Origin: Bdellovibrionales bacterium RIFCSPHIGHO2_01_FULL_40_29
Lineage (GTDB): Bacteria > Bdellovibrionota > Bdellovibrionia > Bdellovibrionales > Bdellovibrionaceae
Direction: 5' to 3'
Length of the DNA: 64,000 bases
Assembly: GCA_001771815.1 (NCBI GenBank)
Contig: MEPU01000002.1
Span: 62,001 to 126,000 of the forward strand
The notes under the pieces are model-generated. The model saw only the letters and a program-made list of their open reading frames with translations. It was not told where the DNA came from and made no database searches. The position numbers were made by a program, and so were the translations under genes. Positions within the stretch are counted from its first letter, which is position 1. Each line of letters begins with the position of its first letter. Shown piece after piece: positions 1 to 64,000 of the stretch.

Positions 1-1484
1 AAGGCCACTGGAGCCGCAGGGAATTTACCCGATTTTGAATACGACAGAACTTGGTAATCTGCTGATCGTGTGAGTTTTTTACTGACTCGTCCGCCAAGTT
101 CTAATGTATTTTTATCGGTTGCTTCCACTGCTGATATAAATTCAAAAGTGTGAATAAAGTCTTTTCCAATAGCCGGCTTCAATCCCCAATCTTTGAATAA
201 CTGAGCTATGGTATTTGTATAAATAATCTCTTTGGCAGATCCTGTCGCTCGCCCCTCCATCGATTCATCAGCCAGATATTTAACGATGGCTTTGATATCA
301 TCTTGATTGATCGATTCACTTAACTTTAATGGATTTTGAGTCTCTTTCATTTTTAGAGCGGGCGGTAAATTCAAAGCCTTTCGAGCTTCATTATCATTCC
401 AATCAGCTAAATAAATTTGGCTTTCACCTTTTTCATTTCGATGGGACCATGTTAACTTTTGACCATCTGGTGAAAAACTGGCTAATCCATCAAAACCATC
501 CGAGAATGTAATTCGAACAGGTTTTTGCTTTCCTTCAGTATCAACAATAAAAAGCTCAAAATTAGCATAACCTAAAATAGATGACCCAAAAATAATATAA
601 TCACCTGATGGATGAAAATACGGAGCCCATGACATGGATCCCAATTGAGTGATCTGCTTTTGATTACTTCCATCCACATTCATCGTGTAGATTTCAGCCT
701 TTGAGCCATCAGCACTAAATCGACGCCATGTGATCTTTTTACCATCGGCACTGAAAAAAGGTCCACCGTCATACCCAGAAGACGTTGTCAAACGCTTCAC
801 TTGAGAACCGTCGGCCTTCATTATATAAATATCCATTGCATAAGAGGGATCACGATCAAAGATTTTTTTCTCTTCATCACTTAATTTTTCAGTATATGCG
901 GAACGATTGGAAGCAAAGGCAATCCACTGACCATCTGGAGAATACGAACCTTCGGCGTCATACCCTTTGGCGCGTGTTAACTGTTTGACCTTCTGACCAT
1001 GAAGATCAGATTCAAAAATATCAAACTCTTCATCAAAACTCCAAGAGTAGCGTCCCTTGACAGGTTTTGCGCGCTCTTCATACTCAGCTTTAACTTTATC
1101 TTTTATCTTAGGATCAAGATGTGTCGATGACCACATGACTTTTTTTCCAGCGGGATGAATCCAACCACAGGTGGTTTTACCTTGCCCTGTTGAAACACGT
1201 TGAGTTTGGCCATTCTGTAAATCAACAATATACATCTGATAAAATGGATTTCCGAGTTCTCGCTCGGATTGAAAGATCATTTTTTGACCATCTTGACTGA
1301 AGTACCCTTCACCAGATCTGGGACCAACAAAGGTGATCTGTTTTGAATTCGTATAAAATGTATTCTGAGTGCTGACAATAGATGTTGGTATCAGATTTTT
1401 TTCAACTTGAGCTGTTGATTTTAAAGAAGACAAGATGACCACAAAAGAAATGCAGGCTATGACTAAAGAGTAGATTTTTTTCAT
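1..1484 (-). CDS. TolB-like beta-propeller / M28-type peptidase, 3' part missing
   Basis: Reading left from ATG 1482-1484, the frame stays open for 494 codons and runs off the window, so the C-terminus is missing. I translated it by hand. Residues 1-25 form a signal peptide. Residues about 50-400 contain repeated blades of the type SPDGQWIAFASNR, FSADGKKITW and FSPDGQKLTWS, typical of PD40/TolB-like propellers. From about residue 405 the text (YLADESMEGRATGSAKE) resembles the N-terminal segment of M28 aminopeptidases that precedes a PA-domain insert. The zinc ligands would lie outside the window, so peptidase activity is inferred. It is divergent from the methyltransferase gene and their 5' ends almost touch. 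Likely periplasmic. Confidence 0.75.
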   Translation of the reverse strand, partial: MKKIYSLVIACISFVVILSSLKSTAQVEKNLIPTSIVSTQNTFYTNSKQITFVGPRSGEGYFSQDGQKMIFQSERELGNPFYQMYIVDLQNGQTQRVSTGQGKTTCGWIHPAGKKVMWSSTHLDPKIKDKVKAEYEERAKPVKGRYSWSFDEEFDIFESDLHGQKVKQLTRAKGYDAEGSYSPDGQWIAFASNRSAYTEKLSDEEKKIFDRDPSYAMDIYIMKADGSQVKRLTTSSGYDGGPFFSADGKKITWRRFSADGSKAEIYTMNVDGSNQKQITQLGSMSWAPYFHPSGDYIIFGSSILGYANFELFIVDTEGKQKPVRITFSDGFDGLASFSPDGQKLTWSHRNEKGESQIYLADWNDNEARKALNLPPALKMKETQNPLKLSESINQDDIKAIVKYLADESMEGRATGSAKEIIYTNTIAQLFKDWGLKPAIGKDFIHTFEFISAVEATDKNTLELGGRVSKKLTRSADYQVLSYSKSGKFPAAPVA

Positions 1485-1512
1485 GCCGGTATCAGAACAA
1501 ACGAGGATATTG

Positions 1513-2604
1513 ATGTCAATTGAAAGCTGCCGCTATTTATCTGTTTGCCAGGGGTGCCATTTTGAAAAAATGGCCTACTCAGAGCAGCTTGAAATTAAAA
1601 AAAATCACCTCGCTGAGCTATTCCAAAATCATCAACTCCAACCACCCCCTATTGCCATCAGAAGCCTTGGAGAAAACTATTTAAGACAGCGCTTTGACTT
1701 CACTATCCACAATGGACGAATGGGGCTCTATAGTGCCGACAGAGAGATTATCGATATTGAATCCTGCCAGCAAGTGGCTTCAGAGCTGCAAAAAGCTTTT
1801 AGTGATTTTAGATCCATTCCATTTCCTATCAAAAAAGGCTCCGTTCGCTTGCGTGTTGGTCCCAGTGGATTACGAGGCGTCTGGTTGGATTTTGCAAATA
1901 CGGATATTAAAAACTTACTTGATGAAAAAAACACCTTAGAACGTCTTTGGAAGCTCGGCTTCCATATCGAAATTGGACAAAAAGGGAAAGTTCCCATTCC
2001 AGGAACAGAAAGCTATAAACTCTCAGCCCCACAACCCCACGTATGGTTTAAAACCCAAGACATCCCGTTGAAAAGTTTAATTTTAAATTTTACTCAACCC
2101 TCTTGGAACACAGCCGATGCATTAACTGAAATTATTTTAAAGTGGGTGAGCACTCTAGGAACTCAGCTGACTGTTGCTGAATTCGGTAGCGGCATTGGAC
2201 AATTCACCCTGCCATTATTAGCAAGTGGCCACAATGTCGATTCGTTTGAATCACATATTTTAGCCACCGAGTTATTACGTCTCAATGCCACAGACTCTCA
2301 GTTGGATAAAAACTTGACGATTTATTGCGATGACTATCATAAAAAACCCCTGCCTTCTGATTTATTTTATGATGTGGCTGTCGTGAATCCACCACGTTCA
2401 GGCTTGCTTCAGTTTAGCGATCAACTGATCCGTGTTAAAACAAAAAATGTTATTTATATTTCGTGCTTTCCAGAAAGCCTTATTGAAGATCTTGAAAAAT
2501 TATTGGCCAGTGGTTATCAAATAAAAGAAATCCAGATTGTGGATCAATTCCCTCAAACCAAACACTATGAAACATGTGTCCTACTCGAGCGAATAGATTT
2601 TTAG
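1513..2604 (+). CDS. RumA/RlmC-RlmD family rRNA (uracil-C5) methyltransferase
   Basis: This SAM-dependent enzyme probably makes 5-methyluridine in 23S rRNA. The N-terminus has the cysteine pattern C6-x5-C12-x2-C15 expected for the [4Fe-4S] cluster, with a further cysteine near residue 87. The SAM-binding motif is EFGSGIGQF. The family motif VNPPRSGL is followed by the catalytic cysteine in YISCFPESL and the usual C-terminal QFPQTKHYETCVLLER. At 363 residues it lacks the N-terminal TRAM domain of RlmD and is closer to RlmC in length. I chose ATG 1513 over ATG 1483 because GAGG lies just upstream and the cysteine cluster begins at once. The family is clear; the exact target uridine is not. Confidence 0.85.
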   Translation: MSIESCRYLSVCQGCHFEKMAYSEQLEIKKNHLAELFQNHQLQPPPIAIRSLGENYLRQRFDFTIHNGRMGLYSADREIIDIESCQQVASELQKAFSDFRSIPFPIKKGSVRLRVGPSGLRGVWLDFANTDIKNLLDEKNTLERLWKLGFHIEIGQKGKVPIPGTESYKLSAPQPHVWFKTQDIPLKSLILNFTQPSWNTADALTEIILKWVSTLGTQLTVAEFGSGIGQFTLPLLASGHNVDSFESHILATELLRLNATDSQLDKNLTIYCDDYHKKPLPSDLFYDVAVVNPPRSGLLQFSDQLIRVKTKNVIYISCFPESLIEDLEKLLASGYQIKEIQIVDQFPQTKHYETCVLLERIDF

Positions 2605-3180
2605 CCCTGAAATCTCACCTGCTAAATCACGCGAAAGAATCAGCGATATCAATGGCAACACCAGAACACCCGTCATCAAAATAAGCGTCGTTCGAACAAT
2701 AACTTTAAAAACATAACTGAATTGAAAGCGCTGAAGTGGTTCACCCAAACGCAAGTCACAGGTCCATTCACCAACAGAAGCGCCAATAAAGGCTCGCATA
2801 AAAATCAAATAAGTCCATAAACTCAAAACAAATAAAATTCCCATTGAAAAAATAAAACTTTGATCTTTGAAAAACAGACTCAGCATCGATTGCGGAGAGG
2901 CCTTCATCATAAACGATGAGAGAACTAGAAAAAAACAAGACATGGATACCAAAATCAACCCGTCAATACCGGCCGAAAACCAAGTCCACAATGCCAGTTT
3001 TAAACCTGATCTTTTCTTGGATCCATTGTGAAAACTTGTCCCTTCCATGATATCAGATTCTAAAAAATCAAGTCTCTGGAATAGATTCTCCCGCACCACA
3101 GGACGCGGAGCCTTTGTTGGCTCACGCTCCGGATGTGGTAAAGGAATTTCAGAAGACTGTGGCGGTTGAAATGAATCCAT
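2581..3180 (-). CDS. RDD family membrane protein
   Basis: A 199-residue protein with a proline-rich cytoplasmic N-terminus (about 60 residues) followed by three or four hydrophobic segments. The stretch RAFIGASVGEWTCDLRLGEP matches the conserved region of RDD-domain proteins, normally G-x-T-x-G-K-x2-x2-L. RDD proteins are poorly characterised; some are thought to transport compatible solutes or ions. The gene starts 3 nt after the stop of the upstream cysteine-rich protein gene, so it is very probably the last gene of that operon. Its 3' end overlaps the convergent methyltransferase gene by 24 nt. Function is not assignable beyond the family. Confidence 0.7.
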   Translation of the reverse strand: MDSFQPPQSSEIPLPHPEREPTKAPRPVVRENLFQRLDFLESDIMEGTSFHNGSKKRSGLKLALWTWFSAGIDGLILVSMSCFFLVLSSFMMKASPQSMLSLFFKDQSFIFSMGILFVLSLWTYLIFMRAFIGASVGEWTCDLRLGEPLQRFQFSYVFKVIVRTTLILMTGVLVLPLISLILSRDLAGEISGLKIYSLE

Positions 3181-3183
3181 GGA

Positions 3184-5355
3184 TTACCTTTGTATTCCTG
3201 TTTTTGTATCTACCGTCGGAGCCTGCTCTGGACAATTAATTGGATTAGTCACCTTTGAACCATCCCAACATGTGAATTGCTGTGCCGGACATTTTGAAAG
3301 ATCATCGACTTTGGTCACGTTATCCCAACATGTGTACAAGCTACCCGTTGTTGTTGAGCTCGTTCCACATGTGCAAGCGGCAACATTGGTAATTGTTTGC
3401 CCTGGTGGACAACTTGCACAACCACAAATCCCAGTAGACAGCATAGATTGCGGTGATACACAGGTTTGACCACAAGGTGGAGTCGTCCCATTCGGACATT
3501 TATCGCCTGCCGCGTTCAATTTTGGCATTTTAGGAGAGAATAACTTGTACATGGCCCAGATGGCGACACCAGCAAAAGCAAATGGTGCTACGACCTTAAT
3601 GCCTTTCCACAGTTTTTCCCAAAAACTTGGTTCTTTTTTCTCTGGCATTTTTCTGCCATCAGAACATTGAGTATAGGCTGCACCTTCTACTCCAGTGATC
3701 AATTTACCTGGTTTTCCATTATCACAAAGCTCTGCCCCATCTGATGGTGCCTTTGTTGGAGGCTCTGCTGCAGGAGGTTCTGTCGCAACTGGTGGCTCTG
3801 GTGCTGGAGGTGCTTTACATTGATCACCTGGGCTAACACTGACTCCCGTGGCAGGTGCTGGACAAGCGCACTTCAATGTTGATCTATCAATTGTTGCCCC
3901 AGCTGGACATTTGTTTTGAAAAAACTCGGCCACGAATAAAAATCGCCGTTGCAATTGATCGCAGGCTTGCCAAAAATTCGTCTCGTGAGAATTGCGGCGA
4001 TCTGAGCTGGCTTTACAGCTTGCTGTCGCATGCGCAATGTCAGAATCAAATTGATTTTTGATTTTGATGACTTCATCCAGCGTAGCATCATCAATGATTC
4101 CATTCGTATAAAGACTTTTTCCGCTGAATTTTAGCATTCCTTCTAGGAAACTCTCGGTCTGTGCAAAACTAGGTTCTTGCATTTTTTTGGTATCAGCTTC
4201 CAAATTCACATCAAGCATATTCTCAGGAGCATAACGACCTGATTTTTTATTAGGATCTTTTAAAAACTGAACCTCATTGCCTAAGTGATTATTTCCAGTT
4301 CCGTTAATCGTCTCACAAGGCCCATTAAAGTGAGTTGCAACTTGAAAACTGGCGCTGCGTCCGGGTGTTATACAAATGGGCTCTCCCCTCGGAGTACCAA
4401 AGACAATGGGATTACATGCTAATTTGCTCTCACCGCAGAAGGTATTGGCACGCTTTACGATATCAATCTCTCGATATTCCGCTTTGATATTTTTATGATC
4501 ACAAACAGTGGAACTGTACGAGGTCACATAACCTGCAACTAAACAGTCATTTGATGAAACATCTTCTGCGGCAGCAAAAACTTTAGTGCCTCTTGCTCTT
4601 GTATCAACTCTTCGATCTGTTGCGGATTTCTCAGTCGGTTTCGCATCCACATTGGGAATTAAAAATTTTAAAATCCCTTCAAGCGCTGATGTTTTCTTTG
4701 GCTTTACTTTTTCTTTTTGAATTTCGGTTAATACTTTCTTCGCATCACTCCATAACAATCGCATATGAATCATGTACTGAGCACGCTCTTGCGGAGTCAT
4801 GGCTTTCCAGAGGGCTTTGGTTATTTTTGGATAAGAGTTAAACACTTTCGAGGCCGCTACTGGTGGTTTAACTTCAGTTTGTTTACGCAGAACTTGGTCG
4901 CCGGCTATAATACGATCAAACATATCATTAAAATTAATCAGATCAATTTCAGTCAAGTTGGTATTTTGAAACTTAACATATTTATCTTTGTCTCCAAACC
5001 ATTGAACATTTAAAAGTTGACCATTTTGAGTGATACGCACATTGGGAATTTCAATTCCATCTGTCCCTTTTACTGAGGTCACTTCAAACTTTGGCATCAA
5101 GACATTCTTATACCTAGTCATCACGGGTTCGATTTGTGATCGAATCCGCTGCGGATAAAGATGCTTTGTGTTTTGATAAAACTCACCCACGGTGATTTGC
5201 TTATGTAATCCCATCTGAACTAAAGCATTGACCACTTGCTGTTTTGATATTTTTTCAGCTTCGCGGCCCATCGCAACGGGGGACATAACCAAAGTAAATA
5301 GCGACAGACACGCCGCTATCCAATTCATTTTAAGTTTTAAATTCCACAATCCCAT
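3184..5355 (-). CDS. Cysteine-rich exported protein, tandem paralogue B
   Basis: About 723 residues, not a family I can name. A signal peptide (MNWIAACLSLFTLVMSPVAMG) is followed by an N-terminal domain shared with the upstream gene (SKQQ, GEFY, SVKGTDGIEIPNV, WFGDKDKY). A cysteine core at about residues 271-326 starts CLVAGYV and ends CNPIVFGTPRGEPICI. It is followed by a helical domain with ACDQLQRRFLF, a Pro/Ala-rich linker, one membrane segment (about 588-606) and a cysteine-rich tail of about 115 residues. ATG 5379 overlaps the upstream TAA (TAATG), but I prefer ATG 5355 because GAGG sits 5 nt before it. The paralogy implies an old tandem duplication. An envelope or surface role is inferred. 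Confidence 0.8.
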   Translation of the reverse strand: MGLWNLKLKMNWIAACLSLFTLVMSPVAMGREAEKISKQQVVNALVQMGLHKQITVGEFYQNTKHLYPQRIRSQIEPVMTRYKNVLMPKFEVTSVKGTDGIEIPNVRITQNGQLLNVQWFGDKDKYVKFQNTNLTEIDLINFNDMFDRIIAGDQVLRKQTEVKPPVAASKVFNSYPKITKALWKAMTPQERAQYMIHMRLLWSDAKKVLTEIQKEKVKPKKTSALEGILKFLIPNVDAKPTEKSATDRRVDTRARGTKVFAAAEDVSSNDCLVAGYVTSYSSTVCDHKNIKAEYREIDIVKRANTFCGESKLACNPIVFGTPRGEPICITPGRSASFQVATHFNGPCETINGTGNNHLGNEVQFLKDPNKKSGRYAPENMLDVNLEADTKKMQEPSFAQTESFLEGMLKFSGKSLYTNGIIDDATLDEVIKIKNQFDSDIAHATASCKASSDRRNSHETNFWQACDQLQRRFLFVAEFFQNKCPAGATIDRSTLKCACPAPATGVSVSPGDQCKAPPAPEPPVATEPPAAEPPTKAPSDGAELCDNGKPGKLITGVEGAAYTQCSDGRKMPEKKEPSFWEKLWKGIKVVAPFAFAGVAIWAMYKLFSPKMPKLNAAGDKCPNGTTPPCGQTCVSPQSMLSTGICGCASCPPGQTITNVAACTCGTSSTTTGSLYTCWDNVTKVDDLSKCPAQQFTCWDGSKVTNPINCPEQAPTVDTKTGIQR

Positions 5356-5378
5356 AAATACCTCATTCAATAACTTCA

Positions 5379-7808
5379 TTATTGGTTCACTTCTGTTGGA
5401 GCACCACCACTGCAATTTCCGGACGGACAATTGTCTCCACTGCCGCCTTCACTTGGTGCTGGGCAGCCAGCAAGAGGCTCGTAAGATCCATTAGTGCATT
5501 TCGGACACTGTGATAAATTGTTGTTAGGTGCTGCATTTCCATTTGGACAAATCACAGGCTGAACAACATTCGTGCATTGGCAAGTCGATTGATTGTAAAT
5601 TTGTTGTCCTGGAGTACACGAATTTGAAACCGGACACGCACAGGCTGGATATTTTCCAACTTTAGGTGGTCGGCAACGCTTTACAGGAGGTTTAGGACTG
5701 CACGTGCATGACACTGGATTCAAAGTTGATCCTGATTTGCAACTGATTTTACAAATCGGTGGGCTCGGAGGTACCACGACTGGAGGCTGTTTTGGTTTTT
5801 TGTTTTTATGAAAAAGAGCCACCAGTGCTAAAATTCCTAAACCCCCGAGAAGCCATTTCCATAAATCACTTTTCTCACAAAGACGTTCGACATCTTCAGG
5901 TTTCGTTGACTGGGGAAGCATTTTTCCTTCACCCTTAACACACTGACATTGAACGCCATCGCCATCTTGAATTATATTTGTTCCCGATGGACATGATTTA
6001 TCAATGACTGGTGCTGGAGATTCTTTTTCAACAGCCACCGCTGGTGGTACAACTGCAGCGTTCGATTTACACTGTCCGCCAAAATCTGCCGTCGATCCAT
6101 CGGCATTACATTTACAAAGGCCTTTGCCTTTAGGATCAGTCAATTGCCGTTTATTCAATTCTGTTTTTGTCAGGCTCTTACCCTCAGTATCCGTCGCAAT
6201 CACACCCGATTGCACCATAGATTCATCTTTAGCATAAGCTCCAATATATGTGGAATCGCTTGGACATGCTTTTGAGCGAATTTCAGAAATAAATTTTTCT
6301 GTAAATAACCAACGTCGATGAAGTTGATCACAGGCTGGTTTTTGCTTTGTATCCACATGCAATTTTTCAATATTTTCACGACATGCAGCAATTGCGCGAT
6401 TAGTTTCTTGTTCATAGACACTTTGAATCTGAACAAGTTCTTTATCTAAATCTTCGTCCCAAACGCCTTTTGTAAAAATATCAAATAGTTTTTTATTACG
6501 TCCGTTATCACTTTGTTTGAGCATGCCTTCAATAAAATCTTTGGTGTACTGAAACTCAGACAATTTCTGATCGTCTTCAATTATTTTCTGCCGGGCTGAA
6601 TCCGGCATGACGTTTTCATAATTTTTAGAATTGAACTCCATCACCATTTTTGCAGATGATAATGGACTAGCTAGATCGCAGAGGCCATTTCGTGTGGTGG
6701 CATCCTGGAACTCGGTTTTAATTTGATCAATACAAAGGGGTTCTCCTTTGGGAAAACTGTATTGCATCGGATTACAGGCCCGCGCAGTGCTTCCATGGGT
6801 TTTAATACAGGTATTATTGGCTTCGCGCACGTAGCTTGGAGCATTGGTTCCTTCATATAATCCAAGAGCCGTATCCAATGAACAAACCTTTCGCCCCGAA
6901 CCGTGAACATTGCTACCAACACCCTCTGCACCAACATAGCCCGCAACAATACAGGCTTTGGCAGATTCTGGAATATTAACCGTTTTTCCACTTCGAGTTG
7001 TCACCGTTGTGTTTTTTGACTTGATGGCTGTTCGTTCTAATTTTTTTGCATTGACGACTGGCTTCTGCGCGTAAGCTTCAGCACCCATTAAAAGCTCTAA
7101 AAAAGTCTTTGCTGCTTTTTGAGGTTCTAGATGTTTAGTCACTTCAAGCGCCGACATGTACATCAACCGCATTTTAACGATGTAACTGGCCCGCTGCTGA
7201 AGTGTCATCGATTTCCATAAATAAGGCGTCACCCGCGGAAAACCCTCAAAACGTCCCAAATCCGCTGTCATTTTTTTCTGATTCGGAGTCATATTTTTAG
7301 AAGTCGGTTTTCCGTTGGCTTGACTTTGTAACGAATCAAATTCTTTCTTCAAACGAATATCATTGGCTGTGACTCGCGCAAACAAATCGCTGGGTCGTTC
7401 AAGATCAGCCATTGATAAAACAGCATTATTTAGTTTAGCCCATTTGTCCTTTTCGCCGTAAAACTGAATCGTTTGAATTTTTCCATTCTGGGATAACTGC
7501 AACATGGGAACTTCAGTCCCATTTGTTGTCTTTGATGAAGACACTGTCATCTGCGGCATTTCTAAGTTCTTATTTTGCTGAACAAAGGCTTCAATTTCTT
7601 TGTACATATAACCTGGATAATAGGCCTTGGACTTGTTCCAAAACTCTCCGAGAGTTGTCTTTTTATTCAAACCAAATTCATTAATATACTGCTGTAGTTG
7701 TTGTTTTGATAAGTTCTCAGCCTCGTAACCGAAGGCTACCGGCGAAATTGTCATCGTCAACCAGGACAGATGGACAGTCATCCATTTTATGAGCTTCAAT
7801 ACTCTCAT
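5379..7808 (-). CDS. Cysteine-rich exported protein, tandem paralogue A
   Basis: About 809 residues, same architecture as the downstream paralogue: signal peptide ending near AFG-YEAE; N-terminal domain (SKQQLQQY, GEFWNKSKAYYPG, FYGEKDKW); a helical stretch LWKSMTLQQRASYIVKMRL; cysteine core at about 286-360 from CIVAGYV to CNPMQYSFPKGEPLCI; ACDQLHRRWLF; membrane segment at about 648-666 (WLLGGLGILALVALF); and a 140-residue tail with many Cys, Pro, Asn and Gly. ATG 7808 is chosen because AGGGG lies 6 nt upstream. It is first in an apparent three-gene operon with the paralogue and the RDD protein. Even-numbered cysteines suggest disulfides if the tail is outside the cytoplasm. Function unknown. 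Confidence 0.8.
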   Translation of the reverse strand: MRVLKLIKWMTVHLSWLTMTISPVAFGYEAENLSKQQLQQYINEFGLNKKTTLGEFWNKSKAYYPGYMYKEIEAFVQQNKNLEMPQMTVSSSKTTNGTEVPMLQLSQNGKIQTIQFYGEKDKWAKLNNAVLSMADLERPSDLFARVTANDIRLKKEFDSLQSQANGKPTSKNMTPNQKKMTADLGRFEGFPRVTPYLWKSMTLQQRASYIVKMRLMYMSALEVTKHLEPQKAAKTFLELLMGAEAYAQKPVVNAKKLERTAIKSKNTTVTTRSGKTVNIPESAKACIVAGYVGAEGVGSNVHGSGRKVCSLDTALGLYEGTNAPSYVREANNTCIKTHGSTARACNPMQYSFPKGEPLCIDQIKTEFQDATTRNGLCDLASPLSSAKMVMEFNSKNYENVMPDSARQKIIEDDQKLSEFQYTKDFIEGMLKQSDNGRNKKLFDIFTKGVWDEDLDKELVQIQSVYEQETNRAIAACRENIEKLHVDTKQKPACDQLHRRWLFTEKFISEIRSKACPSDSTYIGAYAKDESMVQSGVIATDTEGKSLTKTELNKRQLTDPKGKGLCKCNADGSTADFGGQCKSNAAVVPPAVAVEKESPAPVIDKSCPSGTNIIQDGDGVQCQCVKGEGKMLPQSTKPEDVERLCEKSDLWKWLLGGLGILALVALFHKNKKPKQPPVVVPPSPPICKISCKSGSTLNPVSCTCSPKPPVKRCRPPKVGKYPACACPVSNSCTPGQQIYNQSTCQCTNVVQPVICPNGNAAPNNNLSQCPKCTNGSYEPLAGCPAPSEGGSGDNCPSGNCSGGAPTEVNQ

Positions 7809-7938
7809 CAGAACCCCTTTTGCTTCGGGCATTTCACTTCATTTATCTCAAAACACATCACTTTTAAATATCGGCGTATCATATTAAGAGCTTAAGTGAA
7901 TTACCCTAAATCATTATGTAACGTTTAAATTTGAGACA

Positions 7939-8652
7939 TTATTCCGACTGACCCCGGCTTTTGAGCCAACGACCAAGATCTTGTCTAAATTGTCCATCCA
8001 ATTCTTCGAACTCGACCCGAGCCCCAGAATCCAGATTTTCAACAACTTTTGCTTTAACCTCGATAGGTGAAATTTCAGGAAACTTAAGAACAACAATTTC
8101 ATTTTTTCGAAAACTTCCGGGCTGTTCAAATGAAATCCGAGAACCTGTTTTAGAAAGCGATTCGGTGATCGCTTTTTGTCCCGCACAAACAACAGATGTT
8201 CGAATATCGACTCGCCGAGTGTTGGTCAGCCAACTGGCTCTTCGATCCAAATAAGGGAATCTAAAATAAAATGAAATCACCAACACACTGACTGTGCAAA
8301 TAATGGCCAAGAGCGAAAATATTTTGAAAAAAACAGGATCTATGGAATTCGTATCCACATGATACAAGCGATAAGCATTGATACATAGAATAAGAATCAA
8401 AGTAAAAATGGCAACAGACCAAGATAGTTTATGCGGACGAAACAATAAAATTCCAGTCAGAAACAGAAGGCCCAACCAAATCCAATCCATGGCGGGAATG
8501 GTTTGCAAAAAAGGACCAAAAACGCCGGAGTCATACCAATTTTCAACACCGGAACCCGCAAAACTTATAAATACATTTCCTATCGGTGCGAGCAAAAAAA
8601 GAATTGCTAAAAAATAAACGCCGAAGGGTTTCTTTAAAACTGACATACTCAT
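7939..8652 (-). CDS. Membrane protein with C-terminal PilZ domain
   Basis: 237 residues. Four or more hydrophobic segments fill residues 1-130. The C-terminal third looks like PilZ: an arginine-bearing stretch (YLDRRASWLTNTRR), then SLSKTGSRISFE in the position of the D/N-x-S-x2-G motif, then beta-strand-like EVKAKVVENLDSGARVEFEEL. PilZ domains bind cyclic di-GMP, so this is probably a membrane effector of that messenger. The canonical RxxxR is imperfect, so binding is not certain. GGGGG lies 7 nt before the ATG. It lies upstream on the same strand as the cysteine-rich operon, 130 nt away, and could be cotranscribed with it. Confidence 0.65.
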   Translation of the reverse strand: MSMSVLKKPFGVYFLAILFLLAPIGNVFISFAGSGVENWYDSGVFGPFLQTIPAMDWIWLGLLFLTGILLFRPHKLSWSVAIFTLILILCINAYRLYHVDTNSIDPVFFKIFSLLAIICTVSVLVISFYFRFPYLDRRASWLTNTRRVDIRTSVVCAGQKAITESLSKTGSRISFEQPGSFRKNEIVVLKFPEISPIEVKAKVVENLDSGARVEFEELDGQFRQDLGRWLKSRGQSE

Positions 8653-8720
8653 GTTGTGCCCCCAATGCTATTATCTTAAGGGAGAACATGTTATTTAACC
8701 ACTGACCTATAGACAATGGT

Positions 8721-8837
8721 CTAGCTTGGCAAAGATGCCTGAATTTCGGGAGTTTGGACGGCAATAGCCTCTGTAATTCCAGACAAGAATCCAAGAGCTA
8801 GGCCAATCAGGATAAAAAGTAAGGTGCTGATCTTCAT
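8721..8837 (-). CDS. Possible small single-pass membrane or exported peptide
   Basis: A 38-residue frame (begins MKISTLLFILIGLALGFLSG, ends ASLPS) with a lysine near the start and one hydrophobic segment, like a signal sequence or a small membrane protein. It fills otherwise empty space between two divergent genes. There is no convincing ribosome binding site upstream of the ATG (ACCACCACT), which is the main argument against it. No family recognised. Confidence 0.35.
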   Translation of the reverse strand: MKISTLLFILIGLALGFLSGITEAIAVQTPEIQASLPS

Positions 8838-8925
8838 AGTGGTGGTTTTTATATCACAAATCACTGTAAGGCCTTGAATGAATTGCAAAATCCCGGCATT
8901 TTACGATCAAACTCATCAGCAATCC

Positions 8926-8953
8926 TTGAAAAAATTGCTGAACTGTCTAATTC
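8926..8953 (+). promoter_or_regulatory. Candidate sigma-70-type promoter for MscS-ttcA-aldehyde dehydrogenase
   Basis: TTGAAA (8926-8931), a 16-nt spacer and TAATTC (8948-8953) lie 33 nt before the GTG start of the MscS-like gene. The match is by eye only. Confidence 0.3.
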
Positions 8954-8986
8954 TTGTACCGTTAAATTTACGAAAGGCCTCCTTAA

Positions 8987-10021
8987 GTGAACGATCGAGT
9001 TATTCAAACCTCTCGGCTTTATCAAATCATGGATCTTGAAACCTATGTGCTCCTGGCGATTTTTGGCCTCACCGCCTATCTGGTCTATCGTTTTTTTCTT
9101 TTTCGAGTTTCTGAGGAAAGACATCGAAACCTAAAAACTCATTTTAAAAGTCTAACAAATTATTTTTTAATTTTTACAGCGTCTTACGGAATTTTCTATA
9201 TAGCCCAGGAAACAGCTTCCGAGTTTGATCTTGTTCGTCGACTTGTTCCTTATTTAGCCACCCTTTGCTTTTTCTCAGGTGCGATATTTTTTGTTAAATG
9301 CAGCCGCTTGGTTGTGCTGCAGTACTTATTTTTGGGATCCATGCGCGCTGGCGTTCCTCTTCTTTTAGTGAATATTTTTTCACTCGTGCTTTCAATTCTA
9401 ATCGGCTTTTGGACTGTGAATACAATCTTAGGAGTTCAGTTAGCACCATTGCTTGCAACATCCGCTGCATTTTCAATTATTCTTGGATTAGCACTGCAAG
9501 ATACCCTCGGAAACTTATTTGCTGGAATTTCGCTTCAGATCGACAAAACTTTTGAAATCGGAGATTGGTTAGAAATTATGAACGGGTCTACAAAAACCGT
9601 TGGCCAAGTCAAAGAGCTCTCGTGGCGCTCGACATTGCTTATTGGTTTTTCAGATGAAATGATCACTCTTCCTAATAAAATAGTGGCACAATGCCAAGTC
9701 AGCAATTTTTCACCAGAGAATCAACCCATCCTGCGCAGTCAAATTTTCAAGTTCCCATTTGGTACAGATTACCACCAAGCCACCGAAGCCCTAGAACAAG
9801 CTGCCAGTCAAATTTCTGAAGTTCGCGCCGTTCCTGCACCGCTGGCATTTGTTCAAGAAATGAATGACTATGGCGTCACCATCAAACTCATTTATTTTAT
9901 CGACAACTACGGACGCCAGTATCTTGTAGGTGACAAAGTCGCTCAGTGCGCTCTTGAGTTGCTCAAGCAACAAAATATTCCTTTCTTCCGACCCACGATC
10001 AATATTCAACAACTCACTTAG
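8987..10021 (+). CDS. MscS-family mechanosensitive channel
   Basis: 344 residues, inner membrane. Three to four hydrophobic segments occupy residues 15-165. The pore-lining helix equivalent is ATSAAFSIILGLALQDTLGN, followed by the cytoplasmic beta domain starting DKTFEIGDWLEI. These are hallmarks of MscS channels, which release solutes on hypo-osmotic shock. The start is GTG 8987 with AAAGG 9 nt upstream; ATG 9029 is an alternative that would shorten the N-terminus by 14 residues. The next gene, ttcA, begins 9 nt after its stop, so the three genes to 12165 probably form one transcript. Confidence 0.85.
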   Translation: MNDRVIQTSRLYQIMDLETYVLLAIFGLTAYLVYRFFLFRVSEERHRNLKTHFKSLTNYFLIFTASYGIFYIAQETASEFDLVRRLVPYLATLCFFSGAIFFVKCSRLVVLQYLFLGSMRAGVPLLLVNIFSLVLSILIGFWTVNTILGVQLAPLLATSAAFSIILGLALQDTLGNLFAGISLQIDKTFEIGDWLEIMNGSTKTVGQVKELSWRSTLLIGFSDEMITLPNKIVAQCQVSNFSPENQPILRSQIFKFPFGTDYHQATEALEQAASQISEVRAVPAPLAFVQEMNDYGVTIKLIYFIDNYGRQYLVGDKVAQCALELLKQQNIPFFRPTINIQQLT

Positions 10022-10030
10022 GATTCCACG

Positions 10031-10819
10031 ATGCTAGAAACTTCAAAAATAACTCCGGTTAACCGGGAACATCCCTTGGCCGTCCAAATCAGACGTCAAA
10101 TAACAAAAGCACTCAGCGATTTCAATATGATCAAAGAAGGAGATCGTTTGCTAATTTGTGTCTCTGGCGGTAAAGACTCCTCCATCCTGACAATCCTCAT
10201 GGATGAAATTCGAAAACGAGCCCCAATGAATTTTACATTTGAGGCGCTTTTGTTGGATCAGAAGCAACCTGGCTTTTCAGCGGAAAAATTCAAATCCTGG
10301 ATGGCCATTGAAAATATCAAGCTCCACACTCACGAGCGAGACACCTATTCCATTGTGACAGATAAAATCAAAGATGGCGTTTTTTGCTCGCTCTGTTCTA
10401 AGTTACGCCGAGCTATTCTTTATGACTTTGCTTTTGATCACCATTTCACAAAAATGGCCCTTGGCCACCATCGTGATGATGTGATTGAAACCTCGATGCT
10501 CAATCTATTCTACACGGGTCAACTCTCAACAATGCCCGCAAAACTCAGATCTGACGATGGGCGAAATGTGATTGTACGTCCGTTGATTTATGTACCCGAA
10601 AAAGAATTGATGGAGTTGGCTGAAATTTGGAATTTTCCAATTATTCCGTGCAATCTTTGTGGATCTCAAGAGGGACTTAAACGAAAGCGCATGAAGCGCC
10701 TTATCTCTGACTTAGAAAAAGAAATTCCTCATCTTGGAGCGTCGTATATGACTGCTCTCGAGAATGTCAAACCCAGCCATCTTTTGGATCAAAAACTTTT
10801 TAACTTCAAGGATATTTAA
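10031..10819 (+). CDS. ttcA: tRNA 2-thiocytidine(32) synthetase TtcA
   Basis: 262 residues. TtcA is an iron-sulfur PP-loop enzyme that thiolates cytidine 32 of certain tRNAs. The PP-loop SGGKDSS is at residues 45-51, the CSLCSKLRR motif carrying the paired cluster cysteines is near residue 118, and the third-cysteine region IPCNLCGSQEGLKRKRMK is near residue 207. Length is close to the short TtcA forms. It starts 9 nt downstream of the MscS gene and is followed 5 nt later by an aldehyde dehydrogenase. Confidence 0.88.
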   Translation: MLETSKITPVNREHPLAVQIRRQITKALSDFNMIKEGDRLLICVSGGKDSSILTILMDEIRKRAPMNFTFEALLLDQKQPGFSAEKFKSWMAIENIKLHTHERDTYSIVTDKIKDGVFCSLCSKLRRAILYDFAFDHHFTKMALGHHRDDVIETSMLNLFYTGQLSTMPAKLRSDDGRNVIVRPLIYVPEKELMELAEIWNFPIIPCNLCGSQEGLKRKRMKRLISDLEKEIPHLGASYMTALENVKPSHLLDQKLFNFKDI

Positions 10820-10824
10820 ATATC

Positions 10825-12165
10825 ATGTTGAACCAACAGTTTCAGGAACTTAAAAATACATCGATGCGATTTCGAACGGAAACAGCTTCTCAGCGTATTC
10901 AAAAACTGATTCGCATTAAAAAATGGGTGCTTTTGCATGAACCAGAAATCTTAGCGGCTCTGAAAAAGGATTTTGCAAAACCTGAATTTGAAACCACACT
11001 GACTGAAATCATGCCCGTTATCGACGAAATCAATACGGTGATCAAAAATCTCTCCACGTGGATGCGCAGTCAACACGTTCCAACTCCGTTAACTCTTCTT
11101 GGACATACAAGCTGCATTCGTTATGAAAATAAAGGTGTGGTCCTTATTATCTCGCCTTGGAATTATCCCTTTCAACTTGCAATTACCCCCTTGATAACCG
11201 CTTTGGCTGCTGGCAATACTGTTGTTCTCAAGCCCTCTGAGTTAACAGGCTCGACATCAAATCTTATGTTGCAACTTGCACAAGATTGTTTTTCTGCGGA
11301 CGAAGTTTTAGTCGTACAGGGTGGTAAAGAAATCACTGAACACCTGCTTCAATTGGCTTTTGATCATGTTTTTTTCACAGGGTCCACCGCTGTTGGTCGA
11401 ATCATTGCAAAATCTTGCGCAGAAAAATTAATCCCAACAACTCTTGAGCTTGGAGGGAAATCTCCAACTGTTATCGATACCACTGCAAATCTGAGCGATG
11501 CCGCAGAAAAAATCTTCTGGGGGAAGTTTTTAAATCGCGGACAGACTTGCGTTGCACCCGATTATGTCATCGTTCATGAATCCATTCATGATGAGTTTGT
11601 TTCTAAACTAAAGGCTCTTTCCAAAAAACACACTCTGGATATCCAAGGTCAAATCATCTCTGATCACCATCAAAATCGCTTAAACAGACTAGCGCTTGCT
11701 CAAGATTCCATTAACTTCAATCAGACAGCCGTTGAAGTGATTTGCACTGCAGATCTGAATCACCCTGCGATGATCGATGAAATTTTTGGGCCACTTTTAC
11801 CTCTTCTAAAATATCAAACATTTAGTGATCTTGAAAAGATCATCAGCCATTATGAAAAACCCTTGGCTCTTTATGTTTTTTCGAAAGATAAAAAGTTTAT
11901 TTCCAAAGTCCTCAATCGATTCCCATCCGGAGGAGTTGGAATCAATTCGATTATTGTTCACTTAGGGAATCATTTTTTACCCTTTGGAGGCCTTGGGTCC
12001 AGTGGCATGGGACGCTATCATGGATATCATGGGTTTCTCGAATTAAGCCATCAACGCGCTACGATTGAACAGCGCTATTTTAAATTCCTGGGAAGATTGA
12101 TGTATCCACCTTATTCCCCATTAAAAAAATCACTACTACAGTGCATTCGTTTCTTATTTTTCTAG
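10825..12165 (+). CDS. Class-3-type (fatty) aldehyde dehydrogenase
   Basis: 446 residues. Oxidises aldehydes to acids with NAD(P)+. Visible motifs: substrate-pocket ISPWNYPFQL, the Rossmann-loop FTGSTAVGR, the general-base glutamate in LELGGKSP, and the catalytic cysteine in NRGQTCVAPDY. The shape, about 450 residues without the N-terminal extension of class 1/2 enzymes and with YPPYSP followed by a hydrophobic C-terminus, matches fatty aldehyde dehydrogenases that may dock on membranes. The start follows the ttcA stop by 5 nt and has no strong ribosome binding site, suggesting translational coupling. Its last 12 nt overlap the convergent HD-GYP gene. Confidence 0.85.
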   Translation: MLNQQFQELKNTSMRFRTETASQRIQKLIRIKKWVLLHEPEILAALKKDFAKPEFETTLTEIMPVIDEINTVIKNLSTWMRSQHVPTPLTLLGHTSCIRYENKGVVLIISPWNYPFQLAITPLITALAAGNTVVLKPSELTGSTSNLMLQLAQDCFSADEVLVVQGGKEITEHLLQLAFDHVFFTGSTAVGRIIAKSCAEKLIPTTLELGGKSPTVIDTTANLSDAAEKIFWGKFLNRGQTCVAPDYVIVHESIHDEFVSKLKALSKKHTLDIQGQIISDHHQNRLNRLALAQDSINFNQTAVEVICTADLNHPAMIDEIFGPLLPLLKYQTFSDLEKIISHYEKPLALYVFSKDKKFISKVLNRFPSGGVGINSIIVHLGNHFLPFGGLGSSGMGRYHGYHGFLELSHQRATIEQRYFKFLGRLMYPPYSPLKKSLLQCIRFLFF

Positions 12166-13485
12166 AATTCCTCGGATCGCATTCAACACGGCCATGTCGA
12201 CTCGATTTGCATAAATTTTTTCCATGTAATTTACGGCATTTATACCATTCATGCCCTTGCCCTCTTCACTTGTCAGTGTAAGCTCCATAAAAATATTCAC
12301 AGCTTGCAGAATTTTTGAAAGAGGATGCAATTCATTTCTTTTTTTATTAAAAGGATACCCTTGGCCCGCCATATCCTCATGGTGCTCAAACACCAAATGG
12401 GCCACATCTTCAGAAACTCCCGAAATCTTCATTAGAATCTCTTGCCCACGGACCACATGGCTTTCAAAAATCCGACGTTCTTCCTTATTCAGCAAGTGCC
12501 GAGGCTTTTCTAAGATCGTTCGATCGATTTCTTTCTTGCCAATATCGTGATAAAGTCCCGCCGTCATTAATTTAAAAAGCACAGAGTTGGATTCAAAGAA
12601 CATTTTTTTCGCGACCATAACCGAGTAGAGCGCGACTCCAAGCGAATGAGCATAAACATGATCTGAATGGGTATTCAATAAGGTCAACAGATTCACATGC
12701 TCATCGGATTCTGAAATCACATCGATTGATAAATTCAAAAAAGTTTGTGCATCATCAAAGCTATGCTTATCAACACCAACGACAAAAACTTTTTCGAGCA
12801 AAACCTCGCCCGTGTATTTTATAAAATTAATTTTTTTCTCTGTTGAGACGTCTGATCTGTCTTTTATAATTTTTGTGACATTCATATTGAAATCGACAAG
12901 TTTGGCAAAGTCTTCTTTCAAGATATGCAAATGTTTAATACCTTTTTCTTTATAATACTTGACTCGATCCGTTGGAATTTCTTCACCCTTATTAGCCAAT
13001 TTTACACTTTTATTTTCCGACAACTTAATATAAACATCATAATCAATCCGCGGTCGGGCGACAAATTCATCAATCGAAACCTTGCAAAACTCTAATTTTT
13101 CTTTCACCGGAGCTGGGGCCCCTGATTGAATATCCAGTATGCCATCAATGACCGCTATCAACTCTGCGTTCTTAAAAGGTTTAGCAATAAATCCCGTTGC
13201 TCCCAACTCAAAAGCTGTTTTTGTTTCAAGCACCATTGAAAAACCTGTCATGATGATAAACGGCACAGGTTTGTTCTTTTTAGACCACTCTAAAAGCTCC
13301 AGTCCTGTCAACATGGGCATTTGAATATCGGATAAAACCAAATCAAACTCGCGAAGGGTTAATAATTCAATCGCAACTTTTCCATTAGGTGCTTCCTGAA
13401 TATCATACTTTTTTTTGAGAACATCGCAGATGGCTTCGCGAAAAAACTGATCGTCTTCTACAACCAATATCTTTTTTTTATCCAA
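12154..13485 (-). CDS. Response regulator with HD-GYP output domain
   Basis: 443 residues. An N-terminal receiver (ILVVEDDQFFREA, phospho-acceptor D53 in LSDIQMP, lysine in AKPFKN) is followed by a roughly 150-residue linker domain and a C-terminal HD-GYP domain. The HD pair is in GLYHDIGKKEID, and the GYP signature is in EHHEDMAGQGYPFNK. HD-GYP proteins hydrolyse cyclic di-GMP; activity is likely here since the metal-binding residues and GYP are intact. GGGAG precedes the ATG. The gene is divergent from a soluble histidine kinase 133 nt away, a plausible partner. Confidence 0.85.
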   Translation of the reverse strand: MDKKKILVVEDDQFFREAICDVLKKKYDIQEAPNGKVAIELLTLREFDLVLSDIQMPMLTGLELLEWSKKNKPVPFIIMTGFSMVLETKTAFELGATGFIAKPFKNAELIAVIDGILDIQSGAPAPVKEKLEFCKVSIDEFVARPRIDYDVYIKLSENKSVKLANKGEEIPTDRVKYYKEKGIKHLHILKEDFAKLVDFNMNVTKIIKDRSDVSTEKKINFIKYTGEVLLEKVFVVGVDKHSFDDAQTFLNLSIDVISESDEHVNLLTLLNTHSDHVYAHSLGVALYSVMVAKKMFFESNSVLFKLMTAGLYHDIGKKEIDRTILEKPRHLLNKEERRIFESHVVRGQEILMKISGVSEDVAHLVFEHHEDMAGQGYPFNKKRNELHPLSKILQAVNIFMELTLTSEEGKGMNGINAVNYMEKIYANRVDMAVLNAIRGILEK

Positions 13486-13618
13486 ACAATTCTCCCATTG
13501 TTTTGCATAGTATACCGTCTTTAATTATCAAGAATTCATCAAAATAACACAAGGTTTTTGAAATATTTTTTTATTTGCGCCCCTTTAGTTTACACCTCTA
13601 TGAACCGATAAATTTCGA

Positions 13619-14506
13619 ATGGCGAATAACACTTTAGCTGAACTCATGAAGTCACTTCATCTGACTGATGAAAAAACACCTAGTCTGGATTCCTGGAAGA
13701 CTTTTTTGTCTCAGATCAATTCACATTTTGAAGATGTTTCCACTCAACAACAAGAATTGATCAAGAATCATGATAAAGCAAAGAGGTATGCGTTGCAAAA
13801 CTCAAAGACCTCGACCTTGGGTGAGCTTATTGGCGGGATCACCCATGAAATCAATAATCCACTGGCAGTGATTCAACTGCGTGCCGATCAACTTCTCGAG
13901 AATGCCGAAGCCGGTGATTTCGATAGAGAAGTCTTTGTGAAGTCTCTGAAAAGCATTGATGTGACTGTAAAAAAAATTTCTAGCATCATCAATGGACTCC
14001 GCTCTTTCCTTAAAGGCGGTGCTCATGAACCTATTGGCTCACACTCCATCAAAAAAATTGCCGAAAGCACTATCGCTTTATGCGGACACAAATTTCAAAG
14101 TCATGGGGTCAAACTAGAACTGATGTGTCTCGAAGATGTCGAATTTGATTGTCGGCCAAATGAGATATCGCAACTTTTAATCCATCTTTTTAATAATGCC
14201 TACGATGCTGTTGTTGATCTGGATGAGAAATGGGTTCATCTTGAAATCATACGATCAGAAAATCACTTTACAATCGAAGTTACCGATAGCGGCGCAGGAA
14301 TCCCCCCACAGATTCAAAAGCAAATGCTTCAGCCATTTTTCACCACCAAAGAAGCACTAAATAAGGCTGGCGTAGGTCTTGGAATTGTTCAGTCGCTTGT
14401 CGAGTCTCATGGTGGAAAGTTTGCTTATGACAATAACTCGGCTCATACAAAATTTTTAGTTCATTTTCCGTACTCTCAAGGTTTGACTCACTATATTGCC
14501 AGTTAG
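13619..14506 (+). CDS. Soluble sensor histidine kinase
   Basis: 295 residues, no membrane segment or recognisable sensor domain. A short N-terminal helical region precedes the dimerisation box GGITHEINNPLAV with phospho-accepting H76. The ATPase boxes follow: N-box LIHLFNNAYDAV, G1 DSGAGIPP and G2 GVGLGIVQSLVESHGG. It is divergent from the HD-GYP response regulator, suggesting a cognate pair controlling cyclic di-GMP. No clear ribosome binding site is seen before ATG 13619, so the exact start is uncertain. It overlaps the convergent arfB gene by 4 nt. Confidence 0.85.
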   Translation: MANNTLAELMKSLHLTDEKTPSLDSWKTFLSQINSHFEDVSTQQQELIKNHDKAKRYALQNSKTSTLGELIGGITHEINNPLAVIQLRADQLLENAEAGDFDREVFVKSLKSIDVTVKKISSIINGLRSFLKGGAHEPIGSHSIKKIAESTIALCGHKFQSHGVKLELMCLEDVEFDCRPNEISQLLIHLFNNAYDAVVDLDEKWVHLEIIRSENHFTIEVTDSGAGIPPQIQKQMLQPFFTTKEALNKAGVGLGIVQSLVESHGGKFAYDNNSAHTKFLVHFPYSQGLTHYIAS

Positions 14507-14904
14507 AATTTCTCTGACCGATTTTTTTTAATCTCACCGTGATGCTTTTTGTCTTTAAGACGATTTCGGATAGCACTTTTTTTCGGTTTTGTAGCTATCC
14601 GCTTTTTAGGATCAACCAGAGCCTGCGCAACCATCTCACAGAGCAACCGATACGCACGGTCTTTATTGCTTTTCTGATCCCGCTGGTCTTCTATCCGTAT
14701 CAAAATTTCATCACCCTGAACAAGGCGACTCTGCAAACGCTTTAAAAGTTTACTTTTTTGAATATCAGTTAAACTGGATCCAGAAATAGAATAACGTATT
14801 TGTACCGCTGAATTGGTGCGATTCACATGCTGTCCGCCCGCTCCAGAGGACCTGGTTGCAGTCCACTCTATTTCGGTCCAAGGAATCACAATTTTAGCTT
14901 TCAC
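14503..14904 (-). CDS. arfB: Alternative ribosome-rescue factor ArfB (YaeJ)
   Basis: 133 residues. ArfB releases peptides from ribosomes stalled at mRNA ends. The GGQ motif is at residues 23-25 inside TRSSGAGGQHVNRT, the signature of this release-factor-like family. The basic C-terminal tail (KKRIATKPKKSAIRNRLK and onward), which enters the empty mRNA channel, is present. Length matches the usual 130-140 residues, so it is not a truncated RF1/RF2. It begins 3 nt after the stop of the upstream permease gene and is therefore likely its operon partner. Confidence 0.88.
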   Translation of the reverse strand: MKAKIVIPWTEIEWTATRSSGAGGQHVNRTNSAVQIRYSISGSSLTDIQKSKLLKRLQSRLVQGDEILIRIEDQRDQKSNKDRAYRLLCEMVAQALVDPKKRIATKPKKSAIRNRLKDKKHHGEIKKNRSEKF

Positions 14905-14907
14905 ATT

Positions 14908-15573
14908 TTAATGCTGATGGAATTCAATAAAAAACACAAGAACAGATAATATGATCAAGCTGATTCCCGTGACCAGTTTTTCATTGTCCTCGAGCCACCC
15001 CATCTTAAATCGAGCCAAGCCCTTCATCGAGATCCATGTTAAAAGTAACATCGTGGTCAAAGTTCCAATAGCCAATATCAAGCTTAGAATCACAAAACCT
15101 GGCCAACTATGCTGAATCGCTGAAAGATAAATCGGTAAAAAACTTTCACACGGCGAAAATGTCAGAAGTGTCAATAGACTCAAAATAGCCCAACCATCTT
15201 GTCCAGTCTTTTGAATATCTTCAAAATGATTATGATCATGAGTGTGTTCACAGTGTGAATGTTTATTTCCACGAATATACTGGAAAATCTGAAAACATCC
15301 GTAAATACCAATGGATGAGCAGGCAATTAAAATAAAGTACTTATGATATTTATTTAAAAACCCCAGCCCCAGAGCAAAAATAATGGCTCCTAAGAGTGTC
15401 GTCATAATGACATGCCCCAGGCCTGCAATCAGAAGGACCGATTGCGTCTTCTGCCAGCTCCACTTTTGAGCTCGAGACGCAATGACAAACGGCAGCCAAT
15501 GCGTCGGTATTGCCGCGTGAATAACCGCAATCATGATACCGGCAAGGGCAATAGGTAAAATACTAGAATTCAT
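14908..15573 (-). CDS. Polytopic membrane protein, nickel/cobalt-permease-like with His-rich loop
   Basis: 221 residues with about six hydrophobic segments. A histidine-rich cytoplasmic or periplasmic loop (HSHCEHTHDHNH, about residues 107-118) and the segment TFSPCESFLPIYLSA recall NiCoT/RcnA-like and related LysE-superfamily transporters. The loop suggests binding of a transition metal such as nickel, cobalt or zinc. The first segment carries HAAIPTHWLPF, not the canonical HX4DH of NiCoT, so the specificity is open. It starts upstream of arfB on the same strand and divergently from the tRNA-Val gene. Confidence 0.55.
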   Translation of the reverse strand: MNSSILPIALAGIMIAVIHAAIPTHWLPFVIASRAQKWSWQKTQSVLLIAGLGHVIMTTLLGAIIFALGLGFLNKYHKYFILIACSSIGIYGCFQIFQYIRGNKHSHCEHTHDHNHFEDIQKTGQDGWAILSLLTLLTFSPCESFLPIYLSAIQHSWPGFVILSLILAIGTLTTMLLLTWISMKGLARFKMGWLEDNEKLVTGISLIILSVLVFFIEFHQH

Positions 15574-15616
15574 TTAAAGAACATTTAAACAATCCCAAGG
15601 ACAAAGGCAAGAAAGC

Positions 15617-15645
15617 TTGAACCAACAGAAAAAACCTGTTAGTTA
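15617..15645 (+). promoter_or_regulatory. Candidate promoter for tRNA-Val
   Basis: TTGAAC (15617-15622), a 17-nt spacer and TAGTTA (15640-15645) lie 16 nt before the mature 5' end of the tRNA. The spacing is right but the -10 match is only moderate. Confidence 0.35.
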
Positions 15646-15661
15646 TTACAAACAATCTATT

Positions 15662-15737
15662 GCGATCTTAGCTCAGTTGGTAGAGTACTTGCATGACATG
15701 CAAGGTGTCACAGGTTCGAGTCCTGTAGGTCGCACCA
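15662..15737 (+). tRNA. tRNA-Val (anticodon GAC)
   Basis: A 76-nt cloverleaf. The acceptor stem GCGATCT pairs with AGGTCGC (one T-G pair). The D-arm TAGCTCAGTTGGTAGAG, the anticodon stem CTTGC/GCAAG with loop ATGACAT, and the T-arm CACAGGTTCGAGTCCTGT are all canonical. The anticodon is GAC, reading GUC and GUU valine codons. The terminal CCA is encoded. It stands alone, with no other tRNA nearby. Confidence 0.97.
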
Positions 15738-15964
15738 ATTTCCAATTCGTCTTGTATTCTCTACCTTATTCATTTTTAAAACTGATATATCAGACCTAAT
15801 CCCAGCCTTAGTATTTGGTCTGAGATTTCCTAACAGTTCCCAAATTTATCTATCTTTTTAAGCATTATTCTGGTTTTATAGGGCCTCAATAGTCCGTTCT
15901 GTCAGGTTCTAAAGGTTCTCTTTGGTCTTCGCGAATGGCCCCCAAGCTTTCACAGGAGGCACAA

Positions 15965-16282
15965 ATGGGAAAAAAAATATATGTAGGAAATCTTTCTTAC
16001 TCAGTCGACTCAACAGCATTACAAGATATGTTTTCTGAGTTCGGCGCTGTCGAATCAGCTAACGTTATCATGGATCGCGATTCTGGTCGCAGCAAAGGTT
16101 TTGGATTCGTAGAAATGGGATCTGAAGAAGCCGCTCAAACTGCAATCCAAAAATTAAACGGACAAGAAATGTCAGGACGCGCATTAAACGTTTCTGAAGC
16201 TAAACCTCAAGAGCCTCGCTCTGGTGGCGGCGGACGTGGCGGCGGACGCTCTGGTGGCGGCGGATTCTCTAAGCGTTACTAA
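15965..16282 (+). CDS. RRM-type RNA-binding protein, glycine-rich tail
   Basis: 105 residues. One RNA recognition motif with RNP2 IYVGNLSY at residues 4-11 and RNP1 SKGFGFVEM at about 44-52, followed by a Gly/Arg tail (GGGGRGGGRSGGGGFSKRY). Small RRM-Gly proteins of this kind occur in many bacteria, often linked to cold or stress, and probably bind single-stranded RNA as chaperones. ATG 15965 is preferred over ATG 15935 because of the strong AGGAGG 5-6 nt upstream and because RNP2 then sits at the usual distance from the start. A 227-nt leader separates it from the tRNA. It ends at a good terminator. Confidence 0.9.
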   Translation: MGKKIYVGNLSYSVDSTALQDMFSEFGAVESANVIMDRDSGRSKGFGFVEMGSEEAAQTAIQKLNGQEMSGRALNVSEAKPQEPRSGGGGRGGGRSGGGGFSKRY

Positions 16283-16310
16283 GCTTTAGGAATTTAAATT
16301 TTCTATTTTC

Positions 16311-16341
16311 AAAGAGCCACTGGAAACAGTGGCTCTTTTTT
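16311..16341 (+). terminator. Rho-independent terminator after the RRM gene
   Basis: A 12-bp perfect stem, AAAGAGCCACTG and its complement (16311-16322, 16327-16338), with a GAAA loop and a T run on the plus strand. It overlaps the lipB stop codon by two bases. Confidence 0.9.
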
Positions 16342-17017
16342 ATTCAGCGATTGGTTGAAAATTTTTACGAAAACAATCCGACCACTGGTAATAGATTTCT
16401 TCCAGAGTTGCTGATACCTGATATTCTGACATGGAGTCCATTTTTAGATTTTGAATTCCGCACGAGCGGATCATTTGAAATAAACTCAAATCGTTGCGGA
16501 TATTCAGACTGACCCCATGAGTGGTAATCCCTTCGCGAATATGTATTCCACAAAAAGCAATTTTTCCTTTTTCAGTATATAGACCAGCACCATTCAAATC
16601 GATTCGGGAATGAATCTTGTATTTTTCAAGAAGATTTTGAGTGGTCGTGAGCAACAAAAAAACGTAATCTCGAACACCCAATTTTAAAAACCGCAGATTC
16701 ATAATCGGATAAATAACCAACTGACCTTCAGAGTGGATGGTGGCCAACCCCCCTCGAGTCGAGCGCACAATAGGAATATTTCTGGTGTTTTGACTCATCA
16801 GTATTTCGGTCATCTCATCAGCACGGTGTCCTAAGGTGATCACCGCAGGATGCTGTAATCCCACAACTGAAATCTGATTTCGATCCCTGGCCAAGTTCCC
16901 CAAGTCCATCTGCACATTCAAGGCCTTCATGTAATCCATAAGACCTAAATAAGAAGATTCAAACTCAAGTTGTTTTGACGTTGTCAGAGATATATTAGTG
17001 ATAAAGTTCGACGCGGT
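16340..17017 (-). CDS. lipB: Octanoyl-[acyl-carrier-protein] transferase LipB
   Basis: About 225 residues. LipB transfers octanoate from acyl carrier protein to lipoyl domains in lipoic acid synthesis. Family landmarks are present: RSTRGGLATIHSEGQLVIYP (normally RGG-x2-T-x-HGPGQLV-x-YP, here with SE instead of GP), the lysine in GKIAFCGIHI, THGVSLNI, and the catalytic cysteine in RSCGIQ. ATG 17017, 10 nt after AGGA, puts the start 23 nt inside the upstream lipoprotein gene, suggesting coupling; a start at 17038 is possible. No lipA is visible nearby. Confidence 0.88.
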   Translation of the reverse strand, partial: TASNFITNISLTTSKQLEFESSYLGLMDYMKALNVQMDLGNLARDRNQISVVGLQHPAVITLGHRADEMTEILMSQNTRNIPIVRSTRGGLATIHSEGQLVIYPIMNLRFLKLGVRDYVFLLLTTTQNLLEKYKIHSRIDLNGAGLYTEKGKIAFCGIHIREGITTHGVSLNIRNDLSLFQMIRSCGIQNLKMDSMSEYQVSATLEEIYYQWSDCFRKNFQPIAE

Positions 17018-17972
17018 CATTTTCTTTAAATCCTGCACCCGAATGAATTACACCAACAGCGCCATCTTGTCCAAAGTAACTTACTACTTCAATTGTGCCT
17101 TTTGTATTTCCGGATACCTTACCAATATGATAACCGATCTCGGGATCATAAACTTCACTTCCATCTTCCACCACTTTCAGAATGTCACCAATTTGAACAC
17201 CTGATATTCGCCCCACATTTAAATAGATTTTTTCGCCCTTAAGAGCAGCAATTCGACCTTCCCAAGTTATTACATTCAAGACATCTTCAACTTGAGGAGT
17301 AAAATCTAAAAACGCATCTTTAATCAGTATTGTCACCAGTTCAGGATTCTTTGCGAAAAACAAATCAGAAGAAACTCTTTCAGCAACGCGAGTGCTTTCG
17401 TCTTCAATAGTGACTGTCTTGACTGTATTGAAAACTTCTTTCCCGGAACGGATATTCATCAATCGCATACGAACAACAGCTTCAAACGTGGTCTTGAGGC
17501 TGCGCACAAGTCCAATGGTATCGGCTTGTTTCTTAACTCTGAGATCAATAATTTTTCCTTCTAAAAGTGCGCTGACTCCCGCATTTTGCGAATCTTTTGC
17601 CAAGCGATTGAGATCGTATTCTCCATTGCTATAGTACTTTGAAACATCCACTTTGAGTTGGCTTGAATCAAGTGCCAACAGCTCGTCCGATTTATTAAGA
17701 CTATCCATAAAAGCTTCGCGAGATTTCAAACGAACAGTCTCTGGGCGGTCGGCACCTGCATCAATAAATGGTAAAATAATGACTCGCTTTTTGGGATTTT
17801 TATCTTCGAGACGCGCTTTGAAATCAATATCTTTAATTTGACGTTTCAATGATGTGGCTGGAACTTCAGTCGTTGTTTCTACCGGAGATTTTTCAGTCGA
17901 TTTTATTTGATTCCCAGCACATCCCAAAAACAAACACATCACAAGCCCTTGAAAAGCCCTTATTGGTTTCAT
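16995..17972 (-). CDS. Lipoprotein resembling CsgG/FlgT-type proteins
   Basis: About 325 residues. ATG 17972 is chosen because GGGAG lies 7-8 nt upstream and a lipoprotein signal follows at once (LFLGC-AGN lipobox). Residues about 50-200 (RVIILPFIDAGAD ... AGVSALLEGKI) resemble CsgG-like N-terminal folds. The C-terminal part, with GEKIYLNVGRISGVQIGDIL and a repeated G-rich beta pattern, recalls FlgT C-terminal domains. No flagellar or curli gene is adjacent, so the role is unknown. It is placed between dnaE (40 nt upstream) and lipB (overlapping). Confidence 0.6.
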   Translation of the reverse strand: MKPIRAFQGLVMCLFLGCAGNQIKSTEKSPVETTTEVPATSLKRQIKDIDFKARLEDKNPKKRVIILPFIDAGADRPETVRLKSREAFMDSLNKSDELLALDSSQLKVDVSKYYSNGEYDLNRLAKDSQNAGVSALLEGKIIDLRVKKQADTIGLVRSLKTTFEAVVRMRLMNIRSGKEVFNTVKTVTIEDESTRVAERVSSDLFFAKNPELVTILIKDAFLDFTPQVEDVLNVITWEGRIAALKGEKIYLNVGRISGVQIGDILKVVEDGSEVYDPEIGYHIGKVSGNTKGTIEVVSYFGQDGAVGVIHSGAGFKENDRVELYH

Positions 17973-18012
17973 AGAAAACTCCCTCTTGTCATCGTTTGAG
18001 TCTAAACTACTT

Positions 18013-21000
18013 TTACACTTCAATAAAGTCGGTGCGACCAAAAAGCTGCCTAGCTCCTTCAAAAAACTGGTCCGATATTTCGATTTGATGGGGATTTTCT
18101 GCAAAAATCTCAATATCCTGACCATCAATGTTCATAACTAGACGAACGTTTGTGTTTCCTTTGCATTCTAAAAGTAATGAATCTAGTTTTGAATAGTCGT
18201 CCATTTCAAGCTTATCAAGCCTAACTGAAATTCGTTTTGTCTTTTTAAGAACATCTTCAAATAAAGCAAAACTATCTGCCATGATTTTAGCATTTCCGTT
18301 CTCCACTTCGAGCGCCCCACCAATCAACAGTGGTTTCTCTTCTTTGAGGAGGTCTTGGTATTTTGAAAATGTATCTGGAAAAATTACCAATTCAACAGCT
18401 CCCGTCAAATCTTCTACTTTGGCAAAAGCCATGCGAGTGCCTTTTTTTGTGATCAACTCTTTATAATCCGTGATTAAACCGGCCACAATAACTCGTCGTT
18501 GATTCTTCTTTTCACCCCATTTTGGTTTTGGAGCTTCCGCTATTTTTTGCAATTCTTCAGGCGAAATCAATGTCGCCAATTCAGAAACAGTGCATGTCGC
18601 CCAAATTTTTGCGAAATTTTCAAAACCCCGCAATGGATGATCGCTCAGATAGAAGCCTAAAATTTCTTTCTCAAAAGATAAGGATTGAACACGACTCCAG
18701 CTCTTCACCTGTGGGAGCAAAACAATTTTCTCTTCAGGAGAGCTCAATTCAAAAAGCGACACTTGTCCGGACTCTTGATCTTTTTGATGTTCAACGGCTC
18801 GATCTAAAAACAAAGAATAGCCTGACATCAACTGAGCCCGATGATATCCAAAGCGATCAAATGCCCCGGCCTTGATTAATCCCTCGATGACTTTTTTATT
18901 CACCCGTCGTAAATCCACGCGATTGAAGAAATCTTCAAGGGAAGCAAACTTATTATCCGGACACTGCTGACGAGCCTCAATAATTGCTTCCACTGCGGAT
19001 TGTCCAACACCCTTGATTGCACCCAGTCCAAAATAGATTTCATCTTGATTGACCGAGAATAAGTAATCTGAATAATTCACATCCGGAGAATGAACTTTCA
19101 AACCTCGTTTTTGTGCATCTTTCACATACTTAACGACTTTATCAGTATCACCAACCTCTGTTGATAACAGGGCCGCAAAAAATTCTGCAGGATAGTAATG
19201 CTTAATCCAAGCCGTCTGTGCCGTAATAACCGAATAAGCTGCCGCGTGGGATTTGTTAAATCCATAGTCAGCAAACTTAAACATCAATTCAAAAAGTTCT
19301 TCCGATTTTTTCTTATCATGACCTCGTTCACTGGCACCCTTTAAGAAGCGCTCGCGGTGTTGATCCATCTCGGCTTTGATTTTCTTACCCATCGCCCGGC
19401 GAAGCATATCGGCTTCGCCTAAACTGTACCCTGCAATGATCGAAGCAATACCCATCACTTGTTCTTGATAAACCATGATTCCATAGGTTTCTTCTAAAAC
19501 TTGTTTTGATTCAGGCAGAAGATACTCAACAGTGCTTTCGCCATGTTTACGCTTTGCAAACTCGGGAATATTGGCCATAGGACCCGGTCGATAAAGTGAT
19601 GTGATTGCCGTGATATCACCAAATTTTGAAGGCTTAATCTTGCGAGTGGCATCAGAAATACCTTCACCCTCAAACTGAAATACACCCGCTGTATCTCCAC
19701 GGGACAAGAGCTCATAAATTTTAGAATCATCAATCGAGATATCGTTCTCTTTAATTTTAATTCCTCGATTTTTTTCAACAAGTTTCAGCGCATAGTGAAT
19801 ATGTGTGAGTGTTTTTAATCCCAAAAAGTCAAACTTGATCAAACCAATTTTCTCGGCGTGCTTCATGTCGTATTGAACAACATTTTCTTCTTCGGCACCT
19901 TTGTACATCGGAGCATGCTTCACCAAACTGCCATCAGCAATAATAACACCTGCTGCATGAATGCCGGCATGACGGACCAAGCCTTCCACTTTCAGGGCTA
20001 AATCCATCAATGTCCCAACCGTGGGATTGGATTCCATCATTTCACGGATGCGAGGCTCCATCTCCAAAGATTCGGTCAGTGTCACACCCAATTTATCAGG
20101 GATCAGTTTTGAAACCACATCCACTTCGCCAAACGTCAGTCCCAATACTCGGCCGACATCTTTAATGGCTGCACGAGACTGCAGCTTTCCATATGTGATA
20201 ATCTGCGAAACAGATTCGGAACCATACTTTTCAGTCACGTACTGAATCACTTCTTGACGGCGTTCTTGACAAAAATCGATATCAAAATCGGGCATAGAAA
20301 TACGTTCTGGATTCAAGAACCGTTCAAATAATAAAAAATGAGGGATGGGATCTAAATCTGTGATTCGTAAGCTGTAAGCCACGATGGATCCCGCTCCAGA
20401 TCCCCGCCCAGGGCCAACTGGAATATCGCGATTTTTGGCCCAGTTAATAAAATCCTGGACAATTAAAAAGTATCCGTTGAACCCCATACGATCGATGACA
20501 GATAATTCATAATCCAAACGTTTTTGATACTCCGCCTTGCGCTCATCACTGAGGACGTTATTTTTCTTTGCCATTTCAGCAAATCGGTCATTCAAGCCAA
20601 TTTCACTGCGATACTTGATTTCTTCTTTTACCGTTCGCCCTTCAGTCGTTGGAAAACTCGGTAAATGATAAATTGCTTTTCCATTAGCATCTTTGAGCTT
20701 GAACTTAACATCACAACGTTCAGCAATAACTAACGTATTTTCTATAGCTTGAGGCGAGTTCTTAAAAAGTGTCTGCATTTTTTCAGAAGACTTAAAATAA
20801 AAATCAGAGCTTCCCAAGGTGTAGCGAGAATCATCGGACAATGTCTTATTCGATCCGATACAAACCAAAACTTCCTGAGCTATCTGATCATCTTGGGTCA
20901 GATAGTGGACATCATTGGTTGCAACAACCTCTGTTTTGGTTATTTGAGCCGCTTCCAATAAAAATTCATTGATGGCTTTCCACTCGGGCCGAGTGGCACA

Positions 21001-21540
21001 CATTTCGAGGTAAAGGCGATCTTGAAAAATTTCTTTTAATTGACGAATTTTATTAAGCGCAGCATCCGATCCTTCTTTTAAATAAGTATCAACAATTTCG
21101 CCTCGGAATCCTCCAGTTAAACAAATTAAATTTGAATTATTCTTACGAATAGACTCATAATCAATTCGAGGTTTCCAATAAAAACCCTCTTGATATCCGA
21201 TCGTGCTCAGTTGACACAAATTCTGATACCCTTCGAAATTTTGCGCTAAAAAAACCAATCGCTTTGGCCCCAATGCCACTTCGGCATAACGCTGGTTAGG
21301 ATCTTGTTTTTTCTCTAGACGAGACCCAGGTGCGATATAGGCGTCCAAGCCAATGATTGGTTTAACTCCTTGATCTAAACACGCAAAGTAAAATTCAATA
21401 GCCCCAAACATGTTCCCATTATCTGTCAATGCAACAGCTGGCATTTTAAATTCAGCCGCTTTCTTGGCAATCCCCTTTAAACGGCAAGCAGCCTCGAGCA
21501 GAGAGTATTCAGAATGGACATGCAGATGGACAAAACTCAT
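18013..21540 (-). CDS. dnaE: DNA polymerase III alpha subunit
   Basis: 1175 residues, the replicative polymerase. The N-terminal PHP domain begins SFVHLHVHSEYSLLEA. The catalytic palm carries GPGRGSGAGSIVAY and the acidic triad region MPDFDIDFCQERR. The helix-hairpin and OB-fold regions follow (VIVAGLITDYKELITKKGTRM). The length is normal for DnaE and it is not the PolC or DnaE2 type. ATG 21540 is preferred to the in-frame start 51 nt upstream because the PHP domain normally starts at the first residues. It begins 7 nt after guaA ends. Confidence 0.97.
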   Translation of the reverse strand: MSFVHLHVHSEYSLLEAACRLKGIAKKAAEFKMPAVALTDNGNMFGAIEFYFACLDQGVKPIIGLDAYIAPGSRLEKKQDPNQRYAEVALGPKRLVFLAQNFEGYQNLCQLSTIGYQEGFYWKPRIDYESIRKNNSNLICLTGGFRGEIVDTYLKEGSDAALNKIRQLKEIFQDRLYLEMCATRPEWKAINEFLLEAAQITKTEVVATNDVHYLTQDDQIAQEVLVCIGSNKTLSDDSRYTLGSSDFYFKSSEKMQTLFKNSPQAIENTLVIAERCDVKFKLKDANGKAIYHLPSFPTTEGRTVKEEIKYRSEIGLNDRFAEMAKKNNVLSDERKAEYQKRLDYELSVIDRMGFNGYFLIVQDFINWAKNRDIPVGPGRGSGAGSIVAYSLRITDLDPIPHFLLFERFLNPERISMPDFDIDFCQERRQEVIQYVTEKYGSESVSQIITYGKLQSRAAIKDVGRVLGLTFGEVDVVSKLIPDKLGVTLTESLEMEPRIREMMESNPTVGTLMDLALKVEGLVRHAGIHAAGVIIADGSLVKHAPMYKGAEEENVVQYDMKHAEKIGLIKFDFLGLKTLTHIHYALKLVEKNRGIKIKENDISIDDSKIYELLSRGDTAGVFQFEGEGISDATRKIKPSKFGDITAITSLYRPGPMANIPEFAKRKHGESTVEYLLPESKQVLEETYGIMVYQEQVMGIASIIAGYSLGEADMLRRAMGKKIKAEMDQHRERFLKGASERGHDKKKSEELFELMFKFADYGFNKSHAAAYSVITAQTAWIKHYYPAEFFAALLSTEVGDTDKVVKYVKDAQKRGLKVHSPDVNYSDYLFSVNQDEIYFGLGAIKGVGQSAVEAIIEARQQCPDNKFASLEDFFNRVDLRRVNKKVIEGLIKAGAFDRFGYHRAQLMSGYSLFLDRAVEHQKDQESGQVSLFELSSPEEKIVLLPQVKSWSRVQSLSFEKEILGFYLSDHPLRGFENFAKIWATCTVSELATLISPEELQKIAEAPKPKWGEKKNQRRVIVAGLITDYKELITKKGTRMAFAKVEDLTGAVELVIFPDTFSKYQDLLKEEKPLLIGGALEVENGNAKIMADSFALFEDVLKKTKRISVRLDKLEMDDYSKLDSLLLECKGNTNVRLVMNIDGQDIEIFAENPHQIEISDQFFEGARQLFGRTDFIEV

Positions 21541-21547
21541 AAATTTA

Positions 21548-23104
21548 TTATTCCCATTCAATCGTTGCCGGAGGCTTACTGGTGATATCATAAACTATTC
21601 GATTGATACCACGAACCTGATTGGTGATTTTATTTGAAATCATTTTTAGAAATTGAGGCTCAAAATTATACCAATCCGCAGTCATACCATCCACGGAGGT
21701 CACAGCTCGGAGAGAAAGCACAAACTCGTAAGTCCTCGCGTCACCCTGAACTCCCACTGTTTGAATGGGCAACAGCACACAAAAAGCCTGCCAGATTTTG
21801 TGATAAATATTCTCATCACGCAAAGCCTGAATAAATAAGGCATCCGCTTTTTTTAAGATATCTAATTTCTCTCGGGTGATATCGCCAATAATTCGAATCG
21901 CGAGACCTGGTCCTGGAAACGGATGCCGATCGATGATCGTTTTTTCTAAACCAAGAGCCGTTCCTAATTTTCGGACTTCATCTTTAAATAAATTTCGCAC
22001 AGGCTCGACCAAGCTGAGTTTCATTTTCTCTGGCAAACCACCGACGTTATGATGTGATTTGATCGTGACACTGCCACCTATCGAGGAAATGCTTTCAATC
22101 ACATCTGGATACAAAGTTCCCTGAGCCAAATACTTAATCTCATCCCTAAATGGAAGCAACTCTGTATTCAGGGTTTGCTCAAAGACCTCAATAAAAAGCT
22201 TACCAATAATTTTACGCTTCTTTTCGGGATCTGAAACTCCAGCCAACTCCTGAAGAAATTGTTTTTCAGCATCAACCCCAATAACATTCAATCCAATTTT
22301 TTTATAGGCCTCTAATACTGTTTCAAACTCGCTAGCTCGAAGCAAACCATTGTTAATAAATACACAATGCACCCGCGCAGCTCCCAAAGTTTTCGTCAAT
22401 AGTGTCGCAACAACAGAAGAGTCAACTCCCCCACTGAGTGCACACAGCACATGGCTGTTTGTTTCAACACGATCCAGAATATGTTTTTTAGCCGCAGTGA
22501 CAATTTCATCATTCTTCCAAGAAGCCTCTGCACCACACCATGCGGCAAATTGATGAAGAACTTCTGTTCCATATTCAGAATGTGAAACCTCTGGATGATA
22601 CTGAAGAGCCCAATACCGATCCGAATAAAATCCTGCGATATGAGAATCCGATCTTAACAAGACATGAGATTCTTTTGGAATTTTTGAAACCACATCGCCA
22701 TGGCTCATCCAAATCTTATGTTTCGCAGGCCACGGTAATTTTAAATTCTGATGAGCCTTGGCATCCCACTCAACTTCAGTCAAACCGTATTCTTTTGTTA
22801 AGCCTGATTCGACCTGCCCGCCCAACTGCTGAGCCAACAACTGCATTCCATAACAGATCCCTAAAACGGGAGCACACTCTAAAAGTTCTTGAACATTTCT
22901 TTGGGGACTTAATGAATCATAAACTGAATTGGGACCACCGCTCAGGATGATTCCATCAGGGTTGAATTCTTTAATCGCATCAACTCCCAAATGATAGGGG
23001 AAAATTTCTGAATAATATCCCAAATCCCGCAATCGTCGGGCGATAAGCATCGTGACTTGCGATCCAAAATCAAGAATCAAAAATCCATTTTTTTTAACAA
23101 CCAT
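21548..23104 (-). CDS. guaA: GMP synthase (glutamine-hydrolysing)
   Basis: 518 residues. Converts XMP to GMP. The class I glutaminase domain has the nucleophile cysteine in GICYGMQLL and the His/Glu pair in YHPEVSH. The ATP pyrophosphatase domain has LSGGVDSSVVATLL, and the C-terminal dimerisation domain ends VYDITSKPPATIEWE as usual. Its ATG overlaps the guaB stop as TAATG, so the two are translationally coupled. The pair forms a complete IMP-to-GMP route. Confidence 0.98.
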   Translation of the reverse strand: MVVKKNGFLILDFGSQVTMLIARRLRDLGYYSEIFPYHLGVDAIKEFNPDGIILSGGPNSVYDSLSPQRNVQELLECAPVLGICYGMQLLAQQLGGQVESGLTKEYGLTEVEWDAKAHQNLKLPWPAKHKIWMSHGDVVSKIPKESHVLLRSDSHIAGFYSDRYWALQYHPEVSHSEYGTEVLHQFAAWCGAEASWKNDEIVTAAKKHILDRVETNSHVLCALSGGVDSSVVATLLTKTLGAARVHCVFINNGLLRASEFETVLEAYKKIGLNVIGVDAEKQFLQELAGVSDPEKKRKIIGKLFIEVFEQTLNTELLPFRDEIKYLAQGTLYPDVIESISSIGGSVTIKSHHNVGGLPEKMKLSLVEPVRNLFKDEVRKLGTALGLEKTIIDRHPFPGPGLAIRIIGDITREKLDILKKADALFIQALRDENIYHKIWQAFCVLLPIQTVGVQGDARTYEFVLSLRAVTSVDGMTADWYNFEPQFLKMISNKITNQVRGINRIVYDITSKPPATIEWE

Positions 23105-24576
23105 TATTCCAACCTGTAGTTCGGTGCTTCTTTAGTGATACTGACATCATGTACATGAGATTCTTTAAGTCCTTGCCCCGTGATTTGTACAAACTGAGCT
23201 TTTGCTTGAAGTTCATCAATATTTTTGGCCCCTAAATAACCCATTCCTGATTTTAAACCACCGATCAATTGATGAATAATCCCAGAAGCACTGCCTTTAT
23301 AAGGAACTTTACCTTCGATTCCTTCGGGGACGAGTTTATCCAGATCATTTGTCTCCATCTGACCATAGCGATCTTTTGATCCCTTCATCATGGCTTCAAT
23401 CGAACCCATCCCACGATACATTTTGTAAGTCCGTCCTTGATACAAAATCGTTTCACCAGGAGACTCTTCGGCTCCTGCTAAGAGATTTCCGATCATCACC
23501 GTATTGGCACCTAATGCTAGTGCTTTTGTGATGTCGCCTGAAAATTTAATTCCACCGTCTGCAATGATCGTTTTTTGCTTTCGTTTTGCCGCTGCCGCAC
23601 ACTTCATAATTGCCGATATTTGCGGAACACCAACTCCGGCAACAACACGAGTTGTGCAGATACTTCCAGGACCAACACCAACCTTAATAACGTCGGCCCC
23701 TTCATGAATTAAATGTTCCGTCGCATCAGCAGTCACAACATTCCCTGCGACCAAAATAACATCTTTAAATTTATTTTTTACATACCGAACAGCTTCAATA
23801 ACATTTTTAGAATGTCCATGAGCCGTGTCGACACAAATCACATCAGCTCCGCTAGCAACCAAGGCTTCTACACGCTCAAAACTATCAGCGCCAACTCCGA
23901 TGGCTGCTCCAACAACTAAACGCCCCTTGTCGTCTTTCGTTGCACGAGGGAAGGCTTCTGCTTTTTCAATATCTTTGATCGTAATAAGACCTTTTAATTG
24001 TCCAGCCTTATCAATCACAGGTAATTTTTCAATCCGGTGCTGTTGAAGAATTTTTTTAGCTTGTTCGAGAGTTGTTCCCTCGTGAGTGGTAACCAAATTT
24101 TCTTTGGTCATTAAATTTCGAATCGGTTGATTGATATTGGTTTCAAATCGTAAATCTCGATTGGTCAAAATGCCAACAAGTTTTCCTTGAACTGTGATTG
24201 GCACACCACTGATGGAGTACCGGCTCATCACCTGCAAAGCCTCACTGACATAGTGATCCGGAGAGAGCGTAATAGGATCTTGGATCATTCCGCTTTCGTA
24301 TTTTTTTACTTTTTCTACTTCGAAGGCTTGCTCTGTGATTGAAAAATTTTTGTGAATGATTCCTAATCCACCATTCTGTGCCATCACTCGCGCGATTTTA
24401 TTTTCAGTGACGGTGTCCATCGCCGCTGAAATCAATGGATTATTCAGATAAAGATTTCTCGCAAAAAAGGTCTTAGGGATGATCTCAGTCGGGACGATTT
24501 CTGAATATTGCGGAACCAGTAGGATATCATCAAAAGTTAACGCCAACTCAAAACTTGAGATCGTTTTATCGCCCAT
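23104..24576 (-). CDS. guaB: IMP dehydrogenase
   Basis: 490 residues. Oxidises IMP to XMP, the committed guanine nucleotide step. The catalytic barrel is interrupted by two CBS domains (about residues 95-205), the regulatory Bateman module. The catalytic cysteine lies in [20 protein letters not shown], and the flap residues are in KGSKDRYGQ. Length and order are those of standard bacterial GuaB. It is followed directly by guaA through a TAATG overlap and preceded by a gamma-carbonic-anhydrase-like gene on the downstream side of miaB. Confidence 0.98.
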
Positions 24577-24601
24577 AACAGCTCCCCTGAAATTGTATGG
24601 A

Positions 24602-25108
24602 TTAGTTATACCACGATTTATACAGAAGGTAATTGTCGGCTGACTGTTCCAAAAAATTTATTTCATTTTCTTCAAGTGTTCGAATAAACTTTGCAGGTCG
24701 TCCCATAATCAATGACCGCGGAGGAAAATGCTTTCCTTCTGTCACTAAACTGCCAGCACCCACAACGGATTGCTCACCAATTTGAACATCATCCATTAAA
24801 ATGGATCCCATTCCGATTAAACAGCGATTGCCTACTTTGCAACCATGCAAAACAACAGAATGCCCAATTGTCACTCGATCACCAATCACGCAGCCAAACT
24901 TCTCGAATGTCCCATGCAAAACCGAACCATCTTGAATATTCGTTTCTGTCCCAATAACTATGGGCATGACATCGCCCCTGAGAGTCGTATTAAACCACAC
25001 CGAGGAATGATCACCAATTTGAACATTGCCAATTATTTGCGCTCCGTCGGCAACAAAAACATTCTGACCTAAAATGGGGTAGGCGCCCCGCGCTCGAACT
25101 AATCCCAT
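24602..25108 (-). CDS. Gamma-carbonic-anhydrase-like left-handed beta-helix protein
   Basis: 168 residues of hexapeptide repeats (for example [31 protein letters not shown]). All three zinc-ligand histidines of gamma-class carbonic anhydrases are in place, in SVLHGTF and [11 protein letters not shown]. The protein lacks the extra acidic loop of the Cam enzyme and is of the short YrdA/PaaY-like type, for which activity varies. ATG 25108 overlaps the preceding TGA (TGATG); a GTG at 25111 is the alternative. It is the third gene of a tightly packed set after miaB. Confidence 0.82.
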
Positions 25109-25644
25109 CACATTAAGTAAGTATGCCCCCGCAGCAAAGCAGAAGGATTTTCATTTAAGCCTTTGGCAATTCCTATAATTTCAGCACTCATCAGTTTGGA
25201 CTTATTAATATAGGATTTTGTTGCAAATAAAGGAGTCTTCAAATGAATACAAAGACTCATCACCTCATCGGCTCGAAACTTCATACTCTGATAGCGAGGA
25301 TGATGATTCATATAAACCCGAACAAATTGATGCACTCCTTTTATTTCAACAAAAACACATCGCTCCAATTTGATATCAAGGCTTGTTAGCAACTTCTCGG
25401 AAAACGTATGGACAGATAATGGCAACATCGCATGAGCTGTTTGCGTTAGTGTGGCACCAGCTTCAAGCTGATTAATAGCTACAGGCAAAACGTAATCACC
25501 AGATTCGTCTTTTAAAATAAGAAATGGTCTGGTGGCATCGTTGGCCAGTGACAACCCATAAGGTCGCAGCTGAATCAATTCTTTATCATCGAAATCAACG
25601 CGCTCATCTTGTGGCTTAGAAAATAAAAAATCCGGGTTTATCAT
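25108..25644 (-). CDS. Bifunctional-nuclease-like (DUF151/BFN) protein
   Basis: 178 residues. The central region (RPYGLSLANDATRPFLILKDESGDYVLPVAINQLEAG) matches the start of BFN/DUF151 domains. These domains are reported as nucleases in plants and found next to UvrC or sigma-factor domains in some bacteria. The rest (FVEIKGVHQFVRVYMN and FRADEVMSLCIHLKTPLFAT) is compatible, with the usual S/A-x-D-A-x2-LA-x-R region altered to FRADEVMSLCIHL. The start overlaps the miaB stop by 4 nt (ATGA) and the end overlaps the next gene. Role unknown. Confidence 0.65.
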   Translation of the reverse strand: MINPDFLFSKPQDERVDFDDKELIQLRPYGLSLANDATRPFLILKDESGDYVLPVAINQLEAGATLTQTAHAMLPLSVHTFSEKLLTSLDIKLERCVFVEIKGVHQFVRVYMNHHPRYQSMKFRADEVMSLCIHLKTPLFATKSYINKSKLMSAEIIGIAKGLNENPSALLRGHTYLM

Positions 25645-27026
25645 TGGACCAACTCTCCACGCATATTATTGGGGAAGGCTTGTGTGATTTTAACAGGAAC
25701 AGTTTGACCGATTAAGGACTCAGATCCCAAAAAATGAACCGATTTATTTTGAGTGCTTCTTCCATAAAGCTTTCCTTGTTCATTTTTTTTCTCAACTAAA
25801 ACTTGCAGCGTTTGGCCTTCATATTTTTTAACCAAGGCAAATGCCATTTTTTCATGGGCATCAAACAGCCGATTCAGCCGTTCATTCTTAACTGATTCTT
25901 CCACTTGATCTTCAAACTTGGCCGCTTTCGTCAGTGGACGCGGAGAATACATAAATGCATAAATTGTTTCAAACTGCAGCTCTTCAACCAAACTGATCGT
26001 TTGCAAGAAATCCTCTTCGGTCTCTCCTGGGAATCCGACAATAATATCTGAAGATAATACCAGATTAGGAATCAACTTTTTCATAGTCTGGATCTTAGAA
26101 ATATACTCTTCACGAGTATAACCTCGGTTCATACGATCTAAAATACGACTGCTTCCACTTTGAAATGGCAAATGAACATATTCGCATATTTTGTGTTGGT
26201 TCTGAGCCATGACGTGCATTAACTTCTCATTGAAATCTTTAGGGTGCGACGTTGTGTAACGAATTCTTTCGATATCCGTTTCTTTGCTGACCTTCTCCAG
26301 AAGATCTGCGAAATCAGCTTCACCTTCAGATTTATAAGAATTCACATTCTGACCCAAGAGTGTGACTTCTTTTGCGCCACGCTTAACCATATTTCGGACA
26401 TCCATCAAAATATGTGACATCGGTCGTGATTTTTCACGCCCCCGTGTAAAGGGCACAACACAAAATGAACAAAAGTTATCACAGCCTTTTGTGATATTTA
26501 CAAAAGTTGAAACTCCAGGATTTCGAACTAAAGTCTCGATGTGGTAAGGAGCTCGATGCTCAAACTTCGCATTCACGACTTTTTTATTTTCACTGTAAAC
26601 TTCAGCAATGATTTGCGGCAAAGTATCAATATTATCTGTTCCGAATACAAAATCGATCATTGGCTGAGTTTTAATTAAGTTTTCTTTCTCTTGCTGACCA
26701 ACACACCCACCAACACCAATTTTCAAAAGAGGATTTTTATCTTTGAGCTTCCGATAGGAACCCACTTCTGAGTAAACCTTGTGAACAGGTTTTTCACGAA
26801 TAGAACATGCATTGATAATAATCAGAGAGGCTTCCTGAGGGGTCGCAACGATAGTAAAATTAGCCATCTCGAGAAGTGTGTTCATTCGTTCTGTATCATT
26901 CACGTTCATTTGACAGCCATATGTAGAAACATAGGCGCCACGCCCCAAACCAATATCCTGATTCATTTGAGGTCTTGAAATCAGGGCTTCCGAAGTGTCG
27001 GTAGAAAGGATCAGATCATCATTCAT
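25641..27026 (-). CDS. miaB: tRNA-2-methylthio-N6-dimethylallyladenosine synthase MiaB
   Basis: About 461 residues. A radical-SAM methylthiotransferase acting on position 37 of tRNAs reading UNN codons. The N-terminal MTTase domain carries STYGCQMNVNDTERM and further cluster cysteines (NACSIREKP, GGCVGQQE). The radical-SAM cluster is CDNFCSFCVVPFTRGRE. A C-terminal TRAM domain is present (YEGQTLQVLVEKKNEQGKLYGRS). I chose ATG 27026; a GTG 18 nt upstream is in frame. It heads the minus-strand run toward guaB. Confidence 0.95.
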   Translation of the reverse strand: MNDDLILSTDTSEALISRPQMNQDIGLGRGAYVSTYGCQMNVNDTERMNTLLEMANFTIVATPQEASLIIINACSIREKPVHKVYSEVGSYRKLKDKNPLLKIGVGGCVGQQEKENLIKTQPMIDFVFGTDNIDTLPQIIAEVYSENKKVVNAKFEHRAPYHIETLVRNPGVSTFVNITKGCDNFCSFCVVPFTRGREKSRPMSHILMDVRNMVKRGAKEVTLLGQNVNSYKSEGEADFADLLEKVSKETDIERIRYTTSHPKDFNEKLMHVMAQNQHKICEYVHLPFQSGSSRILDRMNRGYTREEYISKIQTMKKLIPNLVLSSDIIVGFPGETEEDFLQTISLVEELQFETIYAFMYSPRPLTKAAKFEDQVEESVKNERLNRLFDAHEKMAFALVKKYEGQTLQVLVEKKNEQGKLYGRSTQNKSVHFLGSESLIGQTVPVKITQAFPNNMRGELVQ

Positions 27027-27154
27027 AGTGCTTGATTTTCCCACTTGATTTTCATTGTTAAAAGAGATGCTTTCGAGTTATAGAAACATCTTCAATTTCA
27101 GTCAACATATGGTCCTTCTTATTGAAGCACCATCAGAAAAAGTTTGGAGTCCCT

Positions 27155-27679
27155 ATGCTTCCGCGCAAAAAAGAGTCTAAAAAATGGAGTGCCCTGCCCT
27201 CGGAATTCGCGAATCAAATTAAAACTGTGTTTGAGGACAATTTTAAAGGACATCTTAGCGGAAAATCGATTAAGGTTGCTGGGCGCATTTATCCATCAGA
27301 AATAGTGCTCCGCGTCGGAGTCCATAGAAATGGTGAACTTCGCCACCATAATTTTGAAGTCTCCTTAGATCATTCAGCGACCACTCAAAATACAATCCCT
27401 CAAATTCATTTAGCTGTGGATGCTATTGCCAGCCTGATGATCGACTTTTTTGAAAATGAAGAAACTCATGAGCTTCCCTATGTTTGGCGCGAAATTCCAT
27501 TTGAAAATCAACAGATTTGGGTTCAGTTCACCACTGAAAATCCAGATCTCGAAAGCGAAGCCAACAAGCTTTTAGGACTTGATCCGGATCGTTTAATAAA
27601 CGAAGAAATCAATGATGATGTTGATACCAGCACGCCACAGTTATTTAAATCAAAAAAGAAAAAAGACGACCTTCACTAG
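27155..27679 (+). CDS. Conserved-looking hypothetical protein
   Basis: 174 residues with no recognised domain. It has a basic N-terminus (MLPRKKESKKW), a central alpha/beta-like segment (GRIYPSEIVLRVGVHRNGEL ... HNFEVSLDHS) and an acidic C-terminal half (NDDVDTSTPQLFKSKKKKDDLH). No signal peptide or membrane segment, so it is probably cytoplasmic. ATG 27155 is preferred because GGAG lies 5 nt upstream; an upstream TTG frame start lacks a site. It is divergent from miaB and convergent with the 28.9-kb exported protein gene, with 5 nt between stops. Confidence 0.65.
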   Translation: MLPRKKESKKWSALPSEFANQIKTVFEDNFKGHLSGKSIKVAGRIYPSEIVLRVGVHRNGELRHHNFEVSLDHSATTQNTIPQIHLAVDAIASLMIDFFENEETHELPYVWREIPFENQQIWVQFTTENPDLESEANKLLGLDPDRLINEEINDDVDTSTPQLFKSKKKKDDLH

Positions 27680-27684
27680 CTCAA

Positions 27685-28923
27685 CTATTTTTTTACAGGG
27701 ACGTTGCTATTCCCTGGAGACACTTGTCCAGCACCAGATGGCTGCTTGGCAATGGCCTCATAACGTTTAAGCACAGTTTGCAATTGCGGGATTGCTACCG
27801 CACATGTCGTCACGATATCTTTTTTAATGCGATCTGAATTTTTTCGTTTTGTTCCTTGAGCATCTTTATAAATCAAACGATTCTTCTCCGACTGAGCCTC
27901 GTCGCAAAGTTTGTAAAAACTTGATAAATACTGAGACAGAAGCTCAGGCTTTGCTTTTAATAACACCAGCGTATTTTCTAAATACCGATCATTTTTAGTT
28001 TGATTCTTGCAATTCAAGGTAGCCGAAACCGAATTTGCAATACAAACAGGCTTTGCTTGTTCAAGACATTGCTGGGAATCTGCTTTACTGACAGAGCATT
28101 CACCTTCGAATCCAAAGAGCAGCGGATTACACATCACTTCAGAATTTTCACACTTAAATGTATTGCGATTAAATGCCATATTCAGAAGATCGCTTGAAGG
28201 AATTTCTCGCGGGGCTCTGCAAACCACATCTTCAATTACAAAACCAGCATACATACAAGCAGAATATGAGTACGAAGGCTCTCTGTCTTTGATCTCAGAT
28301 TCTTGAAATTGTCTGTGCTCAGACACTTTCACTGCACGAGCAACTGTTTTCTTGGGCAATAGAGAAGACTGTTGAACTTTTGGTTTTGCGCCGGTGATTG
28401 TTTGAAAGATCAACTCTTGATTGTACATCATATGACTTATCAATGAATGAACCCCTAAACCCTTTGCTTTGGATTCAATACGGGTTTTGAGAGCCTCAAA
28501 CTGCAGTATCAGTTTTTGATTCTCGGTGGATTGGGGTTGTCCTTTTAACTTATGAGCCTCGGCAATCAAAAGTGTTAAAGCCATTGTCGCATGCTTTGTG
28601 TCCCGCGTACGCTCAAAAAGTTCTGCCGATTCAACAGCCGCAATTTTATTATCCACATTTAAAGCCAGGGCTTCGCGCGCAATCAGAGTCCCCAACATCA
28701 GCAACCTGGTATCATGGTACTGCGAAAATAATTCTGATGGTCCATTTAAAGAAGCCATGATTTCTCGAAGCTCCAATATCATTTTTTTCTGGCTGGCCTG
28801 ATCCAGATTTTTAAAGTCGGTTGCAATCCAATCAACCCGAGGTTGATTCATGTCATTTGCTATTCCACGTGTTGAAAACAAAAACACCAGACTTAATAAA
28901 AAAAAGACTTTATATAATTTCAT
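27685..28923 (-). CDS. Cysteine-core exported protein, short paralogue C
   Basis: 412 residues. A signal peptide (YKVFFLLSLVFLFSTRGIA) is followed by a helical domain with DQASQKKMILELREIMASL, which parallels LQQRASYIVKMRLMYMSAL of the 5.4-7.8 kb protein. The cysteine core at about 222-289 has CMYAGFV, then CNPLLFGFEGEC, then AKPVCI, the same order as in the two large paralogues at 3.2-7.8 kb. It lacks their membrane segment and cysteine-rich tail, so it may be fully periplasmic or secreted. The start codon lies inside a strong AU-rich hairpin (see the separate entry). Function unknown; the family relation is my comparison by eye. Confidence 0.72.
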   Translation of the reverse strand: MKLYKVFFLLSLVFLFSTRGIANDMNQPRVDWIATDFKNLDQASQKKMILELREIMASLNGPSELFSQYHDTRLLMLGTLIAREALALNVDNKIAAVESAELFERTRDTKHATMALTLLIAEAHKLKGQPQSTENQKLILQFEALKTRIESKAKGLGVHSLISHMMYNQELIFQTITGAKPKVQQSSLLPKKTVARAVKVSEHRQFQESEIKDREPSYSYSACMYAGFVIEDVVCRAPREIPSSDLLNMAFNRNTFKCENSEVMCNPLLFGFEGECSVSKADSQQCLEQAKPVCIANSVSATLNCKNQTKNDRYLENTLVLLKAKPELLSQYLSSFYKLCDEAQSEKNRLIYKDAQGTKRKNSDRIKKDIVTTCAVAIPQLQTVLKRYEAIAKQPSGAGQVSPGNSNVPVKK

Positions 28924-28935
28924 ATAAAGTCTTTT
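28902..28935 (-). promoter_or_regulatory. Hairpin with U-tract across a start codon
   Basis: A perfect 14-bp inverted repeat (28902-28915 and 28922-28935) with a 6-nt spacer. On the minus-strand transcript it reads AAAAGACTTTATAT, loop GAAATT, then the complement, ending in a run of eight U. The ATG of the 412-residue protein (28921-28923) is at the stem-loop junction. It could act as an intrinsic terminator for the gene ending at 28983, as a translation switch, or both. Confidence 0.6.
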
Positions 28936-28982
28936 CGGTTTTCACAAACTGTAACTTCAGATAATTTGCACCTTAGTCCGGT

Positions 28983-29816
28983 CTAGTAATCGCTGTCATC
29001 TTCCATACTTGGAGCATCGCCAATACCGCGAATCTCATCTGTAAATGATTGAACTTCATCATCAGATTCAGACTCACCCAAAGCAGATTCATCAATTTCA
29101 AGTTCCTGGATCACAGAAATAAAATCTTTCTCTGTTTTTAAATCTTTCTTAATCACTTCAACAAACTTATCTGGATATCGAGCCATTAAATCCTCGACAT
29201 ACTTTTCAAGTTTTCCATCCAATAAAATAATCTTGCGCGTTTGAATTTTCTTCCACAATAACAAATAGTGATAGCGGCAATAGCCGTCTACAGTTGAAAC
29301 TTGATCACAATCACGCACTTTGCAAAGTCTGCGACCTTCAGAGTCTGTCAGATAAATCTCTTCATCTTTAACTTCAGAGTCTGTCTCCTCTAAATCCAGA
29401 TCATTAATATCAATATCATCTTCTTCAACTGCTTTAAGGTCCTCTTCATATTCGGCAATTTCACTTTCACCGAACTCGTCTCCAACGAGATCTTCTTCAA
29501 AATCATCTTCCTTTTTTTCGACCTTTTTACTTTTAGATTTTAATTTAGAGTCTGCTTTTGCGGGCTTTGCGACAGTTTTTGGGGCTGCTGCTGGTTGAGC
29601 TTTCGCGTTATGAACAACGGTCTCAACGGTCTTTTTACCTTTGGTCGCCATCTCTTTTTTGGAGTCTTTGACTACTTTTTGCTCAGCCTTTTTAGCAGGG
29701 GCCTTAGCCTTCGTAGCAATCACAGGTTTTTTAGCTTTAATTTCAGGCTTTTTAACCGGTTTTTTGATATTTTTTTTAGCATTCTTTGTTTTTGCATTCA
29801 CTTTTGTTTTTGCCAT
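28983..29816 (-). CDS. Lysine-rich, acidic protein with possible Cys/His metal site
   Basis: 277 residues in three zones. Residues 1-115 are Lys/Ala/Pro-rich and histone-H1-like (AKTKVNAKTKNAKKN, KPVKKP). Residues 116-165 are strongly acidic (EEDDIDINDLDLEETDSE). The C-terminal 110 residues form a compact domain with CKVRDCDQVSTVDGYCRYHY, a C-x4-C-x8-C-x2-H arrangement that could bind zinc, followed by charged helices. ATG 29816 has AAGGG 8 nt upstream. A nucleic-acid-binding role is suggested by the basic region only. It is divergent from the thiolase operon; the family is not recognised. Confidence 0.6.
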   Translation of the reverse strand: MAKTKVNAKTKNAKKNIKKPVKKPEIKAKKPVIATKAKAPAKKAEQKVVKDSKKEMATKGKKTVETVVHNAKAQPAAAPKTVAKPAKADSKLKSKSKKVEKKEDDFEEDLVGDEFGESEIAEYEEDLKAVEEDDIDINDLDLEETDSEVKDEEIYLTDSEGRRLCKVRDCDQVSTVDGYCRYHYLLLWKKIQTRKIILLDGKLEKYVEDLMARYPDKFVEVIKKDLKTEKDFISVIQELEIDESALGESESDDEVQSFTDEIRGIGDAPSMEDDSDY

Positions 29817-29926
29817 ATGAAATACCCTTGTTGGAATCAAACCAAACTGTCAATAGCTATTTAATTTAATTTTTTATGTGTTAAAGTCACTTTGAAATTT
29901 CATTAATTTTTTTCAAAGGAGTCTTT

Positions 29927-31105
29927 ATGGAAAAAGTCGTCATCGTTGCCGCTACACGCACCCCCGTTGGTAGCTTTCAAGGTTCTCTTTCAAGCGTTGC
30001 TGCCCCAAAGCTAGGATCCATTGCCATTCGTTCTCTTTTAGAAAAAGCTCATGTGAGTCCCGCCGATATTCACGAACTTGTTTTTGGTGAAGTTCTGACG
30101 GCTGGCGTTGGCCAAGCACCTGCCCGTCAAGCTGCATTGGGTGCCGGGCTTTCAAATTCAACTCCTTGCCTAACTATAAATAAAGTTTGTGGTTCTGGTT
30201 TAAAAGCTGTCATGTTGGCCAGTGATTCTATTCGTCTTGGCACCACCAGCGTCGCTATTGCCGGTGGACAGGAAAATATGTCTCTCGCTCCTCACCTTTT
30301 AGAAAATTCGCGCACTGGATTTCGAATGGGTTCAATCAATATGACTGATTCTATGATCAAAGATGGTCTTTGGGATCCCTATAATAATTTTCATATGGGA
30401 AATGCCGCTGAACTTTGCTCTAAGGAGTATTCTTTCACTCGCGAAGCTCAAGATCAGTTTGCCATCGAATCTTATAAAAAAGCACAAAAGGCCATTGCTG
30501 ATGGTCACTTCAAATCAGAAATTACTGCCGTCACCATCGAAGGAAAAAAAGGAGCACTCACTGTTGATACTGATGAAGAACCTGGAAAAGCCATGTTCGA
30601 TAAAATGCCGGGATTAAGACCTGCGTTTGAAAAAGACGGAACAATCACTGCAGCGAATGCTTCAAAACTGAATGACGGTGCTGCGGCTTTATTATTAATG
30701 AGTGAAACCGAAGCTAAAAAACGAGGGTTAACTCCTTTAGCAACCATCGTTTCTTATGCAACTTTTGCACAGGATCCAAAATTTTTCACAACGGCTCCTA
30801 TTGGTGCAATTAAAAAATCGTTGGAAATGGCATCCTTGCAAATTGCCGATATCGATTTATTTGAAATCAATGAAGCTTTTGCCAATGTGACAATGGCCGC
30901 GCAAAAAACTTTAGAAATTCCGAAAGAGCGAATCAATATTCATGGCGGCGCTATTGCCATTGGACACCCGATTGGGGCCAGTGGGGCTCGTATTTTAACA
31001 ACACTCACACACGCACTTCAGACTCATCGCTTGAAGCGCGGTTTAGCAACACTTTGTATTGGTGGCGGAGAAGCGGTTTCGCTCGTCATCGAGAAATACA
31101 ACTAA
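29927..31105 (+). CDS. Acetyl-CoA C-acetyltransferase (thiolase)
   Basis: 392 residues. Interconverts two acetyl-CoA and acetoacetyl-CoA. The nucleophile cysteine is in NKVCGSGLKAV, the second active-site set is NEAFA and GGAIAIGHPIGASG, and the C-terminal cysteine is in TLCIGGGEA. The size fits the biosynthetic/AtoB type rather than long-chain FadA. AAAGGAG precedes the ATG. It leads a three-gene operon with both subunits of a 3-oxoacid CoA-transferase, which points to acetoacetate use or formation. Confidence 0.93.
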   Translation: MEKVVIVAATRTPVGSFQGSLSSVAAPKLGSIAIRSLLEKAHVSPADIHELVFGEVLTAGVGQAPARQAALGAGLSNSTPCLTINKVCGSGLKAVMLASDSIRLGTTSVAIAGGQENMSLAPHLLENSRTGFRMGSINMTDSMIKDGLWDPYNNFHMGNAAELCSKEYSFTREAQDQFAIESYKKAQKAIADGHFKSEITAVTIEGKKGALTVDTDEEPGKAMFDKMPGLRPAFEKDGTITAANASKLNDGAAALLLMSETEAKKRGLTPLATIVSYATFAQDPKFFTTAPIGAIKKSLEMASLQIADIDLFEINEAFANVTMAAQKTLEIPKERINIHGGAIAIGHPIGASGARILTTLTHALQTHRLKRGLATLCIGGGEAVSLVIEKYN

Positions 31106-31113
31106 GGATTTCT

Positions 31114-31815
31114 ATGTCACACAAAGTTTTTTCTGACGCAAAAACGGCATTGTCTGGAGTCCAAGATAACATGACTTATCTTGTGGGTGGTTTTGGATTG
31201 TGTGGTATTCCTGAAAATTGTATTTTAGCTCTTCGAGATTCGGGAGTTAAAAATATCACCTGCGTTTCAAATAACGCCGGAGTTGATGATTTTGGATTAG
31301 GACTTTTGCTGCAAACACGTCAAATAAAAAAAATGATGTCCTCTTATGTTGGCGAGAACGCCACTTTTGAAAAACAATTTATGTCTGGTGAACTCGAGCT
31401 TGAATTCTGTCCCCAAGGAACATTAGCTGAAAGACTTCGCGCTGGAGGAGCAGGAATTCCAGGATTCTACACACCAACAGGTGTTGGAACAAAGATCGCC
31501 GAAGGTAAGGAAATTCGTCAGTTTGATGGTCGTGATTATGTTTTGGAAAAGGGCATTATCGGAGATTTTGCTTTTGTGAAAGCCTGGAAAGGCGATAAAT
31601 TCGGAAATTTAGTTTATCGAAAAACAGCTCGCAACTTTAATCCTATGATTGCAACAGCGGGTAAAATCACCGTGGCCGAAGTGGAAGAACTTGTTGAAAT
31701 TGGCGAGCTAGATCCTGACCAAATCCACACACCGGGTGTGTTTGTTCAACGCATCTTTCAGGGATCAAACTACGAAAAACGCATTGAACAGCGCACTGTT
31801 CAGAAGAGAGTCTAA
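31114..31815 (+). CDS. scoA: 3-oxoacid CoA-transferase subunit A
   Basis: 233 residues. Together with subunit B it moves CoA from succinyl-CoA (or another donor) to acetoacetate. The family start MTYLVGGFGLCGIPENC and the internal FYTPTGVGTKIAEGKEIRQF are characteristic of ScoA/AtoD. I start at ATG 31114, which has AAGGA 6 nt upstream and follows the thiolase stop by 8 nt. The ending FQGSNYEKRIEQRTV is typical of ScoA. Donor specificity cannot be read from the sequence. Confidence 0.92.
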   Translation: MSHKVFSDAKTALSGVQDNMTYLVGGFGLCGIPENCILALRDSGVKNITCVSNNAGVDDFGLGLLLQTRQIKKMMSSYVGENATFEKQFMSGELELEFCPQGTLAERLRAGGAGIPGFYTPTGVGTKIAEGKEIRQFDGRDYVLEKGIIGDFAFVKAWKGDKFGNLVYRKTARNFNPMIATAGKITVAEVEELVEIGELDPDQIHTPGVFVQRIFQGSNYEKRIEQRTVQKRV

Positions 31816-31816
31816 G

Positions 31817-32473
31817 ATGCCACTGACCCGCGAACAAATTGCAAAACGGATTTCCGAAGAAGTTCAAGATGGTTACACTGTTAATTTAGGAATTGGCATT
31901 CCCACTTTAGTTGCTAATTATATTCCTTCAACAAAAACAGTTATGTTACAAAGCGAGAATGGCCTTCTAGGAATGGGACCATTTCCTTTTGAAGGATCGG
32001 AAGATGCAGATCTGATCAATGCCGGAAAACAAACAATCACTACGTTACCCGGCTCCAGTTTTTTCAGTTCGGCGGATAGTTTTGCAATGATTCGCGGGGG
32101 ACATATTGATTTAACAGTTTTGGGTGCTATGGAAGTCGACGAAGTTGGAAGTATTGCCAACTGGATGGTTCCCGGAAAAATGATTAAAGGCATGGGTGGC
32201 GCCATGGATTTAGTTGCCGGAGCAAAAAATGTAATTGTGGCCATGCAACATACAGACAAAGATGGAAATTCAAAACTGCGCAAGGCCTGCACACTTCCAT
32301 TAACTGGGGTTCGTTGTATCAAAAAAATAGTTTCTGATTTTGGCGTGATCGAAATCACTCCCAATGGATTTTTATTGTTAGAATATGCTCCTGATATGAC
32401 AGCAGAGCAGGTTTTAAAAGCCACCGAAGGCAAAATGACGATTCATCCTGAATGCAAAAGAATGAGTGTTTAG
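31817..32473 (+). CDS. scoB: 3-oxoacid CoA-transferase subunit B
   Basis: 218 residues. Carries the catalytic glutamate in VMLQSENGLLGMGPFP, which forms the thioester intermediate. It begins at ATG 31817, one nucleotide after the subunit A stop, so expression is coupled. Other conserved parts are GIGIPTLVANYIP and DLTVLGAMEVDEVG. It ends on TAG 32473, exactly against the stop of the convergent pyruvate kinase gene; no terminator fits between them. Confidence 0.93.
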   Translation: MPLTREQIAKRISEEVQDGYTVNLGIGIPTLVANYIPSTKTVMLQSENGLLGMGPFPFEGSEDADLINAGKQTITTLPGSSFFSSADSFAMIRGGHIDLTVLGAMEVDEVGSIANWMVPGKMIKGMGGAMDLVAGAKNVIVAMQHTDKDGNSKLRKACTLPLTGVRCIKKIVSDFGVIEITPNGFLLLEYAPDMTAEQVLKATEGKMTIHPECKRMSV

Positions 32474-33961
32474 TTATCCAATAACTGCCATTTGCGCAAA
32501 ACGCAGTGGCAATTTTTCATTTTTGGATTTCATATACTCTTCCCCACCCAGCACGTGAACATGAATGGCATTTGTTTTCCCATGATCTGCGATTGGCTGA
32601 CCTAAAGTTAAAATAATCCGTTCACCCGTTTTAGCTAATCCATTTTCAATTAGTAATTTTTCAACTTGAAAAAGAATATCTTTCAATGTTTCGTAGGGCT
32701 GTAAATGCAAAGTCTGCAGGCCCCATATAATTTCTAATCGATTCAAAACATCTAAATCTTTAGTCATAGCCACGATCTGTGCCTTGGGACGATAACTTGC
32801 AATGATCTGTGCTGTTTTACCGGTTGTCGTCAGACACACAATCACAGAGGCATTTAACTTTAAGGCCGATAACACAGAACTGGCTGCGATGGCTGCCGGT
32901 GTGCTTAAAAGCTCATTATCCAAAGATATTTTATAATAATTTTCTTCTTGTTTTTCGACTTCAAGAATAATCTCGTGCATGGTGCGAATGGCCTTAAAAG
33001 GATACTTACCACTTGCAGATTCTGCTGAAAGCATAACCGCATCAGTGCCATCTAATATCGCGTTTGCGACGTCAGTGATTTCCGCCCGAGTAGGACGAGG
33101 ATTTTCAACCATTGAGTCCAGCATTTGGGTTGCCGTGATCACTGGTTTTCCCAATTGGTTTGATAATTTGATAATTCGCTTCTGCTCTCGGGGCAATCGA
33201 CTTTGACCGATTTCTACCGCTAAATCTCCGCGGGCCACCATAACCACATCACTTAGTCGAATGATCTCTTCTAAATTATCTAAGGCCTCGAGCATTTCAA
33301 TTTTAGCAACAATTTTAGCTGGAGAATTATGCTTTTCAATGATTTCCCGCAACTGCCGAATGTCTTTTGCATGGCGCACGAAACTCAAAGCAATGTAATC
33401 CACTCCATTTTGTAGACCAAACTCGAGATCCTCTCGATCCTTTGATGTGAGGGCTTCAACCGGCAATGTCACTCCTGGAAGGTTCATTCCTTTTCGATTC
33501 TTTAGAATTCCTCCATAAATAACCTTGGCCTCCAAAGATTTAGGTCCCACATTTAAAACCTCAAGTTCAATCAAACCATCATCAATTAAAATATGATTGC
33601 CTTTTTTACACGCCAAACAGAGTTCTTTAAAATCACTCGGAATCAAGCCGTCTCTTCCGATGACGTCCTCTATTGTTACCGTCACAATTTGATTTTGCAC
33701 CAATACAATAGAACCTTTTTCAAATAAGCCAACTCGAACTTTTGGGCCTTGTAAATCTTGAAGAATAGTCACGGGAGCTTTCAACTCTGCTGAAATTTCC
33801 CGTAATGATTTAATAACGGCGAGATGTTCCGGATGAGTGCCATGACTGAAATTCAATCGAGCCACATTCATTCCGGCGAGAATAGCCTTTTTTAAATTTT
33901 CAGGTTCTTTTGATGAAGGACCAATGGTAGCAACAATTTTCGCACGACGATGAAATAACAT
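32474..33961 (-). CDS. pyk: Pyruvate kinase
   Basis: 495 residues. Final glycolytic step, PEP plus ADP to pyruvate plus ATP. Conserved parts: ATIGPSSKEPENLKKAI, NFSHGTHPEH, the metal/PEP-binding IVAKIEMLEALDN, and ARGDLAVEIG followed by ITATQMLDSM. The C-terminal domain is complete (GERIILTLGQPIADHGKTN), with a short extra tail. It is the last gene behind two envelope-associated genes, 17 nt after the second, so the three may be cotranscribed. Confidence 0.95.
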   Translation of the reverse strand: MLFHRRAKIVATIGPSSKEPENLKKAILAGMNVARLNFSHGTHPEHLAVIKSLREISAELKAPVTILQDLQGPKVRVGLFEKGSIVLVQNQIVTVTIEDVIGRDGLIPSDFKELCLACKKGNHILIDDGLIELEVLNVGPKSLEAKVIYGGILKNRKGMNLPGVTLPVEALTSKDREDLEFGLQNGVDYIALSFVRHAKDIRQLREIIEKHNSPAKIVAKIEMLEALDNLEEIIRLSDVVMVARGDLAVEIGQSRLPREQKRIIKLSNQLGKPVITATQMLDSMVENPRPTRAEITDVANAILDGTDAVMLSAESASGKYPFKAIRTMHEIILEVEKQEENYYKISLDNELLSTPAAIAASSVLSALKLNASVIVCLTTTGKTAQIIASYRPKAQIVAMTKDLDVLNRLEIIWGLQTLHLQPYETLKDILFQVEKLLIENGLAKTGERIILTLGQPIADHGKTNAIHVHVLGGEEYMKSKNEKLPLRFAQMAVIG

Positions 33962-33978
33962 GAAATCAGGCTATCGTT

Positions 33979-34647
33979 TTATCGATAAAAAGTCCTGTAA
34001 AAAAACTGTTCTCGGACTCTTTTTAATTCTAAAGATTGTTTTTCTTTTTCCTGACGTTCTAGTCGCTCTGACTGTTCAACCGAGGCCACAGAGCGTTGTA
34101 GGACCTTGGTTTGGGTTTTGGTTTGCGTGATAAACTCTTTTTTCCAAGGTCGCTCAATACTCTTCAAAAATGATAAAAACTGATTGCGCCGTTCAAAAAA
34201 TCTGGCAACAAACAAAAGAAGTTCAGATTTCTCTAAGAATGTTGATTTTGCTAAGACATTATTAGTTTGTATGTCAAAAACGGTATAGGTTGAAAGAATA
34301 AAACGATTCAAATCCAAAATGAAGAGTTGTTTTGAATCTCGCTCAACCAGTTGATTACTCTGTGCAAGATAGACTTCGTTGATGCGAATTCCTTCACCTG
34401 ATTGTGAGACTTGCATTTTTCCTTTAAGAATATCCACAGAGACATCTTCAAATGATTTCCATTGAAGAATAGCACCATTCAAAGCCCTGAATGTTCCTTG
34501 CTTAAGAGTGAGAGTCTCTTCAGCATCTTGAATTTGCGTCAGACAGGGAGTTACTTTTCTGGAAAAACATTGCTCCGGAACCTCAAGAAGTTTTGCCTCA
34601 ACGTGGTAGGCTAATAAAAAAAGAGCTAACCAGATAGCCGCTTTCAT
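33979..34647 (-). CDS. Exported hypothetical protein
   Basis: 222 residues with a signal peptide (MKAAIWLALFLLAYHVEA). The mature part has a cysteine pair near the N-terminus (CFSRKVTPC) and a FecR-like beta-rich stretch (TLTLKQGTFRALNGAILQWKSF, then VDILKGKMQVSQSGEGIRI). A highly charged C-terminal helix follows (SERLERQEKEKQSLELKRVREQ). No family assigned. It starts 1 nt after the preceding gene ends, so the two are probably made together; the pairing with a TPR protein suggests a periplasmic complex, which is inference. Confidence 0.6.
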   Translation of the reverse strand: MKAAIWLALFLLAYHVEAKLLEVPEQCFSRKVTPCLTQIQDAEETLTLKQGTFRALNGAILQWKSFEDVSVDILKGKMQVSQSGEGIRINEVYLAQSNQLVERDSKQLFILDLNRFILSTYTVFDIQTNNVLAKSTFLEKSELLLFVARFFERRNQFLSFLKSIERPWKKEFITQTKTQTKVLQRSVASVEQSERLERQEKEKQSLELKRVREQFFYRTFYR

Positions 34648-34648
34648 A

Positions 34649-35266
34649 TCAATTTGACTTTTTCCGGACTAATTCCAGTTTGTCCATCACACTTTTTTCA
34701 TCAGCAAACTCGGCCCGGACAATTTGCAAGATGGAGTCCGCTTCTTTAAATCGTTTGAGTTTTGTATAAACCGAACTCAAAAGAATCAAGGATTCACCTG
34801 CCCATTTTGATTCTGGAAACTGTGACACCACATTCTCGATATCAATGAGACAAAGATCTTCCTTGAATGTCAGATGACAGTGCGCAAGGGCCTGTTCAAA
34901 ATAAGCTTCGCCAAGCAATTCTGTGTCTGCAGAAGTCTCTAGAATTTTTTTTGTCACTTTCAGAATAGATTCGGCCTTCTGCTGATTTTTTGCTTTTTGC
35001 AACTGGGTGCGATAAAAGGAATCAAAAGAAATTTCTTTCGTGGAGTTCTGAATACTCGCAATTTGACGACTTGGGGCACTTTGCCCAAGCCTAATTTCGA
35101 GTGCTTCATTTTGTAGCTTCATTTGCACCAGTTGAGTCTCTAAAGCTTTAGTTTTTTGTTTTTCTAACTCAACACCAGAAAGATGATAATCAAAAGCAAA
35201 GTAAGATGTGGCTAAGCCCGTAAATAGGAACATTACCATCACAAAAAATAAGTCAACCTTCTTCAT
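34649..35266 (-). CDS. Membrane-anchored coiled-coil protein with TPR-like repeats
   Basis: About 205 residues. One N-terminal membrane segment (LFFVMVMFLFTGLATSYFAF), then a coiled coil (ELEKQKTKALETQLVQMKLQ and onward), then two or three TPR-like helical hairpins (GEAYFEQALAHC ... SKWAGESLILLSSVYTKLKRFKEADSILQ). The arrangement recalls YbgF/CpoB-like envelope proteins, though with an uncleaved anchor. I use ATG 35266; an in-frame TTG 45 nt upstream is less likely. Upstream neighbour is the divergent HU gene. Confidence 0.6.
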   Translation of the reverse strand: MKKVDLFFVMVMFLFTGLATSYFAFDYHLSGVELEKQKTKALETQLVQMKLQNEALEIRLGQSAPSRQIASIQNSTKEISFDSFYRTQLQKAKNQQKAESILKVTKKILETSADTELLGEAYFEQALAHCHLTFKEDLCLIDIENVVSQFPESKWAGESLILLSSVYTKLKRFKEADSILQIVRAEFADEKSVMDKLELVRKKSN

Positions 35267-35407
35267 ACTGGACTCATCGGTTCGCACTTGACCAAAGTTT
35301 AATCGTTCCAATTTGAGACAAAAGCCTTTTTAATGGCCTTCTTTTAAGTCCTAATGAATTGCGCCAAAGCATGACAACTGACTGAGCCATGCCTAATCTA
35401 CTCGTCT

Positions 35408-35680
35408 ATGAATAAAGCCGAATTGATTGCTGCTATCGCTGTCCGCTCGAAATTAACAAAATCACAAACTGAACTTTGCCTTGATAGCACTTTGGAAGTG
35501 ATTCAAAAAATGGTCTCTCAGGGGGAAGAAGTTAAACTTGTCGGCTTCGGCACATTCTGCAAAATGACTCGTAAACCAAAAACAGGACGCAATCCAAAAA
35601 CAGGTCAAACTTATAAAATTCCAACGACCCATGTTCCTCGCTTTAAACCTGGAAAAGATTTTAAGGATTCCGTAAAATAA
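35408..35680 (+). CDS. HU/IHF-type nucleoid DNA-binding protein
   Basis: 90 residues, the standard HU size. It has the N-terminal helices (MNKAELIAAIAVRSKLTKSQ), the EVKLVGFGTFC saddle strand and the flexible DNA-binding arm RNPKTGQTYKIPTTHVPRFKPG with the intercalating proline region. HU shapes the nucleoid as a dimer. No clear ribosome binding site precedes the ATG. The stop is 7 nt from the convergent ChaN-like gene. Confidence 0.94.
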   Translation: MNKAELIAAIAVRSKLTKSQTELCLDSTLEVIQKMVSQGEEVKLVGFGTFCKMTRKPKTGRNPKTGQTYKIPTTHVPRFKPGKDFKDSVK

Positions 35681-35687
35681 AGAGATT

Positions 35688-37280
35688 CTATAGTTTGTCG
35701 AATTTGCTTTTAAAAGCTGACGGCCAGGACTCAATCAACTCCAAAGCTTCATAATAGGATTCTGCAAAATAGGGTGACTGGAGATCTTTAAAAACGATCT
35801 TTTTGTCTCGGGGTAATCTCAGATGCTTTTTATTCAAAGCAAAATAGAATTTTTCACCCATAATCCCCCCTAAGATTTGGGATGCCATCGCAAAACTTTT
35901 TTGATTAAAAATCAAAGCCCGAGCCTGCCTCAGTAGTTTTACTTTTCGAGTCGAAATAAATTGCAATTCGATGAGCTTCTGATTCAGCGCCAATGACAGT
36001 GCTTCTTTCCCACGATCATCAAATTGTTCTTTCTGAAGAGCTGAGCGGATATCTTGCAACGTATCTGATTTTCTTTTGGGATTGGCAACCTTACTGCAAA
36101 GATAGGTAACCATTTCAAGCCAAATCAACTTGAGAAAATCTTTTCGCGGATCACTGATCGTTTTCAAAAAACCTTGTTGCTTAAAATAGATATACTGAGC
36201 CGCAACTTTCGAGACATGATTCAGTGATAACCGAGACAAATAAGCTATCTGCAATTCTGGAATATAAAAGGAATTGCCTTCTTTAGCACTCTCAAGAACT
36301 CGTTTCTTAATCACCAAGGGCAATTCTTCGACGCGATCAAAAAAAGACTCATCAACTGACGAATAGACAGAAAGCGAGCCTGTATCAACTTTAATTCCAA
36401 AGGAATCCGCCAGCAGCTGCACCGAGTGCGCAACACTATCGGTTAAGTCATGGTCAGCCCGCTTTATCCGCTTATCATATCCGCTTTCCAAATAAAGTAA
36501 GTAATCCTGCCATTTAACCCACGGAGGAAGAACATTCAAAGCCCACTGATCTTCAGAAAGTCGCACCACATCTGTTTGAAGTTCTTTACGCTCTTCCATA
36601 ATTCTAAAATAAATAACCTCTGGACTTTGAAAAACAGTGCATAAATTTTCACGAGGCAACACTTTTCGGATTTGTTTCGGTAAATGCATTGACGCTAAAT
36701 GAAGATCTCCATATTGAATAAAAATTTGACTCTTTTTAAATCGACTTCGAATGGACTTAATCACCTGAGCTGAGTATTTATCCCGCTCAGTCAAGGATTT
36801 CACCGTACTGCTCGCATTAATACCAAAGACTTGAATCTTATTTTGCTGAGCCCATTTAAACAAGGGACGGTAGTTTTCCCACGGGAAAGACCATTTCTTC
36901 TTCCATTGCACGCGACTTAAAAAATCTTTTTCAGAGAGTCTTCCTTGAAGAAACTGATCAATATAGATCTGATCCTCATCGGTCAAACATTCGACACACA
37001 AGATAAAATTGCCTGGAACTTTTCTCAAGAGCCTTAGTAATCCACGAGCTGATTGTTTTTGGGCATGAAAATCACCAACCAATACTATTCCAGCCTCTTT
37101 AATCCGATTCATTAATGGGCGTTTAGGTACGGCTGCACATTTAAGTCGGGAAAGCTCGCGTTCGTACTTTTGACGGTATGAGGCCAATTGAGAACTCTCA
37201 CGTCCCACAATGGCCTCTACCCGCTGTCGGGTTGCTAAGTAAAAATCTTTTCTAATTTGAGCTAAACGCGTCGAATCCAT
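35688..37280 (-). CDS. ChaN-like (haem-binding-uptake/EreA fold) protein with large C-terminal extension
   Basis: 530 residues, no signal peptide. Residues about 60-240 resemble the ChaN/Tiki-EreA fold: AGIVLVGDFHAQKQSARGLL with the family's histidine, FILCVECLTDEDQ with its glutamate, and a later IFIQYGDLHLASMHLP with another histidine. The remaining 290 residues are helical, charged and unrecognised. Members of this superfamily bind haem or act as metallohydrolases; the activity here is unknown. It is divergent from the VKOR-DsbA fusion gene 65 nt away. Confidence 0.6.
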   Translation of the reverse strand: MDSTRLAQIRKDFYLATRQRVEAIVGRESSQLASYRQKYERELSRLKCAAVPKRPLMNRIKEAGIVLVGDFHAQKQSARGLLRLLRKVPGNFILCVECLTDEDQIYIDQFLQGRLSEKDFLSRVQWKKKWSFPWENYRPLFKWAQQNKIQVFGINASSTVKSLTERDKYSAQVIKSIRSRFKKSQIFIQYGDLHLASMHLPKQIRKVLPRENLCTVFQSPEVIYFRIMEERKELQTDVVRLSEDQWALNVLPPWVKWQDYLLYLESGYDKRIKRADHDLTDSVAHSVQLLADSFGIKVDTGSLSVYSSVDESFFDRVEELPLVIKKRVLESAKEGNSFYIPELQIAYLSRLSLNHVSKVAAQYIYFKQQGFLKTISDPRKDFLKLIWLEMVTYLCSKVANPKRKSDTLQDIRSALQKEQFDDRGKEALSLALNQKLIELQFISTRKVKLLRQARALIFNQKSFAMASQILGGIMGEKFYFALNKKHLRLPRDKKIVFKDLQSPYFAESYYEALELIESWPSAFKSKFDKL

Positions 37281-37345
37281 AATTATTTATCCAGTTTATT
37301 AAAACAGTAGTTGATTTCAACACTGAAAAACAAAAAAATAAGCTT

Positions 37346-38509
37346 ATGAACAAAAAAACAAACTTATTCCTCATCAGTATCTTAATCACATTTGGTTTAT
37401 TTATTTACCTAATAATACATCATTACTCGGTGAAACTAGGCCTCTCGAGCTCGTCTCTCTGCACGATCAATGAAAAACTCAATTGCGATGCCGCGGCCAC
37501 CAGTTCATTTTCTGAGATCCTTGGAATCCCTGTCGCTCTATTAGGAGGCATTTTTAGCTTTCTTCTTTTTAGCTTTGTCTTGTTTCTTAAACTGGATTGG
37601 ATGGAACGGTCCGTTTATGCGCTCTATACCCTTCGATTCATGCTGGCAGTAGGGGCAGTCACGTCTCTGGTCATGGGAGTCATCTCTGTATTTATCATCA
37701 ATGTGGGTTGCCCGTTTTGCATGGGAACATATGTTTTTTCATTTCTGAATCTTTTCTTGGGCTGGAATCTTTTTAAATCTCAAGAAAAACTAAATGCACA
37801 AAATTATTTTTCTGAGTACCGCTCTCACCTTATTTTTCTAGTAGCTATCCCCATTTTAGCATGGACATTTTCAGCTATGATTCAACAAAAATTTGGATTA
37901 GATGAAGTGAAGCGATTGATTCCTGAAAAACTCATGCAATGGCAAAGCTCACCAGAACAGAGTTTTAGCCTAACCGATGGCTTAGTTCGCCAAGGTACGG
38001 AATCAAAAATAGTTCTTGTCGAATTTGCAGATTTTAAATGTTCGCATTGCAAAACCGCATCAAAAACTATTGAATTATTTTTACAGGGCAACCCCCAAGT
38101 GACTTTTATATACAAGCCCTGGCCACTGGATGGAACCTGCAATAAAACCATTCCCAGCAAAGGCGATGGCTCACGATGCACGTTGGCTGCATGGGCTCTC
38201 TGTGCTGAAAAAACTCAAAAACGAGGTTGGGATGTTCATCATTGGATTTTTTCAAAACAAAACGAACTCAATGAAGTCAGTGATCTTAAACCCTTCTTAG
38301 TTGAACTTGAGCAAGATTTAGGAATTGATACAGCAGCTATTAGCCAATGCGCAGATACCAGCGAGACATATGATATTATTGCAAGGACTTCTGATGAGGG
38401 CGCAAGAGCCCAAGTTCAAGGCACTCCAACAATTTATATGAATGGCAAGAAACTGGCTTATGGACAATTCCTAGATGTCTTAAAAGCTGCTGCCGCTGAA
38501 ATAAAATAA
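37346..38509 (+). CDS. VKOR-DsbA fusion, disulfide-bond generating membrane protein
   Basis: 387 residues. The N-terminal vitamin-K-epoxide-reductase-like domain has about five membrane segments, the paired cysteines in SLCTINEKLNCDAAATSS and the active-site CPFC in INVGCPFCMGT. A C-terminal thioredoxin-fold DsbA-like domain (from about residue 215) has the active-site CSHC in EFADFKCSHCKTA, an extra cysteine pair (GTCNKTIPSKGDGSRC) and the cis-proline in VQGTPTIYM. Such fusions oxidise exported cysteines and pass electrons to quinones. It may replace DsbA/DsbB for the cysteine-rich exported proteins encoded nearby; that link is inference. Confidence 0.88.
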   Translation: MNKKTNLFLISILITFGLFIYLIIHHYSVKLGLSSSSLCTINEKLNCDAAATSSFSEILGIPVALLGGIFSFLLFSFVLFLKLDWMERSVYALYTLRFMLAVGAVTSLVMGVISVFIINVGCPFCMGTYVFSFLNLFLGWNLFKSQEKLNAQNYFSEYRSHLIFLVAIPILAWTFSAMIQQKFGLDEVKRLIPEKLMQWQSSPEQSFSLTDGLVRQGTESKIVLVEFADFKCSHCKTASKTIELFLQGNPQVTFIYKPWPLDGTCNKTIPSKGDGSRCTLAAWALCAEKTQKRGWDVHHWIFSKQNELNEVSDLKPFLVELEQDLGIDTAAISQCADTSETYDIIARTSDEGARAQVQGTPTIYMNGKKLAYGQFLDVLKAAAAEIK

Positions 38510-38516
38510 ACCTCAA

Positions 38517-39068
38517 TCAAAACAAGATCTTAAATATCCAATTTAATGTTTTTTCAAGGGCTTCATCAGCCACCACAACGGTGGCTCGACCCAACCCGTT
38601 GAAAATTTCGATGGCTACTCCAGAAATAAATAGCGTCAATGCTGAAAGCCAAAAAGCATTAACCAAAATGCGGGTGGATTTCACGTCATTTAATCGCAAC
38701 TCCTCAAGACAACTCTCTATTTTTTTTAAAATAAGCTTAAGCTCTTTAAAGTGCTCTTTGAATTTATCCTTTAATTCCTGTTGCTTTGTTCGCGTTAACG
38801 CATTAATTCCTGGAAAATTTCGCTTAGTCCGAATGGCATAAATCAAGTCAATCGTATGCAATGTATACCGCTCCACTTTATTTTTAAAATTAGGATAGTT
38901 GGAATCCGACTCTAAAAACTCCCTTAGGGTTTTTATCGCACGCTCATACTCTTCATTAATCACAAAGGATAAAATATTGTACCGCAAGGTATCAGGTCGT
39001 CCCAAATCACTCACATCAAGATCGTTGTCCCGGCGAGGGTAAAATGATTTTTGCTCTGCTGCAGCCAT
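38517..39068 (-). CDS. Hypothetical protein with C-terminal membrane segment
   Basis: 183 residues. The N-terminal half is helical and charged (RYNILSFVINEEYERAIKTLREFLESDSNYPNF), a possible single TPR-like unit. A lysine-rich helix follows (KQQELKDKFKEHFKELKLILKK), then a hydrophobic segment near residue 140 (ILVNAFWLSALTLFISGVAI) and a short amphipathic tail. It is probably a tail-anchored inner-membrane protein facing the cytoplasm. No family recognised. Convergent with the VKOR-DsbA gene and divergent from the coiled-coil protein gene. Confidence 0.6.
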   Translation of the reverse strand: MAAAEQKSFYPRRDNDLDVSDLGRPDTLRYNILSFVINEEYERAIKTLREFLESDSNYPNFKNKVERYTLHTIDLIYAIRTKRNFPGINALTRTKQQELKDKFKEHFKELKLILKKIESCLEELRLNDVKSTRILVNAFWLSALTLFISGVAIEIFNGLGRATVVVADEALEKTLNWIFKILF

Positions 39069-39190
39069 GCCACTCTATCGGCAGATTCTTGATTTTACTA
39101 AAACCAAAACCTTGGTCTAGTTTTTGAGTTATCCAGCTCAGGACTGGACTTTTTATGGCAAAATAAGACCAGTTTCTTCAGGAGGAAGTT

Positions 39191-40216
39191 ATGGATTTTG
39201 AAATTGGACATTTAGATATGATTCAGTCAGAGCAGAATGCTCACAACCCACAAGCTCCCCAGCATCAGAATTTGAGCTCTTCATCGCTCATCCTCAATGA
39301 ACTACAAAAAGAAACAGAAGAGCTTCAAAACAAATTAAAACTCAATAATCGCCGTCTACTTTTATTTGAAACCGAGAATTCAAAACTCATCGAAGAAAAG
39401 AATAAACTCTTTTTTGAAATGCAGAATTTGGCTGAAAAAAATCATCTCTTTATTGAAAAATTAGCCTCTCTTGAAAATGAGAATACTGAACTTCAGGCTG
39501 AAACCAACTTATTGCGAGAAAAAAATCAATCCTTCTTGCTTATCAACCAAACTCAACTTTCCGAGCTGAAGCGCTTCACTAAATTTCATCTTAAAATTCA
39601 AAATGTGATTAAACCCTATATTCAACAACTTAAGCAAACCGTCAGCACCTTAAAAGCTGACCTCATACGATCTGAAAAATTGAGCCAACAGCTTTTTAGC
39701 CACAAATCCGAACTCGAACAGAAAATAGCAGATCAAACTTCACTTTACACTCAGAAACTGACCTCATTTGAAATCGATAAGAATCAAATTATTTCTACCT
39801 ATGAGGAACAAATTCATTCTTTCTCAAAAGAGATTATCCATCTCGAGCACAAGAATGAAGATTTGGCCAAAGAGGTGGCGCGTTTGAAAAAAGCGGTTGA
39901 ATTTAAGAACTATTTTGAAAATGAATTGATTAAATTCAAACGAATTCACGAAGACGATCAGCGTGAAATTTTAAATTTTAAAGATAAGCTCAATTCTGTG
40001 GAAGTGCGTCTTATTCAAAGCGAACAATTGGCCAGTACATCTGTTGAAAAGTTAAAAAGCACCGAGAATCAACTGATGAATTCGGAACAGCTTCTCGAGA
40101 CAACACGTCATCAGCTTGCAAAACAAATAGATCATGCCAATCTTTTGAATGAACGATTGGCACGATTAGAAAAATTGAATTTAAATCTTAGCCAACAAAT
40201 GCATCAGACGACTTAA
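39191..40216 (+). CDS. Long coiled-coil protein
   Basis: 341 residues, nearly all predicted coiled coil from about residue 35 to the end: heptads rich in Leu, Glu, Lys, Gln and Asn (ELQKETEELQNKLKLNN, NLAEKNHLFIEKLASLENEN). No signal peptide, membrane segment or catalytic motif. AGGAGG is well placed 6 nt before the ATG, so expression is probably strong. Similar proteins act as cytoskeletal or scaffold elements, but nothing here decides that. The 3' end overlaps the convergent STAS gene by 29 nt. Confidence 0.65.
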   Translation: MDFEIGHLDMIQSEQNAHNPQAPQHQNLSSSSLILNELQKETEELQNKLKLNNRRLLLFETENSKLIEEKNKLFFEMQNLAEKNHLFIEKLASLENENTELQAETNLLREKNQSFLLINQTQLSELKRFTKFHLKIQNVIKPYIQQLKQTVSTLKADLIRSEKLSQQLFSHKSELEQKIADQTSLYTQKLTSFEIDKNQIISTYEEQIHSFSKEIIHLEHKNEDLAKEVARLKKAVEFKNYFENELIKFKRIHEDDQREILNFKDKLNSVEVRLIQSEQLASTSVEKLKSTENQLMNSEQLLETTRHQLAKQIDHANLLNERLARLEKLNLNLSQQMHQTT

Positions 40217-40511
40217 TAGCTTCTGAAAGTGTATTGAAAATACGGATATCAATCCCCTTCAGCGTAAGCAATTTGTAAAAATCGGGTGTCAATCCGACGA
40301 CCCGCGCATCTGAAATAACTTTGATGGACTCAAAGAATGTTGTGATATTTGCAGATGCTGTAAAATGAAGTGATTCGAGGCAAAATACGACTTTTTTATT
40401 CTTCAGTTCCCGCTCACAGACATCGCGAAAGGGCTTATTCTGCTCAGGCTGAATTCGGCCTTTAATTTCAACAACTGTTAAGTCTCCAACTTCATAGTAG
40501 CGTGCTTGCAT
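40188..40511 (-). CDS. STAS-domain protein (anti-sigma-factor-antagonist-like)
   Basis: 107 residues. The pattern DLTVVEIKGRIQPEQNKPFRDV, then KVVFCLESLHFTASANITTFFESI, fits the beta-alpha order of STAS domains. The phosphorylatable serine, normally in a D-S-S-G-x motif, is replaced by the FTASAN segment, so regulation may differ. No anti-sigma kinase is nearby. ATG 40511 has GAGG about 5 nt upstream; a GTG at 40517 is the alternative. Its end overlaps the coiled-coil gene by 29 nt. Confidence 0.65.
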   Translation of the reverse strand: MQARYYEVGDLTVVEIKGRIQPEQNKPFRDVCERELKNKKVVFCLESLHFTASANITTFFESIKVISDARVVGLTPDFYKLLTLKGIDIRIFNTLSEAIKSSDAFVG

Positions 40512-40606
40512 AGTCACCTCTTATAGAATTCCTATCGGATGTCTTCAAAAAAAATGTACCGGGCCAAGGTCTCGAGTGGTGACTTTAAACAAAGAGCTGC
40601 TACACT

Positions 40607-42994
40607 TTGAGCGTGATTCAGTATGGTTTTGCCCGATATTTTTTACTCATCGCCATTCTCTTGCTCTGTGCAAGACCACTCTTTGCGCAAACAAACTCGA
40701 CCTTGGCCGCCTCAGCAAAGATTCAGGGTTTTTCTATTTCTGCACAAAATTTGGTTCGAGATATCGAAGGCGGTAAAGTTTTTATCGACGGAAATGTCAA
40801 AATTATTTATCAAAACCAATTTATTGAAGCCGACAGTGTTGTTCTGGATTTGATTCAAAAACAAGCTTTTTTAAAAGGCAAAGTTAAAGTTCAAACTCCT
40901 CAGTATCAAATAGGTGGACACCAAATCCAGCTTGATTATGAAAGCGCACAAGGCTTGATTTACGAAGGGTATGTTCAATCGAATAATGTTCGTTTTCAAG
41001 GTCACTTAATTGAAAAAATTTCGGACACAGAGTTCGATGTGGCCGATGCCGATTACACCACCTGTTCCAACTGTCCCCCGACATGGAGCTTTCAGGCTTC
41101 AAAAATTAAAGCTGAGTTGGGGGGGTACGCCTACTTAAAAAGTACTTTTTTTAAAGTCGGCAAAGTTCCTATCTTTTGGCTCCCCTATTTGGCCGTACCC
41201 CTTAAATCAGATCGACAAACAGGATTGCTGCCTCCAAAAATTGGCTATATCCCCGAGCGCGGACTTGTTGTTTCAGAAAGCTTATTCTGGGCCCCCTCTC
41301 GATCTCATGATATGACCTTCACTCTCAAAAACTATGAACTCGGCGGCCTTAAACCGCTTGTTGAATACCGTTACAACATTGCCAAAGGCTCTCATGGTAT
41401 TATGAATGCCTCTTATTTACGAGACAGTGTTTTTGCTTCGGATGAGCGCTATTATCGTTATCGCCCCGATCAAAAAGATGTGCGTATTCACAGGTGGTCT
41501 TTCAAGTCTTCAAATCAACACCGCATCGACGATGATACGATCTTTCGCCTTCAAACCTCATTGGTAAATGATCTGCAATATCCAAAAGATTTCTATGATG
41601 AGTTTATTAATTATTCAGATCCAGCACTTGAAAATCGCCTGAGTCTATCAAAACAATTCACACACTCTGTGACAACATTGGATGCCTCTTACTACCGAAA
41701 TTTATTAAGCGCTGATCCCTTATCCGAAAATAGAGACGCCGTTCATCGAGCTCCTGAATTGCGATTTGACTCATCACTTTACCAACTGAACACACTGCCA
41801 TTATTCATTAAATTTGAATCTGCATTCACACAGTTTGTCCGAGACAATCCCTATGACGACATGTCTGTTTCTGGTGGTCAAAATTATGTCACAAATAATA
41901 AAAATGATCCTCGGTGTGACAATAAAAAAGATCCTGATTGCTTTCCGATCTATGATCAGTCCTACGATCCTGCAACGGACCAAATACGAAGCGGCCAGCG
42001 TGCCAACGCCAAACTGACTTTAGTGACCAGTACATTTAATCTTGGAGAGTTTGCCAATATTTCACCCGCCATTAGCTTGAACGAAACGCAGTACTTTTTC
42101 CCCGTGGGTGAACAGCGATTCAATGCCCGGCATTTTACCCAATTTGAACTCAACTCTCGAACAAAATTTTTTCGTATCTATGACAAAGATTTCAATCAAA
42201 CTAAAGTCAAATACAAGCACGAAGTCATTCCTGAAATTCAATACCGCGTGATCCCGTGGATTGAACAAGAGAATCATGCTTTTTTTGGAAATCTTTCTGT
42301 GAATGATGATCCCTACACTTCTAAAGATCTTATTCTTTCTAGTAATGATTTGAACTCGACACGTGGATTGCAATTTGATTTTGATGATCGCGTTTATGAT
42401 CGCAATGTGATTTCACTATCAGTCCTTAACCGGGTGATACGAAAAAAAATGGCAGATAACTCGTATAAGACATTGCTGACCTTCCGTCTGTCACAGTCTT
42501 ACGATCTATTCCAAGCCCAATACGGTCTCAAAACAGATCAACCTCTTTCAAATGTTTCAGCAAATATGGAATTAAATCTTGATCAATTTCAAAGTAGTTC
42601 TCAGGTCAGCTACAGCCCGTATCAGTACGCTACAAATTCAACCACAACGCTGAGCTACCTCAATGACAAACAACAGTATTTTAAAATTGGACTTACCAGC
42701 AATCGAATCGAAGTCAAACAAGACGATATCTCGTTTGCGATTGGTTTTGTGAGTCCGTATATCAATGTATTAACAGGAATTGTTTTTGATGCCAGCGCTG
42801 ATCGTGATAGTGCCAAGCGCCTTAAGCGAACATCCTTGATCACTCAGCTCAAACCACCTGGCGAGTGCTGGGCAGTTAATTTTTATTATGATCAAAAAGA
42901 AGCTACAGAGGGACAATGGAATTTTACATTTGATTTTTCCTATGATGGACGACCGACCAAAGTGATCCCACCCGCCGAATTAAAAATTAATTGA
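40607..42994 (+). CDS. lptD: LPS-assembly protein LptD
   Basis: 795 residues, an outer-membrane beta-barrel that inserts lipopolysaccharide. A signal peptide (ARYFLLIAILLLCARPLFAQ) is followed by an OstA/LptA-like jellyroll (about 35-140; GKVFIDGNVKIIYQNQFIEADSVVLD) and the barrel (IFWLPYLAVPLKSDRQTGLLPPKIGY, a strongly conserved LptD segment). Cysteines are CSNC near residue 150, two in a loop near 440, and one in PPGECWAVNF near the C-terminus; E. coli LptD has a CC pair there. The start is TTG 40607 or GTG 40613; both are non-ATG. The STAS gene is divergent. Confidence 0.9.
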   Translation: MSVIQYGFARYFLLIAILLLCARPLFAQTNSTLAASAKIQGFSISAQNLVRDIEGGKVFIDGNVKIIYQNQFIEADSVVLDLIQKQAFLKGKVKVQTPQYQIGGHQIQLDYESAQGLIYEGYVQSNNVRFQGHLIEKISDTEFDVADADYTTCSNCPPTWSFQASKIKAELGGYAYLKSTFFKVGKVPIFWLPYLAVPLKSDRQTGLLPPKIGYIPERGLVVSESLFWAPSRSHDMTFTLKNYELGGLKPLVEYRYNIAKGSHGIMNASYLRDSVFASDERYYRYRPDQKDVRIHRWSFKSSNQHRIDDDTIFRLQTSLVNDLQYPKDFYDEFINYSDPALENRLSLSKQFTHSVTTLDASYYRNLLSADPLSENRDAVHRAPELRFDSSLYQLNTLPLFIKFESAFTQFVRDNPYDDMSVSGGQNYVTNNKNDPRCDNKKDPDCFPIYDQSYDPATDQIRSGQRANAKLTLVTSTFNLGEFANISPAISLNETQYFFPVGEQRFNARHFTQFELNSRTKFFRIYDKDFNQTKVKYKHEVIPEIQYRVIPWIEQENHAFFGNLSVNDDPYTSKDLILSSNDLNSTRGLQFDFDDRVYDRNVISLSVLNRVIRKKMADNSYKTLLTFRLSQSYDLFQAQYGLKTDQPLSNVSANMELNLDQFQSSSQVSYSPYQYATNSTTTLSYLNDKQQYFKIGLTSNRIEVKQDDISFAIGFVSPYINVLTGIVFDASADRDSAKRLKRTSLITQLKPPGECWAVNFYYDQKEATEGQWNFTFDFSYDGRPTKVIPPAELKIN

Positions 42995-42995
42995 T

Positions 42996-43436
42996 TTAAA
43001 TCCTGACAAAAGAAACTCGATTCTGATCATCCACCCAGCAAACTGCTGCACAAAACGAGTACATCTTTAAATTGACAGACAAAAAAAATAAATTTTTCTT
43101 CAATGCTTGGACTTGAAGATGCCCAATACGCTCAAAGGCCCGCCACGGGTCATCCAGGCGCTTTACTTCAATCAACATCACATCATGACCTTTTGAGAAA
43201 ATAAGATCAATTTCAGCGATTGTTGTGCGCACCCGCTGACATTCAAGCACCCAGTTGCGCTGCCGCAATAACCGAATAACAGCAACCTCAGCGCGATATC
43301 CATCATTTAAATTTTTGTTTTTAAATTGATTTACTTTAAAATGATCAGCAGTACTCGCGAACTCCTGCGAAGGTTTGACGATGCCACTCTGAAGGACCAA
43401 ATTTTTGAATTTGGTCGCGGTGAAATTGCGTGGCAT
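42996..43436 (-). CDS. UPF0102/YraN-type endonuclease-fold protein
   Basis: About 146 residues. DGYRAEVAVIRLLRQRNWVLEC, then TTIAEIDLIFSKGHDVMLIEVKRLDD, matches UPF0102, whose core resembles Holliday-junction resolvases; the usual GEID is AEID here. Its position after rnhB is common for this family. The start is doubtful: the recognisable domain begins downstream of the rnhB stop (43345), but no ATG, GTG or TTG lies in frame there, so the start must be inside rnhB (ATG 43436 or 43460, or a TTG). This gives an overlap of about 90-115 nt. Confidence 0.7.
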   Translation of the reverse strand: MPRNFTATKFKNLVLQSGIVKPSQEFASTADHFKVNQFKNKNLNDGYRAEVAVIRLLRQRNWVLECQRVRTTIAEIDLIFSKGHDVMLIEVKRLDDPWRAFERIGHLQVQALKKNLFFLSVNLKMYSFCAAVCWVDDQNRVSFVRI

Positions 43437-43965
43437 AGCCTTTATGTCTTTCAAATCCATAATTCACAAACTGCGCAGCGAGATCCGTCATGAATTGATC
43501 GCGCGCCACCTTTGCAACAAGAGATGCTGCAGAAATCAGTCTAACCTTATCGTCACCCTCAATGATGGCCAGCTGGTTGTACCTGTCAAACTTCGGAATT
43601 TTATCACGTCCATCAATAAGCAACGTTGCATTTTTTAAATCCACTTGCTCTGCCAATTGCTCAACTGCACGTCTCATCGCTATAAATGTGGCTTGTAGAA
43701 TATTGAACTGATCGATTTCATCAACCGTGGCAATACCAATAGCTGTATGATGATTTCTTTGAACACTTTCAGAAAGCTTTCTTCGCGTGATTTCGTCTAC
43801 GGCTTTCGAATCTTTATATTTTTTAATATCAATTTCTGACTTGAAACAAACGGCGGCTGCATAAACTGGTCCTGCCAAACAACCGCGACCGACCTCATCG
43901 ATTCCGACGAGGGGTGCTGGCAGAGATTTTAAATAGTGATTGAGTTTGGCTTTTGATAACTTCAT
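43345..43965 (-). CDS. rnhB: Ribonuclease HII
   Basis: 206 residues. Removes ribonucleotides from DNA and RNA-DNA hybrids. The motif VGIDEVGRGCLAGPVYAAAV carries the D-E-G catalytic start, ATLLIDGRDKIP the central aspartate, and AASLVAKVARDQFM the last conserved stretch. Length is normal. It lies between rplS and the YraN-like gene in the translation and export cluster, 57 nt after rplS with a hairpin in between. Confidence 0.95.
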   Translation of the reverse strand: MKLSKAKLNHYLKSLPAPLVGIDEVGRGCLAGPVYAAAVCFKSEIDIKKYKDSKAVDEITRRKLSESVQRNHHTAIGIATVDEIDQFNILQATFIAMRRAVEQLAEQVDLKNATLLIDGRDKIPKFDRYNQLAIIEGDDKVRLISAASLVAKVARDQFMTDLAAQFVNYGFERHKGYATQFHRDQIQKFGPSEWHRQTFAGVREYC

Positions 43966-43974
43966 TTAACTAAA

Positions 43975-44005
43975 TTAGAAGCCAGATATATAATCTAGCT
44001 TCTAA
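43975..44005 (-). terminator. Hairpin between rplS and rnhB
   Basis: On the minus strand TTAGAAGCTAGAT pairs with ATCTGGCTTCTAA (13 bp, one G-U pair) around a 5-nt loop. The following tract TTTAGTT is U-rich but not a clean run, so this is a weak terminator or a processing site that could set rplS apart from rnhB. Confidence 0.45.
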
Positions 44006-44022
44006 CCAAGAACAGGTGAAAT

Positions 44023-44502
44023 TTACTTAGCTTTTGCTTCAGCAGCAGCTGCAGCCTTAGCCGCAATCGTTGATTTGGCTTCCATGTTTACTAATTCAGA
44101 CTCAATACGAGCTGCACGACCATCTAAACCACGTAAATAGTAAAGCTTAGCACGACGAACACGACCTTGGCTGACAAGTTCTACTGATTCAACAGCAGGA
44201 GAATTAAATGGGAATGTACGCTCAACACCAACACCCGCAGAAATTTTACGAACTGTAAAAGTCTTGTGAGCATGACCTTGAATTTTTGTAACAACGCCTT
44301 TGTAAACCTGAACGCGTTCTTTCTCACCCTCGATAACTTTAACATAAACGTTAACGGTGTCGCCCGAAGAAAATCCTGAAATTTTAGGGTTGGTTTTTTT
44401 CTGAGTAACGCGTTTAACCAAGTTTGTTTCAATATGAGCTTTTGTTTTAGCCTTTACGACTTTTTTTGAAGATGTTTTTACTGCTGTTTTTGCCTTAGCC
44501 AT
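44023..44502 (-). CDS. rplS: 50S ribosomal protein L19, extended
   Basis: 159 residues against about 115 in most bacteria. The core ([32 protein letters not shown] through [21 protein letters not shown]) is standard L19, which sits at the 30S-50S interface. The extra residues are a Lys/Ala/Thr-rich N-terminus of about 25-30 and an Ala-rich C-terminal helix ([13 protein letters not shown]). It is part of the rpsP-rimM-trmD-rplS cluster, with one extra methyltransferase gene between trmD and rplS. Confidence 0.95.
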
Positions 44503-44542
44503 GTTCTATCCTTGTTTTAAACGTTTTCAGAAGAGTAATGAG

Positions 44543-45115
44543 TTACCATGACCCAAGGAGTCGGTCAAGGCAGATACTCACTGCGGATCGTACACTCAAA
44601 TGACGGTAATTATCCTGCGAGGCCCCTTTAATCGGCTCTAGAATACCGTAGCATCCTTTTATAAAGTCCTCAGTCAAGCCAAACCCCGTCCCAAATACTA
44701 AAAAATAAGGTTCACAACTGGATTCAAATTCATCCCTAAGTTGCTTAAAAGAGAAGCCTTTTTGAGCATCCATTGGCCTTGCTGCCGTGGCGACAACCCG
44801 AGCCTGTGCATGCCCCCAATGAGCCTTTGCCGCTTCGATATTTGGCGCGGTGAAGACATTCTCTAAAGCTGTTCGTCTCATGGGATTGAACTTGGCTCCC
44901 TCACCAACTCGCCAATGATCCAGAACCCGTTCAACAAACATCAATTGATCCTGAGCTGGGTGAACTAAATAATACCTATCAATTCCATATACCCGACAGG
45001 CCCGGGCAATATCGTGAATATCAAAGTTCGTGATATTGGTGGCAACCAAATTTTTTTGGCGATCAATTGTCGGATAATGCATTAGCGCCACAGCCAACGG
45101 TGCTTTACGAATCAT
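44543..45115 (-). CDS. SPOUT-type RNA methyltransferase (TrmD-associated family)
   Basis: 190 residues. APLAVALMHYPTIDRQKNLVATNITNFDIHDIARACRVYGIDRYYLVHP matches the SPOUT family known from Pfam as Methyltrn_RNA_4, often encoded beside trmD. The knot region is LVFGTGFGLTEDF, and the end has HLSVRSAVSICLDRLLG. It probably methylates an RNA ribose or base, with the substrate unknown. ATG 45115 lies inside the last codons of trmD, an 11-nt overlap, so translation is coupled. Confidence 0.8.
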   Translation of the reverse strand: MIRKAPLAVALMHYPTIDRQKNLVATNITNFDIHDIARACRVYGIDRYYLVHPAQDQLMFVERVLDHWRVGEGAKFNPMRRTALENVFTAPNIEAAKAHWGHAQARVVATAARPMDAQKGFSFKQLRDEFESSCEPYFLVFGTGFGLTEDFIKGCYGILEPIKGASQDNYRHLSVRSAVSICLDRLLGSW

Positions 45116-45905
45116 GGGGGATTTCCAAATCTTCAATGTCCAAAAGTTTTTTATCCTGTACCGATAATTCACTATAAAACTGCTGAACAGGTTTCCATAC
45201 AATGTCTGTTTTTTTATGAATGAGATCCGGACGCTTTTTTAACGTGATAAGAATAGCCATCATTTGACGCCACTGAGAAATTTTTTGGTGATTTCCTGAA
45301 ATAAGTACGGCTGGAACAAGCAAGTCATCTTCGCTCTGAGGTTTCGTAAACTGAGGGGCCTCCAGCAAACCCTCTTCAAAACTATCTTGTTCTGCAGAAA
45401 TGGAGTCACCCAAAACACCGGGAATAAAACGCGAGACCGATTCAATCACCGCAAGAGCTGCCAATTCCCCTCCGGATAAAACAAAATCACCCAATGAAAT
45501 CTCTTCATCAACAAACTGGTGAATCACGCGTTGATCAATACCTGCATAACGACCACATACCAAAATAATGTCATCAAGGGCTGTCCAATCCTTGGCTTTT
45601 TTATTTGTCCAAGGTGATCCTTGCGGAGAAAGATAGACTGTTTTCTTTCCCGGAGTGTTTTTTGAGTAAGATCCGACACTGCCAAGCGCTAACTTCAGCG
45701 GCAAGTACTGCATCAACATCCCATCTCCACCACCAAAAATAGTGTCATCAATTGAGTTGTATCTGTTCTGAGAAAAACCGCGAAGATCAATAACTTCGAC
45801 AGATAAAAGCTCATTTGAAATGGCCTTGGAAAGAATAGTATCCTGCAAATAGGATCGAACCAAATCTGGAAAAAGTGTCAGAACTTTAAACTTAATCTTT
45901 TTCAT
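45105..45905 (-). CDS. trmD: tRNA (guanine-37-N1)-methyltransferase
   Basis: 266 residues. Makes m1G37 to prevent frameshifting. The trefoil-knot SAM site GDFVLSGGELAALAVIESVSR and the preceding CGRYAGIDQR are typical of TrmD. The N-terminus FKVLTLFPDLV and the segment GGGDGMLM fit as well. The start overlaps the rimM end by 14 nt and the end overlaps the SPOUT gene by 11 nt, indicating tight coupling. Confidence 0.96.
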   Translation of the reverse strand: MKKIKFKVLTLFPDLVRSYLQDTILSKAISNELLSVEVIDLRGFSQNRYNSIDDTIFGGGDGMLMQYLPLKLALGSVGSYSKNTPGKKTVYLSPQGSPWTNKKAKDWTALDDIILVCGRYAGIDQRVIHQFVDEEISLGDFVLSGGELAALAVIESVSRFIPGVLGDSISAEQDSFEEGLLEAPQFTKPQSEDDLLVPAVLISGNHQKISQWRQMMAILITLKKRPDLIHKKTDIVWKPVQQFYSELSVQDKKLLDIEDLEIPHDS

Positions 45906-46434
45906 TGATATGAATAAGCCCCTCAGGCAACTGCATGATAATTTTTTTTTGGTTGTAATCGACAGCGATCACAAATTCTTTGATAAAGGGAATCTCAATA
46001 TTCTGATCATTAACAACAGCATCTAAAACCAGTAAATCTTGCTCGCCATTACTTGAAAATGAAATCACTTTTCCGATTTTTCCACTGCTGGCTTCTTCAA
46101 CGCTGAAATCCAATAATTCCGCTAAGAAGGGCTGTTCGCCGTCATCTGAAATAAAAATCTCATCATCAACCCAGACTTCCATTTTTTTTAACTCTTCTGC
46201 TTGATTACGAGTGCTAATGTTCTCGAGTGTTGCAATAAATCCTTTTTTAAAGGGCTTCATTTTTTTTATGCTATACACATGTGAACTGGCACTGTTGCTT
46301 TTTTTTAATGTGAGCGACTCTAGGTCCTCAATCCAACTCACATCACCAGAAAAAACGATCACGTACACTTCGCCGCGTATACCGTGGGCGTCTGAAATAA
46401 TTCCAATTTTTTTTTGTTCTGAGGCAATGGTCAT
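45892..46434 (-). CDS. rimM: 16S rRNA processing protein RimM
   Basis: 180 residues. Assists 30S head maturation with S19. The N-terminal barrel starts KKIGIISDAHGIRGEVYV, and the PRC-barrel half contains FLAELLDFSVEEASSGKIGKVI and EIPFIKEFV. Divergent from average in its middle but in the conserved rpsP-rimM-trmD-rplS order. It lies behind a terminator-like hairpin at 46463-46490, which may reduce its level relative to rpsP. Confidence 0.9.
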   Translation of the reverse strand: MTIASEQKKIGIISDAHGIRGEVYVIVFSGDVSWIEDLESLTLKKSNSASSHVYSIKKMKPFKKGFIATLENISTRNQAEELKKMEVWVDDEIFISDDGEQPFLAELLDFSVEEASSGKIGKVISFSSNGEQDLLVLDAVVNDQNIEIPFIKEFVIAVDYNQKKIIMQLPEGLIHINEKD

Positions 46435-46462
46435 AGATTTATGGGTGTAGCAGTTTATCTAA

Positions 46463-46490
46463 AAAAAAAGGAGCCTTAAGAGCTCCTTTA
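46463..46490 (-). terminator. Intrinsic terminator or attenuator between khpA and rimM
   Basis: On the minus strand AAAGGAGC and GCTCCTTT form an 8-bp stem around a 7-nt loop (TCTTAAG), followed by an uninterrupted U run of nine. It lies about 30 nt before the rimM start, inside the cluster, so it probably attenuates transcription. Confidence 0.75.
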
Positions 46491-46515
46491 GAATATTTTT
46501 TGTGATTGACTTGAA

Positions 46516-46755
46516 TTACTCAACAATATCGAGATGGTAACGCTTGTTTAGCTTTGTTCCTGCTGCACGAATAATTGTGCGCATAGCAGCTGCTGTTTTA
46601 CCTTGCTTGCCGATAACTTTACCCAGATCCTCTTTATCCACCTTAAGGGCTAAAAGAGTTGTCTGTTGTCCTGGAATTTCATCGACTGAAACATTCTCAG
46701 GTTTATCGACCAAAGACTTCGCCATATGCTCAACAAGTTCTTTCAAGTTATCCAT
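46516..46755 (-). CDS. khpA: KH-domain RNA-binding protein KhpA
   Basis: 79 residues, one KH domain with the GxxG loop in LGKVIGKQGKTAAAMRTIIRAA. KhpA is usually found, as here, between rpsP and rimM; it binds RNA and can pair with KhpB to influence cell envelope growth and translation. GAGG lies upstream of the ATG. It is enclosed by two terminator-like hairpins. Confidence 0.93.
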   Translation of the reverse strand: MDNLKELVEHMAKSLVDKPENVSVDEIPGQQTTLLALKVDKEDLGKVIGKQGKTAAAMRTIIRAAGTKLNKRYHLDIVE

Positions 46756-46804
46756 TTTATCCTCTGTGTATCCAAGTGCACGACTTTAGCTTCGTTAATA
46801 CTAT

Positions 46805-46846
46805 TTGACAAAAAAGCCTGCTAGAACACAAGGCCTTTTTTGTCAA
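46805..46846 (-). terminator. Terminator-like hairpin between rpsP and khpA
   Basis: TTGACAAAAAAGCCT (46805-46819) and AGGCCTTTTTTGTCAA (46831-46846) form a long stem with a single unpaired base and an 11-nt loop. On either strand the G/C part is followed by six U, so it could terminate in both directions. It would limit read-through from ffh-rpsP into khpA. Confidence 0.75.
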
Positions 46847-46878
46847 AACCGCCGCTTTAACAGCAGCTTAACCTTAAA

Positions 46879-47202
46879 CTAGGCCTTTGGAGCAACGGGT
46901 ACGTGAACGTGTTTTGGCTTTTTCTTAGGACCACGAAGTTGACGCAAAGATGGTTTTACTTCAATGCCAGCCAATTTTAAAACATGACGAACAGTATCAG
47001 AAGGTTGCGCACCTTTTGTTAACCATGCTTTTGCTTTTTCAGCATTCACAGTTACTTTTTGTTCTTTGCCCATTGGAGTTGGGATGTAAGTTCCTAATAC
47101 TTCAATGAATTTTCCAGTTACATACTTGCGAGAATCCGCAACAGTGATTCTGTATTTTGGGTCGTGCTTCTTACCTACTCGGGCTAAACGTATAACTACC
47201 AT
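46879..47202 (-). CDS. rpsP: 30S ribosomal protein S16
   Basis: 107 residues. VVIRLARVGKKHDPKYRITVADSRKYVTGKFIEVLGTYIP is the universal start of S16; GAQPSDTVRHVLKLAG is its C-terminal signature, followed by a basic tail. It assembles early into the 30S body. An AGG-containing site precedes the ATG. It follows ffh by 64 nt. Confidence 0.97.
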   Translation of the reverse strand: MVVIRLARVGKKHDPKYRITVADSRKYVTGKFIEVLGTYIPTPMGKEQKVTVNAEKAKAWLTKGAQPSDTVRHVLKLAGIEVKPSLRQLRGPKKKPKHVHVPVAPKA

Positions 47203-47266
47203 GGGATACCTTTCCTAATAACTCTATAAATCGAATCTAACTTTTTATATGGAGTTGAGGGGATTA

Positions 47267-48634
47267 TCAAGGGAATTTCATTCCACTTCCACCAAATGGG
47301 TTCCCACCCCGGCCTTTTCCTCGAGGACCCATCCCCATTTTCATCATTCCAGACATCATTTTCTTGGCTTCTTCAAATTGCTTTACGAGCTTATTCACAT
47401 CTTGCACTTGGGTTCCACTGCCTTTAGCAATCCTTTGACGCCTCGAGCCATTAAGGACGCGATGATCATTACGCTCCTGAATCGTCATAGATCTAATGAT
47501 CGCTTCAATTTTTTTGATCTCATTATCTGGTGGTGTCATGGTTTTCATTTGTTTTGAAATCTCACCCATACCAGGAAGAAATTTCAGCATACTCTCGAAA
47601 CCACCCAGCTTTTTAAGTTGCTGAATCTGCGCTAAAAAATCCTCGAGAGTAAATTCATTCGACATCATTCGTTTTGCAGAGCGCTCGGCCTCTTTATGAT
47701 CGATCACGTCCTGGGCCCGCTCAACTAAGGAAAGCACATCGCCCATATCCAAAATTCGTCCAGCCAAACGATCGGGATGAAAAACCTCTAAAGCTGAAAC
47801 CTTTTCGCCGACACCCATAAACTTGACAGGAATTCCAGTTATTTCACGAATCGAAAGCGCAGCTCCACCTCGCGCATCACCATCGACTTTAGTCAGCACT
47901 AAGCCTGATAGCGTCAGTCTCTGATGGAAAGTTTCAGCAACATTCACGGCCTGTTGCCCCAGCATGGCATCAGCAACCAAAAGAACTTCTGTCGGATTGA
48001 TTACTTTCTTAAGCTCTTCCAACTCGGTCATCAGGGCGTCATCAATCTGCAGGCGCCCCGCAGTATCTAAAATTAAAACTTCGATCATTTCTTTTTCGGC
48101 CCACAAAAGAGCTTCTTTTAAAATTTCAGTGGGCTTCATGACAGTTGTTGAGGCAAAACAATTAAAATTATTCTGCTTCGCCAATGTCTGCAATTGTTCA
48201 ATCGCAGCTGGTCTATAAACATCGGCAGGAACAAATCCAACTTTTTTACCTAATTTTTGGCGAATGTATAATCCCAATTTCGCAGTCGACGTTGTTTTTC
48301 CCGCACCTTGAAGACCGACCATCATAATGACGGATGGTTTTTCACGGACATTGATATCAACAGCTTCGCCACCTAAAGTTTGCACCAACTCTTCGTGAAC
48401 AATCTTTGTGAACATCTGGCCAGGGTTAACATTTTTAATAACTTCTGTGCCAATGGCTTTTGCTTTAACTCGGTCAATAAAGTTTTTAACGACCTTGAAA
48501 TTGACATCTGCTTCGAGCAAGCTCAAACGAATTTCTTTAATCACATCTTCAATATTTGAATCTGTGATATGACTTTGCCCTTTGAGCTTTTTTACGGAAC
48601 TAAGAATTTTATCTGACAAACTTTCAAAAAGCAT
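47267..48634 (-). CDS. ffh: Signal recognition particle protein Ffh
   Basis: 455 residues. The NG GTPase domain has GLQGAGKTTSTAKLGL, DTAGRLQ and TKVDGDARGGAAL. The M domain, with a methionine-rich C-terminus (MMSGMMKMGMGPRGKG), binds 4.5S RNA and signal peptides. It carries inner-membrane proteins to the translocon. It begins 3 nt after the ABC permease gene ends and leads into rpsP. Confidence 0.97.
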   Translation of the reverse strand: MLFESLSDKILSSVKKLKGQSHITDSNIEDVIKEIRLSLLEADVNFKVVKNFIDRVKAKAIGTEVIKNVNPGQMFTKIVHEELVQTLGGEAVDINVREKPSVIMMVGLQGAGKTTSTAKLGLYIRQKLGKKVGFVPADVYRPAAIEQLQTLAKQNNFNCFASTTVMKPTEILKEALLWAEKEMIEVLILDTAGRLQIDDALMTELEELKKVINPTEVLLVADAMLGQQAVNVAETFHQRLTLSGLVLTKVDGDARGGAALSIREITGIPVKFMGVGEKVSALEVFHPDRLAGRILDMGDVLSLVERAQDVIDHKEAERSAKRMMSNEFTLEDFLAQIQQLKKLGGFESMLKFLPGMGEISKQMKTMTPPDNEIKKIEAIIRSMTIQERNDHRVLNGSRRQRIAKGSGTQVQDVNKLVKQFEEAKKMMSGMMKMGMGPRGKGRGGNPFGGSGMKFP

Positions 48635-48637
48635 ATT

Positions 48638-49411
48638 TTACCACCGTGAAAAAGAACCTTTTACTAATGCAATCCGTGCCATAATATAAGTCACAACTAC
48701 ACCCATTAGACAAACAAATATTGACGTTCCGAGCTGGACATCTGAAGAACCAATAATGGCATAGCGAAAACCATTTATTAAATAAAATAAAGGATTAAAC
48801 TTTGAGATGGCTTGCCATGTAGGATGCAAGGTTTCAATCGAGACAAAAACGCCCCCCAGATATGTTAATGGCAGTAAGATGAATGTACTAAACGCACTCA
48901 ATTGATCAAATGTTCTGGCAATAAACGCAATAAAAATACCAATAAATGAGAATGTTAATCCACCGACTAAAATAAAGAATAAAATCCAAAATGGATGCTG
49001 AACGTAAAGTGGTTCACCCAACTTGTAATAATGAAAAACTGTCCCAACCAGTCCTGTTACAGCAGCCACCAAGAAACCTCGGATCACCCCGCCAAGTCCC
49101 ATTGCAAAAATAATTTGGCTATTGGTGATCGGAACCACTCGCATGTCTTCTAAATCTCCTGAAAATTTTGATGTCACAACAGATGATGATGAATTTTGAA
49201 AAGCATTGTTAATCAATCCCATCGCCATCAGACCAGGAATAAGAAAAGACAAATAAGGCATTCCGTTTTTTAAGGTCACGCTGGCCCCAAGTGAGACTCC
49301 AAAAACCAGCAAGTAGAGAAATGAACTAATAATAGGACTGATCAATGTTTGAATAATGACTTTTAAAAATCGTTTTATCTCGCGCTCGAGTAAAGTTAAA
49401 AATGCAATCAT
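48638..49411 (-). CDS. ABC-2 type transporter permease (YadH-like)
   Basis: 257 residues with six hydrophobic segments. MIAFLTLLEREIKRFLKVIIQTLISPIISSFLYLLVFG and the later TYLGGVFVSIETLHPTWQAISKFNPLFYLINGFRYAI are typical of ABC-2 export permeases of the YadH/DrrB type. Substrate unknown. Its start overlaps the ATPase gene end by 4 nt (ATGA), so the two subunits are made together. Confidence 0.9.
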   Translation of the reverse strand: MIAFLTLLEREIKRFLKVIIQTLISPIISSFLYLLVFGVSLGASVTLKNGMPYLSFLIPGLMAMGLINNAFQNSSSSVVTSKFSGDLEDMRVVPITNSQIIFAMGLGGVIRGFLVAAVTGLVGTVFHYYKLGEPLYVQHPFWILFFILVGGLTFSFIGIFIAFIARTFDQLSAFSTFILLPLTYLGGVFVSIETLHPTWQAISKFNPLFYLINGFRYAIIGSSDVQLGTSIFVCLMGVVVTYIMARIALVKGSFSRW

Positions 49412-50283
49412 GTGTTCACCATTTTAGAAAAGGCCTCTTCTAGACGCCCCTCTTCAATTTTAATATTTTTAATATCTGTAAATTGAATTTTATGATGCGC
49501 TAAAATTTCAACCAACCCTGCTGAAGCGGTCTCGGTATAGACTGCAGCTTCGCCAGAATTAAATTCAATATACACTTTTTTAGTTGAATACTGAGCAATG
49601 GCTTCCTGAGTAGAGCCCATAAAGACAATTTTACCCTTATTCATAATACCCACACGTTCACATAATTTTTCAGCCTCTTCTAAATAGTGCGTGGTCAATA
49701 ATATTGAAATCCCTTCGCTTTTCAGTTCTGTTACAAACTGCCAAAGTGATTCCCGCAAATGAACATCGACTCCTGCTGTGGGCTCATCCAACAAAAGTAC
49801 TTTGGGAGAATGAACCAAAGCCTTAGCAATCATTAAACGTCGGCGCATGCCTCCGGAAAGTTGCTTCACATTCTTTTCCCGGTGGTCTTTAAGACCTAAC
49901 TTTTCCAAAAGGTAATCGATACGCTCATTATTATTTCGAATTCCATAGTATCCAGATTGAAATTTTAAAATCTCATTCACTGTAAAAAAACCCGTATTCA
50001 CAATCTCTTGATGAACCACGCCCATCTGTTTTTTGGTGAAATATGGATTTGAATCCACATCTTCTCCAAAAACTCGTGCTGATCCCGAGGTGGCTTTTTC
50101 AAGAGTTGTGATAATGGAAATAATCGATGTTTTACCCGCTCCATTAGGCCCCAGAAGACCAAATACTTCACCGGGTTTCATATAAAACGAAACATCGCGC
50201 ACAGCTTCAACTCGGACCCCATTTTTTAGGGCGTAAGTTTTCACTAAATGACTCACTTCTAACGGAAAATGATTATGTAACAC
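49408..50283 (-). CDS. ABC transporter ATP-binding protein (YadG-like)
   Basis: 291 residues. Walker A GPNGAGKTS, signature LSGGMRRRLMIA and Walker B KVLLLDEPTAG are intact, with the H-loop in LTTHYLEEAE. The C-terminal extension (VYIEFNSGEAAVYTETASAG) is usual in this export subfamily. Its ATG shares one base with the prfC stop (TGA/ATG type junction at 50283). It partners with the downstream permease. Confidence 0.93.
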   Translation of the reverse strand: MLHNHFPLEVSHLVKTYALKNGVRVEAVRDVSFYMKPGEVFGLLGPNGAGKTSIISIITTLEKATSGSARVFGEDVDSNPYFTKKQMGVVHQEIVNTGFFTVNEILKFQSGYYGIRNNNERIDYLLEKLGLKDHREKNVKQLSGGMRRRLMIAKALVHSPKVLLLDEPTAGVDVHLRESLWQFVTELKSEGISILLTTHYLEEAEKLCERVGIMNKGKIVFMGSTQEAIAQYSTKKVYIEFNSGEAAVYTETASAGLVEILAHHKIQFTDIKNIKIEEGRLEEAFSKMVNT

Positions 50284-51890
50284 TATCTAGCCCTTGAAAT
50301 GCTACTTGCAAAATCAATATCTGGATTTTCTTTTTTTGCCCAATTCAAATCCCACTCTTGATTTAATAACAGAACAGGTTGCTCGATCATATCCTGAAAG
50401 AGTTGAAAATTTCCTTTCAGTTGATGAACAGCTCTTCCGTCAGCCGTTCTGGGCCATCGTGCGACGGTGTATGGAAGCCGCTGCATTTTAACTTCTAGAT
50501 TGTATTCATCTTGAAGCCGATGCACCAAAACTTCAAATTGCAACTCACCCACGGCACCAATTATAGATTCTTGATGCCCCACAATAGGATCGATAAATAA
50601 CTGAATTGCACCCTCTTCGGAAAGATGACGAAGAGCTTCATTGAGCTTAATCCGTCGAAGAGCATCTCGAACGGTGACCTTTGCAAAAAGCTCCGGTGCA
50701 AACTTGGGAATATCTTCAAACTCGATTTTCCCTTGGGTTGAAATACTATCCCCGATGGCAAAATTTCCGGTATCACTGACACCGATAATATCCCCCGCAT
50801 AGGCTTCATCAACAGTCTCTTTATCTGCAGCCACAAACTGATTCGAATAAGACAATCGTAATTCTCGATTCAATCGTGCATGATTGACTTTCATGCCGCG
50901 CTCAAATTTTCCGGAACAAATTCTTAAAAATGCTATCCGATCGCGGTGACGACGATCCATATTGGCTTGAATTTTAAATACAAAACCTGTGAAATTAGAC
51001 GACAGTGGATCCACGGGCTCGCCTCGTTTTAAAGGACGTGCTTTAGGACCCGGAGCAAATTTTGTGAAAAATTGTAAAAATGTATCCACACCAAAGTTTT
51101 GCTTGGCTGATCCAAAAGTCACAGGACTGATTTTTCCTTGCAAAAATTCTTCGGGGTCAAACGGAGGCAGTGCACTTTCAATCAAATCTAATTCTTCGCG
51201 CACCTGAGCCAAGGTTTCAGAATCTAAATATTTCTCTAGAATAGGATCCATTGGTCCGGAAATATCCTCGACCGTGACCTCATCGCCTTCGCGGCGCTGG
51301 TCGTAGAAATGTGCCTGTTTGGTGATCCGGTTATAAATACCTTTGAACCGTTGTCCAATTCCCAAAGGCCATGTCACCGGATAACATTGCATATTCAAGG
51401 TTTTTTCAATTTCATCAATTAAAGTCAGGGGGTCTTTACCTTCACGATCCAACTTGTTCACGAAAGTAAAAATAGGAATGTTTCGGTAACGACAAACATC
51501 ATACAATTTTTTAGTACGATCCTCGACGCCTTTGGCGACGTCGATCAACATGCATGCGGATTCAACAGCCATCAAAACACGATAGGTATCTTCGGAGAAA
51601 TCTTTATGTCCCGGTGTATCCAATAAATTAATGCGCAAAGAATCAAAATCAAAAGTCATCACAGAGGATGTGATGGAAATTCCTTTTTGACGTTCAAGCT
51701 CCATCCAATCCGAAGTGACCGCTTTTGTTCCGGATTTACCCTTGACCTCACCGGTTTCATGAATCACTCCACCATGATAGAGCAATTTTTCAGTCAGTGT
51801 GGTTTTACCTGCATCGGGATGGGAAATAATTGCAAACGTACGGCGACGTTGAATTTCTTTTTGAACTTGGGGATTGGACAAATTTGACAT
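50283..51890 (-). CDS. prfC: Peptide chain release factor 3
   Basis: 535 residues. A translational GTPase that recycles RF1/RF2. G1 HPDAGKTTLTEKLL, G3 DTPGHKDFSEDTYR and G4 NKLDREGKDP are present. The segment MQCYPVTWPLGIGQRFKG and the C-terminal domain EVLVHRLQDEYNLEVKMQRLPY distinguish RF3 from EF-G. Length matches the E. coli protein (529). It is first in the minus-strand run to yraN and divergent from trhO. Confidence 0.96.
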   Translation of the reverse strand: MSNLSNPQVQKEIQRRRTFAIISHPDAGKTTLTEKLLYHGGVIHETGEVKGKSGTKAVTSDWMELERQKGISITSSVMTFDFDSLRINLLDTPGHKDFSEDTYRVLMAVESACMLIDVAKGVEDRTKKLYDVCRYRNIPIFTFVNKLDREGKDPLTLIDEIEKTLNMQCYPVTWPLGIGQRFKGIYNRITKQAHFYDQRREGDEVTVEDISGPMDPILEKYLDSETLAQVREELDLIESALPPFDPEEFLQGKISPVTFGSAKQNFGVDTFLQFFTKFAPGPKARPLKRGEPVDPLSSNFTGFVFKIQANMDRRHRDRIAFLRICSGKFERGMKVNHARLNRELRLSYSNQFVAADKETVDEAYAGDIIGVSDTGNFAIGDSISTQGKIEFEDIPKFAPELFAKVTVRDALRRIKLNEALRHLSEEGAIQLFIDPIVGHQESIIGAVGELQFEVLVHRLQDEYNLEVKMQRLPYTVARWPRTADGRAVHQLKGNFQLFQDMIEQPVLLLNQEWDLNWAKKENPDIDFASSISRAR

Positions 51891-51992
51891 TTTGCAAATA
51901 TAGGACGAGCGGCGACTGACATCAACCTTGACGACACAGGTTATCTTGAATATGACTACTGTGCGTTGACTTGACTAGCTCAAGGGGGTTTG

Positions 51993-52022
51993 GAGCCTCC
52001 AGCTGATAACTAAGGAGGTCTC
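51993..52022 (+). promoter_or_regulatory. Hairpin enclosing the trhO ribosome binding site
   Basis: GAGCCTCC (51993-52000) pairs with GGAGG-T-CTC (52014-52022), 8 bp with one bulged T and a 13-nt loop. The stem contains the whole AGGAGG site and ends on the base before the ATG at 52023. This could block ribosome access until opened. Confidence 0.5.
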
Positions 52023-52937
52023 ATGGCACAATTTTTCATCAGTACATTCTATAAATTCACCCCTATTGCAAATCCAGACGATTTCAAGATTTTTTTAGAG
52101 AATCTTGCCTTACGAACAGACACGATTGGTCTGATTATCATAGGTACTGAGGGCTTCAATGCAACTGTCGCCTCGACGTCAACAGCTGGTCTGAACCAAT
52201 TTAGAAACGAAATCCTGAAAAAATTGGAAATTCCAGATCTGATGTTCAAAGATTCCCAATCCCAAAAACCCCCATTTCGACGTTTTAAAGTTAAAATTCG
52301 AGAAGAAATTGTTACCTTGGGAACTCCTGAATTAGTTCCGAATACGGATAAAAACCACCATCTAACGCCAACCGAATGGAATCACGTTCTTAAAAATGAA
52401 AAAGATGTGGTGGTCATCGATACACGAAATTGGTACGAAACAAAAATTGGTACTTTTAAAACAGCTATTAATCCCATGACAGATCAGTTCACCGAATTTC
52501 CTCAGTTTATGGATCAAAACAATCTGGATAAAGAAAAGAAAGTTTTGATTTTTTGCACTGGTGGAATCCGCTGCGAACGAGGTATTTTAGAATTGCAACG
52601 TAAAGGATTTAAAGATGTCTATCAACTTGAGGGTGGAATTCTAAACTACCTCAAAGAGTATCCGAATGATCAATTCGAAGGGGAATGTTTTGTTTTTGAC
52701 CACCGCGTAGCTGTTGATCAATCTCTTCAGCCAACTATTAAATATCATCTTTGCCCTCACTGCGGACAACCTGCGGAAATTCCTGTGGATTGCAAGCGAT
52801 GCGACACCCATGCATTTATTTGTGATGATTGTGAAAAATTAGAATGGAAAAATGTGACTTGCTCTAAGAATTGCGCATACCAACTAGAACTGCACCCCGA
52901 TCGCAAAGGGGCCCATCAACCTTTATCATACAAGTAG
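52023..52937 (+). CDS. trhO: tRNA uridine(34) hydroxylase TrhO (YceA, rhodanese type)
   Basis: 304 residues. TrhO forms 5-hydroxyuridine at the wobble base of some tRNAs. An N-terminal ferredoxin-like domain (FYKFTPIANPDDF ... GTEGFNATVAS) is followed by a rhodanese domain with the active cysteine in IFCTGGIRCERGILELQRKGF. A C-terminal cysteine-rich segment (CPHCGQPAEIPVDCKRCDTH, then CDDCEK and CSKNC) may bind zinc. The ATG follows AAGGAGG by 4-5 nt, but that site lies in a hairpin. Confidence 0.9.
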   Translation: MAQFFISTFYKFTPIANPDDFKIFLENLALRTDTIGLIIIGTEGFNATVASTSTAGLNQFRNEILKKLEIPDLMFKDSQSQKPPFRRFKVKIREEIVTLGTPELVPNTDKNHHLTPTEWNHVLKNEKDVVVIDTRNWYETKIGTFKTAINPMTDQFTEFPQFMDQNNLDKEKKVLIFCTGGIRCERGILELQRKGFKDVYQLEGGILNYLKEYPNDQFEGECFVFDHRVAVDQSLQPTIKYHLCPHCGQPAEIPVDCKRCDTHAFICDDCEKLEWKNVTCSKNCAYQLELHPDRKGAHQPLSYK

Positions 52938-52947
52938 TCACTAATTT

Positions 52948-53532
52948 TTATTGGTGATCAATTTTAAATTTGACCGTGTAATAGGTTTCTAAAGCGACAT
53001 TTCTGGAATCAACTTTTGCCGGAACAAAAAGTAATTTCCACGCGGCCGCAATGGCGACCTCGTCCAAACCAAAACCTAAATTATTCATGGGAGTCACTTG
53101 ACGAACCTGCCCGTGTTCATCAACAAGGAGTTTTAACTTGATAAATCCTTCAATATTTTTCTGTTTGGCTTCAGAAGTTCTTTGAATTGATCGATTGATT
53201 TGCTCCATATTTAATGGGCGCAATCCCTGTGTCACCAGAGACCCTTCCGCAGCTGTGGGAAGAGTTTCTTCGCCCGACGGATTTTGTTCAGTCTCGGCAA
53301 ATTCCTCTACAGCTTTTACTGGATTGGCTTCTTTTTTTAAAGGAGCTGATTTCGTGATCTTTTGCTCAGCGTGACGGTGGAGTGGACTCGAGATGCGATT
53401 GGATGAGACCATTTCAATCGGTGTAAACTCAGAATAAACTGTAGAACCTGATATTGATCCCATCAAACCAAAAAGAATCCCGTGAAGAAGAGCTGAAATA
53501 AAAAAAAATGAAGATGTTTTTCGCAACGACAT
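52948..53532 (-). CDS. TonB-family protein
   Basis: 194 residues. One N-terminal membrane segment (FFFISALLHGILFGLMGSI), a charged linker without the long proline track of classic TonB, and a C-terminal TonB-like domain (IEGFIKLKLLVDEHGQVRQVTPMNNLGFGLDEVAIAAAWKLLFVPAK). TonB proteins transmit inner-membrane energy to outer-membrane receptors; the short linker suggests either a small periplasm span or a different role. No ExbB/ExbD nearby. It follows the NlpC-like lipoprotein gene by 40 nt. Confidence 0.75.
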   Translation of the reverse strand: MSLRKTSSFFFISALLHGILFGLMGSISGSTVYSEFTPIEMVSSNRISSPLHRHAEQKITKSAPLKKEANPVKAVEEFAETEQNPSGEETLPTAAEGSLVTQGLRPLNMEQINRSIQRTSEAKQKNIEGFIKLKLLVDEHGQVRQVTPMNNLGFGLDEVAIAAAWKLLFVPAKVDSRNVALETYYTVKFKIDHQ

Positions 53533-53572
53533 GCTTCATCTTTTTTAACTCTTCAAAGCCTTATTTGACAAA

Positions 53573-55063
53573 CTAAAAACATTTTTGAGTACAAGATTCA
53601 CCTGCGAGTGTCACCCGAGGTGCCATGCATTCCGTAGTCCCTTTGTGGCGAAGAAATCCCCACTCTGTGCTTTTGGGTTTAATTGATTTGTTCAGAAAAT
53701 ACGCCAAACAGGATTGCTTACCCATCTCGACGAAAGCTGTTCTCATTTTTGAGGTTTCGTCTAAGTAATCTTTTATAACATATTTGTTGATACCTATGCC
53801 ATTTTTTGATGGACTGCTTTGGGTGACTCCAATGTCAAAATTTTTGTAATTCAGTGATCCACACTGCTCAACCGATGACAGCAATCCAAGACCAAAAGGA
53901 TCAGCCCCAATACGATCAACCGCAACGACATGTCCTTTTACACCAACGATATCACCGGGCTGAATAGAATGGGTTTTTGAGACTGAAATATTTTCAAAAC
54001 ACGAAAATCCAGACAATTCAGCGTCAATAAATTTTGCCGAATTCTGCCGAATGTAAATAGGTTTATTTTCTAAACTGGGCTTGTAACGAAGGCCGGCTAC
54101 TGCGATCGCTGAAGACACATAAGCTGAGCAGTCAACACCAAGCACTTCCGTTCCCGACCCCGCATTCGCAAAAAAATTGATCGCATTTCCAGAAATCGCC
54201 GGAGAACCACCGTAGTCATAGATCAATGGTGTCTCGCGCACTTCTTTGCACTGACTTTCAGAAGCGATCCCACGAATATAATAATGAGTGTTTTGAACAG
54301 ACGCTAAATTAGAAATGACTCTTTTGCCACCTATGCCATCACTATGAGTTCCCACTCGCTCAATTCCCACAACACTTGATGTTGACCGATCCATCTCTGG
54401 TAAATCAAGCACTCGACAGCTTTGATAGGCCGTCGAGAAAACCCTATCGATCCCCTTGCTCATCGGAATAATTTGAGCCTGATCTCCGGGCCTAGGAACT
54501 GGCGTTGGTGTTGGATTTGGCATTGGTGCGGGAGACGGCGTCGCCTCACATCCTAATGATAACTCTGTCGCTGCTTTCTTAATCGATTCAACTTTTAACG
54601 AAATTTTTTGAGAGGTCACAACTGTTTGAGCTTCAGTACGGTCTTCCATTTCATATTCAATTAACTTTTGGATTTGTTCTTTCCAAGTGATGTTGGGGTT
54701 ACTTAATGACTCCTCCAACATTAGATCAACCAATTGATGTAAATCAATTCTGAGCGCACTCACTTGTTTTTGCTGAGCGACAGAATCCACTTTGTTTTCT
54801 ATTTCATCTATTTTTTTATCCAAAGCACTTTTCAAATCATTTGCATCTGGAATAATCTGTTCTTGATCAATCAAGCTGTAAAAGGCATCAAACACTTTAC
54901 TTTGAACATTATTGCATCCCAAGGAATTTGAAATATCTGTGCTGGCTTGATCAATAGACTTGTAGTAGCCCGGAGAACAACTCGTAAATATGATCAGCGC
55001 TGACATCGCTAAAATTGATAAAGTTCCTAGTTTCCGCATCTGGCTTGAAATTAACATATCCAT
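53573..55063 (-). CDS. Lipoprotein with NlpC/P60- or CHAP-like cysteine peptidase domain
   Basis: 496 residues. Lipobox IIFTSC-SPG near residue 29. A helical, coiled-coil-prone region follows (to about 170), then a proline-rich linker (PSPAPMPNPTPTPVPRPG) and a C-terminal domain. That domain has LGVDCSAYVSSAIAVAGLRY, with a D-C-S-x-Y pattern like the nucleophile motif of NlpC/P60 enzymes, and SIQPGDIVGVKGHVVAVDRI with the matching histidine. Such enzymes cut peptidoglycan peptides or related amides. The domain is extended by inserts, so activity is inferred. The start is ATG 55063 or one of two later in-frame ATGs. Confidence 0.65.
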   Translation of the reverse strand: MDMLISSQMRKLGTLSILAMSALIIFTSCSPGYYKSIDQASTDISNSLGCNNVQSKVFDAFYSLIDQEQIIPDANDLKSALDKKIDEIENKVDSVAQQKQVSALRIDLHQLVDLMLEESLSNPNITWKEQIQKLIEYEMEDRTEAQTVVTSQKISLKVESIKKAATELSLGCEATPSPAPMPNPTPTPVPRPGDQAQIIPMSKGIDRVFSTAYQSCRVLDLPEMDRSTSSVVGIERVGTHSDGIGGKRVISNLASVQNTHYYIRGIASESQCKEVRETPLIYDYGGSPAISGNAINFFANAGSGTEVLGVDCSAYVSSAIAVAGLRYKPSLENKPIYIRQNSAKFIDAELSGFSCFENISVSKTHSIQPGDIVGVKGHVVAVDRIGADPFGLGLLSSVEQCGSLNYKNFDIGVTQSSPSKNGIGINKYVIKDYLDETSKMRTAFVEMGKQSCLAYFLNKSIKPKSTEWGFLRHKGTTECMAPRVTLAGESCTQKCF

Positions 55064-55436
55064 TTATCGGCACTTACAGAGAAACATTGAATATGTTAAA
55101 AAATGTTAATTTACTCTACATTTCCCTCTGAAAGCGAGTGTCAATAATCAAAAGACTGGACGATAGTGCACGTCCAGTTTTTCAGAATGTATTTCGTGAT
55201 AATTTGCTAAAAATGTTAAAGAGTGAAAAAGATCGTTATCTTTTCTTAACAATCTCTTTAGGCATTTGTCATTTTTGGATTCATCAACAATCATCTGTGT
55301 GGTTCGTGCTATAACAATTACAAAAAAAGTGGATTGTCGTAGTAAAAACCAACAGAATTTGTAGTTTGCTTCGAGATTGGGTAAACAAGATTGAAGTGAA
55401 TCAAGGAACAGCTTTTTTTGAAAGAGGGAGTTAAAA
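55064..55436. other. Divergent intergenic region with orphan hairpin
   Basis: A 373-nt, A/T-rich interval between the lipoprotein gene and the response regulator. It holds a perfect 8-bp hairpin ACTGGACG/CGTCCAGT (55155-55162 and 55171-55178), with A before and T after it, near its left side. A perfect TTGACA lies on the minus strand at 55139-55144, pointing to the lipoprotein gene but without a good -10. GGGAG is placed before ATG 55437. No supported gene; a small RNA ending at the hairpin is possible. Confidence 0.4.
55155..55183 (+). terminator. Terminator-like hairpin with no gene ending at it
   Basis: Stem ACTGGACG with complement, loop ATAGTGCA, followed on the plus strand by five T. 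On the minus strand the T run is shorter and interrupted. Both neighbouring genes start, not end, on this side. Confidence 0.45.
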
Positions 55437-56222
55437 ATGGCAAAAGTTCTAGTGATTGAAGACAATGTGGATACGCAGCTGCTGCTGAATAGGACATTGG
55501 TACCGACCTACGAAGTTAAGATGGCTTCAGATTTAAAATCGGCCTGGAACTATATAGAAAGTGAAGACTGGGATATTGTTATCCTGGATCGCAGCCTTCC
55601 AGATGGAGATGGGCTCGAGTTGTGCTTTAAGCTTAAGAAGCTCAACTTGGAATCAAAATTTTCAGTCTTGGTGTTGACCGCTCACGGTGAACTAGACGAA
55701 AAAATCAAAGGTCTTAGCGCAGGGGCCGATGACTATGTTGTTAAACCTTTTGAACCTCGCGAACTATTAGCCCGTATGGAGGCTATTTTACGCCGTCGGG
55801 CGGCCCATGGATCGCAGTTTCAATCCACGATTGCCCTAGCCAATTTGGTAATTAATATTGAAACTCATGCCGTCAGTGCAAAAGTTGGCAAAGACGAAAC
55901 TGTTGCCATTGATCTGACTCCAATTGAGTTTAAAATTCTACTAACCTTAGTCAAAAACTATGGAAAAGAAATTGATCGAGAGCATTTGGTACAAACTGTT
56001 TGGGATAAAATCAATTTGAGCGAACGAAATATTGATACTCACGTCTGCCATCTCCGTAAGAAGATTATTGCTGGCGGACTGGTTATTAAAAATCGTCGCG
56101 GTAAAGGTTATTATTTAAAAAAAGAGGAGCCTCTGTTAAAAAAAGTGACTCCACTCAGCAGCACGGTGACGACATCGCTGCCCTATTTTAAAAGGAGCTT
56201 AAATGGAAACCTCGCTAACTGA
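55437..56222 (+). CDS. OmpR/PhoB-type response regulator
   Basis: 261 residues. Receiver with the acidic pair in VLVIEDNVDT, phospho-acceptor D51 in VILDRSLPDGDG, threonine in VLTAHG and lysine in DYVVKPFEPREL. The C-terminal winged helix has DLTPIEFKILLTLVKNYGKEIDRE and the recognition helix NIDTHVCHLRKKI, ending RRGKGYYL. A 25-residue tail follows. GGGAG lies before the ATG. Its last 20 nt overlap the Hpt gene, so the two are one unit. Confidence 0.93.
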   Translation: MAKVLVIEDNVDTQLLLNRTLVPTYEVKMASDLKSAWNYIESEDWDIVILDRSLPDGDGLELCFKLKKLNLESKFSVLVLTAHGELDEKIKGLSAGADDYVVKPFEPRELLARMEAILRRRAAHGSQFQSTIALANLVINIETHAVSAKVGKDETVAIDLTPIEFKILLTLVKNYGKEIDREHLVQTVWDKINLSERNIDTHVCHLRKKIIAGGLVIKNRRGKGYYLKKEEPLLKKVTPLSSTVTTSLPYFKRSLNGNLAN

Positions 56223-56502
56223 AACCACTGTTGACCCAGATATTTATGAGTTGGTTCCAGGATTTTGTGAATCTCGAAAAAAAGATTTACAAGCTCTGAA
56301 CACACATTTATCTGCAAACGATTTTAACGCTATCGCTAAGATCAGTCACACAATTAAGGGCATTGCCCGCCCTTATGGGTTTCCAACATTAGAAACCTTA
56401 ATTATTCAATTGGAAAAAGCAGCCAAAACCAGTGACAGAATGACCTGCACTAAGTTACTGACAGAGATCGACACGTATTTCAAAAGCTATTGCAACTCAT
56501 AG
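56203..56502 (+). CDS. Stand-alone histidine phosphotransfer (Hpt) protein
   Basis: 99 residues. The phospho-accepting histidine is in KISHTIKGIARPYGFPTLETL, a normal Hpt motif (H-x-x-K-G), within a four-helix-bundle pattern. AAAGGAG precedes the ATG. It overlaps the end of the regulator gene and ends at a good terminator. Hpt proteins shuttle phosphate between receivers; likely partners are the receivers encoded within 5 kb. Confidence 0.88.
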   Translation: METSLTETTVDPDIYELVPGFCESRKKDLQALNTHLSANDFNAIAKISHTIKGIARPYGFPTLETLIIQLEKAAKTSDRMTCTKLLTEIDTYFKSYCNS

Positions 56503-56523
56503 AAATAATAAATCACTGAAAAT

Positions 56524-56557
56524 AAAAACCGCAATCATTTCTGATTGCGGTTTTTTT
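56524..56557 (+). terminator. Rho-independent terminator after the regulator-Hpt pair
   Basis: A 14-bp stem whose core is CCGCAATCA/TGATTGCGG, 4-nt loop TTTC, followed by a run of seven T on the plus strand. It also faces the convergent receiver gene ending at 56586. Confidence 0.93.
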
Positions 56558-56585
56558 GTATTTCGAATGAACTCTAATCTTGCGA

Positions 56586-57071
56586 CTAGGGATTCAAAAT
56601 ATACATGATTTGCCCCCGGTCCAGGGGCTTTGGCATAAACTCAATATTTAAAGCTTGCTCTTTGAGTTTTGATTTGATTTCCGCGGGATCTAGAGCCGAC
56701 ACCAAAATCACTTTCGTTTGTGGAAAGTAGGCGTCCAACAGATGGCACACATACAGACCATTTTTACCCGACAGATGATAGTCAATAACCGCAGCATCGG
56801 GCCCCTGCATATTTTTATCTTTAAGATCTCGAAGGTACCGTATGGCATCTTCAGCGGTTGTCATTGACTTGATTCGACAATTCTCATCAGAAGTTCGAAA
56901 CATCTTCTTGAAGAGCTTGATCGTGTCTGAATCATCCTCCACGATAAGGATGTCTTTATGTTCATCCAGCAAATCAAGCTCATCAAAAAAGGCACTATTC
57001 CAAAACGGCGTAGTCCATTTTATATATTCTTCCATTGGTGACGTGTACGTCCCTGTTCCATGCTGATCCAT
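56586..57071 (-). CDS. Receiver-only response regulator
   Basis: 161 residues. After a 38-residue N-terminal extension comes one receiver: DILIVEDDSDTIKLF, phospho-acceptor D97 in AAVIDYHLSGKNG, and lysine in FMPKPLDRG. No output domain, so it probably acts by protein contact or as a phosphate sink. GGGGG precedes the ATG. It lies 143 nt after the Hpt gene on the same strand. Confidence 0.88.
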   Translation of the reverse strand: MDQHGTGTYTSPMEEYIKWTTPFWNSAFFDELDLLDEHKDILIVEDDSDTIKLFKKMFRTSDENCRIKSMTTAEDAIRYLRDLKDKNMQGPDAAVIDYHLSGKNGLYVCHLLDAYFPQTKVILVSALDPAEIKSKLKEQALNIEFMPKPLDRGQIMYILNP

Positions 57072-57214
57072 AACTTCCCCCTATTATGTAGACTCTGCAT
57101 TTTTAGTTATCAAAAGCAGATTCTGAATCATCCGTGTCCTCAAATCTTTGTGCGGTTTAAGGCAAAAATCCATTCAATTGCACCCGTGTTGAGTAAATTA
57201 AATGAACTTAAAAC

Positions 57215-57511
57215 TTACAGCACAACACTTTTTATATTGACGACTTCATCTTCAAAACTAGAAATCAATCTATTGATCTCTAACATATTTTTGGCATCAC
57301 ACGCTTTCATGATTTGCTCGCCAAACTCTGTGATTTGATCAAACCCAAAGCTCGAACCATTGCCCTTGAGCTTGTGGCCTAGCGATCTCATCGAAGCAAA
57401 ATCTTCATTGGCCGCAAACGTTTTCAATGCCTGAATATCTTGATCTCGTCTCGACAGATATCCAGGTATTGTATCTTTTAGCTCGGGCGGAATATTATAA
57501 CTTGTTTGCAT
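57215..57511 (-). CDS. Second stand-alone Hpt protein
   Basis: 98 residues, histidine in MRSLGHKLKGNGSSFGFDQI. It resembles the other Hpt in this region in its beginning as well (IPPELKDTIPGYLSRRDQDIQALKTF compares with IYELVPGFCESRKKDLQALNTH), suggesting a duplication. ATG 57511 is used because AAAGGAG lies 5 nt upstream. It follows the membrane receiver gene by 22 nt, probably in one operon. Confidence 0.87.
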   Translation of the reverse strand: MQTSYNIPPELKDTIPGYLSRRDQDIQALKTFAANEDFASMRSLGHKLKGNGSSFGFDQITEFGEQIMKACDAKNMLEINRLISSFEDEVVNIKSVVL

Positions 57512-57533
57512 AAAAACTCCTTTGTTTAATTTT

Positions 57534-58598
57534 TTAGTAACCGTTTGCAACTAACATATCCGAAGCTCTGCGGGCCAGTTCATTGTAATTCACAGGTTTT
57601 TGCCAATGATCCAGATGATCAAAGTATTTTGTCTCTGGCAATTGCACCTTAGATCTATCTAATGCGGAGTACGTAATGACTTTCGCATGATGCAATTGGA
57701 ACTTATTCCTCAAATCAGTAAAGGCATCAATAATTCGAGTTGATTTTTTTACCAGCTCATCCGCTGACAAATTATCCCCTAACATCCAATCCAGAACGAT
57801 GAAATCCACATCTTGAAAACTCATCTTATGAGATGCTCCATCATGTCCATCAGATATAATTGTCTTACATCCTAATTGTTTAAAGATGGAAGCTGTTGCT
57901 GAAGCCACATCCATATCATCCTCAACAATCAATACTGTTGGTTTTTCTTTGTGCTCGACATCGCTGACTGTTCTTATGCTGGGCTGCTGTTGAATTTGTC
58001 TAAAATTTTTCAAGATTTCAGTGTTGGCCTGCCCCAGATACTCTTCGTCGCGATCTCGTGCCACATGCCACTCGCGAATTTGTTTTTCAAGAACTTGACG
58101 AGCCACTGCAAAAGCTTCTGACGGTTCGTGCCCTATGCCAATCGCATTGAACTCAGCAGAAACTGACTTAAAATGAAATCGGTACACCCAACGATCAACA
58201 CCCAGCGCCGTAAATTGTTGAGTTGCTGAACCATTAGCTGGCATCGCATCGATAAGCTCCGGAAGCTGCCGAGCTGTAATATCCGCGATTTGTGCTTGGG
58301 CATTCGCAGACGCATCCTCTTGAATAATAATTGATTTGTTCAATTGTAGATCTGTCATATTACCCCCCTTGACAGTCACATTGGAATTTGAAGTCAATTG
58401 CGAAAAATCGAATGGTTGATCATCCGCCAATGTCTTGTATTTTTCTTTATACACTTGAGTATAAAAATACATTAATACAGGCATTGCTAATACCGGCAAA
58501 ATAAGAAACAGAATCGGTATGATTGATCCGAAAGCCAAACCTGATATTGTCGCAAAAAAAAGAAATACTGGTAAAAATGCCTTCTCAAGAAATAACAT
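57534..58598 (-). CDS. Membrane-anchored receiver protein with HPF-like middle region
   Basis: 354 residues. Two N-terminal membrane segments (residues 8-47), a linker, then a region about 125-185 (VYRFHFKSVSAEFNAIGIGHEPSEAFAVARQVLEKQIREWHVARD) that looks like the beta-beta-alpha end of HPF/RaiA ribosome-hibernation proteins. A C-terminal receiver follows (TVLIVEDDMDVASA, aspartate in IVLDWMLGDNLSA, lysine in WQKPVNY). The HPF likeness is by eye and may be only structural. GGGAGG precedes the ATG. It leads the operon with the Hpt gene. Confidence 0.7.
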   Translation of the reverse strand: MLFLEKAFLPVFLFFATISGLAFGSIIPILFLILPVLAMPVLMYFYTQVYKEKYKTLADDQPFDFSQLTSNSNVTVKGGNMTDLQLNKSIIIQEDASANAQAQIADITARQLPELIDAMPANGSATQQFTALGVDRWVYRFHFKSVSAEFNAIGIGHEPSEAFAVARQVLEKQIREWHVARDRDEEYLGQANTEILKNFRQIQQQPSIRTVSDVEHKEKPTVLIVEDDMDVASATASIFKQLGCKTIISDGHDGASHKMSFQDVDFIVLDWMLGDNLSADELVKKSTRIIDAFTDLRNKFQLHHAKVITYSALDRSKVQLPETKYFDHLDHWQKPVNYNELARRASDMLVANGY

Positions 58599-58779
58599 AT
58601 AACCTCCCTATTTGTTGACTACTCCGTTTAGTCACCTAAAACCTCCGATGTTTTAAGCCTCGTCTCGCTGCTTCTAAATAATTGTTTTTTATTTAGAAAC
58701 CCACAACATCATGATATCAATTCAATCATCGAGGTTGGGATGAAAACCAGTAGAGATTTCTCGACTTTTCCCTCGCAAT

Positions 58780-58808
58780 TTGAAAATCTGAATTCTTACA
58801 TTTACAAT
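58780..58808 (+). promoter_or_regulatory. Candidate sigma-70-type promoter for response regulator 58831
   Basis: TTGAAA (58780-58785), a 17-nt spacer and TACAAT (58803-58808), each one base off consensus. Predicted transcription would begin near 58815, leaving a short leader with AGGAG before the ATG. Confidence 0.5.
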
Positions 58809-58830
58809 TACAATAGGAGCAACAGGTTAC

Positions 58831-59535
58831 ATGAAAGTTCTGCTTATTGACGATTGTTTAGACACAGGAAACCTGGTTAAACAGGGCCTGTTTCCAATTG
58901 AAGTCACTCACAGTCTATCCATTGCTGAAGCTCATACTGTTTTGAAAAGCACAAAATTCGATTTGATCTTAATTGACGTTACGCTTCCAGATGGCGATGG
59001 TTTCACATTTTGTCGTGAATTATCTAAAAACCCGCTGCTCGCATCAACCCCACTGATTCTGCTTACAGCCAAGGATGAACTGGCCGACAAAGTATTTGGA
59101 TTTAACTGTGGCGCTAGTGACTACATCACAAAACCGTTTCATATTCCTGAATTGCAAGCACGTGTGAATGCACACCTTCGCATCACCAAACGAATCGATG
59201 ATTTATCACTTAAATCAAAATATTTTGAATTGGATTTAAATCTTCAAAAATGTTTTATTTTCAAAAAAGATGGATCGCGAAAAGACATCAACCTCACTCC
59301 AACAGAGTTTCGCATCTTAATGAGTTTGTACAAGGCCCAAGGAAAAACATTATCTCGTGATGAGATCATTCGCTCGGTCTGGAAAAATCACGGCACCTCT
59401 ATTGAGCAAAAAGGCTTAGACACCCATGTCGCTCACCTTAGAAGCAAACTCGGAAAATTAGGCACTAAAATCATTTCAATTTATGGGGTGGGGTATTTAT
59501 TTGAAGATGAAAATACCCCACCCCATACCAGGTGA
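58831..59535 (+). CDS. OmpR/PhoB-type response regulator with palindrome-encoded tail
   Basis: 234 residues. Receiver with LLIDDCLDTG, phospho-acceptor D49 in LILIDVTLPDGDG and lysine in DYITKPFHIPEL. The winged helix follows (NLTPTEFRILMSLYKAQGKTLSRDE, GLDTHVAHLRSKL). It is a paralogue of the regulator at 55.4 kb: both have V-D/T-T after the acidic pair and the same xLPDGDG. After the family ending YGVGYLFED comes ENTPPHTR, encoded by the second arm of a 17-bp inverted repeat. Its stop abuts the stop of the convergent membrane protein gene. Confidence 0.93.
   Translation: MKVLLIDDCLDTGNLVKQGLFPIEVTHSLSIAEAHTVLKSTKFDLILIDVTLPDGDGFTFCRELSKNPLLASTPLILLTAKDELADKVFGFNCGASDYITKPFHIPELQARVNAHLRITKRIDDLSLKSKYFELDLNLQKCFIFKKDGSRKDINLTPTEFRILMSLYKAQGKTLSRDEIIRSVWKNHGTSIEQKGLDTHVAHLRSKLGKLGTKIISIYGVGYLFEDENTPPHTR
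59482..59527. repeat. Perfect 17-bp inverted repeat at the end of a regulator gene
   Basis: TATGGGGTGGGGTATTT (59482-59498) is exactly reversed and complemented at 59511-59527, with a 12-nt spacer. It is GC-rich at its centre compared with the surroundings, forms a stable stem and has no T run after it. Confidence 0.95.
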
Positions 59536-59793
59536 TCACATAACAAGATCGTTATATGATTCCTTGGGTTGTCTGAAAAGTGGTTCTACTTTCCGAGACA
59601 ATTCAATTCGGTAAACATAGGCCGCATAGGCGGCAACCAAACCTGTCACTGCCAGCACGACCATCCAGGGATTCTTTCGAGCGAATTTCGCCAGTGATTC
59701 AGTATAATCTTCGAGACGATGTTCCGCTATTCCAAGGCCTGATTTAACCTGCTTTGACACTCTATCAAAATCAATATTGAGATTTGGATTCAT
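59536..59793 (-). CDS. Small single-pass membrane protein, ElaB/YqjD-like
   Basis: 85 residues. An amphipathic N-terminal helix (RVSKQVKSGLGIAEHRLEDYTESLAKFARKNPW) leads into a membrane segment (MVVLAVTGLVAAYAAYVY) and a short tail. This resembles the DUF883 (ElaB/YqjD) family of stationary-phase membrane proteins, some of which hold ribosomes at the membrane, but it lacks the usual GxxxG-rich end. GAGGAG lies before the ATG. It follows the CsbD gene by 12 nt, so it probably shares the sigma-54 promoter. Confidence 0.65.
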   Translation of the reverse strand: MNPNLNIDFDRVSKQVKSGLGIAEHRLEDYTESLAKFARKNPWMVVLAVTGLVAAYAAYVYRIELSRKVEPLFRQPKESYNDLVM

Positions 59794-59805
59794 AAAATAT
59801 CTCCT

Positions 59806-60072
59806 CTAAAATTCTGTAGGATGTTTTTTTGAACTTCCCCGTTTTATTGATGGCTCAAGGTCATAGTTATCATTTGTATGCTTATCAAAAAGATCTGAAA
59901 TCTTATGTGAGACATCGTCTTTGACGTTGCCATACTTTTTCTGAATTAAACCAGCTACTTTTTGAGCATCACCCTTCGTTGATTCCCACTCATCATCAGT
60001 AATATTTCCCCATGTGCGTTTTAAATCACCTTTGATTTGCTTCCATTTCCCTTTAATAATATCTGTATTCAT
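59806..60072 (-). CDS. CsbD-family stress protein
   Basis: 88 residues. NTDIIKGKWKQIKGDLKRTWGNITDDEWESTKGDAQKVAGLIQKKYG is a clear CsbD domain, here with a 30-residue charged extension. CsbD proteins are abundant in stress and stationary phase, with unknown mechanism. ATG 60072 is preferred because AAAGGAGATG precedes it. A sigma-54-type promoter lies 29 nt upstream, just after the gene of an NtrC-type activator. Confidence 0.87.
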   Translation of the reverse strand: MNTDIIKGKWKQIKGDLKRTWGNITDDEWESTKGDAQKVAGLIQKKYGNVKDDVSHKISDLFDKHTNDNYDLEPSIKRGSSKKHPTEF

Positions 60073-60100
60073 GATGCATCTCCTTTGCTCTTTAGTATTA

Positions 60101-60116
60101 AGCAAGGCTTGTGCCT
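60101..60116 (-). promoter_or_regulatory. Sigma-54 (-24/-12) promoter for csbD operon
   Basis: On the minus strand AGGCACAAGCCTTGCT has GGCAC, five bases and TTGCT, with exactly ten bases between the invariant GG (60115-60114) and GC (60103-60102). This equals the consensus except for the first base. It lies in the 47-nt gap behind the NtrC-type gene and before CsbD. Confidence 0.75.
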
Positions 60117-60119
60117 TAA

Positions 60120-61523
60120 TTACATTTCCATGCTATCTGGCATTTCTTGTAGCTTTCGGTACAGAGTCTTGCGATCAATTCCTAAAATTTTAGCCGTTGC
60201 CTCACGCGCGCGATTGTTTCTTTGAAAAACAAACTGAATATATTTTTTTTCAACATCCTCTAATGGCAGAAATGTTTCTCCATATCTAAAAACAAAAGCA
60301 TTTTTAATATCCGTTAAAGCGCTTTCCATAACAGGTGCAATATCCTCATCAAAAACTAAAAACGCTGAGGCATCAATTTCTTTGCTCGTGCAAAGAACTA
60401 CAGACCGCTCAATGGTATTTTCTAGTTCGCGCACGTTACCTCGCCAGTTGTTTTTAATCAGATACTCCTTTGCTGCCGGTGTAAATCCTTTGATATCCGT
60501 TCCATTAATAGCATTGAATTTACTGAGAAAAAAATTTGCAAGTGGCATAATATCTTCTCGTCGTTCACGAAGCGCAGGAACCCGCAGTGGAATTACATTG
60601 AGTCTAAAGAAAAGATCATCTCGAAATCGTTTTTCTTGAACCTCAGTATTTAAATCTTTGTGAGTTGCCGTGATCACCCGAACATCAATACTCCGGTATT
60701 GATTTTCTCCAACGCGTTTGATTTTTCGATCTTGAAGAACACGCAATAATTTCGCCTGAAGTGGAAGATTCAAATCACCCACCTCATCTAAAAATAAAGT
60801 CCCCCCTTCGGCTTCTTCAAAGAGACCTACTTTTTTATCAGAGGCACCAGTAAAGGCTCCTTTGGCATGACCAAAAAGCTCCGATTCCAGTAAATTATCT
60901 GGAATCGCCGAACAGTTGATGGCCATGAACGGTTTATCCCGGCGCGAACTCCATTGATGAATCGCTCTAGCAAAGACTTCTTTACCAGAGCCACTTTCAC
61001 CACTAATCAAAACCGTGGAATTACTTTGAGATACACGTTTTGCTAAATCATAAGCTTTTCGAAAAGCTTCGCTATGCCCAATCATGCCATCTGGATTTAT
61101 TCCCCGCGAAACTTCAACAGCTTTTTTCAATGTGCTGTTTTCAGCATTGAGCTTATTCATCTTAAATGCGCGCTGAATAGAAATAAACAGCTGAGGAAAA
61201 TGCAATGGCTTCACAACAAAATCATAGGCACCACATTGAATCGCTTCGAATGCTGTATCCACATCATCTGATACTGTAATCAGAATGACCGGCGTTTGAA
61301 ATCCTTCTTCACGAAGTTTTTTGAGAAATTCCAACCCTGACATTTCGGGCATATTAAGATCTGAAATAATAGCACCCACATCTATTTTTCCGGCTCGAAA
61401 CTCTTTCAGAGCGCGCGATGGATCTTCGTAATGATGAACTTTAATATCCTTTTGTTTAAAAAATGCTGTGATCAACTCGGCCATGTCTATATCATCTTCA
61501 ACTAATAAAATTTCCTGAACCAT
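60120..61523 (-). CDS. NtrC-type sigma-54-dependent response regulator
   Basis: 467 residues. Receiver (ILLVEDDIDMAEL, aspartate in IISDLNMPEMSG, lysine in DFVVKPLHFPQ), an AAA+ domain with Walker A GESGSGKEVFARA, the sigma-54 contact GAFTGA in HAKGAFTGASDKKVG, Walker B GGTLFLDEVGDL and the R-finger region, and a Fis-type helix-turn-helix (REATAKILGIDRKTLYRKLQE). ATG 61523 has GGGAG upstream and starts the receiver at residue 2. Two sigma-54-type promoters flank the gene, one on each side, so it is their likely activator. Confidence 0.95.
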   Translation of the reverse strand: MVQEILLVEDDIDMAELITAFFKQKDIKVHHYEDPSRALKEFRAGKIDVGAIISDLNMPEMSGLEFLKKLREEGFQTPVILITVSDDVDTAFEAIQCGAYDFVVKPLHFPQLFISIQRAFKMNKLNAENSTLKKAVEVSRGINPDGMIGHSEAFRKAYDLAKRVSQSNSTVLISGESGSGKEVFARAIHQWSSRRDKPFMAINCSAIPDNLLESELFGHAKGAFTGASDKKVGLFEEAEGGTLFLDEVGDLNLPLQAKLLRVLQDRKIKRVGENQYRSIDVRVITATHKDLNTEVQEKRFRDDLFFRLNVIPLRVPALRERREDIMPLANFFLSKFNAINGTDIKGFTPAAKEYLIKNNWRGNVRELENTIERSVVLCTSKEIDASAFLVFDEDIAPVMESALTDIKNAFVFRYGETFLPLEDVEKKYIQFVFQRNNRAREATAKILGIDRKTLYRKLQEMPDSMEM

Positions 61524-61665
61524 GAAATCTCCCTCTTCTTTTTCAAAGTCATTCATTTTGGGGCAATAATCTTTATCGGACTGGCAAAAAAATCCCTCTC
61601 TGTTTGTGTTTAAACTGCTATGTCGAATAAAGAAGATTTGATAACAGCGATTTGCTTTTTGCAAT

Positions 61666-61681
61666 AGGCCTTTACATTGCT
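61666..61681 (+). promoter_or_regulatory. Sigma-54 (-24/-12) promoter for the 61751 operon
   Basis: AGGCCTTTACATTGCT has GG (61667-61668), ten bases and GC (61679-61680); the -12 TTGCT is perfect, the -24 GGCCT is less so. Direct repeats ATTTGCTTT lie at 61650-61658 and 61702-61710 on both sides, and the second is part of a palindrome AAAGCAA-T-TTGCTTT (61696-61710). Confidence 0.6.
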
Positions 61682-61750
61682 TAAGAAAACTTAGGAAAGC
61701 AATTTGCTTTGTTTCGCTTTAATGTTCAACAATTTAAAAAAGGAGTTCTT

Positions 61751-61927
61751 ATGTTAAATGCAGCGATTACTTTTTTTGTTATCGCCCTGGTGGCGTTTCT
61801 ATTGGGTGCTACTGGTTTTGCCGGGATCTCAATGGAAATCGGACGAACACTTTTGTTTGTATTTTTAATACTTGCTGTGATCTCTTTTGTTGTCAGCATG
61901 ATTCGTGGAAGATCTCCTCGAATTTGA
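61751..61927 (+). CDS. Small membrane protein, DUF1328/YtjA family
   Basis: 58 residues with two membrane segments. MLNAAITFFVIALVAFLLGATGFAGISMEIGRTLLFVFLILAVISFV matches the DUF1328 (YtjA) family pattern, often found with CsbD and other stress membrane proteins. ATG 61751 has AAGGAG 6 nt upstream; an in-frame TTG 42 nt earlier is rejected. It is first behind the plus-strand sigma-54-type promoter. Confidence 0.85.
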   Translation: MLNAAITFFVIALVAFLLGATGFAGISMEIGRTLLFVFLILAVISFVVSMIRGRSPRI

Positions 61928-61963
61928 TTCCTTAAGAAATCTCAATTTTAAAAAGGAATTTTT

Positions 61964-62533
61964 ATGACTCATAATCTGAATATCTATTTTCTTGGCATTG
62001 TCTTTTTGATTGCTTGTGCGAACACTCCCGATTCGGTTTTATATAAAAATCAAGATGATGATGTCACCGAAGTCACAACCCTAACTGGTGGATCAGAGTT
62101 TGCGATCATTGAATTTGAAAAAGGCAGTCATGCATTGACTCAAAATGGTCAAGCCACATTGCAAAAAGTAGCTCGTGTTGCACAAGCTGAAGGGCGCAAA
62201 GTGGATGAGATCAAAGTGCTAGCCTGGGCGGATCGCGATTACCCTGAAAAAGGAGTCAAAGCTGATCGCCGCGATATCAACCTGGCTGATGATCGCGCAA
62301 GTGTCATTAAAACTTATTTAAAAGATGACTTAGACTCCACTATTGATATTGAAAAACACAACATGGCTCTGCGTCCTAGCGCTTTTGGTGAACTTGTTAA
62401 ATCAGAAGATTATCGAATCAAAAATGATTTTGAAATTACAGATGCTACAAAACAGGAACGTCGTGCAGATGGAAAACCCGATGTTCTCAGTCAAAAATTT
62501 TCGAAAGCTATCATTGTCATCAAGTATGAATAA
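61964..62533 (+). CDS. OmpA-like lipoprotein
   Basis: 189 residues. Lipoprotein signal with lipobox FLIAC-ANT. The C-terminal part has an OmpA-like arrangement: FAIIEFEKGSHALTQNGQATLQKVARVA, KVLAWADRDYPEKG, then DRRDINLADDRASVIKTYLK, where the N-LADDRA segment parallels N-x2-LS-x2-RA. It may attach to peptidoglycan from the outer membrane. AAAGGAA precedes the ATG. It is 37 nt after the DUF1328 gene, probably cotranscribed. Confidence 0.75.
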   Translation: MTHNLNIYFLGIVFLIACANTPDSVLYKNQDDDVTEVTTLTGGSEFAIIEFEKGSHALTQNGQATLQKVARVAQAEGRKVDEIKVLAWADRDYPEKGVKADRRDINLADDRASVIKTYLKDDLDSTIDIEKHNMALRPSAFGELVKSEDYRIKNDFEITDATKQERRADGKPDVLSQKFSKAIIVIKYE

Positions 62534-62560
62534 CCACCAAAAAAGTGGTTGGGAGATTTC

Positions 62561-63166
62561 ATGAAAAAAATATTCTATTTTATGTCGCTTTTTTTAACTA
62601 GCTATACAGCACAAGCCCAATACAGCGCGGCTGGTTGGTTTATTGAACCCGGAGTGTTCTATCAATCTGGAACAGTTACTGTGGACTATCCAGCTCCATT
62701 TTCGGAATCAAGCGAAACGATTAAAGGCTATGGAATTGGATTAAGGGTAGGAGGCCATTTTGCGGATATTCTTTTTTATGCCGCAGATCTAAGGTATGGA
62801 AAGCCCCACTATGACTCCGATGCACTCAGTGATTCAGCAGATGCAGAAACCTTGGATGCTGCGGCGACATTTGGAGTGCAAACTCCGTTCTTTGGAATTC
62901 GAGCCTGGGCCAGCTATCTCATTGATGGAACCCTGGATCCAGGAGTCATCAACAGCGTTGATATCAAGTACAGTCGATTCGGTGGATACCGCATTGGTGT
63001 CGGACTCTATATCGCCATTGTCAGTGTTAATCTAGAATATCAAGATGCAAAGTACAATAACACTTCGGTGGATAGCATCGGCCCGTTTGCTGTTGGGACA
63101 TTAGATGATGTGAATGCTTCAGATAAAAGCTATATCGTCAGTGTCACATTTCCAATTGCATTATAA
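62561..63166 (+). CDS. Small outer-membrane beta-barrel protein
   Basis: 201 residues. Signal peptide (KKIFYFMSLFLTSYTAQAQ), then alternating amphipathic strands (GWFIEPGVFYQSGTVTVDY, YGIGLRVGGHFADILFYAADLRYG, RIGVGLYIAIVSVNLEYQDAKY) and a final SYIVSVTFPIAL, typical of eight-stranded barrels. ATG 62561 is chosen for the GGGAG 6 nt upstream. A short stem AACCAC/GTGGTT (62532-62550) lies just before the binding site. It is the third gene of the sigma-54-linked operon. Confidence 0.75.
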   Translation: MKKIFYFMSLFLTSYTAQAQYSAAGWFIEPGVFYQSGTVTVDYPAPFSESSETIKGYGIGLRVGGHFADILFYAADLRYGKPHYDSDALSDSADAETLDAAATFGVQTPFFGIRAWASYLIDGTLDPGVINSVDIKYSRFGGYRIGVGLYIAIVSVNLEYQDAKYNNTSVDSIGPFAVGTLDDVNASDKSYIVSVTFPIAL

Positions 63167-63225
63167 AAGTCAGTATCTGTGTAATCAGGGTTGAGGTTAT
63201 ACTAGAAACTCGGTAAGCTTTTGAC

Positions 63226-64000
63226 ATGCTTATTCAATCATTTAAAAAACTAAAGAGTCGTATTCACGATTCTTTACATCATCGTATAGAGATTGATGTT
63301 TTATTGAGTCAAATCCCATCGCCACAAAGTCCACTTAAACAAAGAACTCATTGGTTATTTGATCTGATTGACTGGATTCGACGCGAAGGAACTCAACCCC
63401 ATGATCTGGATTTTACAAGTGGCGCTCCGCAAGCCGCACGGGTCCGTTATCTTTTACAAATTCTTAATCGCAATCTGGAATGGAAACTGAAGTCGGCAAG
63501 AACATTGCGCTCTATCATTCAAGATACCAAAGGCTTGGAGTTATTTATCGAAATCGGTCTCTTCAGCCAAGACCATTTTCTTGGTGAATTTTTAGGCCGA
63601 TTAAATGAAAAATGGCTTCCGCAAGTTCCGCGAGATCACGAGTTATCCTATATATTTAGTCAGAACTTTCACAATCAAGAAGATTTTGAATGGATTCGAC
63701 TTCTGGATAATCATTCTTTCGATCAAATTTTAGAACTCTTTCATTATGAAGTGAGATCCACCGAATCACACTGGAACAGTCTGAAATCAGATGCGGAACA
63801 AGCCCTTTTACTTTTATCTGTTCAAGTGCAAGGCCTGGGCCTTTCTTCTGATTTAAGAAAACGCCTGAGCGATTCCCACTTTGAAAATTCGTCTTTCTAC
63901 CAACTGCCCGATCTGATTGAACTGTTTGTGACAGAACCCGATTCTTTGAAAAAACAGGCTTTGGCCTTACGAGTTGTTCAAAAGTTATTGGATTGCCATC
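63226..64000 (+). CDS. Gcr-type 'site-specific recombinase' family membrane protein, 3' part missing
   Basis: The frame is open from ATG 63226 to the window end (258 codons). I translated it by hand. HWLFDLIDWIRREG near residue 43 and ALLLLSVQVQGLGLSSDLRKRL near residue 190, followed by NSSFYQLPDLIELF, fit the N-terminal region of the SpecificRecomb family (Gcr). These are large proteins of about 650-700 residues with membrane segments in the missing part; the recombinase name is historical and not well supported. TTGAGG lies upstream but no clear binding site. Confidence 0.6.
   Translation, partial: MLIQSFKKLKSRIHDSLHHRIEIDVLLSQIPSPQSPLKQRTHWLFDLIDWIRREGTQPHDLDFTSGAPQAARVRYLLQILNRNLEWKLKSARTLRSIIQDTKGLELFIEIGLFSQDHFLGEFLGRLNEKWLPQVPRDHELSYIFSQNFHNQEDFEWIRLLDNHSFDQILELFHYEVRSTESHWNSLKSDAEQALLLLSVQVQGLGLSSDLRKRLSDSHFENSSFYQLPDLIELFVTEPDSLKKQALALRVVQKLLDCH

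Follow-up and report, generated by a model that had tools for sequence, protein, structure and literature searches.

A cysteine module in exported proteins of Bdellovibrionota and its putative membrane-anchored form encoded beside an RDD-like gene

Predatory Bdellovibrionota export many proteins that no database names. L,D-transpeptidases are an enzyme class known to modify the wall of the prey. Wnt proteins are cysteine-rich and the Lipocone CapCone-2 is found in Bdellovibrionota, which is why the Lipocones were considered for the cysteine module described here. CapCone-2 comprises secreted two-gene systems of Bdellovibrionota, concentrated in predatory bacteria, and Lipocones have a helical core and an active-site histidine; the same paper gives the function of RDD as unknown (PMC12419801). 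How does the present locus compare with these systems? Set beside CapCone-2 by description and conserved residues, the module has cysteines, a glycine and Asn-Pro but no invariant His or Asp, and the Lipocone reading is not favoured, as the residues conserved in an alignment of 71 modules do not fit it. As for the L,D-transpeptidases (PF03734, PF13645), several members in the phylum have the module towards the N-terminus and YkuD towards the C-terminus, whereas most module proteins, including A and B, the two studied here, have no YkuD, and the module lies outside the YkuD match. The product of the third gene probably belongs with the RDD family (PF06271) as a divergent relative; A and B are unrelated to RDD in sequence, so the RDD match is uninformative about them.

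The window, that is, the whole 64,000-nucleotide stretch of DNA analysed, encodes proteins A and B as listed in Table 1. The stop codon of A (5381-5379) and the ATG of B (5379-5377) overlap as TAATG, which confirms the coupling given in the original prediction; the start of A chosen there, at 7808, is a plausible alternative. Are the two proteins truly paralogues? BLASTP aligns them with 28% identity over 765 columns (E 7e-73), which is not chance, and the proposed tandem paralogy with a common domain order is borne out. Both read signal peptide, N-terminal domain, cysteine core, hydrophobic segment and cysteine-rich tail, and the translations of both ORFs contain CxVAGYV, ACNPxxF/Y, GEPxCI and ACDQLxRRxLF in identical order. 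In A, the signal peptide (SPVAFG) and the N-terminal domain are followed by a helix motif, MTxxQRA..MR, and then by the six-cysteine core; after it come a helical pair with C484 and ACDQLHRRWLF, a hydrophobic segment at about 657-675 and the cysteine-rich tail, which ends EGGxGxN..GG, an EGG..GG ending that is also found in single-copy Bdellovibrio orthologues. The earlier statement that the proteins belong to no named family agrees with the searches: nothing passed the cut-off for A or B in Pfam, NCBIfam, PHROGs or PADLOC, Pfam found no YkuD domain in either, and profile searches of PDB sequences gave nothing below E 0.1. Hirudin heads the Pfam rows with 19.3 bits (cut-off 25) at 614-653, away from the core; it was rejected as chance, as were the sub-threshold rows for Choline_kinase and DUF4473 in Pfam and RecX in NCBIfam.

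Table 1. Features of the window that bear on the A-B-RDD locus and the cysteine module.
Feature	Position	Strand	Remarks
RDD-like integral membrane protein	2581..3180	-	3 nt downstream of B
Protein B	3184..5379	-	ORF, 731 aa
Six-cysteine core of B	4294..4560	-	CLVAGYV..C..C..CNPIVFG..C..C
Protein A	5379..7832	-	ORF, 817 aa counted from first ATG
Six-cysteine core of A	6657..6968	-	CIVAGYV..C..C..CNPMQY..C..C
Membrane protein with C-terminal PilZ domain	7939..8652	-	directly upstream of A, same strand
Third exported module protein	27685..28923	-	412 aa; module profile E 2.3e-15; unlinked to A-B-RDD

The window is part of a Bdellovibrionota genome. The names of relatives found by sequence are Bdellovibrio or Pseudobdellovibrionaceae; one of these relatives is Bdellovibrio sp. 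qaytius (CP025734.1; Bdellovibrionota, Pseudobdellovibrionaceae). A single-protein scan of genome contigs gave no match, and viral contigs, plasmids and phages contained no relatives (plasmids and phages by weak single-protein searches), so phage or plasmid cargo is not indicated at that sensitivity. In a tree of 32 sequences, all A and B proteins of the window's genus fall into one clade (99/98) apart from the single-copy sequences, so the duplication falls within the lineage of the genus; in B. qaytius and a sister, A clusters with B, which suggests a conversion or a second duplication there. The gene order A-B-RDD is kept in all ten genomes of the genus inspected, the window included. Bdellovibrio and other genera of the family have a single copy, as a rule followed by RDD, and an RDD gene lies within about 3 kb of an A/B orthologue in 24 related genomes. 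The grouping of A, B and RDD in the original prediction is supported as a conserved gene unit. The locus often begins with the gene for the PilZ membrane protein, so the term three-protein system leaves out a component in part of the family. In the window, the product of this gene matches PilZ (PF07238) with 29.5 bits against a cut-off of 22.5 (E 9.6e-7); the gene adjoins A in most of the window's genus (g1), in two of the four Bdellovibrio (g4) loci inspected (L041, L045) and in g10, and is absent from others. The name RDD also needs qualification: the copy in the window reaches 13.8 bits against the Pfam cut-off of 24.1, whereas orthologues at the same locus in four genomes exceed it (G133, 30.5; G139, 29.5; G141, 29.0; G168, 25.7 bits). 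The B gene of one genome (G180, L034; 10071-12221) has one in-frame TAA, and its listed ORF is without a signal peptide, which may reflect a sequencing error or decay.

The core shared by A and B recurs in other exported proteins as a module with the pattern CxxAG[WYF]..C..C..CNPxx[FY]G..C..C, that is, six conserved cysteines; a helical pair, C...(A)CxxLxxR, often comes after it. Across 71 aligned modules the near-invariant positions are the cysteines (C1 97%, C2 99%, C3 83%, C4 and C5 100%), the glycine after C1xx[AG] (97%), the N-P of CNP (94/99%) and the G after F/Y (96%). Of 60 distant members, 28 have C..xCxxLxxR behind the core (such as YDACDDLHRR in L132, ACEVLRRR in L129 and YSACDYLLDR in L135), compared with four among 205 background segments and an expectation of 5.1 from shuffling, so the ACDQLxRRxLF element belongs to the module; judged by sequence, the module has six cysteines in its core, to which the helical pair adds two in many members. 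The helix motif before the core, MTxxQRAxY..MR, is present in some distant members too, and unrelated background ORFs gave no match to it at E < 0.05, the background rows below this value being of the A/B family. The 'new cysteine core' of the original prediction is therefore right as to the lack of a named family and too narrow in its extent, as core and ACDQL together form a phylum-wide exported module. Could this module be a new enzyme, such as a wall hydrolase with an unrecognised active site? The Asn-Pro of the CNP motif is conserved and the module is attached to wall enzymes; however, the 71 sequences share no invariant residue with an acidic, basic or hydroxyl side chain, Asp, Glu, His and Ser included, and no significant fold match to an enzyme was obtained, and we consider an enzyme very unlikely.

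How widespread is the module? A search with a profile of the core only, proposed together with the original prediction, gave matches in 148 of 359 genomes, from 55 of 178 genera of Bdellovibrionota. With a broader profile and E <= 1e-4 the figures were 168 of 349 genomes and 68 of 177 genera, counts that depend on the genome set and on draft quality, with kinship labels assigned by the search tool. The genes that carry it differ; their exported products range from about 380 to 1490 aa, and the place of the module within them varies. At E <= 1e-4, three module proteins are encoded in the window's genome, all inside the window. Relatives of the third one, of 387-459 aa, occur in the genus and in Bdellovibrio (L091, L092, L126, L149). 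A short G-x-R or G-x-K closes many module proteins (GGVR, AGVR, AGTR, SAVGIK, FGIR; e.g. L041, L092, L105, L110, L140) and might act in sorting or processing. The literature search, confined to open-licence papers, yielded no description of the module, a silence that says little about novelty; terms matching the A/B locus were absent from papers on the proteomics of B. bacteriovorus predation and on proteins essential for predation.

Which domains accompany the module? Pfam convincingly recognised a single one in 40 distant module proteins, YkuD/YkuD_2, in four of them (L104, L135, L142 and L123, from families f5, f12 and f22). YkuD_2 exceeds its cut-off of 27 bits in L104 (74.7 bits, E 7.6e-21), L135 (89.5 bits, E 2.1e-25) and L142 (83.6 bits, E 1.4e-23), which are predicted L,D-transpeptidases by this domain; the match of L123 (E 1.4e-4) is just under the cut-off, and G105 has a further case of module and YkuD in one protein. 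YkuD_2 matches in eight genomes (over the cut-off or with neighbours) number 15, in seven of them, and four fusions among 60 proteins are thus very unlikely by chance (binomial about 5e-8 at an assumed 3,300 genes per genome, which is a guide only as the members are related). The window's genome has no YkuD_2 match. Because the invariant residues are Cys, Gly and Asn-Pro and the sole recognised partner is a peptidoglycan cross-linker, the module is read here as a putative non-catalytic binding unit; only four of the 40 module proteins scanned carry YkuD, so the link to the wall rests on a minority. The same fusions would also suit predator equipment that is delivered to the prey and acts in the prey periplasm, with A and B as one membrane-held version. 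Such a role agrees with the spread of the module in a phylum of predatory bacteria (in the Bdellovibrionota genomes searched) and with the many lineage-specific module proteins of 380-1490 aa, but A and B have a membrane segment and are encoded next to RDD and, in many cases, PilZ, and the literature search found no expression data; delivery to prey seems improbable to us.

AlphaFold models of A and B were built with the same alignment members, from shallow alignments of 17 sequences. Model A (817 aa) has a mean pLDDT of 60.8, highest in the core, and model B (452 aa, signal peptide and tail removed) one of 71.2, with the N-terminal domain at about 80-86 and the core at 86-90; over both models the core lies at about 85-90. 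The order of elements agrees (N-terminal helices, small beta sheet, pre-core helix, core), and in both models long helices after the core bear the last two cysteines. Foldseek returned no match at E <= 0.001 for either model, both being of moderate confidence, and a missing fold match does not show a new fold. In VIA, the best row for model A is the Helicobacter BabA adhesin (Z 3.7, rmsd 3.9, 106 aligned), a weak likeness of a helical part that is far under the significance level of the tool and absent for model B, whose own best row has Z 4.6 (rmsd 2.2, 41 aligned); both are 'ordinary' by the scale of the tool. Rows for BabA, Ttg2D/MlaC-like and Brucella PhiA folds are weak, lie within the ordinary range and differ between the two models, and therefore no fold is claimed.

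Where would the two proteins reside? In nearly all members the C-terminal third contains a hydrophobic segment with a Lys-rich stretch behind it, an arrangement that points to anchoring in the inner membrane and suggests that the tail is inside; the Lys-rich stretch is clearest in A and in Bdellovibrio and less clear in B, where the charge bias around the segment is weak. The surface structure envisaged in the original prediction is not supported by this arrangement. The tail complicates the picture. In B, 12 tail cysteines keep their alignment columns in 9-10 of 10 orthologues, and many of them recur in A tails. So many conserved cysteines fit badly in the reducing cytoplasm, and the topology assumed here may be wrong; the tail could bind metal in the cytoplasm or be oxidised outside, both of which are possible. 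If the hydrophobic segment is not a stop-transfer sequence, A and B could be surface-exposed or secreted adhesin-like proteins with the tail oxidised outside. Fixed cysteine columns are what folded disulfide domains have, tail motifs such as CPPGQ..N..TC.C look extracellular, and the non-significant BabA row of model A belongs on the same side. The segment and Lys-rich stretch speak against exposure, however, as does the failure to recover BabA with the better model B, and Bdellovibrio orthologues do without the cysteine-rich tail; taken together, an adhesin-like role appears unlikely. The Bdellovibrio tails have two cysteines and end GGVR, so the cysteine-rich tail, which had been correctly noted in both A and B, is special to one genus, and it cannot be the core function.

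What, then, might the locus do? The module, its phylum-wide spread, the paralogy, the RDD linkage, the YkuD fusions elsewhere and the export signal are shown by the sequences. We tentatively favour a reading, which we hold to be quite possible, in which A and B are membrane-anchored envelope proteins with a non-catalytic module that binds the wall or another part of the envelope, and form a complex with the RDD protein. The signal peptide would send the N-terminal domain and the module to the periplasm, where the module, stabilised by disulfides of inferred pairing, could serve to bind, or to target the protein to, the cell wall or some other polymer of the envelope. The hydrophobic segment would anchor A and B in the inner membrane beside the RDD protein, and the complex might link the state of the wall or envelope to the membrane; the neighbouring PilZ protein could place it under the control of c-di-GMP. 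One gene would have become two in the window's genus, A and B then acting together as a pair. Against this stand the RDD genes located elsewhere, away from the orthologue, in at least four relatives (G195, G160, G132, G161) and the absence of PilZ from many. A and B are probably the membrane-anchored form of the module, working with RDD. A wider proposal, which we rate as somewhat unlikely, is that the eight-cysteine module founds a new superfamily of domains in Bdellovibrionota and serves to dock exported proteins, L,D-transpeptidases included, on the wall of predator or prey, with A/B-RDD as a membrane-anchored receptor branch. One recognisable module unites dozens of unnamed exported proteins from 68 genera and gives a handle for their naming, structure and function, as a candidate building block of the cell envelope or of prey-handling machinery. 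The YkuD fusions make the idea of wall recognition directly testable with one purified domain, and the gene pair with RDD offers a case for studying the role of RDD genetically in B. bacteriovorus.

Some further genes lie near the locus. An RNA methyltransferase-like gene on the opposite strand and an M28 peptidase with PD40 and PDZ domains often follow it. A large protein with PD40 repeats, M28 peptidase and PDZ is encoded at 3-1484 (minus strand) of the window and also at 13467-16391 of L032, and it is near the locus in many relatives. In Bdellovibrio, a protein with a weak NlpC/P60 match (L041, 11216-12784) is encoded a few kb from the A orthologue; an exported cysteine-containing protein of the window (53573-55063, minus strand) resembles it by eye.
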